Below, in pieces: positions 1 to 64,000 of a stretch of DNA of 64,000 bases. The stretch covers positions 39,684,979-39,748,978 of the forward strand of contig NC_090704.1 of the NCBI RefSeq assembly GCF_040954835.1, in the 5' to 3' direction. This stretch comes from Lepisosteus oculatus (taxonomy: Eukaryota; Chordata; Actinopteri; Semionotiformes; Lepisosteidae). The notes below the pieces were generated by a model. It was given only the letters and a program-made list of their open reading frames with translations. It did no database searches and was not told the origin of the DNA. Within the stretch, counting starts at the first letter, position 1. Each line of letters opens with the position of its first letter. The position numbers and the translations under genes are program-made.

Positions 1-1563
1 ATCAGCCTGTTATTGCAAAAACTGGACCATGTTAAAACTTAAATTAAGGTGCTAGTGCTATTAAAAAATAGAAAACCCAATCCTTGGGAAACAGCATTGG
101 AAAACTCCCGGCTTAAAAAGCTGATATTAAAAATAAATGTGACAAAATATTAAATTCAGACATTGCTGCACTTTAAACACTGAAAGTGTTTTGTACCAAA
201 TGAGTCCTTAGAAAAGTGAATGAAAAAATAATCTGCAAAGCTCAATGCATCTGAGATGTTCTTAAATATTTGGACCCCCTAAACGTACATACATTATTTC
301 TGAGCATCAATATAAAAAATAATATTACATCAGAATTATGATGATGTGTAATATCCATCAGATGAATTGTCACATAATATTTGATACATTACCAGTGTTC
401 CAATTTTACAAACAGAAACCAAGAAAGGAATAAATCTTCAATTATTAGACATAAAACACTTGAGGTAAATCTAAAGTTGTGAAGTTAGCAAACCTGTAAT
501 TTTTTATAATATGCCAAAAAAAGCCAAGGAAGTAAAATAATATTAAGGTCACTGTAAAATACAAGAGTAAGAAGGTTTTCAATAAATTAGGCTAAACAAT
601 TTGCATAACTGTACACGACAAATTGTCAATCTAAACATCTATAAAACGACTTCTGTTACTCAAAACTGTTAATTACACCTTTGCTATTCCCATCAATATA
701 ACTGCTGTTACCTTGGCTAATGCACACATAACCTTTCTGAATTGTCTGCACTGTACTCGGTGACTAGGTGAACAAACTGTGAAAGTGATGTAAGTTCATC
801 GACACCAACCTAAAAACACATAAATAATGAAAACCTCAATCAGATTTTGCTTTAGCAAGCTTATTTATTTCCCAGCAGTTCTGACCTGTACATTTTAAAA
901 ATAGCTTATAAAATACTGCAATGTATAATCCAGAGTATAAAAAGGATGCTAAAACCTGAAGTCAGACGAGGACGACATCAAGCTATCTAATCACTGGTTT
1001 ATATGATGCAATGGGCTTCAATAACAACAAGAGGCCCACCAGCATCTTAAGCCTATTCTTTTACCGTTTCCAAAGCACGGCCGAAAATAAAACGATCATA
1101 AAGATTTAATATTAAAATTATATGCAACATTTAAAAAACGACCAAATTAGACTTGTTCTAGCAATAGAATTCACCGAGTTCTCAGTACCGGTTGGAGCTA
1201 AGTGACCAAATGCACCTAAAGTTGGGAGAGACTATCCACACTGTGCACCTCTAGTAATGATATCTACTCAAATCACAGAAAACACCCACTCCCTCTTATT
1301 TCCCACATAAATTAGATAAACAAAACACATATCAAGAAAACGAAATGCCGCCGTCGTGATTGAACCCGCTTAAACCGAACTTAGACAAGTTGACAAGACC
1401 TCTTCCAAAATTGACAAGAGCCGGAGGCCCAATTCATTTCAATGGGATGACCGAACCAGAGAAGTCAAAACCAACGTACTGCCTAACGTTACCAACATGT
1501 ATCTAGTTGGTACTGCAACTAATAAACGCCTTGTGGATATCAAAATTTTAATAATTAGTTTAC
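1..1563 (-). other. GPS1: GPS1 intron 1 (partial)
   Basis: AT-rich noncoding DNA downstream of the first GPS1 donor. I see no exon, RNA gene or recognisable repeat in it. Confidence 0.6.
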
Positions 1564-1596
1564 CTGAAAGTTAAAGACCTGCACGGGTAGAGGCAT
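1564..1596 (-). CDS. GPS1: COP9 signalosome subunit 1, first coding exon (partial gene)
   Basis: Only the first coding exon lies in the window. Read on the minus strand it encodes MPLPVQVFNFQ and ends in a consensus donor (CAG|GTAAAC, intron starting at 1563). This is the N-terminus of vertebrate GPS1/CSN1, whose human form I recall as MPLPVQVFNLQ. GPS1 is a PCI-domain scaffold subunit of the COP9 signalosome, which removes NEDD8 from cullin ubiquitin ligases in nucleus and cytoplasm. The exon holds 11 codons and ends in phase 0. The rest of the gene lies off the left edge, and no second exon is visible in 1-1563. Its position next to RFNG, transcribed away from it, matches the mammalian order and strengthens a call that rests on few residues. 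Confidence 0.85.
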
Positions 1597-1740
1597 CTCC
1601 TCCTCCTTCTATGCAGAAACACAAGCGCTCACAAACACATCCGGGGTACAGGGCAACACGTAGTGTTGAACGTCTTGACGTCATGTCGGGGGGCTTGCAG
1701 CAAACGCAAGCGCAGTGTTGCACAGGGAGTTCATTGTATG
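1597..1740 (-). promoter_or_regulatory. GPS1: GPS1 5' UTR and promoter with CRE palindrome
   Basis: GC-richer DNA directly upstream of the GPS1 start codon. It carries the perfect CREB/ATF palindrome TGACGTCA at 1676-1683, about 80 bp from the ATG, and a purine run (GGAGGAGGAG) just before the ATG. No TATA box is obvious, as expected for a housekeeping gene. The transcription start is not determined. Confidence 0.5.
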
Positions 1741-2609
1741 ATGAAAAAGGGAATGTTACCCAGTGAATTTGAAAGGCATATACTGTAATATGATTACTGT
1801 TTTTATATGGAGCAAGTGCTGGCTTTTTTGATAACTTTTTATGTCAAAGAATAAAACATTTAATAGACAGGAATAAAATAAGATACAGAAAAAAGAAGGT
1901 TTGTGAATTATTTTATTTAAAATATTATATGAATACAGAAAATAAAATTATTTACATATTTTATGTACATGTAGCGTAAATACGTAGCGTGAATGGAAGA
2001 GCAGCCAGAAACCGTAGTGTATACTTTGCCTTAAGGTAAACCAATTTACTCTTCAAATTTATGGTGCAAAGTATTACTTTTATTATAGCACATATCTAAA
2101 AAGAGCCTGTTATTCTTTATTAAAACTAGAGACTCTTCCTAACCTAACAAATTCCAGATGTAAAAATTAATTAAAGACACATTGAAATTATGTTATTAAA
2201 CGAAGTCTGGAGGAATTCACATTTGTAACGCTTGCTGTTAGCACCCAACAGGACATAGGTGCCCTGCCTGAAAAGCACTCATGAAATTGTGTATTCACTG
2301 GGGTTTAAAACAGGCTATGACTGACCGGCCTGATTATAGTGCCTGCAAATTTTGACTTTGACCTATGAATACATAAGCGTGTTATACAACAGTTTACATA
2401 GAAGAAAGGTATTTCAGAATTCAGAATTTTGTAGACGTTTTGAAATTTACATAACAGATGCAGTATCCAGTAGATGCAGTAAATGTTATGTATTGCTCTG
2501 TCCTTATTTTATGCAAATTTTGCTAGTACATTTGGCCTGAATCATGCTGAATAAAACAGCAATTTATTTAAGAAGTGGAAAGAAAGTTCTAATGTTACAG
2601 AATTAACTA

Positions 2610-2868
2610 ATCATGTAAACTGGTGTCAGTAACTGCCACCTTTTTGTTGTTTTGCACATTGCCTGTTGTTTTTTTGCACATTGTCTGTTGTTGTTTTTTT
2701 GCACACTGCCAGTTGTCTCTGTCTTTCTTTTGCTACACAATTGTATTGTTGTTGTTGTTTTTCTCTTTGTACTACTTATGTCCGAGAGCAAGCTAAATAG
2801 CATTTCATTATACCATATACCATGTATATGAGTGTAATGACAATAAACTTGAACTTGAACTTAACTCT
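2610..2868 (+). mobile_element. LINE 3' terminal fragment
   Basis: A T-rich stretch with repeated TTTTGCACA(T/C)TG motifs ends in GTGTAATGACAATAAACTTGAACTTGAACTT. The ending is an AATAAA-type signal followed by a short tandem tail. A close parallel lies at 39800-40098, where the same ending follows a recognisable LINE coding end. I read this as the untranslated 3' tail of a 5'-truncated non-LTR retrotransposon (CR1/L2/Rex1-like). The exact clade is not determined. Confidence 0.55.
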
Positions 2869-3061
2869 TAATTTGGAGTCCTAAAGATTTGCTTTTTTCT
2901 CACTTGCTGTTTCTCTTTATAAATAAACAAACCTTACAGGTCTTGATATTGTATTGGATGTGTCCTGATGTCTACATCAGTGCTGACACTTCTTCTGAAA
3001 TGACACCCCATCCAGTGGTGACATCTTCTTTTGAAACCATGATAACAAGTCCTTGCTTTTG

Positions 3062-3150
3062 TCTAGCGCTTTTCACCCCAAAGGAATCCAAAGCACTTTG
3101 GAGACAGGAGATGACCCACACCATTCTCTTTTGAAACAGAACTCACTGGT
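3062..3150. repeat. Degenerate SINE-tail-like fragment
   Basis: The stretch with TAGCGCTTTTCACCCCAAAG followed by CAAAGCACTTTGGAG resembles the tail found in fish SINEs with the 'gcgcttt' motif, such as the 5S-derived copy at 34846-35312. It is short and diverged, so assignment is tentative. Confidence 0.3.
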
Positions 3151-3365
3151 GTGAGGGACAGTAATTCCACGAGACAGCAGCTCAGGTGAAGAAGTGAGAG
3201 GTAACTTCAATAACTGAATTAATGGGGAACTTTAGATTGGCCACATTGTGCAACCTGAAAGCAGAGCTTGGGCAGGATACTGAGGTAAACACCCACCCTC
3301 TTTCAAAAGGTGCTATGGAAACTTTCTCATATACTCAAATAGGACTACAGTTTAAATTCTACCTC

Positions 3366-3430
3366 AAAAGACAGGTACTACTGGGTACTACTGGTACTAC
3401 TGGGTACTGGTACTACTGACCCTACTGGGT
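3366..3430. repeat. Short imperfect tandem repeat (GGTACTACT)
   Basis: Several imperfect copies of GGTACTACT/GGGTACTACT in a row. This is a small minisatellite in intergenic DNA, with no associated gene feature. Confidence 0.6.
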
Positions 3431-3959
3431 CATTGATTTTGAAATGTCCAGAGAGAATAGAGCCACTTAGAGAATTGGTCCACTAAAACCAGCCACAGAA
3501 GCAACCTGGATTTCCTTTGGAGGTCTTCCAAAGCTTGCCAGTCCCAACCTTGTCAGACCTTCAGAGATCTGACAAGATCAAGCCATAATTTGGCATGCCA
3601 CATACATTTCTTTCTACTGTCGTTTGCTTTCCAAACATTGGCAAAAATAATTTTCCTTTTTTTCTTTGAAAACCATGGAAATAAACACTAAATAAAGTGA
3701 TGGAGGTACATACAGACGACGGTCATGGTTGCTTAAAAGCCTTTTAGGACGGATGATTCGCGAAAAGATACCGACAGAGGGCGCTGAGTTTCAAAGCTGA
3801 ACGCGCTTGCTTCTACTGCCCAACAGGACACAGTGGGTTAATAATTTGAATCCCAAATGTTTATAATCGGAGAATCAGAGGTCAGTGCAAAATCGGAGAT
3901 AGTGTAACACTTGGAAAAGTAAAGCAAGCAGTCTGTTCTTTTCTTGTCGTACTGTAGGC

Positions 3960-4096
3960 GTCGGGAGTGAACAGAGTAGAATCGTTCTGGCGCATTAAGA
4001 TAGAACTGCGTGCTAGTGAAGGCAGAAGTTTAACTTGTGGTTTAGGAGCCAAAGTAGAGAGGAAACAAAAGGAAACGACGAGGATGGAACTGATCA
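3960..4096 (+). promoter_or_regulatory. RFNG: Candidate RFNG noncoding first exon and promoter
   Basis: A GC- and CpG-richer island in AT-rich DNA ends in a good donor (GATCA|GTAAGC at 4097). A strong acceptor lies at 6914, 80 nt before the RFNG start codon, so a 5' noncoding exon must lie upstream and this is the best candidate. It holds an ATG at 4084. If spliced to 6915, that ATG would open a short upstream frame running into the TGA at 6929-6931. The transcription start is not visible. Confidence 0.35.
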
Positions 4097-6914
4097 GTAA
4101 GCCGTGATATCAGCATCGCCTTTTCTGGCTATAATGAGTTAAGAAAGTTCTGTTGACTGGAGTCAGATTGTAACTTTTGATGTATGGTGGGGACAACTGT
4201 ACGTATAAATGTATAACCGGGAGCTTCTGGGTAAGGAAACTATAATTCCTCATTACTTTACTTTCTGTTTAACACTATTTACTATAGTTAAAATAGCCAT
4301 AATAACCGTAATATAATAAGCGGTGTGATTTTTTTTTAAATCAACGGGTAACTAAATATTTTTTTCATTGAAAAGTCATATTTTATATTTTAATGTATTT
4401 CTCTCAAATTAACATAAATTGTTTCGTTTTGAAAACAGGGAATTTTAGTTGCTGTACTGCCACGCTTATTTCCCGATGTAATATTTAAGTTTTTGACGTT
4501 CGCTTTTGCAGCAGAGCTCACGAGCGAGAAACATTTTGTTTATTATCATTTGTATGTGGTGTTGATTTTGGCCGTAATATGCTTTTTCGTGATTAATGCT
4601 ATTAAATTACAGCATTTTATCCAAAATATATTTTATTGGCTGTATATGAAGAAGAGTAAAAATTCACTTACGTTTTACGAAAAGCATGTATGTATTTTCA
4701 TGACTTATTCACTTAATGTTTTGTCTGTATAGGCTGCAAATATCAGTCTTAGTTTTTTGTATAGGTACTGTGTGATATTTGCCTCTGCTTGACATACAAC
4801 TTTGTGTTATTGTCATTTTAAAAATGCTACTATGTTATTGTATTTCATGCATTTTATACAGTTCCCGATTATTAAATGTATACGAATCGATATTTATATA
4901 TTCAGGTGGGTAGCTGCGTCCGCATGTGTAGGCTGCAAAGGAACAAGTAATAGGTTTATTCCATGCTGAAAAAAGAAGAAAGAGAACACAACGTTTCGGT
5001 CGTGGAGCCTTCTTCAGGTGTGAGAAGGCCCACACCTGAATAAGGCTCCACGACCGAAACGTTGTGTTCTCTTTCTTCTTTTTTCAGCATGGAATAAACC
5101 TATTACTTGATATTTATATATGTTTTGCATGTAAGGAAATTGTAGTATTGTATGTACTTACAGTTTACAATACATGTAGGTTTAGTGTATATACAGTACA
5201 TGCATTTAAAGCAATACATACAGTACATCATAGAGCTACAGTACAATAGCCTATTTTCAGAGAATTTGGCAAGGGATTTGAAGAAAGCTACTGTATTCAA
5301 TAAAGGGATGTCTTCCTTAAGCAGTGCAAAATATCCATCAAATACCAGAGTTTTTTTTAGGGGGGCAGTACATAACCACTGCAGCTGGCATTTGCCACTC
5401 CATCTGGGGCCAATATTGGGGTACTGGGTTGGGTTTCCCTAAAGAAAAAAACCCATATCACTCAAGATTAAAGAAAGATGGAGTTGTTATATCCCAGGAG
5501 TATAGTACAGTTTCCCTAGTGCTCAGTCTCCTTAATGATCCAAAAACCAGCCAAATCTGTGATAATGCTTTCAGAATTGTGCCAGCTGTGCAGGATGGAA
5601 AGGAACTCTTAAAACAAACACACGGGGACTATTATTTGAAAACATTTCTCAGGATAAACTAAAACAAACTGGAACTTGACACCGTCTGCTAAAGCTGCAG
5701 TTACCAACATAACATCAGTTACAGTTTATAAAGGTGAAGGGACTTCCCTGTGTCACTGGCCCTTCAGTTCATCGCCCAGCCTGTACTGGATTTATCTTAA
5801 AATCAGTTCGCCGTCCAGGATGCTTCATTTGATGAGAGTGCAACGCCTCAGTTGAGTTTTAGCTGTCAGAGAACACCGTCTGCTGCTGGTTTAAGTGTCA
5901 TTGCTAAACTGAAAATAGAAAACAGGAAATTGCACTCACACTGAAAGCAAGGTTCCTTATTAAGTGTAACATCAGAACTTGCTGGCAAATAATAGAACAT
6001 TAATAGCATACTAAGTGAAAACATACTGTCGCCTAACCAGAACAGAGGCACTGCTGTTAGTTTTATGTGGTTTCTGGGCATCTTGATTGTATAAAAATAA
6101 GTACAACTGCAATTGCTGGATTGCTGGAAACACAGGGATTGAATTGAATGATTGTGCAGCTGTGTGTTTGTGTGGGTGAAACAGCTGAATTAGGAAACTG
6201 TTTAGTCAGATTTACAAAGAAATATAGTGAAAGATGTTATTGTACATTTCATGCTTTGATGCATGAAAACGCCTTGTATCCTTTTAAGGCAAGAGTTCTA
6301 GGGATTGTGTGTGTGTTTTGACTTAAAGTTTTGGGCTGTCTACCAGTGAACAAACATGATTATACTTGGTATATTTTTAAGTATCTGATTTTCTACTACC
6401 TCAGATGTTTAAGATTTGCAACGAACAAAGGAAAACGCAGCTTCATAAGGGCCACAGCTTCTGCTTTATTGGAGATAACTTGAATTAAATGGGAAAGTTA
6501 AAATAAGATTTGGTTGAATGAGATCCTTGGATCAATTAACTACGGGAAACTGGAAAGCAAGCGTGTGGATAGAATGGCCTTCTCTGCCTTGTAATCTTTT
6601 TTTTTAATGCTTTTAAAGCAAGTTATCCCTTGTATTTATTCAGGGAAATAGGCTGAATGAAAACCACCAGACACACGTATGAATGTCGAAGACTTTTACT
6701 GTGTCCCACTTTCCCAGGAATTTGTTGTGTTGCCCTGTTTTGACGACCATTTTTACTAGCTGACTGGGTAGGGCTGAAAAATGATCTGAAGAGAGCACAA
6801 GGGTGATGCAGGGGTGACGTGAAGATGAGAGGGCAGTTGAAAGGCTAAACATGCAGACCCCGTGCATGGTGTGTTTCTTTCCGCTCAGGAGTCTTTCTGT
6901 CTGTTCTTCTCCAG
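4097..6914 (+). other. RFNG: Candidate RFNG 5' UTR intron
   Basis: The stretch from the candidate donor at 4097 to the strong acceptor CTTCTCCAG at 6906-6914. It is AT-rich, contains the palindromic element at 4889-5120, and shows no supported exon. The right end is well supported; the left end is tentative. Confidence 0.4.
4889..5120. mobile_element. Complete palindromic (hairpin) element with 12-bp target duplication
   Basis: The insert at 4901-5108 is flanked on both sides by GATATTTATATA (4889-4900 and 5109-5120). A unique head at 4901-4945 (TTCAGGTGGGTAGCTG...) is followed by two inverted arms of about 79 bp. These are roughly 4946-5026 and 5030-5108, separated by a few bases, and I find one mismatch between them. 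Each arm holds GAACACAACGTTTCGG in one orientation or the other. The target duplication and hairpin show a mobile element. The class is inferred: variable-length duplications and a hammerhead-like core fit a Penelope-like or retrozyme-like nonautonomous element. Relatives lie at 10324-10505 and 57514-57632. Confidence 0.7.
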
Positions 6915-6994
6915 GATACACAATGGCGTGACAAAGATGGGCAGCAGAGGGGAGTCTGTGGCTGGGCCTGGCGGCTGAGTCCTGCCGCAGGACA
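6915..6994 (+). promoter_or_regulatory. RFNG: RFNG 5' leader with two short upstream ORFs
   Basis: Between the acceptor at 6914 and the RFNG start at 6995 are two upstream ATGs. ATGGCGTGA (6923-6931) is two codons plus stop. The ATG at 6937 opens a 13-codon frame that stops at 6976-6978. Both terminate before the main start, so they could reduce initiation at the RFNG ATG. Their presence in the mRNA depends on use of the 6914 acceptor; an alternative acceptor at CCGCAG (6985-6990) would skip them. Confidence 0.45.
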
Positions 6995-9900
6995 ATGCAC
7001 CTGTCCCGGGTTGGGATCAGTAAATTGTGCTTTGTGCTGTCCCTTGCTTTCTGTGCCTTCCTGCTGCTGCTGATCCCAGGGCTGCAGCCCCCACAGCGGC
7101 CTGTTGACCCCCCCCAGCCTCGACCTCATGGCAGGACCAAGGCGGGCTGGGAGGGAGGGGTCGGCCAGCCGCCCAGCCTTTCGGGGGCTTTAGAAAAAGC
7201 TCATGAAGCTCAGGTGGGCAATCCCAGGACAAGGGGCCACGGTGCAAAAGGAGAAACAAAAGACGTGGACACACTAGGGGGACAGGCCCAGACACCCAAA
7301 GCTAAGAGCTCCGCCCTGATTAACATGGCTGTGGGTCACAAAGACTCTGCACCGTTTTCTGGGAGCAACAGTCTCCATGATCTCCATGGACTCCCTCGTC
7401 CTAGGGACAGACTGGAGCTGGGGGACATATTTATTGCTGTGAAAACAACTAGGAAATACCACAAGTCTCGACTGAACCTGCTTTTCCAGACCTGGATTTC
7501 TAGAGCCAAGGACCAGGTAACTACAATCCCTTTAAGGACAAATTTCTCTCTGGCCTCTCTCAACCTGGACGCCTTTGCCCGGCTCCAGTTTCCAAGTTCC
7601 AGACCTTGGAGCTGAATCTGAAAAGGAGGAATGTTAAAACTTACCAAAAACCCCACTGAAATGTCAGTGTATCGTGCTGAGGAGTTTTTGTAACATTTAA
7701 GAAGCCTGCTCTCCCACTCTCTGTACCTGTGCCAAGATAAAGTCGTCCTATGGTCTCATGGCTGTTATCCCATCCCCCATAATAACATGCTTCCAACAGT
7801 TTGGAAGCAATTTGGAATCCTTCTTAGTCATGGGATTGTGTTCAGTCCCAGAATGCTGAAAACCCCATAGTACTTATGTAAACCACATTTCAGCAAAGCC
7901 AGCTTACCAAAAACACAGCCATTTGTTACTTATTTGTATATAACAATGTAGCTAAAATTCAGGTTTAATCACTGATTGCCTCACATTTATTGCTGCTTTT
8001 CAGTTGATGCTTATATTCAGAAAAAGCTCATATTTTGCTCTTTACACGTAGCTCACATATATATGTTGCAATTAGGTCCTAAGCACTCTCTGAAATTAAG
8101 AGGAATTCAATGCTAATTTCTATAAAAAAGTTGTGTTCATATTTTTAAAATATCTTTAGATCTCAAAAGCACTAGATCTTTAAGACTGTTTCAAGCTTGT
8201 ATGGCTTGAAGCAACTTTTCCTTTAATACCTTTACTTGGTAAAAGTTATTAGAAATGCATGGAAAATCAGTCTTTTCTCAGCCTTTTAAAATCCAAGAGG
8301 TACTGTCATCTGAAAAAGTAACACCAGTTGTGCTAGTCTTATACTACTAACCTTTTTTTTTATATAGCACCTTTCATTGTACATCCCCTCCTGTCACTGT
8401 GTGGTAAAACAATGAGCCGTATGAAAGAGTCAGTTGTTTAGGACACCAAGTAAAAGTGTCTGTAAAAGAAACCATTTAGCAAGCCTGGAGCATGGAATCT
8501 GCTGACAGACTGTGCTACAAGGTCCAGGTCTCCAGCAGACTCTTGCCTGGGAGGAAGATCTTCGGGAATTTGAAACTGATCCACGTCTCCCAGCCTCCAG
8601 GGCTACTGTTAGCCTCAGCCAAGGAATATGGGCTTTTTTCTCTCAAGGCATGACGCAGGCAGAAACCACTGCGTGTGTGCTGCTGCTGAGCCGACAGCCC
8701 ACGTAGTTTCTTTCAGATGGCGGAGGAACTTTGATCTGCTTCTCAGTGGTTTGTGTTTTGTACCAGCTTCTTTTGTGGCACTTAAGGTGAAGCTGCCTTT
8801 TGCCCAGTTTTCTCTGTCTTGGAGCCCCAAACAAGATAGCCTGCTCTCTGGGAGGCTGATAACATTGAATGAGGATTAAGGATTAGGAGGGCAATGAGGG
8901 GGTTGTGATTTTCAGTGCAAATGTAGCCTCTGTTTAGTGCAAATGTTGGAAAGCTTTACAGCAGTACATTGTAAAAAAACAGGATCTAATGCTCAGCAAT
9001 GGCAAAAAAATAGAAAAGAATGTTTTGTACCATAGAAGCCTGCATTATCAGGTTTGAGAGGCTCATGACTGTTTTCAGGGACAAAGGGAAAATGCTTTCA
9101 GATGGTATAAATAAAATGTTAAATAGGCTGTTTTATTAGTGAATTAAAGAAACATAACTGAAAGCTTTTTGCCGAAGGAAATGTAGGCTGAGAGACGGGG
9201 GAACAGTACTTTTCTGATTTCCTTACAATATCGGTTTGCACGTCGGCAGTCAGAGTGAGAGCGAGACAACCCACTGTTTAATTGCTTTAAGGTGTTTAAA
9301 ATGTCTTGAAGGAACATACGGTTTCTAGTCTGTGAGCTGGGTAGGCCTCAGGCCGGTGCCAAAGGTTGGCTCCAGGTTTGAAAGGAGGGATTGTCTACAT
9401 GTGAGTAAAGGAAATGGGAGCCTAAATGTTTATTTTCAAAGTAAAAATCTGAATGCGTTTCCCTAAGGGATTATGCAGTCTGTCAAAAATATAGAACAAT
9501 ATGCAGTACGTTTAAGTGAAAGGCCGTTTCTGAAACCTTAAAACGTCTTAGCACCTGCTTAGACTAACAACTAGCTTGAAAGGGTGTGAAAACCACTTTA
9601 GGTGCATCTTAGGTTATTTCCCTGAGTATGTTGTACTCTTAATGCATTCTGTATATCTATCATGATCTTTGTTTTTTTTAAATGTTGAAATTATTTAAAG
9701 AATTTAGCAGTGTTGGTTGCAACTAAGTCAAAAGTGGTAACAAAAACTAAAATGCATGAAAAAAATGATTATAGGTAGGTTAAGGCTACAGCAGGCTGTA
9801 GTTCCAATATAAACTTACAGGAAACACCAGGTGCTTTTCAGAAGAATTGCTAATAAGCATTTTCCAAGAATGTAGGAGAGCATAATTCGACTAAACTGAA

Positions 9901-12900
9901 GATTCAGAAATTTAAATATTAATACACAACGTGATGAAGTACATTAAATATATGCAATGACAAATTGATTGCAAGGAATACAAAATACATTGCTACTGGA
10001 ATGTTTTGGTTTGCAATACCCAAGGAACGTACATTATTTCTGCATGTACAAATGAGAAATAACAGTTTATGATGAATTACAATAAGAAATCATCTGTAAG
10101 ATACCTGTTACTAGTGGAAATTTGAACTATGGATATAGTACATTCAAGGTTCAGATTATGTAGGGACTAGTGTTCATTGCCAAATAAAATTGTGCATCAA
10201 CTGAGTACCAGTAGAAACCAATAACTCCTCCTGGGGAAATTACCTAATTTGTGTCTACTGAAATCACTTGGAGGCCATAAGTACATATGTTTTGAGATAC
10301 TTGTATTAACCTCCACAAAGTAGTTCAGGTAGGTAGCTGTATCATCATGCGTAGGCTGCAAAGGAACAAGTAAAGGTTTATTCCATGCTGAAAAGAATAA
10401 AAGAAACACAATGTTTCAGCTATGGAGTCTTCTTCGGGTATCACAGCCAAAACATTGTTTCTTTTTGTCTCTTTTCATCCTAGAATAAATATTTTCTTGC
10501 TCCTTAGCTTCCATGAAGACATCTTGCATATTGGCATCTGTCCCTCTGCTCTTTTGGTTTATACCAGCTCAGATTCCTGTAGATTCCTGGTGTCTTATTC
10601 TCCGGGTAAAGAGAAGGAGGAAGAGCAGTATCCAGTGGAAATCCAATGTTGTCAAATTTGTAGGAAACCTGCTGTCCAAAGAGGTCTTGGCTTTATAGCT
10701 GTAGCTTGACAAGCCAATGTTAGAGCAGACCTGCTTCAAAACCACAAGCAAGTTCAGCAAGGCTGAGATCCACCCTACCTCAGAAAAACCTGAGCCTGCT
10801 TCATAAGAAAGGGTGTGGCAGCACTTCTTAAGATCCAAGCACTTATGTAAATCCCCGAACAAAAAGAACCGCATTGTGCGTCACACAATTAATACAACGT
10901 CTTCACTGTTTTTCTTGGCTGTTCATAAAAGGGTGGAAATAAATGCTTACTGTAGCACTCATCCTTGCTCTTTTCTTTTTTCAGACATATGTATTCACAG
11001 ATGGGGAGGACAAGGAGCTGAGAAAGAAAGCAGGTAATACAACAAGCACAGAGCAACTCATGAGTGAGTTGCATTATTACAGTTGCATTTTGCAGTAGGA
11101 CCCCAAAAGCTGTGATAAAGGTTCATTCAAAAAGTGGAGATTTTGATTTTGGAACATGATGAAGAATATTTAGAAACTCAGAGGACACTAGATCTGAGAT
11201 ATAATATCAGATCAGGAAAGGCACTATTCAAAAAGGACAAACAGTCCTTTCTTCACTGACCTGTTGATTTCCAGAGTGGTGAAGCACAATTGACCAATAG
11301 TAACCAGGTATGAGTTGCCCAAGCTATCCTGAGCTTGCAATACTGCATTGACCTCTAAGACTTGCTGAACATCTGTGAACCAGGTGACTTAACCTGCAAA
11401 TGAATAGAGAGGATGAGAAGGAAACGAGTCTGTCGTAGAGAGAAGAGGGAAGGCGTGATCCTGGTTTCGGGTTTTGCACATTAGATGGTAGGTTTGCCAC
11501 CTTCAGATAACACACACCTGTGGAATTTAGCCGTTGCTAGAAGAAACAATACTCTTCTTTCTGTTCACAGGGTCCCACATGATCAACACCAACTGCTCGG
11601 CAGCTCACACTCGCCAGGCACTGTGCTGCAAGATGTCGGTGGAGTATGACAAGTTCATCGAGTCCCAGAGAAAGTGAGTACTCCCAAGTGTCCTCACACT
11701 GTGTTTGTCTTGCCTGCATTGCCTTACTTCTGCTCTACTTTCAAAACTACAAAATTGTAACGGAGCACGTTTCCTCATGTCAACATTCCATCTGGTCAGT
11801 AAAACAAATGAAAACATTTTAAAATGTATCTGCAAACATATTGGTATTAGCAGAGAGAAGCCATGTGCATCATTTTATTCTTTATTGGGCATTATTTTTA
11901 TGCAATGTCCCTTTGTTTGGAGTGTATATTCAGTAAAAAAAAAACATTCTGCTATTTCAACAAAACCAGACATATTTTGTACTGGAGTTTCATCTTTGTA
12001 TATTTTGTGGATGTGGCTTGTTTCAATGGGTTTTCACAGGGTGCAGTAGGTAATGCATGTGAAGACGTTTAGAGGGTGTTTATATTGAAAATGTCCATTT
12101 AAACCCTGTGGAGCAGACTGGGGATGCTGTGCAGTAAGACACTGCTGTGGCATCTGAGCCCTGCGTTGTGTTTCTTGTGCGCCCAGGTGGTTCTGCCATG
12201 TGGACGACGACAACTACGTGATCCTTCCCAGCCTGATGAGGCTGCTGTCATCTTACTCCCACACGCAGGACGTCTATCTGGGCCGGCCCAGCCTGGACCA
12301 CCCAATCGAGGCTCCTGAGAGAGTAAAAAGTGATGGTCTGGTGCGTTCCTGTTGTGCTTGAACACTGTTTCTTTGCATCTTCCAACATATATGGTTTTAG
12401 TGCGAAACTGAGGTTTTCGGGCCACTACCTAGGTGACCTAAAAGTGGATGTGTGACCAAATAAAAGCATTGCGTTTAACAATGGGGATTTTTCCTATCTG
12501 CACAGTGACACAGATGTGCTACCCTCTCCATGCCTTCCTGTAAAAGAGTCTACTGTACATGGCTATGGAATGGGTAGCTGCTGAATGGTATAGATGTATG
12601 ATTGGTTGGTGTTCCCAGCCTGCACTAGGGCAGCAAGCTCTACTATGTTGTCATACAGATGGGGTGTACTCTCTGTGGCTCCATGGTTGTGCATGTGTGT
12701 TTTGGGAGAGCTCTTTGTGTTTCCTGCCCTCCTGTACATTGTCTGCGCCATGTGTGCCTTGACTGCATTGTGGTGAATGAGGTTTTACTTCAGCACATTG
12801 TCCGATACTTTGCCCCCCCCTGTCTCCTGCAGACATCGGTGAAGTTCTGGTTTGCCACAGGAGGAGCTGGGTTCTGTATCAGCCGAGGATTGGCACTCAA

Positions 12901-14417
12901 GATGAGCCCCTGGGCCAGGTGAGTGAGGGCCTGCTCTTTCAAGGCTGGGCATCATGGGGAAAAAAGCAGATTGCATCCGAGCTTATACTGGGTTGATACT
13001 CGCCTAGTAATTGTCTTATTTTACTTGTCATTGACATCCATAAACTGTTCTACTTTGTTGGATGTATTAGAAAAATATACAGCAAATGAGCACGTCTTTG
13101 GATAATGCCTAGAATATAATGCTTAAAAAGACTTCCTCCATTGCCATTCCACCCATACCTGGTAGGATGTACTACCGAGTGCTGGGTGTACTGCCACGGA
13201 CATTTAGAAATAAAGGAGGTGTGACTTGGACCACCATTACAGGATAGTACACTCACCTTGCCATCATTCATCATCTCAGCCTGGGCAATTTCATCAGCAC
13301 CGCTGAGAAGATCCGTCTCCCTGACGACTGCACCATCGGTTACATCATCGAGGCACTGCTGGAGGTCCGCATGACACATACCCGGCTCTTTCACTCTCAC
13401 CTGGAGAATCTCCAGAGGCTGCCCACCGACACAGTGCTCGGACAGGTCAGACAGCCTAGGAAACACCAGGGCCTCATTCAGAAGGATAGGCCTTGTGAAT
13501 GGCCTAAAATGGTCAAAAACTTTGCTTTCTCCCCTTTCACATACTGTTTTTCATGATTTCAGCTCGTATTAATTCTTACTTCTTGATGTTTATGTTAAAA
13601 ATAAGAATGCAGTCACTTGAATGGAATTTTTTTTCTAAAATAAAATTTAATCAAGCCCTGTTCGGCGCTTATCAGACAACTAAATTTAAGAGGTTGAAAC
13701 TAAGTGACTTGCTTCATGAAGTCCCAGATGCATAGGTTTTGGGCTTTTGGATCTCGATTTTGCCATTGTATCTCTTTGCAGAGCCTAGGAAAGCAGGAAA
13801 CTGCAAAACTAGAGTGTGTGTGAGTGCCAACTGTGTTTGTCCTGCAGGTGACCCTGAGCTATGGTGGATATGAGAATCGGAGAAACGTGGTCAGTATTGG
13901 TGGAGGCTTTTCCCTGGCAGAAGACCCATCACGGTACTGGTATTCTAACAATGCAGACACACATCATGGTGGGGAAGTTGGGTGACATCAACACAGCTGC
14001 CTTAAGACTTTTTCCACTCCTTCAAAACAACATAAAAACTGGTCTGGCTGCCTTCTTTACAATTCATTAGAAGTCTTGAAGCATCACGTTTTTCATACAG
14101 AAAATTTACTCTCGTCTTCCCAGCTGCGTTAGATGTTGTATTGCAGTTGATTTATTGGATAATACCTACAAAATTACAGTGGTACCTTATGTTAGTATTG
14201 CACAATTGTTGAAACATACTATTGAAAACACAGAATACCCATACCTTAATAAAGAGAGTCTGTAGGTTTTCTGCAGTGGTGTTTCTTCATAATTGTTCAT
14301 TTTCCATACACATCTGAAAACTGTCTAAAAAGCTTCTCCTGCCTTTCTAGGTTCAAGACCGTCCACTGCCTCCTCTACCCTGACACAGAATGGTGTCCCA
14401 GCAAGACACACCACTGA
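6995..14417 (+). CDS. RFNG: Radical fringe, O-fucosylpeptide 3-beta-N-acetylglucosaminyltransferase
   Basis: Eight coding exons: 6995-7516, 10985-11033, 11571-11673, 12187-12340, 12833-12918, 13280-13445, 13848-13933 and 14351-14417. All splice sites are GT-AG and phases are continuous, giving 410 residues. Fringe enzymes extend O-fucose on Notch EGF repeats with GlcNAc in the Golgi and so tune Notch ligand choice. Residues 9-29 form a type II signal-anchor. A low-complexity stem follows to about 135, then the fringe domain with [21 protein letters not shown], the metal-binding DDD (231-233 in [10 protein letters not shown]), [20 protein letters not shown] and FHSHLENLQ. The C-terminus ...[10 protein letters not shown] matches the family. 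RFNG rather than LFNG/MFNG follows from [10 protein letters not shown], the SVKFWF context and its place between GPS1 and DCXR. The stem is longer than in the 331-residue human RFNG. Confidence 0.95.
7517..10984 (+). other. RFNG: RFNG intron after first coding exon
   Basis: A 3.5-kb intron between donor CAG|GTAACT and acceptor CTTTTTTCAG. It contains one diverged copy of the hairpin element (10324-10505). Otherwise I see AT-rich unique sequence without supported exons. Confidence 0.8.
10324..10505. mobile_element. Diverged second copy of the hairpin element
   Basis: It begins TTCAGGTAGGTAGCTGTATC and continues with GTAGGCTGCAAAGGAACAAG and GGTTTATTCCATGCTG, matching the head and left arm at 4901. 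After the centre (about 10440) an inverted, more diverged right arm follows (AAAACATTGTTTCTTTT...TAGAATAAA). The core motif has changed to CCGAAGA, so any ribozyme would be inactive. It lies in an RFNG intron. The right boundary and target duplication are unclear. Confidence 0.6.
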
Positions 14418-15864
14418 CACTCCTTGCTTTCCTATTTCAGTATTTGGCCTTCTTACCTGGACACTAACTTAATGGGGGGCTCATGAAGCATTGTGGCCTT
14501 TCAATAGTCCACCCCAGCTTAGATGCACTCCCTCTGCTGCTTCCTGAAGAGCGCACCGTGTGCAAGGAATTGTATGTAGCTACAAACCCACTGCACTTTG
14601 CCCTTTTCAAAAACCCGTTTCTTCATCTCAAGAGCTGCATTGCTGCAGTTGGAGCACAATGGCTACAAGCAGAGGAAACAAAGGTACGTTTGTGAAGGTG
14701 TAGGCTGCTTTTAGCACAGCAGCCAAGAGCAAAGGAAAATATTTTAAGTAGATGTGAAATCAAACCCGAAAATTATTTCCTGCTTAATGGAGATGCAGCA
14801 TCCTCTTTAGCAGTTTGTTGTTTTACCCTTAGAACACTTTTATTATTTTCCTTTGTCATTGGTCTCATTGCTAAATAATCCCCATTCTTACAATTTACAA
14901 AATGAAGTACGAATGATATTCATTTGAAAAGTCTCTCTTCTCGTCCATTGTGCCTTGAAAGGCACTGTGTTTTTCACAAAAGATGGTCATAAATACCTTC
15001 ACTTCATTTCTGAGTTCTGGATATGAAGATGTTTTGAAATGGAATGTGCTGAAAATATTTTTCAAATCAAAAGGATTTTGATTTGTCTTTGTAACAGGTC
15101 ATTTTGATCATGGTTATGGCAGGACTGGAATGTTTATTTTCATAGTAACCGAAGTGTACATCTAAGGGGATTCAGTGGAAGCATTTACACATTCCCACAT
15201 TCCTCTGTATAACGTTGGGTCAAGCCTATCTCTGATACAAAATTCTCTCATGCTTCTGGTCTTAATTGTCCAAGTATTAAGTGCCTTTTTCTTAGAGTTC
15301 TAGAAGCTTTTTTTTATCTCGGCCCTGAGGTGAAGAGTGTTCTACAGCTCCCTAAGAAGGATTCTAACTTCACTGTTTATTAGCCCTTCACTGCTGGCCA
15401 GTGTGGGATCGAATTGTCTCTTGCTCTTGGCTTGCCTTTGTTTTTCTTTCCTTGCTATGGATTTGTCTTATGAATAAAGCATGCAGCAGAACACACAAAC
15501 CCCAAACAGGAAGCCAGTTTCTACTTTGTGCATTACTTGAATAATAACGTACTGTATCCCAGTTCATAACCATAAAAACGGCACTCAGAAAACCCCTGGC
15601 ATACACTCTCCCCAGCCTCTGTGGACTCTGCTGGCAAGAAAAAGAAAATCGAATGACTTCTGCAAAATCATGACAAGAATTTAAAGGTATAAAACGGAGC
15701 TCACCAGAAGAGTCATTTTCCATTTACAGAGAGTGGCACATGGGGCATTTCCAGACTTTGGAGTAAAAGGGAAGAGATTTGAGATTTATGTAACATTATG
15801 AAATCACTCACCTCACTAGGCCATAATGTCTAATTATGCACAGTACCTTAGATGTTAGTAAATG

Positions 15865-16260
15865 CATTTATAGGGCACTTTTCTATCCTGAACACTTTAC
15901 ATACAGAAGGGAACCATCCTCAATGGAGTCACTAAACCCTCCTGGCTGATGCTCGATAGCCATCGTATTTGAGCAGCCCACTTCTACAATGGACCAGGAG
16001 CAGGGAGAGGCTACTTCACCAATAAAATTGAGGGGGATTGCTTTGTATGGAGGCATAATTGTGGAAGCCCAGAGTGGAATACACCATGAGACTGCTCAAA
16101 TAGATTTAATGAGCAAATTGTCACAACCTCAGTTTAACATGTCATCTGAAGGATTAAACCTTCTGCAGCACAGTCTCTCCCGTTTTATCCTGGTTCACGG
16201 GGAAGAGCACCACCTACTGGTCTACCAATAAAATGTACAGCAGTAACCTAGTTTTAATTA
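15865..16260 (-). mobile_element. Degenerate SINE copy (5S-SINE family suspected)
   Basis: It opens with TAGGGCACTTTTCTATCCTGAACACTTTACATACAGAAG and ends with CACCTACTGG...CAGCAGTAACCTAG. The order of motifs parallels the 34846-35312 element: a gcgcttta-type tail, then a 'ctgctggcc...caacagcaatcttag' block. This suggests an old copy in the same orientation. No intact 5S head is seen. The boundaries are approximate. Confidence 0.35.
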
Positions 16261-19200
16261 GATGTCCCCCACTGCAGTATGACTAGACCCTGCCTTGCTG
16301 GGTTTGTGAGATAAGGCAGGTGGTTTGGTTCTTGCCCCAGCCTCTTGTTCCGCACTGCTCTGAGGTTAACAGAAGTGAGAACCTGCTCAGACTGCAAACA
16401 GCATTTGGAAAACTGTGCAACACGACTGTGTTGTGGCCACAGCTTCTGTGTGTGTCCCAGACTGACTACAAGTGGGGGGAGTGAAAAGGAAGAGGCCTTC
16501 AGGGTGAAGGGGCAGGGAGTGGCATTTCCTGTGCTTTTCAACGTGGGTCTGTCTCTCGCTCCCTACGTCTGTCTTGCTCATGGAACACTGTGCCAAACAC
16601 AAGGTAAAGGATTTTATCTAGTTTGTAAAAATGACAGGTGCTGTCACAGGCTGGTGATTCATCAAAACATGTTTTTTTAGTAATGAATTAAAAGCTTTTT
16701 AATCTGTTAAAGTACTGAAACTTTTAGTTCGATGTGTAAAATTACAGCTGAATAAAACATTTCAAACGGGACAAAAGAAGGCCTCAGCAGCTTTAACTAG
16801 TCTGGAGAACTCTCACAAAAGATATCAACGCTCACTTCCACATAAATGAAAATGATGAGAACAAAAAACATTTATTGCGTGGCGAGACATTTGGAATTTG
16901 GTAAACAATGTGCCAGAACTATATTATTTTTCACTAATTTCTTGGCAATCAAGTCAATGTGCTAATTGTAGTCTTCTGAGGATTTGCAGAAGTGGAAAGA
17001 ACTGTATTCAATTACACAGGCAGTGCCAAAGAGGACTCTTTCTGTGGTCACAGAAGCCTGAGTGTAAAGGAATAGATCTAGTGACCTGTGCAGTGCTGGC
17101 CAGCTGTGCAGCACCATCTGTCAGGGGCATCCTAATGAAAAACATCTGTCTCTTCAGCTGGCCAGCATAGCTTCAGGGCATCACTTTCAGTCTCGCTTTA
17201 AATTCCAGTCAAAAACCAATAAAGGAAAGGCTGTGCTGCACACAACAAATTTTCCCCACATTTTCATGTTTTTTAAAGGAATGCAGATTTTTGGCTTCAG
17301 CAACATGGCTGGTAACTTGCTCCATACACCCACAACCCTTCACATAAAGAAGTGCCTCCTCTTCTCAGTTTTAAATGCACTTCCATGTAGGTTCTACTTG
17401 TGCCTTCTGGTTCATTTATGTTCTGAAAAGTCCACTGCATTGGTTTTGTCAGTACCTTGAGGATTTGAAAGGCATGCATCATGTATCAGAAAAGAATAAT
17501 CTACAGTAAATCCAGACCAAGAGCTCAAAAAGTTTAAAATCAAGAAGCAGATGGCGTATAAAGGCTAAAGTTACAATAAAAATACACAGAGACGTATATA
17601 CTCTCATCTTTAAATCTCTCAGCTCACGCATGAGACAGTGAAGAGTCAGCCACACATTTCTTGTTTTTGTCCTTTGCCAACAGAGCTTGCTTAGCTGGAA
17701 GAGTGTTATCTTCACATGTCACAACAAGCATGATGAAAATGAATTAGTTTGATAAAAATAGGTACTCAGGAGCCAATGCATTATCCTAACCACGCTTTAT
17801 GCCCACATGAATGACTTCATAGATTACAGATCAGGTTAGTGATCAGATCAGATACGACACTCAATATATACTTTCTGAAAACCAGCAGCCTATTTCCGCT
17901 ACAGGGTCAGGAAATTAATTTGCACCCTTAAAGCTGATATCATTGCACAACAGCTTCATGCAGCTTTACCTAATGAGCATAACATTAACTTTCTCATACT
18001 CTACATGTTTCCCACAGAAACATGGTGAATAAGCATTGCAATCTCTTCAATGCTTCATTTCTTTTAGGAATTAAACTCAGAGCTGCAACCCAGTTAATAA
18101 TGATTATATAACAGGTTTTTCATCACACAATGGCAATTCCATTTTGTCTACTAACATACCTTAAGAGCAAGCAAATGCAGTCTTGAAACTGGTCACAAAC
18201 AACTGGATTGTCTTATTTGACAACATCATATCCTAATGCACCACTGCAAAATTATAAATTAAGTGTAATAAGTAAGTAGGTAAAAAGAAAATTAATTAAG
18301 TAATTAAAGTAAATAAAAAGTTATACATTAAGCCCCACAGTTTCAGATTGGCCATTGGCATTGCTTCTATGTGTAATTATTGGTTATATAGTATTATATT
18401 TCCAAAATAAAAAACAATGATCAGATAATAGATTTGCAAATTCCTAGGTGCAAAGAGAATATGACTTTGTAATTCAAAATACCTACTCCACTCTACCTGG
18501 AAGATTAGTATTTAACCTTGAGATGTACTATTTGTGGGACACAGTAAGAATTAAAGAACTAATACTTACCATACCATTATTTACAGTACACATATAAAAC
18601 TGTTTAAACATAAAAAAAAACTTCACTTACAGTAGTTTGAATTTTGATTGCATTGCTATTCTTATAAATAATATTCAGTAGCAGCAAGTTAAAATTAGCA
18701 TGTTTCAACTGATAATAAAACCGTCCCATAAAGAACAATACCTTGCCAAGTATCTGTGGTTCCTAGCTACAGTTTGCAGACGAAACAAAACAGAGGAATC
18801 TTAGCAGCCAGTTCTAGTATAAGTGATTCAGTGTTTCGCACACGTCTCTCGTCTAGTAAACCCATAGTGCGAAACTGACTTTCATGAATATACAACCGCA
18901 CTGGTTACTGCATAAACCTATCATTTTTTTTTTCTGAAACAAAAATGCAATCCTATACAGAGCACATAGTTTCGTTTATAAACTTTATTTCCGCGAAAGT
19001 AAACATATTCGTCTTGTTTGTTAATATTTTTCTTTCCTCGACGAGAACTAGACAAAAATAAGTTCGATGACCTTATAGTTATCTAAGTTGTTTTTTGACT
19101 GAAAGCAGAAAATTTACTCCTGTTTGACAGTAAATGGCCTATAATTAAAATGAGCAAAGTTTTATTAGTTAGACCATTGTTCCAATGTTAAAACACTGCT

Positions 19201-19289
19201 AACGTTCTCCCTTTAAGTCTGCTTGACATGCATGTGAAGGATTGTTGAAGAAACAGTAAATATCTACCGGCACAAACTACATTTCCTTT

Positions 19290-19691
19290 CCACTGGTAAG
19301 AAACGTCACGTGCTTCGCGTTATCCACAGGAACTTTTTACTTTGTGCGAATCAGCTGAGGCTTGACTCTCTTCGCTGCTTTACTGAGCGTCGCTCTGCGG
19401 ATCAGTTCAACATTTTGCGAACTTTCATTCCAGAAACAATCAGGTTGTTGTTGCAAAGACATATCTAATGCATTGTCTGTCCGATAGATTCTGCTTTGCT
19501 CTAGTTCTTGGGGGGTAAAGCGACCGACTCTGGTTAGTAAATTGTAGTTAAGGTTTTATTCCTTTATGTTTTACTGAAAATAAACAAACAATTTAGGATA
19601 TGTTTGAAAATACTGTACTGACATTTAGAGTTACCGGTGTTGCATGTTTTTTTCTACAAATAGCACTTCATTACTGCTTTGCGCGGAGAGT
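19290..19691 (+). promoter_or_regulatory. DCXR: DCXR promoter and 5' UTR region
   Basis: CpG-richer sequence immediately upstream of the DCXR start. It contains the E-box CACGTG at 19307-19312 within GTCACGTG, a USF/TFE-type site. No TATA box is evident at a convincing distance. The transcription start is not determined. Confidence 0.4.
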
Positions 19692-25585
<5,894 letters not shown>

Positions 25586-25618
25586 GTTCCAGTCTCAACC
25601 CAAGTGTGAACTGAAGAG

Positions 25619-25725
25619 GTGAGGCATGTGTTTAGTCTAGATTTCATACTTTTCACAGTGTACTCTTGGTTTTGCAATTCATACACCTAAAGAAAATACC
25701 CAATACCTCACTTTTTCCTTCACAG
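25619..25725 (+). other. DCXR: Small intron in the DCXR 3' UTR
   Basis: A donor AAGAG|GTGAGG and an acceptor TTTCCTTCACAG| bound a 107-bp intron. The donor lies 33 nt past the stop codon, inside the usual 50-55 nt limit, so it should not trigger nonsense-mediated decay. Splicing is inferred from site quality only. Confidence 0.45.
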
Positions 25726-25878
25726 ATGAAAAGATCCTCCCTCACTGATACTAGAACCCTAGAAGGAGAATGGAATCCAATACAGAAAAAATGTTATGCT
25801 TGTTTTTTTTTCCCCTTTAAATGGAACAGATATTGACTGAACATAACTGTAAATGAAATCATCTGTTTGACTGACATA

Positions 25879-25884
25879 AATAAA
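25879..25884 (+). terminator. DCXR: DCXR polyadenylation signal
   Basis: AATAAA about 290 bp past the stop codon, followed by a T-rich stretch (TTTTGTTC). It is the first clear signal downstream of DCXR. Confidence 0.55.
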
Positions 25885-25904
25885 ATTGAGTCAGTTTGAC
25901 TACT

Positions 25905-27310
25905 GGATCATTTTGTTCAACTGAAGCCTTGATAGTGCTCCTTCACATGTTAAAGAAAGGAAATCTGTTCTGTGATACATGCTTTGGCTGGAGATGTAAA
26001 ACCAGAGGAAACTGCTTTTATTGCATCTAAATTGGGAAAGCAAAAACAGGACACAGGAAGAATGGGTGTTTCTGCATTTGATGTTTCTACAGTAGTGGAA
26101 GTAGATGCTCTCAAGAGCTGCACTAGGAGACATTACTGAAGTTTAATTTAGACAAGGAAGATTAAAATGTTGTCATCCTGTATGTTCCATAGGGGGGAAA
26201 AGGAAATGAACTATTTTCTTTAAAAAAGTTAATTTCAAACACTTTAGGATTAAACATAAGGTTCTTTGTTGATAGATTAATACTAAATTTACAGGATATA
26301 TTGTTATGTAGGATTCAAGTGAAAGCTACTTAAAAAGCAGAGGGTGCAAAATAACCAAGTAATTTTTAACCTTTTGTGAAGCTATCAGCTAAGCCCAGCA
26401 CCAGAGACATCACACTTCAGATACCACGGGTGTTATGTATGACTCAATACATTGCAATCTGGTCTGTATTCAATCAAAGTCAAAACTTGTGTGCTTTGTG
26501 TTTACTAATCCTTTAAAGATACTAGACCCTTTCCCTGCTCCCAGCTGGCCTCTAAAAATGAATTATAATTGTAATTTAGTTTGCATTCAACACACCTTCA
26601 CACAAATTACCGACACATTCATGTAACAGCCCAGGTCAAATTTTCTATTGTATTTTCACCAGAGCAGTTGTGAACAAGTTTGACTGGATTAAGAGTTTTT
26701 TTTTAAATCATAGGATGGCTGAACATAGCTTTAGTTATAAGTTCATATTTATTATACAAAATTGTTTTATTTTTTTCCCACAATACTCTTATGACATGAA
26801 TAGTAATAAAAAATAAAGACAGACAATCAAACAAACATGGAACACGTCTTGAATGAGTTATGCATCTCGCCAAACTCTCCTTGGAAATGGCCAAGACCTC
26901 AGACAAATAGGCTCTATCCACAGGTTCCAAATAGTTTCCATGCAGTTCAAGAACTCTGAAACTTTAATGGAGACACCCAGACCCCAGTCCCTGAGCATGC
27001 TCAGACACACCAGCTGGATGCAGTTGCCATGCCAACAGAGTTTACCATCAAGTACTGTACTGTATTTCAAAACCACTATCAAGCTGTACTACCAAGATAC
27101 ACCACTAGGGGAGCACCATACCGTATCACTGCAAACTTAAAATCTAATCTTTCATATTGGGCACAGCAATTCATTATATTTTTAGCTACTGTGCTTTAAC
27201 TTTTTTCCAGTAAGACAAATGGCAAAGCAAGTAAGACCTGAGCATCCTCAATCCAGAGTCCTGGCTATGTCTTTGAAATAAAATAAAAAGGTACTTATTT
27301 AGATACTTAA
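25905..27310. other. DCXR-RAC3 convergent intergenic DNA
   Basis: AT-rich spacer between the two 3' ends. I see no exon or clear repeat. The RAC3 transcript may extend into it, because further TTTATT motifs (AATAAA on the minus strand) lie near 26745 and 26765. Confidence 0.45.
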
Positions 27311-27317
27311 CAAAAAT

Positions 27318-27323
27318 TTTATT
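27318..27323 (-). terminator. RAC3: Candidate RAC3 polyadenylation signal
   Basis: TTTATT on the plus strand reads AATAAA for the minus-strand gene, about 1.85 kb past the stop codon. Other candidates exist further downstream. Confidence 0.3.
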
Positions 27324-29081
27324 AATGCATACTTTTTCTAAAATGTTAAACAGTTCTTTTATACACTACCTTTTAAATGTAGGGTTTTTGGCAGCAATTA
27401 AACAAACCCAATAAAGTGTTGTTTTTTCATGTTACATGTGTTTCTTTTGCTTGTGTCAATGTCTATCTCGCACAGACAAGTGAATCACCAAAGATGTACT
27501 GATACAGACACAGATCGCTTGTTACCAGAGCAACCCAAAACCCCACGCACAAACTCACGCTCGCGCGCGCGCACACACACCCTTGCACACAGGCATGCAC
27601 ACAAAAAACGAAGACAAAAGGAATTACAAAAAAAAATTAATTGAAAAAGAAAATTAAGACTTGATGCCCATGCGAACCCCAAGTTTAATAAAGGGGCTTT
27701 TCAGGCAAAGGGTTCTGCGGTTTTTAAATTTGGCATGCTAGTCCCCCAATACTACTTCAAAGCGACATTTTCAGCATTACTTGTTCCCCAAAAATGATGC
27801 AGGACCTTTGAGTAAACAGTTCGTACAAACTGAGGCAAGCAGGGCGACCTTTGAAGTCTAAGCATGAAAAAAAGGATTCAAGAATATAAAGGACACAGAG
27901 TCCCAACACTGTTCCTTTCTGATTATGCGCCAGTATTTATGAGCCCTGCCATTCATTTAAGAGTGAAAAAAAGATTAAATCTCTGCATGAGCAAAAACAA
28001 AAGGCCTTTGAGTTTTACTGAATCTACATGCTAAAACTTGTGTTCTTACTTTGATAAGTCAAAATGTAATCGAGTAGGCTGTCTTAGGGGAGTCCCTTTA
28101 GAATGGAGCAGATGACACAATGAAGACTGAAGCACTTCCTTCCCAATGTCTGACGAAAAATGACGTTTAACATTAGCCAATGTTTAAAGTAATCACTAGT
28201 TTAGCACATCTCACATTTTGAAAGGAATTCTATACTCATCTTCACTTCTTTTGCGTCCCAAAATGCAGTGTAGGTTGCTGCATAGCAATGTAGATTGTCC
28301 CCAATGTGTATTCGGAAATCATATAAGAAAAACTCACTTCTCGCGTGCTGGACCAGTTTCTTCAAAGCACTTGCTGTTCATGGATTTCATGTGACAATTC
28401 TCAGCATATAATACAAATGTCACCAGTTGCCTTTCACTACGAACTGAAGGACAACAGGAAGCCATCCTTAATGAGGAAGTCAAACAGGTAAGGGGGACTC
28501 GTGTTCACTCCAGTCCCGCAGTGTAGGCTCAAAGGTTTTCACATCAGAAGTGTACACTGTTACACCTTTCAAACATTCACAAATATGAATTAAAAAAAAT
28601 GAAAACACCTGCAAAACAGCTAGCCACGTTCGCACTGCAATAAAGCCACCAAAATCAGCTCTCAGATAAAAGAGGATGGGGGTGGGGAGGGGGGGTTGAG
28701 GGGCTACAGATTTGGAATATTTCAACTGTATTTTTTTAATAGCAGTATATACATGTATATTTCGTAGGTTTTCTTAAAAGGACATTATATTTTGTTCAAT
28801 TTCAATACATTTCCTGGTTCTGTCGTTGCTCACTTTCATGCAGCAAATGCATTATCTCAATGCCTTGTTTTTCCTCAATTTCACAAATTCTTAAGGCAAA
28901 TTTGGAATCTTTGTTGCCGTTTTCGAAGACGGCGGGGCCATGGCGCCAAGTCCGCCTCACCCCCTCACTTCTCCCGGCCTCTGTCCCTCAAGTACCGTTT
29001 TTTTTGTGTGTATGGATTTCTCTCGAAAGACAGCCAGTAATTGTTGTTGGATTTGTTGGTCGTTGTCGGCGCCACACACAC

Positions 29082-29114
29082 AACCCCCCCCACCCCCCCA
29101 CCCCCAACCCTCCC
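29082..29114 (-). repeat. G-run tract in RAC3 3' UTR (possible quadruplex)
   Basis: The plus strand shows runs of C (8, 8 and 5 long, then shorter) separated by single A or AA. The RAC3 mRNA therefore carries at least four G-runs within about 35 nt, starting roughly 55 nt after the stop. This meets the sequence pattern for a G-quadruplex; folding is not shown. Confidence 0.55.
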
Positions 29115-29167
29115 TCTGTTGAATGTGTGTTTTTGTTTTTCCTGAGATGGTGCTCTCCCCCCGCCTC

Positions 29168-44575
<15,408 letters not shown>

Positions 44576-44770
44576 TTGCAGAGAGTGAGGTTTTTACACA
44601 CACAGGACTCCCCAAGATATTTTAAATTCGCCCGATTGTGACTGCGATTCGAGATTTCTGTTAATAATAACGGGGCTGGTTCGGCAAGCGACAGAGCTGC
44701 AGCAGCAGAGTCAAATGCCGACAATAGCCGATTCTCTCCGGAAAGAGGCGAGCCCGTTTAAAGGGACCTT
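44576..44770 (-). promoter_or_regulatory. RAC3: RAC3 5' UTR and proximal promoter
   Basis: GC-richer DNA with CTG repeats (GCTGCTGCAGC) immediately upstream of the RAC3 start codon, plus a TTTAAA at 44757-44762. The transcription start is not determined. Confidence 0.4.
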
Positions 44771-45164
44771 ACATCACTACCCCCCTCCCAAAAATGTTGC
44801 TTTTGAAAATGTTGTCCTTCCTGCTTCGCAAAGTCTTTCGGTTACTTTTTATTCTTGGTGGTTTTAATGTCTTTTGATCTCGCATAAATGCATGCGTTTG
44901 ATGTACCCTACTTTCTCTGTTTAATACGAACTCTTAAGTTTTTAAAATGTTTTAATTTTAAAATACGTTCAGCCAACAACTATTGTTTATAATTAAAATT
45001 ACTTTTAATTAGCGGATTGTACACTGTAAACCACACTGAGATGGAGCTAGCTATGTGAATTGATTTATCATGAAAATGAAATCCGACTTTTACATTTGGA
45101 TAAGGCTCCTGTGAGTTAATAGCGTACGGGCGACATTGCAGGTTGTGCGAGCCGGCTTACCAAC

Positions 45165-45180
45165 GCGGTGACGTCACCGC
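45165..45180. promoter_or_regulatory. RAC3: 16-bp CRE palindrome upstream of RAC3
   Basis: GCGGTGACGTCACCGC is a perfect 16-bp palindrome centred on the CREB/ATF site TGACGTCA (45169-45176). It lies about 600 bp upstream of the RAC3 start codon, in the only CpG-rich patch of this spacer. Confidence 0.5.
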
Positions 45181-45229
45181 CCTTCCTAGTGAATAGCGGG
45201 GACCTCAGCCTCTAGGTTGAGGGGGAGAT

Positions 45230-45360
45230 TTCCCTTTAGCTCAACTGGCTGGGTCCCTGTTGAGTGCCGCCGGAGGCTCGGGTTCAAGTCCCCAGCGGCG
45301 TGGGTGCATAGCCACGTGAACCCAAGAGCGCCACAATAAAGAAGGCAATTGTGAACACGT
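45230..45360 (+). mobile_element. tRNA-like sequence, probably a SINE head
   Basis: An A-box match TAGCTCAACTGG (45237-45248) and a perfect B-box GGTTCAAGTCC (45281-45291) stand at tRNA spacing. The acceptor arms do not pair and the D arm is distorted, so it is not a functional tRNA. The downstream CACAATAAAGAAGGC tail suggests a SINE of a different family from the 21406 copy. Confidence 0.4.
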
Positions 45361-45937
45361 GTTCAGTTAAATCTCAGCCTGCACTCAATAGTGGTTTCCT
45401 GACCTATGAAACATCACCCTAAAATCGCTAACTGGATACAGAGACAACAGGGAAGAGGCTGGTGTTTAAAGAGAGGCTCTAGCCTAGTCTAGCTCTAGTC
45501 TAGAGGAACCTGCTGGGGTACTTACAAAAATACAGACACACAAGCACCCCCCACCACATAATGAGATACCATCAATACACAATGAATGAGTTCTTTAAAA
45601 AACACAGAATCCTTAATAATTAGCATTCCAAGAGTCATCCACTGCTAGCTAGGCCAATCTGGCTCTAATTAAGTGCAGGACGGACGCCACCACCCAGTGT
45701 GCTTTCGGTCAACTCTATACATTACTCTGGAGTGACATTCATAGGGTCCAGTAGACAGAACATTCTGAAATCCAGTCCAGTCCAGTTTGGAAGTTATTAG
45801 CTTATTGGCACAACAATCTTGTTCAGCTGCTTCTGGAAGCAAAGTACGGGCTTCAACTGGGTAGCTTTTCCAAACTCCCATAAAGGTTTTCACATAGTTT
45901 CCATTTGTAACATAACATCACTTTATGAGACCTATTC

Positions 45938-46170
45938 AATTTCTTGCATCCCGAATTAGTCTTTTCACATACCCCAGCTTGCTCTCTATGAGACACAGAC
46001 AGGGAGAGAAGCTTGGGGTCAGAACGCAGGGTCAGCCATTGTACAGCGCCCCTGGAGTAGTTGGGTTTAAGGGCCTTGCTCAGGGGCCCAACGGCGTAGG
46101 AATCTCTGCCGGCCGGGAGATACAAACCGGCAACCTTCCAGCCACAGGCCCAGATCTGTAGCCTTATGTT
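45938..46170 (-). mobile_element. tRNA-derived SINE, second copy (reverse)
   Basis: The reverse complement matches the 21406-21690 element block for block: GATCTGGGCCTGTGGCTGGAAGGTTGCCGGTT, TGGGCCCCTGAGCAAGGCCCTTAA and CCCCAAGCTTCTCTCCCTGTCTGTGTCTCAT. It lies between the RAC3 promoter and the LRRC45 3' end. Confidence 0.75.
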
Positions 46171-46179
46171 TCATAGTTG

Positions 46180-47255
46180 ATTCTGAAAAGTCCACTCTTT
46201 TGTCTTTTAGTGTTAAATGTGTTTAGAAGTTTGAATGAAGTCTTCAAGGTATAAATTAATGATGCTTTTAAATATTTAGTGAGAAAGCTTTTTTTTAAAA
46301 AGAATGAATCTGTTAAATATTTTGTGATGAAAGTACACCTTTATTTCTGAATTGTGCCTTCCCTGCCTGGCCATCAGTACGTTGCGAAACCCTTTTAAAC
46401 TCAAAAAATGATTTAATTGTAAAATATACAAAACTTGAAAAAGTCTAGAAAAATATATAGTTAAGACATATACAATTCATTTACATTTTTTTAAAAAAAG
46501 CAGGAATCTATTTTGTGATTGTAGAAATGATACAGTACAAGTACTTAACAGCATGAAAAAGTGTTGATAAAATATTTTCATCCTACATCCATTGAAGACC
46601 CTGTATTGGTTGCACTGTTAAACAATAGCACAAATTGTATACAGATTGGGATATCATTTTTTAAACAGACTCAAAATGACATACATACTGTATGTAATAG
46701 GAATGCAAAGCCAAATAATACTGTCAAAAATTAAAACATAAAAACTTCTGTCCATAAAATACATTAAAGTTAAGGCTGGAATCAAAATGGTCTCGGATGA
46801 ACTTTTCATTAAGTCAATTCCTAGTCAATTCTTACTTTATTCTGCAACAAGGAAATAAGATGAAAACAGATCTGCATAATTGTACATATCACTGCTGAAA
46901 ATGAAACAGTTGTAAAAAGAAGGCAATGATTGGCTAATTAAGAAGATATACTGTTATCAAACAAAACGTATGCTATGCACATACAGTAAATAACCGTATT
47001 CAGCACCAGGTATTAAATTAAACGTGTAGAAATAAAATCCCATTGCTTATCAGCAGACATTCCTCTTTGATTTTTCCCTGCCCATCAGTTGAATCAAACC
47101 AGACTAGAACTGTGCAGTGGGTCAATATTGGCATTAGCAACCATCTTGAACCAAATATTGCTCAGCCAGTCACAAACTCAAACCGAGAGCGAAATCTTCT
47201 GTTGAGTTAAGTGTAGCACAACAGAAATCAGATAGTGACCTGATAATGAAAAAGT
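46180..47255. other. AT-rich spacer downstream of LRRC45
   Basis: Noncoding AT-rich DNA between the SINE and the LRRC45 3' end. Several minus-strand AATAAA motifs could serve LRRC45. No gene is seen. Confidence 0.45.
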
Positions 47256-47260
47256 CATTT

Positions 47261-47266
47261 TTTATT
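47261..47266 (-). terminator. LRRC45: Candidate LRRC45 polyadenylation signal
   Basis: TTTATT on the plus strand reads AATAAA for the minus-strand gene, about 190 nt past the LRRC45 stop codon. It is the nearest signal. Confidence 0.45.
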
Positions 47267-47455
47267 GCTAGAGCCCTGTGTTGCGCAAGCTTACAGAACA
47301 GCTGAGCTTGTTTTAAATGCTCCATCTTTGATGGAATCCTGCCTCCTGGAGTGTCCCTCTTTCACAGCTGTCCTTGCACTTCCCATGGAGACCTGCTCAT
47401 TCTGCAGATCAGCAGGACACTACTGCCTGGGAGGTCTCATGTGGGGGCAGCGGTT

Positions 47456-50400
47456 CTACTTCTTGGGGCTGTAGCTGCTCAGCGAAGAGCCCTGCACATA
47501 TGTGAGAATGGCGTTCTGCAGGAAGCTGGCCCGCTGAGCCTCGTCGTCGCGGATCCGCTGGATCTCCGCGTCCCGCAGCCTCAGCTTTTCCAGCAGGGAG
47601 GCGATCTCACTCTCTTTATCCAAAAGCGCCTCTCGGTGGCGGCTTGCTATCACTGCAGAAAAGTCAAAACAGTTTTTCTTTTCACCACCAAAAACCCGTA
47701 ACACAGCCAGCACATGGAAGGAAAGAAGAATGCCTGGCTTATGTGAAGTAGCTAACAAATGAAAGATGACACTTATGGTTTTGATGGGACACTTCTTTCT
47801 GGAGTATGAGAAACATCTGATGACATTAGATGAACAGATCTATTAATTACATCACAAAACACATTTTACACAAATTCCTACTTAAAATATACAGTATATA
47901 TATCTAATCGCCACAAGGAGGGCCTTAGATGATGACTATAAATTTACTAATATCCTTCTTATAGGTGTACAATGTTCCTTCTTGAATACAAAATATATAC
48001 AATGTACAGTATGACAAGCCCTGTGGCTTGCTCTTTCACCAGGGTTTTTGATTGTCAGGAGCTCGAATGTCTCTTTAAAAGAAATACATACCTTTCATCT
48101 CCCGCTCCAGGGCGGCAATTTTTTCCTTCAGCCCCGCCTGGGTGGTCCTCTCGGCCTGCAGGTGTCCAATCTGCTCCTGCAGCTCCACCCGCACACGGCT
48201 TACTTCCGCCACCTTTTCCTGCTCTTTTCCTGTCAGCTCCTGGACACACACGGCACCCTGTCACTGCTTTGTGACGTACTGTACTGTACAAGGTACTTTA
48301 CACACAGCCTGGACTTCACCCAAGAATACCAAGAGATTCTGATCTATTTTTAGTTTCCCCAAATTTATTACACATTAAAATACATGGTAAATGTCAATTT
48401 CACTTGTTAGCATACATTTTATCTTTATTTCACCATTCTCTCCCAACCCTCCAAGTCTGGCAATTAAGTTTGAAATTCTCCAGGTTTCTGGAAGACATGA
48501 GCTAGTGTTTTTAATGGTGTTTCTAAAAGGTGTTTTAATAACCTCAAATGTCAGAGTAACTCTTAAAAGATCTTAAAAGGTCACCATCTTTTTTGTCTCT
48601 TTCCATGATGAATATAAAACAGCCAAGGAATTCTAGAAGCACTTTAATTTTAGTGCTCTTGTAAGCAAGGTGTTATTTAATTATCTTGAACATCAAATCC
48701 TAAATCCTAAAACATTGCTGCATATATTAACATAAATTAACATAATATTTCAAGATTCAGCAAGTATTAGTATATTATATTCCTCACTGTCAAGTGAAAA
48801 ACAATATTTTCTACAGATTAATTTACAAATGAGAAAAGGGTAAAAATCCACCTAGAGTAAAAAAGTACAAGCTTAGATTAAGTTATTAAAGTCTCCTCAG
48901 CAATGTTCCTTTTTTTCTTTAGGAGAGACACAGCTGTGAGTCGTGTCTGAATCAGAGTGCCAGGGCAGTTATTAACTCACCTGCTGCAGCTCCTCAATCC
49001 TCCTCCTCAGCCCATCCATTTCCAGGGCCAGCTGGCTGTTCTTGGCCTGCAGCTCTGCCGCGGTCTGTTTCTGTTGGGCACAGAGCCCCTGGGCCTCATC
49101 CCGCGACTGACGCAGGGCCCGCAACTTCTCCTCCACAGCGCTCAGCCGCTGTTGCTGGGGAGCAGAGAGAGGCAGGGTATGTCTTGCTGGTCCGTAACAC
49201 GCTGAGATTTCACAAGAAGGAAGGTTCAGAACGGGATTTTAAGTGCCTCAATCAATACAGTGTACCCTAGACTTACAACTTGTTCTTAGTAATCGTTCAT
49301 ATGGCTTTTATCCCAGGACTACCTGTTATGGTTACTGTTATCAGCGTAAATGTGTTTTTTGTGGTACATATAAAAAGATAAGTTGCATTGTGAACAAAAA
49401 GAACAAGAGCTCAAAACAAACATTAAAAGATAAAAGTGAGTGCAGAGCAGCACTGTAGTCCACTCTGGACCCAGCTCAAGGACATTTTTTTCTTTTTTAA
49501 ATACAGCATGACAACTACTCTTATTTCAACAATTACATGTCTTAAATTGAATATATGTCCCCCTATCATCTCAGAATGAAAAAGACCTATCACTCAAATT
49601 AAATAATCTATTTTTACAAACAAAAGGGTAGATTACCCAAAAAATGAAACCTTGATTAATAATCAGCCTACCAAGCTGATGTAAAAATCATTATATGTAG
49701 ATGTACTGAGATAAAATGAAACAGACATTTTATTTGGTTCACTTGGCTATACCATTATACAAGATACAGTATCTTACAATATCACTCTTGTTATCTTCAG
49801 TACTTCAGGCTACAATGGAAACATTAGAGAAATGAACTTGGACAGAATGATCTTCACATTCAACTCCATTCACTGCCATGTTCTGACTCTTCATTCTGTG
49901 ACATCATTTCAAAATTCCATACAATGGATATGTTCAGCTTTGGCATTCCGGACCTCGCCAGCTGCTTCTCCAGCGTAATGATCAACACCTGCACTGGCTC
50001 AGTGTTTGTACTTGAGACTGGTCAATTAGCTTAATACATTATTGGCTTCTAAATTCTACCACAGACACTGCATATCGATCACTTTCCTACCTTAAATACA
50101 TCAGCAACAGAGCCCCTAACCCCAGAGAACACTCAGTAAAAACATATAAAGAAGTTTAGAATAAACACTGGTATCCTGTGTCTTAAATTTGTTACTTCAC
50201 TACAACATACTGACTAATGTAAGTTTCAATTAATATTAAATCATCATTAAAGATGAATCCCTTAAAAACAGAGACATACTGTATTTAACAATCATTTTTA
50301 ACAATCATTTTTACCCTTTAACTATTGACTGACTATGTTTTAGATGCTGCACACCTAAACTTTCATTTGCTGTTAACATACATATTTACACTTTTCTAAA

Positions 50401-53400
50401 CACAAAAAAAACACAAAAGCATGTTCTTAATTCACCTTCGTATAAGCAATGCTACAATGCTACAATGCTTACTAACAAAATTAAGTAATACCAGCAGAAT
50501 TAATTTTATGGTTTTATAAACTTTATATTGGTAAATTGAGAAGCCAGAGTCAAAACAGAATGTAATACAGTCTCTCTTGTCTATAATAGTTAACAGGCCC
50601 GTCTCCTAAGCAGACAGACTTAAGGGCAAGAAAACACAGAGTGTCTCTTCAGCTTTATCACAGAGAAGCTGCTTCCTGTGGCAGCGCATAAAGACCTTCA
50701 GGCAAGAATGTATAGAGCCAGGGTTCTTAGAGATGGCTTTTCTTGCCACAACAGTCCCTGTTTTGGTCTATCTTCTTTATGCAACAAACCATAATCCACT
50801 TTCATTTGAGATAAATAACACTTTTAACTACCAATTCCAAAAGTATTCTACATGTTCTCTGAACTAACTCCTCACATTTGCCTAACAAACCCTCCCCTAC
50901 ACCCCCATTTGGATCTGAGAATACTGTACATTCAAATTACAACCAATTTGTATCCTTCTTATGCAAAAGTCAAACAACTGAAATGCTTACAATTACTCTC
51001 ACTGTTCATTCTACATTTGGAATCACCAGTGGTCTTATTACAACCACCACCACTTTTGGAATTGCAGATTGATTTGAAACACACATTTCCAGCAGCAGCC
51101 CATGTGTCCCAGCTCAGGAGAGAGTGAGACACATGAACATGCTCCTCTGACATACCCGCCTACAGACCCATTCACCATTTGACACACATCCTGACTGTGA
51201 GTGCTTATTGAAAAAGTGCCGAGTGTCTCAGTGACATCACTGCAGGCTGGCAGATGCCCAGCACAGGAGCCACTTGGGCATCCCAGTCACAGTCAGGTAA
51301 TAATGTTTTCAGTGTTCGGGCTACATCTTACCTCCTCCAGCCGCACCTGAGTGCGCACCTTGCCCAGCTCCTCGTCGGCCAGCGCTCTCTCGGACACGCA
51401 GGCCGCTTTCACACGACTCAGTTCCTGAAGGAACAAAGTTTCTACAGTACTGTTCTGCTCTGAAGCATTTTGGCACTTTCCTGACTAGAAATCGTAAAAC
51501 TGAAACGAAGAATGTCTTTTGGCATTTTTCAATGAAACGTTTATAAATCAATTTCAAAACTGCACCAATTTTTTCCTCACACAAATATTTTTAAAAAAAT
51601 GCATTATACAATACATATTTATAGAACACGGCTGATGTATCTATCTTATTTGAACATCACTACCTATAACTATTAAAGGACTAAATCTCCTCAGTCACTG
51701 GATGGTAAACTACAATAATGTTAAGGAAAGGATAAGGATAGGATTAAGGATACGGAAAAGATTTCCAAAAACCCCTCCCAAATGTTTTTCCCCTGGACTT
51801 TCACTTTTTATTGTGGTGCATAAATGTAACACGTAGTTCTGTCATTCCCTCACCTCTTCTAGCTGAATGCGCAGAGCCTCTAGTTTCTGAACCCTGTCCT
51901 GCAGTGTCCTCTCAGTCTCCTCCAGGTGTCTATTCAGGTGATCCACCTGTGTCACAACAAATAACTGAGTCACCTTAAAATGACAGTTCTATTATACTTA
52001 GCTCAGACATAAATGTTACAGAAAATACATACCATACTGTATTTTCTGCGTACACAACATCAAGGAACTCAGAACTTGTATCAAATTTACAAATAGGCAT
52101 GCAGGAAAACTGCATTTGTAACTATAGAAATGTCTACACATTAAGGATTTTTTTAATGAATGTGTCAATACAGCACTGTTCTGCTCAATGACAGGAAACC
52201 GTAACTGTAATGCAGTTCAGTTGCTGTTCATGTGCTACATACTCTGAAACAACAGTTGTTAACCTAGAACGCATCTCTAATATTCAATAGCCATTTATTT
52301 CTTAAAATGGAAAACTGTAGCACACAAGATGACCAATAAATAAAATCAGTACAATTTCACCTAAGCTTATACTACAATACAATGCATTGATTTGACTAAA
52401 AGATAGACATTTAATTTAAACCAAGACATTGGCTTGACTCAAAACTTTGACACAACAGCATAAGAAACCTGAAGAGAACAAAATGGTGCTATCAAACACT
52501 GGGTTTCTAATTCAGGACTGATGGACAGATTTTTCTGAAGAATTCTTACTTGAAAATACCAATCTCAGGCAACACAGATAAAATTACAAATAATCACAAT
52601 TAATATATAGTGCAAACAACAAAATCACAGTAAGTACTACAATGAAAGAAAATTGGAAAACCTTACTTTTTCACATCTCAAACAATATTACAATATTCAC
52701 AAGAATTTACACATGGTACTAATAGCTAGGTAGCATAGCATCAAGACCCTTTTATTTTTGTGATTGGAATCACCCCAACACAGCATCAAGACTTTATAAT
52801 GTATACTGTATAATGTACAGTATATGTTGTCCAAGGTATACAATGTGGAATTACGTGGAATCACTCAGCCTACACCTTGTTTCCAGCCTGAAAAGTCTTC
52901 ATACAGTACCTCTTTTTTATGCAGATTGTCCAGATCGTCCTGAGCCTGCTTTGACCGTTTCTTCTCCATGCCCAGTCGCTCTTGAGCAACAACAGAAATA
53001 AACAGTATTTGTAAAAGCCCTTTAGGAGACCATTTTACGAAGTTGCGGATCTGAAACCCTCAGGCCTTTGAATAATATGCCATTCCACATAAGACACAGC
53101 ATAATCATGAACAAGCAGTACCCTGACCGCAGGTTTGAAAAAGCATGACCACTTGTTGTGACCCTTGGGAGCCCCCATCACCATTGTATTAAGTTGTATA
53201 TTTCTACTCAGAACTAAGGCAAGCTTACATCTTTCCTGTGAAAGCATTACATATTATATATATGCTCTTATTGTCAATTGTCACTGTGCCCAGCACACAC
53301 AGGCAGCAAAGAGTCAACTGATCAAAGAAAGCCTCAAGGATGGATAATGCAATCCAGACAAGACTGCTGGAGTATGTGAAGAAGGTGAGTTATGCCGATG

Positions 53401-56400
53401 TCTCACCCTCTGCCTGTGCCAGACGCAGTTTGAGCTCAGCACTCGTGTTGGTTAGCTCCTGTTTGAGTTCGAAGATTTGATCCTGCTGGGCCTTACATCT
53501 GCGCTCCAGCTCCTCCACCTGGTATACAGCACAGCACCTAAGCACTTCTATTACACACACTGCATATTCAGTATCCCCTGTTCCTCCAGGGGATTACTAA
53601 ACCTGCTATACCTGTACAAAGGGTACACATGCAAAATGAAATGACCAATAAAGCCATTAGAAATGAGTAAAAACTACCAGCAGGAACTTTGCTCTGTGCA
53701 ATGACAACAAAACACAAAACTTTTAACACAAGTGAAAACTATCCGAAAGTGCACTTAAAATCAAGAACAAGAGGTATGTGCATGGGGATTCCCAAAGGGC
53801 TGACCCCTGTGGTACATTTCCCAATCAATCAGAAACTAAGAATCCTTCACTTCTGTTCTTGGCAATGTGCACAAAACTACACTTCAAGATCCTACTCTTT
53901 TACAGTACCTTATCAACACAGAATAATCAATTGGGATGTCTCTGCTACAAAGAAAGTTAATTAATGCAGGGTTCTACACAGGAAGATATTCCCATAAATC
54001 GCCTACTTGCCTTGTTTTTCAGTTGAAGGTTCTTCTCGGTCACAGAGTGCACCTCACGAAGACGTTTTCCTTCTCTTAAAACATTTTCCTGTAAGACACA
54101 CGAATCCCAAGGGGGTACTACTTAATGTAAACATCAAATGCCTTAAATCACCTCTTTTAATATAGTCAGTTCATGCAATGCACATGCTACAATGTTTTAA
54201 CACACAGCAGCTTGCTGATTACCTGAGTCATTCTGACAACATACGTTGTCATTGTTTCCCATAGCTTTTTCATTCAGGTTTGTTAGTGGCTTTTCTATGA
54301 CCTGGAAAGTTAACTGAGGAAAAAGGTTTTCCTGCATACCTCTTGCTCTTTCTTCAGTTCACGGGAATGACGTTCCTTCAGCTCCAAATTCTCCATTTGC
54401 ATCCGGCCAACCAGCTCTCCCAGGTCATGTGACTTCTGCTCTGATAGAGCCAGAGCAGCCTCAGTCATCTGGAGTCTGTGTGGAAACAGGAGCACAGACA
54501 AGGCTGAAAGCCCACCTGTTGCCTGTTGCTCACACAGTACCGTTCCTTGAAACAATGTTTGAACAGTTCATGACAATACCTCGTTTTACCCCATAACACA
54601 TATTACTAAAAAACTGATCTGAAAACACACACAGGATAGAAAATAGGTCATTTTAATATCCATTAGGACAGTGGCTTGCATCTATGGTACCATTTGTCGT
54701 CTGTAGGCCTGCAGGCCCCCCCACAGACCCTGTTCTGCACAACCTTAGTCTCCTGCTACTGAGGACTGTATTTAATTTGAAATCTGCTGCATGTGTTCAT
54801 TCATTGTCATGCTGGAAGAATGATTCACAGGAAGCAGTCTATAAAAATGTTCAGGAAGGGCCCACCTTCATGATTGTTATAGTAGCAGCTTGAAAAAGAG
54901 ATACTTAAGCAGAGAAAGCTGAAGATAACTACATTAAGGTGTGTGTACTTAGAGAAAGGACCCAAAAGAACAACAGTTTTGACAATGGCTCCATGTCACA
55001 TACACTCAAGAACTTAATTTAAAAAAGTCCAAGTGATCATTCTGGATTGTAGACATATTGTAGCTTTAGATATTATACATGCTGAAAAAAAGGGTCACAA
55101 CAGAATAGAATACTGTACATAGTTTTTACTCCCAAAACATTGGGAGAGAGAGGGTTAACCATCCAATGGGGAGCATGAGCAGAGTTTCACACAGCCCCTA
55201 CAAAACAGCTTAATTACCACATGTCAGCTCCACAGAGCAGGTGATGATTACCCCCTCAGCCTGCCTGCCTGCCCACCCCCTCCTCTCCTCTCCCCTCCCC
55301 CTACCCAGCTGTGTGATACAATCCGGATACCCATCACAGAAATGCCTGCAGCACCACACTGTAATATAATATCATTCAGATGCTACTCCCTGGATTAATC
55401 CAAAGAATGCAGCCAATTGTCTCGGTCCTATTAATATCTACGTATCCACTAAGAGAGACGTCCGGCCACAGAGATCTGCCTCTACCAACTAAGTTTCACT
55501 GATATATACCGACAACTGCTGCTGTTTTTACTGAAATAATAGCAGTGCAAAAAAGGAAATGGGTAGAACCCTTCTCTTGACCTTCAATTTAGTGGCATAA
55601 TTTGTGCAATTAAAAATATCACTTATTTTGCAGGCCATGCACAAAATCTGTAAAAAACAAGATGGAAAATAAAAACATTATATCACAGGTTTTCAAGCAG
55701 AGTCATAGTTTTGACTAACCTTGTGAAGTATAATTAAAACATAATATGCACAAAAAATTAAAACAGTTGAAATACATGAATGAAATTAATTTAAAATAAA
55801 ATGTTTGCGCATGACGGATTCATGATGTAAATTCAAAATGAACTGAAGCATACAAGCACTACATTTTAAAATGTCCCCCAAGAAGTAGCCATTTTATTAA
55901 GGCAGCATAGAAAAAATACTACTTTTTAGTTTTGTTTTGTCTGTTTCCTACTTAAAAAGAAAAGGTAGACACAAGCAGACACCAGGGCCAGTTTCTGGAC
56001 TGTGGGAGAAAACTAGAGCACTGAGAGAAAACTCACACTAAACACAGAAAACACTCAAACTCCATGCAGATAGCATCCCAGGTCCAGAATTGAACCCAGG
56101 GTCCCAACGCCTCAAGGCAGAAAAGCTAACCACTGGGCTACCCAACTAAAACCATACATTTGTCAATTACAGAAACAGACCATAAAATAATTAAACTGTA
56201 AGAAATGGAACCGATACAAAAAGCAGAAGCTTTCCAAGTAGCTTACTTGGCTTTGAGAGAATTCAACGCAGACTTCCTTTCATTCAAGGCTTCTTGTAAT
56301 TGACTGACATGTAATGCAGAAGTCCTAGAAGAAAAATAACAAGGGAAATGAAAATAACTGAATAACTTCAATGCAGCTCTGGATAACTCGCACCTTCTAT

Positions 56401-59400
56401 TGTATTGGCACTTCTATTGTATTGGCATTGAATAGCCCTCAAAGCAAACGGGCAGGTGACTCCTCAGTATTGTCATTCTTCACCTGAACCTTATTCCTAC
56501 TACTGTAAAGGGTTGGCACTACAGCAGAGATCTTCCAGACAGGGTGGATTCAAGGTCCATCTAATTCTTGGTGGAGTATGCTGTGCAATAGGTATCATCA
56601 GGAAAGTTTTCTTTTCCTTTTTTTTCCCCCCAAAACACCTCACCTGCTGTGTCTGCCCATTTCATCTCGTTGCTTATCAATTGTCTCCATCAGGCTTAAG
56701 AACTGTAGAGATCAATCAAGAAAAACATTTTACAAACAAATCCATCACAGCATCTCCACAGACTGGAACAAGAACATAGTTCTGAGAAGGATCACTCACA
56801 GAACTGTTCATTCCTCTCAGGTGGGCCTGATGGCACAATGACAGTATATTAAGTGCCTAGGATAGAGGGGTTGAGTTACAAGTGCATTAACCCCATGGTA
56901 AATGTACTGTAGCATAATGCAAAATGCCCCACTGACATCAACACCCACCCACCTGCTGGCCCTTCTCATCTTTCAGATTCTGGATCTCCTTGGTGAGCAC
57001 CTGGGTCCTGCTGCGAGCCTCTCTCAGAGTGGACTGCCGGTCCGTGTTATGGCCTGTGGACTGCTCTGTGAAGACAAATAAACAGCACAGGAGGCGGTAT
57101 TACACTCACACACTGCATTAAAACACACATCACGTCAGTTAGATTTTTTGTCTAGGTGAGAAGATGAACAGAACCCTGAGGTCACTAGTTTTTGATTGAA
57201 ACTCAGGCTGACAGGTAGGGAAATCTCAATGTTGCTACAGGAAAAGAACGAAAAATTGGTCTTGTTCTGTTTTAATAAGGCGGCACAAGGAGGTTTTGCG
57301 TCCTATTCTGCTTACCAACAGCTTTAAGAGTGTAGCTGGGAATGTTGTTTCCTGCCATCTCCAGCTGTAGAAGTGTTTTGTTGTGCTGCAACGACTCCAG
57401 TATAGAGCGTCCCCCCAGGAGTCCAATATTGTTCCACCGCAGATCTGGAAACAAGTTGAAAGAGGTCAATTAGGCATGAGTGCATTTCAAACAACAATAA
57501 AAGTAAAATGAAGTAGTTCAGGTGGGTAGCTGTGTCAGCATGTGTAGGCTGCAAAGGAACATGTAATGGGTTTATTCCATGCTGAAAAGAGAAGAAAGAA
57601 AACACATTTCGGCCATGGAGCCTTCTTCAGCTACAACCGAAAGGCTTAAAAAGAGGAAATTTTGAATTTTGGAATAGCTATGTGAGAGTCCTGACCTTAA
57701 CTCAATTGAAATGTTGCTGCATGCCATGAAGCAAGCTGTTCCTGCAAGACATCCCAGAAATATCAATGAATTGAAGTAGTTCTGTAAAGAGTAATGGCCA
57801 AAATCGATGTGCAAGACTGATCAGCAGCTACAGGACACGTTTGGTTGAGGTCACTGCTGCTAAAAGAGGTTCACATACTTTATCCAGCACAGACAGCAAA
57901 TGTTTAAACAATTTGTTCAATATAGACATTAAACGTACAACTGTTTGTGTGTTATTTGTTTAACCAGATTATGTTTATCTATTATTATGACAGAGATGAA
58001 GATCAAATCACAGAAATACAGGAAATTCTATAGGGTTCACAATCTTTTTCTTACCACTACGTCTCTAAAGCAGCAGCATTGTAGGATTCAGGAGAAGTGA
58101 ATAAATTGGTCAATTTAAGTTAACAGCTAACTGATATAGGATATTAAGGACCTACTGTATATGGAGTGGACAGACCTAGACCAAAACAAACCCACCAAGC
58201 TCCTGTAGCGTGCTGTTTCGCTTCAGAGCCAAGGCTAGCTCTGCTGCCCCCTGGTGATTGATCTGGTTGTTGCGCAGGTCAAGCTGTTTCAGACAGCCAT
58301 TGGAGCCGAGCCCCTCACAGAATATTGAGAATGCTTCATTCCACATCCCCAGGGCATTCCACTCTAGAACCAGCCTGCAACACAGCAGCAATCCACGCTA
58401 ACCACAGTGAAGACCGCATAGCAACATTCCTCTAAATGTGAAGTAATTTTGAATAGGTGTTCAAACCTTTAAGGGAAGTGATTGTCTAGACTCTAGAGAG
58501 TTGGTGTATCACTAACATGCTTTTGTTTGTTGACCAATGGCAGAAGTAATCAGTTTATCTCTCCTCCAAGCATGAAAAACACTTAGGAGACCACCCTAAC
58601 CACAAGATTTGGATCTGTTGGTTCTGCAGTGCAAGGAACCTTCATTTCTCAATTTACCATTCATTACATTCTCCTCACCTGCGCAGTGACTTGTTGTGTG
58701 CCAGTAACTTCCCCAGAGCTTCTGATCCTGTTGCTCTCATGTTGTTGCCCTACAACGCAAACAGTCTGTGTTTAATTTAGCATTGCACCCTGGACCATGA
58801 CCTCTACATGGTCATCATTGCAATTGCACAGGATGTTAAAGGTGAAACCAACTGCATTGTTAAAAATATGCAGAATGAAACAAATGATCTAAAAAACTAC
58901 AAAGGAATTCATAGTAAGAATATGTATTAAACAAGTAAAGCATTTATGAAATGAGAATGTGGTTTGGAAAACTTTTTGTGATGTCTGAATAATGTTATTT
59001 TGTGATGCTATAAAAAGCCATTTAGGACAGTTTCATAATTAACTACCCAGAATGACAGAAAGAACCACGTGTTTCATTCAACAGTTTAAAGCAGAAAAAT
59101 TACAGGCACCCCACCTTCATCTTCTTTGGAAACAAGCCTGCAGTTACTATGTCAAGATTATACTGCTTACCTTGAGATCCAGCACTTTAACCGTTGTGTT
59201 GGAACACAGACCATGCAACAGCAGCTTGGCACCTGAGATTGACAAGAAGAGGAATGTCAGTGACACAGACAGATGGTATAAAACCCTACAGAGCCTCTCT
59301 CACATTTACATTTGTCTCCCTCCTAAGGTTAGGCTCCACAGTAGAAGAGAGCCAGAGGTTAAGAACAAACAGGCGCCATCTACTGCAAGATTATTAGTGG

Positions 59401-59973
59401 GGATTCTACAGCATGAGGATGAATAGCATGAAAAAAACAACTGTTATTAGTGACACCATTTAAGGGGAGGAACTGGAAATTAAAACCTTGGGCAAAACTT
59501 AAAACCAGTCTCTCTGTATTCACTCTGGGCTTGCATCAAAACAGCGGCGATGCCCTTTGCCACTCCATTGCTCCCTATCCACACAGCACAGAAAGAATGA
59601 ACAAACTGCTGGTCTAAACTGAATGTGTCAAAGAATACGAGAAAGACAAAGTTCGACATTTCTGCCCCACAGTGCGAACAAAACCTGCCCCAGCGTGGTG
59701 CCAAGTGAGAGGGACAGGAGTGCAGGGCCAAGCCGGCTCACCTTCCTCGCTGAGCATGCAGTCGCTGAGCACCAGCTCCGTGAAGAGGACATCGTGGCGG
59801 AGCACCTTTGCCAGCACGGCGCAGGTGTCTGTCGTGAGGCTGTTTCCGGCCAGGTCCAGCCTCGTGCTGCCCGCCGCCCCCCACACTTCCTGCAGCTGCC
59901 TGACCACCGACTCCTGAGGCTCCACGCCGCCCTCCTTGCACAGGAGCAGGAACGCGCGGCGAAAATCCTCCAT
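47456..59973 (-). CDS. LRRC45: Leucine-rich repeat-containing protein 45
   Basis: Seventeen coding exons on the minus strand: 59742-59973, 59171-59232, 58679-58749, 58196-58374, 57316-57444, 56953-57065, 56644-56702, 56247-56324, 54340-54475, 54011-54088, 53407-53518, 52910-52980, 51854-51946, 51332-51424, 48981-49154, 48092-48239 and 47456-47652. Phase is continuous, giving 674 residues against 670 in human. LRRC45 is a centrosome-linker protein at the proximal ends of centrioles, which works with rootletin and CEP250 and supports ciliogenesis. The N-terminus MEDFRRAF and residues about 40-225 hold leucine-rich repeats ([47 protein letters not shown]). Residues about 230-660 form a long coiled coil with [15 protein letters not shown] and [13 protein letters not shown]. 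The C-terminus [20 protein letters not shown] is conserved. All introns are GT-AG except one GC-AG (donor at 54010). Confidence 0.97.
49155..51331 (-). other. LRRC45: LRRC45 intron 14
   Basis: A 2.2-kb AT-rich intron between the exons at 51332-51424 and 48981-49154. I see no repeat or exon that I can support. Confidence 0.7.
53519..54010 (-). other. LRRC45: GC-AG intron of LRRC45
   Basis: The exon ending LQLKNK is followed by AAG|GCAAGTAGG, a GC donor with an otherwise ideal consensus. The acceptor is ATACCAG at 53519-53521 and the next exon begins VEELERR. Phase and homology leave no alternative GT donor. Confidence 0.85.
54476..56246 (-). other. LRRC45: LRRC45 intron 8
   Basis: A 1.8-kb intron holding the partial CATCC repeat at its right end and a locally complex, C-rich stretch at 55140-55500 that stands out from the AT-rich surroundings. 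Confidence 0.7.
55975..56148. repeat. Fish interspersed repeat (CATCCATCC type), copy 3 (partial)
   Basis: It matches the later part of copy 2: TTTCTGGACTGTGGGAG, CATGCAGATAGCATCCCAGG, ATTGAACCCAGGGTCCC and CTAACCACTGGGCTACCC. It lies in LRRC45 intron 8. Confidence 0.55.
57514..57632. mobile_element. Third copy of the hairpin element (head and one arm)
   Basis: TTCAGGTGGGTAGCTGTGTC, GTAGGCTGCAAAGGAAC, TTTATTCCATGCTGAAAAG and TTTCGGCCATGGAGCCTTCTTCAG match the 4901 element. Only the head and left arm remain; a Tc1 fragment begins shortly after. The ribozyme-like core (57605-57630, minus strand) is intact here, with CTGAAGA and a GGC/GCC stem. It lies in LRRC45 intron 4. Confidence 0.65.
57667..58075 (+). 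mobile_element. Tc1/mariner transposon 3' remnant
   Basis: From about 57693 the plus strand encodes [16 protein letters not shown] and later [11 protein letters not shown], then a stop. This is the C-terminal block of Tc1-like transposases, with the catalytic E in the DLN(P/S)IE motif. The downstream GAGGTTCACATACTTT and a second GGGTTCACAATCTTTTT resemble Tc1-family 3' ends. It is truncated at the 5' side, carries stops, and is inactive. Confidence 0.7.
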
Positions 59974-62518
59974 CTGCCCCCCTCTGCTCTTCCACCACTT
60001 TACTCAGCTGAGCACCTGAGAACGAAATGAAAGAAACACAACACTCTCACCCAAAAGAACTAGTAAACACCCAACAAAAACCCACCCCACTATTAAGAGC
60101 AAAAACATGCCCTAACTCCCTATCTGTAGGTTTCTTTCCTTTCCAGTCTATTGTACCATAACTTCTCCTTCCACTGTGCTGCTCTAAAACAAATGAGAGT
60201 CCTAAATCAAATGCTAGCTAGAAATCACCAAGATTTTTTGTTTTGCTCATTTCCTGAATAAAACTCGATAAGGTTCTTGAACCAATAAGCTATTTTTTAA
60301 AAAAAGGCGAGCTACACCTGTTTGTTATAATCAATATAACAGTATAACAGGAAACTACTACAGTATGTACAGTTCCACTGAATCAACCCGCAAACAACAG
60401 AAACTGAATTCTTCGGTTTGAAAATAAATCACATGGTTTTATTTCCCCGTCACCAGTCATGGAAGTTGAAGCGTCAGAATTTTCCATTAGTGATATGAGG
60501 GCTTCGAGTCGCAATCAGCAGTAAGCTAAATCAACACTGACAGAGCTTAGATTCAGTAAGGCGATCTACCACCTAGAAATTAATATACGTCAAATGAACG
60601 AAGTGACATATTTGACGCAATAACGTTCATCTCATGAAAAACTGTTTATTGGATTACTCAATTTTCACACTGCATTATTTTGTTTTAAAGGAGATTATAG
60701 ATCGCTTTTATCAGTTGTAGTTAGGAGTTCGGTCCATTTAAAGACGAATCGTTTTTAAATTTGCAGCCATGAAGCGTCATTAGATTACTGACCACCATAC
60801 CCATACACTTAAATATATCGTCTTTACTCCTTCTATGATCTGGTTAGCTTCACCATTTTACGCCAGTTTGATATTCCTTACACAACTGAAAATACTTTAA
60901 GTTGAATGTTTATTCTTTTCGCAATATCACTTTTTCAAAACAAGCTGATGACAGACTTATACTAAATACATTGCAACTATCGAAATAAAGAGGAAATTAG
61001 ATGCCTACATACCAGATAAAATGCATATCAGCTGCTTATCATTTTTTCTTAAATTTATAACCTTATGAACTATTACAGAACTCTTTGATAGATGCAAATT
61101 CGCTTATTTAGATTTCAGTTACTTGCAGCAAGTGACTCGTTGACAGTTTGTACGAGGTAACCAGGAAGCGGAGTGGAGGACGGGAAGTGCAGTTCCACAA
61201 ATCTTTGCAATGCATTATGGTACAAGTAGTTTTTGTTAATTCTGAAAGGGGAGACAAGAAATGTTAAGTCCTTTATCAGTTAAATAAAATAATTAGAAGC
61301 AAACAAAGGGGTTACTTTAACTCTCGTTTTCTTTATATAATTTCATCTACAATCATAAGGCTTATATGTATAACCCACATCACAGCCAGTTAATTATTTA
61401 ATGCAGGACTTCTCTCCTTGTGTTAATCTAAAAAAAGGGGTAGCAGTATTCACAGTTGTCTCAACAATGACAATCAGTATGATAATGCAAAGTATGTTTT
61501 TTTTTTCTTTTCAGAGGGTTGAAATGCCACAGATACACTGCGGTGTCAATATAACAGTTTTATTTAAACCTCCACAGAAAAACGAAAAGAGAGGCACATG
61601 CCAGGCAAGCTCCTCATGGAAACAAGGAATCCAACAGGAGTATTGGCAAATACAAATATTGCAAAGGAAAGAAACTGTTAGTGTCCACCTTCTATAGCTT
61701 TTTTTCAGATCTCACCTTGGACTCCCTCAGTCATAAGAAGACAGCTCTAGGCTCCTGTCCATCATGTTTGTCTGCTATTTACACTTCCAGCTCCCAGAAT
61801 TGTGCCAAGCCCTCAGATGAGCTGGCTGGGCTGTACCAGCTCTGGACGTGTTTGCTGTGGTTGTGCAGAGACTCGTGCCTAAACAAATGGTACAGCTTGT
61901 GCAGAACAAGCCATTGATGAGTCAGTGAGTCGGTCTTTCTGTTCCTGAGGGGGAGAACTGGGATAGGCTGACTATGGGCAGGTGCAGCCAGCACAGCAAG
62001 GATATGGTTACAGTAAAAGCATACTTCATTGAGGCAGTACAAAAAGAAAAAAAATTAGGGCTGGCAGCCTTTTGGAGATACGACTCCTGATCACAAACTT
62101 TTCTCTTCTGGCTGGGAAAGGAGAACGCGACAGATTTTACGGAGCCAAAGTCAGAAACATCGGCGGTTCTGATCCTGCCATTGATACTGAATGCTCCTTC
62201 AGTAGGGAAAAGACTAATTTTTCAAAACAATCTATCTCTTTAATAGTTTAAAGTGTGCTCTCCATCTGTACTTGAATGTCAAGAATTCCCCTCTGTCAGA
62301 GGGTCTTGCTTAGCGCACTGAATCAGCAATACACTTGGTTTCTGGACACAAACAGCATGAAGTCAGCTATAACTGAACTGAGGAGTACATTTCCAAGCAC
62401 ACTATCCATCTCACCTGGGATACACTGAAATCCAAGGCTTGTGCACCTCCACAGGATAGATACAGGACGTTTTTGTGTGTATTTTTCACCAAGGCACAGC
62501 TCATACCTTCCAAGTAAG
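59974..62518. other. LRRC45 5' flank, shared upstream region
   Basis: On the minus strand an acceptor-like TTCGTTCTCAG|GTGCTC (near 60014) suggests a 5' UTR intron of LRRC45. A patch at 61130-61260 with AGGAAGCGG (ETS-like) and AATGCATTATGG is the likeliest promoter, and may serve a divergent plus-strand gene too. The remainder is AT-rich without supported exons. Confidence 0.35.
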
Positions 62519-63985
62519 ATGCCTCTCCCCCACCTCCTCCAGAAGAGAGCCACTGCACTCCAGAGACAGCTCCTGTCTGAAAACCTGTTGCTGGATCTGG
62601 AGGAGTTTTTGAAGAAAAAAGTAAGTCAATTTCTTCGCCCGTGGAATTCTTTAGGTCTCAGTGCTCGGCATTGCTTTGAGCCCCAGGGTCCTGATTTTGA
62701 AAGGTTGTAAAAGTCTGCATAACAGTGACTAGGAGTAAACGTACTAATTTGTATGTTACATATATAATCTGTAACTACTTTGATCTTTTCTTTAAAATGG
62801 CCTATACCATAGTGAGGTCTTCATTTCCTTTTGTCACTGTATTGTTTGAATGATTTTAGATTATTTTGACTCAACATTTTCACTGTGATGTCCCAACTCA
62901 TAAATCTAGAGGTCCTGAATTGATTACTTTGTGAAACCGGTTATATGCTTTACTGTAAGATTGATGGTGTGGCAGGTGAAGTTCATCCCTTTGAAACCTG
63001 GCTGGGATTCAAGCCAAGGGACTAGCAAACAAAACCCACTGGCCAGCAGGTTTGGAGTGCTTTTCAAGCTCCAGAGGGCTATATCACATTAACAGCCTCG
63101 TACTGTGTGAGACATTACATTCTGACCCTTCGTACTTCAGCTCCATATTGTGCAGGAACCCCAGTAAATGATACATATAATATTTGTCTCAGTAGTACAG
63201 TAGGTGTCATGGCACAAATGTGACACATGCAGTTCAGCCCTTGTATACCACATATAATGTATGGTAGATTGCATTCTAAACACATGTAAATAATACATGC
63301 AGTAATTGCTCAATGTTAAGCGATTTTATTTCTTTTGTGGTTTTGTAATGTAAACTGACACCCTGGACTTTGAGAGTCTATTGCTTGGGCCAATTCTAAT
63401 CCAAAACCTGATTGCCAGAAACACATACTGTAAGTCCAAATTCAGTAGTTCACATTGTTAGAGGTTATTACAGTTTCTGTAATATTAAGCAGATCTAACT
63501 CTGGACAGGCTGCTAGTTAATTGTACAGTATGTTGACTCTTGTTCCTGGATGCATAGCCTTTCAGTTAATCTAGAGTTTAAGCCACCACACGATCCTGTC
63601 CATTATGTAATAATTACGGAACTGTAATTCCTTAATTAGGATTAATTCCATAACTAGGGCTCAGATTTCAACATTTAAGGACAAACTAAAAAACTGAGGG
63701 AAAAGTAAACTCGGTGTTGTATGCAAGTGGTTATTGAAGTGCACCACTAATGGCCTAAATAATTCACAAACTATACTCAGTGAAGTCTTTAGTGTTAGTT
63801 TCTTATACAAACTACTGTAAACCACAATTAAGGGCGGAAAAAAAATAACAATAAAAGTAAACAAGGCAAACACTACGAAGAGATGAGACTCACTGGAAAG
63901 ACACTGCGCTCTCTTCTCTTGCTCAGGAGGTACAGAACGAAGGCGCAAGAAGGAAGAGCTTCAACAATGAGCAGAATGTCCTAAG
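62519..63985 (+). CDS. Candidate first coding exons of an unidentified helical protein (partial)
   Basis: I do not recognise this gene. Exon A, 62519-62620, reads MPLPHLLQKRATALQRQLL, then SENLLLDLEEFLKKK, and ends in a strong donor AAAAAA|GTAAGT in phase 0. Exon B, 63927-63985, follows the acceptor CTTGCTCAG and reads EVQNEGARRKSFNNEQNVL, ending in CTAAG|GTACAG in phase 2. Both stay open when joined, and the product is charged and helix-prone. A pyrimidine-rich acceptor (CCCCACCTCCTCCAG, ending 62542) lies inside exon A in the same phase, so the exon may instead start at 62543 and be internal. The mammalian neighbour at this place, CENPX, does not match. The gene would continue off the right edge. 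Confidence 0.35.
62621..63926 (+). other. Candidate intron of the right-edge gene
   Basis: AT-rich DNA between the two candidate exons. I see no repeat or RNA gene in it. Confidence 0.35.
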
Positions 63986-64000
63986 GTACAGTAAATAATA

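Follow-up and report, generated by a model that had tools for sequence, protein, structure and literature searches.

Among the closest described systems to the insertion reported here is Poseidon of Anolis carolinensis (PAc), a Penelope-like element (PLE) with a reverse transcriptase (RT), a GIY-YIG endonuclease, a pLTR and a tail that corresponds to the RNA between two reverse-transcription start sites (PMC11167929). In an in-vitro assay with this anole element, both target strands are cleaved and extended in AT-rich targets; the start sites lie inside the start of the ORF, and a hammerhead cleaves once the protein has been added. The later steps of PLE integration are, according to the same paper, still to be validated. 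For the Penelope elements of Adineta vaga, passages of PMC3846280 describe inverted pLTRs, mostly head-to-head, that flank the ORF and carry an optional 31-bp tail on one of them, as well as target duplications of 8-10 bp. The curation guide PMC8969392 likewise counts inverted pLTRs among the features of PLEs, together with short 3' extensions. How PLEs complete their integration, and why inverted pLTRs come with a one-sided tail, is made testable by thousands of short insertions in the genome of the gar Lepisosteus oculatus. The gar element is similar to PAc in its RT and GIY-YIG coding, its pLTR and its tail between two RNA start sites, and apparently also in the cutting and extension of both strands of AT-rich targets, but the argument rests on genomic insertions in gar and on the assay in PAc; furthermore, start sites inside the ORF start are a trait of PAc.

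The fold-back in the window and its identity

The window, a stretch of 64,000 nucleotides (contig NC_090704.1, positions 39,684,979 to 39,748,978 of assembly GCF_040954835.1), contains a fold-back of 208 bp (4901-5108) with two arms of 79 nt (4944-5022 and 5031-5109) that are 99% complementary, a loop of 8 nt (5023-5030) and a head present on one side only (4901-4943). The direct repeat GATATTTATATAT of 13 nt is found at 4889-4901 and 5109-5121. Its left copy, GATATTTATATA(T), is ambiguous at T4901, and the last arm G (5109) is common to the arm and the right copy; therefore, the target-site duplication is 12 or 13 bp long. These features are not due to chance, and the original prediction of an intact 208-bp hairpin with near-perfect arms of about 79 bp, a one-sided head and 12-bp duplications agrees with them.

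The comparison of genomic copies, together with the tail anatomy given in PMC11167929 and in passages of PMC3846280, identifies the head (minus strand) as the PLE tail, i.e., the stretch of RNA bounded by the reverse-transcription start sites A and B, which the plus strand carries in antisense. Arm 1 (minus strand) is the antisense copy of the PLE pLTR, that is, of the 5' region of the RNA, whereas arm 2 (plus strand) is the same RNA region on the opposite strand, ending near site B and having no tail. The loop between them, assigned to no strand like the two duplications, would be the joint of two cDNA ends; its length and sequence differ among copies. Read in RNA sense, the arms stand 5' end to 5' end, i.e., head-to-head. 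The family is represented twice more in the window, by an older fold-back at 10321-10510 (minus strand; its arm 2 end was judged by eye) and a one-sided copy at 57514-57630 (minus strand, delimited by eye), in which the tail and one arm are followed by non-folding sequence.

Some of the copies sampled by their tails (see below) extend beyond the arm into a common body. Three long copies (L071, L062 and L068) have head and arm in common with the window hairpin and contain, in RNA sense, frames for RT and/or the GIY-YIG endonuclease. L071 possesses both, interrupted by stops, with GIY-YIG downstream of the RT frame, and the arm follows directly downstream of its ORF, which is the place of a PLE pLTR. 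In a Pfam scan of this one copy, GIY-YIG (PF01541) was found at the C-terminal side with 22.7 bits (cut-off 22.6), and RVT_1 had an E value of 7.7e-6 with 26.2 bits, under its cut-off of 29.6. In sequence searches of PDB, the RT had no match at E 0.01, and the endonuclease piece had only two, both weak (E 0.67 and 0.98). A pLTR, inverted copies and a one-sided tail of 30-40 bp, described for endonuclease-bearing (EN+) PLEs in passages of PMC3846280 and in PMC11167929, are all present. The window hairpin is a PLE insertion, its arm is a PLE pLTR and its head is the known one-sided PLE tail. The prediction of a Penelope-type retroelement rather than a MITE was correct, but the hairpin is not the separate nonautonomous element that it assumed; it is a short product left by the insertion of a PLE, longer copies of which carry RT and GIY-YIG. 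Repeat annotators should be warned that such hairpins need not be MITEs. Hairpin anatomy and PLE membership as such are already known; new are the arguments for dual priming, for run-off and for the cap.

Note that the PLEs were reached via the tail pattern rather than via an RVT_1 profile search of the genome. The latter gave at least 150 matches over the cut-off, many of them with open frames of 1000-1500 codons; the genome therefore appears to be rich in intact-looking retroelement frames of other kinds.

Copies of the family and their target sites

The search of the 1.2-Gb genome with the hairpin, which had been recommended as a check, gave 1219 candidates, the best 40 of which (L009-L048, window copy included) were scored and fetched with flanks. 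Selection by similarity to the entire hairpin makes this set biased, and therefore a separate search was made with the head alone. The head pattern occurs at 8538 places in the genome with up to three mismatches, and the reversed-head control pattern at none. One hundred listed head matches, all exact and on one contig, served as the tail sample: 80 were fetched first and 11 later (held-out loci), while of the remaining nine, eight lie in a tandem array and one (L014) was already in the hairpin set. Removal of the array duplicate L058 from the 80 left 79 loci, and it is on these, with the held-out loci kept apart, that the arm-length script was run. Position 1 of the reference numbering is the first G of GGTGGG.

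By the rule of this script, 38 of the 79 loci fold back, a lower bound, because the 450-bp fetches miss the far end of long copies. Copy length varies within the sample, which also includes one-sided copies and others that contain PLE coding sequence. In Adineta vaga the inverted pLTRs, as far as the passages of PMC3846280 go, flank the ORF; in gar 36 of the 38 sampled inverted copies are short and have no ORF. Copies seen only as neighbours of sampled ones have the tail mostly at one end, and no tail-less fold-back was noticed among them (both by eye). Neighbours with a tail-less end are present in the L061 and L068 stretches, and L038 apparently has a tail at both ends.

Exact duplications accompany most of these hairpins. 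For 28 of the 40 hairpin-search copies the longest exact flank match was 11-16 bp (7/2000 for mismatched flanks). In the tail sample, an exact duplication of at least 9 bp was present at the expected place in 32 of the 38 hairpins (mismatched-flank control, 17/1883) and in 16 of the 41 non-hairpin loci, some of which extend beyond the fetched stretch (control, 2/2025). The duplications measure 10-16 bp in 48 of the 79 loci, varying in length as predicted, and consist to 78% of A+T. Variable duplications in AT-rich DNA are a feature of EN+ PLEs, and the PLE targets in anole are AT-rich as well (PMC11167929). Instead of the constant short duplications and symmetric ends of a MITE or DNA transposon, which had been named as evidence against the original prediction, the copies have variable duplications and a one-sided tail.

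In one region (6,500,637-6,566,388 of contig C1, which includes L057 and L058), ten exact tail matches are mostly 6.3-6.4 kb from one place to the next, so that this tandem array seems to hold one PLE insertion per unit. The copies in L057 and L058 have the same 15-bp duplication.

Arm ends around position 118

The inner ends of the first arms are clustered. In the 79 loci of the tail sample, 39 lie at 110-128, 14 below 110, two at 130-139 and 24 at 200 or beyond, six of the latter being truncated by the limit of the fetched stretch. Position 118 is the most frequent exact end (12 of the 58 first arms that have a readable anchor), and 32 of these arms end at 115-121; the second arms (n=29) end at 118 in six cases, at 120 in five and at 121 in four. 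In the set chosen by hairpin likeness, the modal ends are 122 for first arms (13/35) and 119 for second arms (12/32). The window copy is of that sort: it ends with GTGTGAGA/CACACC rather than at 118 followed by C, i.e., the modal end is absent from it. The 11 held-out loci provided nine short-range ends, four at 119, three at 117 and two at 118, so this small set does not single out 118; both of its arms ending at 118 continue with C, one of them (L137) ambiguously.

Position 118 corresponds, on the RNA strand, to the A of TCACACC, a sequence that agrees with the initiator consensus YYANWYY. Of the 18 arms that stop at 118, 16 are followed by C, compared with 18 of the 43 that stop at 115-117 or 119-122 (p 0.0007, for a position picked after looking); if the cases in which the C possibly belongs to the other arm are dropped, the former count becomes 10/12. 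The corresponding figures in the hairpin-likeness set are 8/12 and 15/55 (p 0.017). Genome-wide, with a following A excluded, C follows end 118 in 396 of 795 cases and end 116 in 113 of 565, the end-116 control being contaminated by point mutants of run-through copies. Among 100 listed rows per search, which come from the first contigs rather than from a random draw, a by-eye count of those with C or G as second base gave 38 with C and 53 with A or T for end 118, and 19 and 36, respectively, for end 116; scaled to totals, this corresponds to roughly 42% C at end 118 and 12% at end 116. A reverse transcriptase copying the cap guanosine adds an extra C. We therefore infer from the enrichment of C that the cDNAs ran off at the 5' end of capped RNA whose start position varies somewhat. 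Among the titles and abstract openings surveyed, which leave out most subscription papers, none mentioned run-off 5' ends, cap-derived C or an arm-length test for PLE inverted copies.

Joints, arm lengths and the route of integration

Loops are diverse among the hairpin-search copies, which suggests that each insertion forms its hairpin anew. Identical simple joints are present at different target sites in a few cases (L070 and L075; L017, L109 and L137), so that some loops are shared. Of 35 joints, with L055, L068 and L115 excluded, 13 have an overlap of 1-8 nt, five are flush and 17 contain 1-28 nt of filler, a spectrum that resembles error-prone end joining. The joint of L055 has a palindromic filler, GAAGAGTTAAATATATTAACTCTTC, which is not pLTR and is perhaps captured DNA.

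The outer ends of the second arms lie at 28-43 in 36 of the 38 hairpins (the end at 4 recorded for L055 is that of an older copy next to it, and the second arm of L055 itself ends at 40). In six hairpins (L076, L080, L088, L108, L115 and L127) the second arm is longer than the first by at least 30 nt, the excess being 30-59 nt. The reverse is found in L124 and L073, with first arms longer by 13-19 nt, and in two long copies, L068 and L078, the first arms are much longer than the second ones. In many hairpins the inner ends of the two arms are nearly equal. The two arms of one copy share 48 non-consensus letters, compared with 12.8 expected upon re-pairing (maximum 24 in 1000 shuffles; 61 pairs), and differ at 207 places, compared with 283 expected. 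The 61 pairs came from 77 sources; 16 were left out, 14 of them for fewer than 60 aligned columns in an arm, and L013 and L014 were removed as duplicates by outer sequence only, although they are probably distinct. The excess of common variants makes it likely that a single source locus gave rise to both arms; it is compatible with one template as well as with two RNAs of this locus and does not decide between them. An apparent hot spot of C/T discordance between the arms (reference position 97) appears to be query bias: both arms of the query have T, and similarity to the query was what selected the 40 best matches; by eye, it is lacking in the printed tail-sampled pairs.

The second arm could in principle result from self-priming, in which the first cDNA folds back and is copied. 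Passages of PMC3846280 favour this route, on an antisense template, for the rotifer elements and derive it from palindromes at inverted junctions. In gar, the two arms of a copy resemble each other closely, and the joints of L045, L061, L111 and L121 are palindromic; furthermore, with inner ends nearly equal in many hairpins, self-priming may account for individual copies. However, a self-primed arm cannot hold RNA sequence that is missing in the first arm, which is what the six hairpins with a longer second arm possess; for these, a later central deletion could be the remaining way out. In addition, the outer starts of the second arms occupy a range of their own, and their inner ends accumulate separately near 118-121. 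We consider self-priming unlikely as the general route, and the arm lengths in gar, unlike the interpretation given for Adineta vaga in these passages of PMC3846280, favour two priming events.

It is highly improbable that a separate nonautonomous hairpin element, MITE- or SINE-like, spreads as a unit of 208 bp. The copy number is high, and the best 40 of the 1219 matches are similar in length, but precisely these were chosen by similarity to the query; loops differ from copy to copy, and the tail sample has varying lengths and includes one-sided and PLE-coding copies. A retrozyme or another hammerhead-processed RNA, with the clustered ends as products of ribozyme cleavage, is very doubtful too. 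The sense arm has CTGAAGA...GAAAC between ACAC and GTGT, which by eye looks like a hammerhead core. A hammerhead motif in the pLTR, present in several PLEs and not obligatory, is known from the anole element (PMC11167929); unlike there, no Rfam hammerhead model matched the window copy or L071, so that the predicted retrozyme, a kind of element with a hammerhead in its long terminal repeats and a circular RNA unit, found no support. Folding predictions for the 40-nt stretch do not place it above its shuffles (z 0.10), and for these two reasons no ribozyme is claimed; for the 125-nt pLTR plus tail, z is -1.94, with 10 of 200 shuffles as good. Furthermore, the cDNAs copy through the core-like stretch and end just outside it, and hammerhead mutants of the anole element still insert RNA in vitro (PMC11167929). 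The 12 other Rfam rows for the window, plant microRNAs among them, are all under their own cut-offs and were rejected as chance matches of a long hairpin.

Taken together, the arm lengths, the joints and the extra C behind one end position speak for two priming events that were independent of each other and used sense RNA. Most probably, the window hairpin is a young insertion of an endonuclease-bearing PLE, in which both strands were primed at sites A and B and the cDNAs ran to or near the capped RNA 5' end and were joined. In this mechanism, the PLE protein would cut both target strands about 10-16 bp apart (12-13 bp for the window copy); reverse transcription would be primed by one target 3' end at site A and by its partner at site B, which lies some 40 nt closer to the 5' end of the RNA. 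The two cDNAs would run to or near the 5' end of a transcript starting at an initiator inside the pLTR, or stop early, and error-prone end joining would connect their 3' ends. The outcome would be two head-to-head arms, a one-sided tail, an individual loop, a target duplication and no ORF, i.e., two cDNAs joined at insertion rather than the tail-to-tail dimer originally suggested. Longer copies may derive from transcripts with an internal pLTR, an arrangement as in the tandem PLE loci described in PMC11167929.

As a general rule, it seems fairly probable that PLE integration is an asymmetric double priming (A vs B) and that the short hairpins are a run-off record of capped 5' ends, from which the genome sequence alone would reveal where transcripts start and by which pathway the ends are joined. 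The gar copies make a surprisingly clear case for double priming on the 5' end of the RNA. In L1 twin priming, a second priming event yields an inverted part, which is copied from a different RNA stretch. The gar hairpins would likewise owe their inverted part to a second priming event, but both of their arms copy the same RNA stretch. If transcription starts at the inner end of the arm, most short copies have no upstream promoter and are probably dead on arrival. In L115, three arm pieces are present in one insertion, two inverted pieces standing in tandem behind a short first arm, as if copying had jumped from an RNA 5' end to a second RNA.
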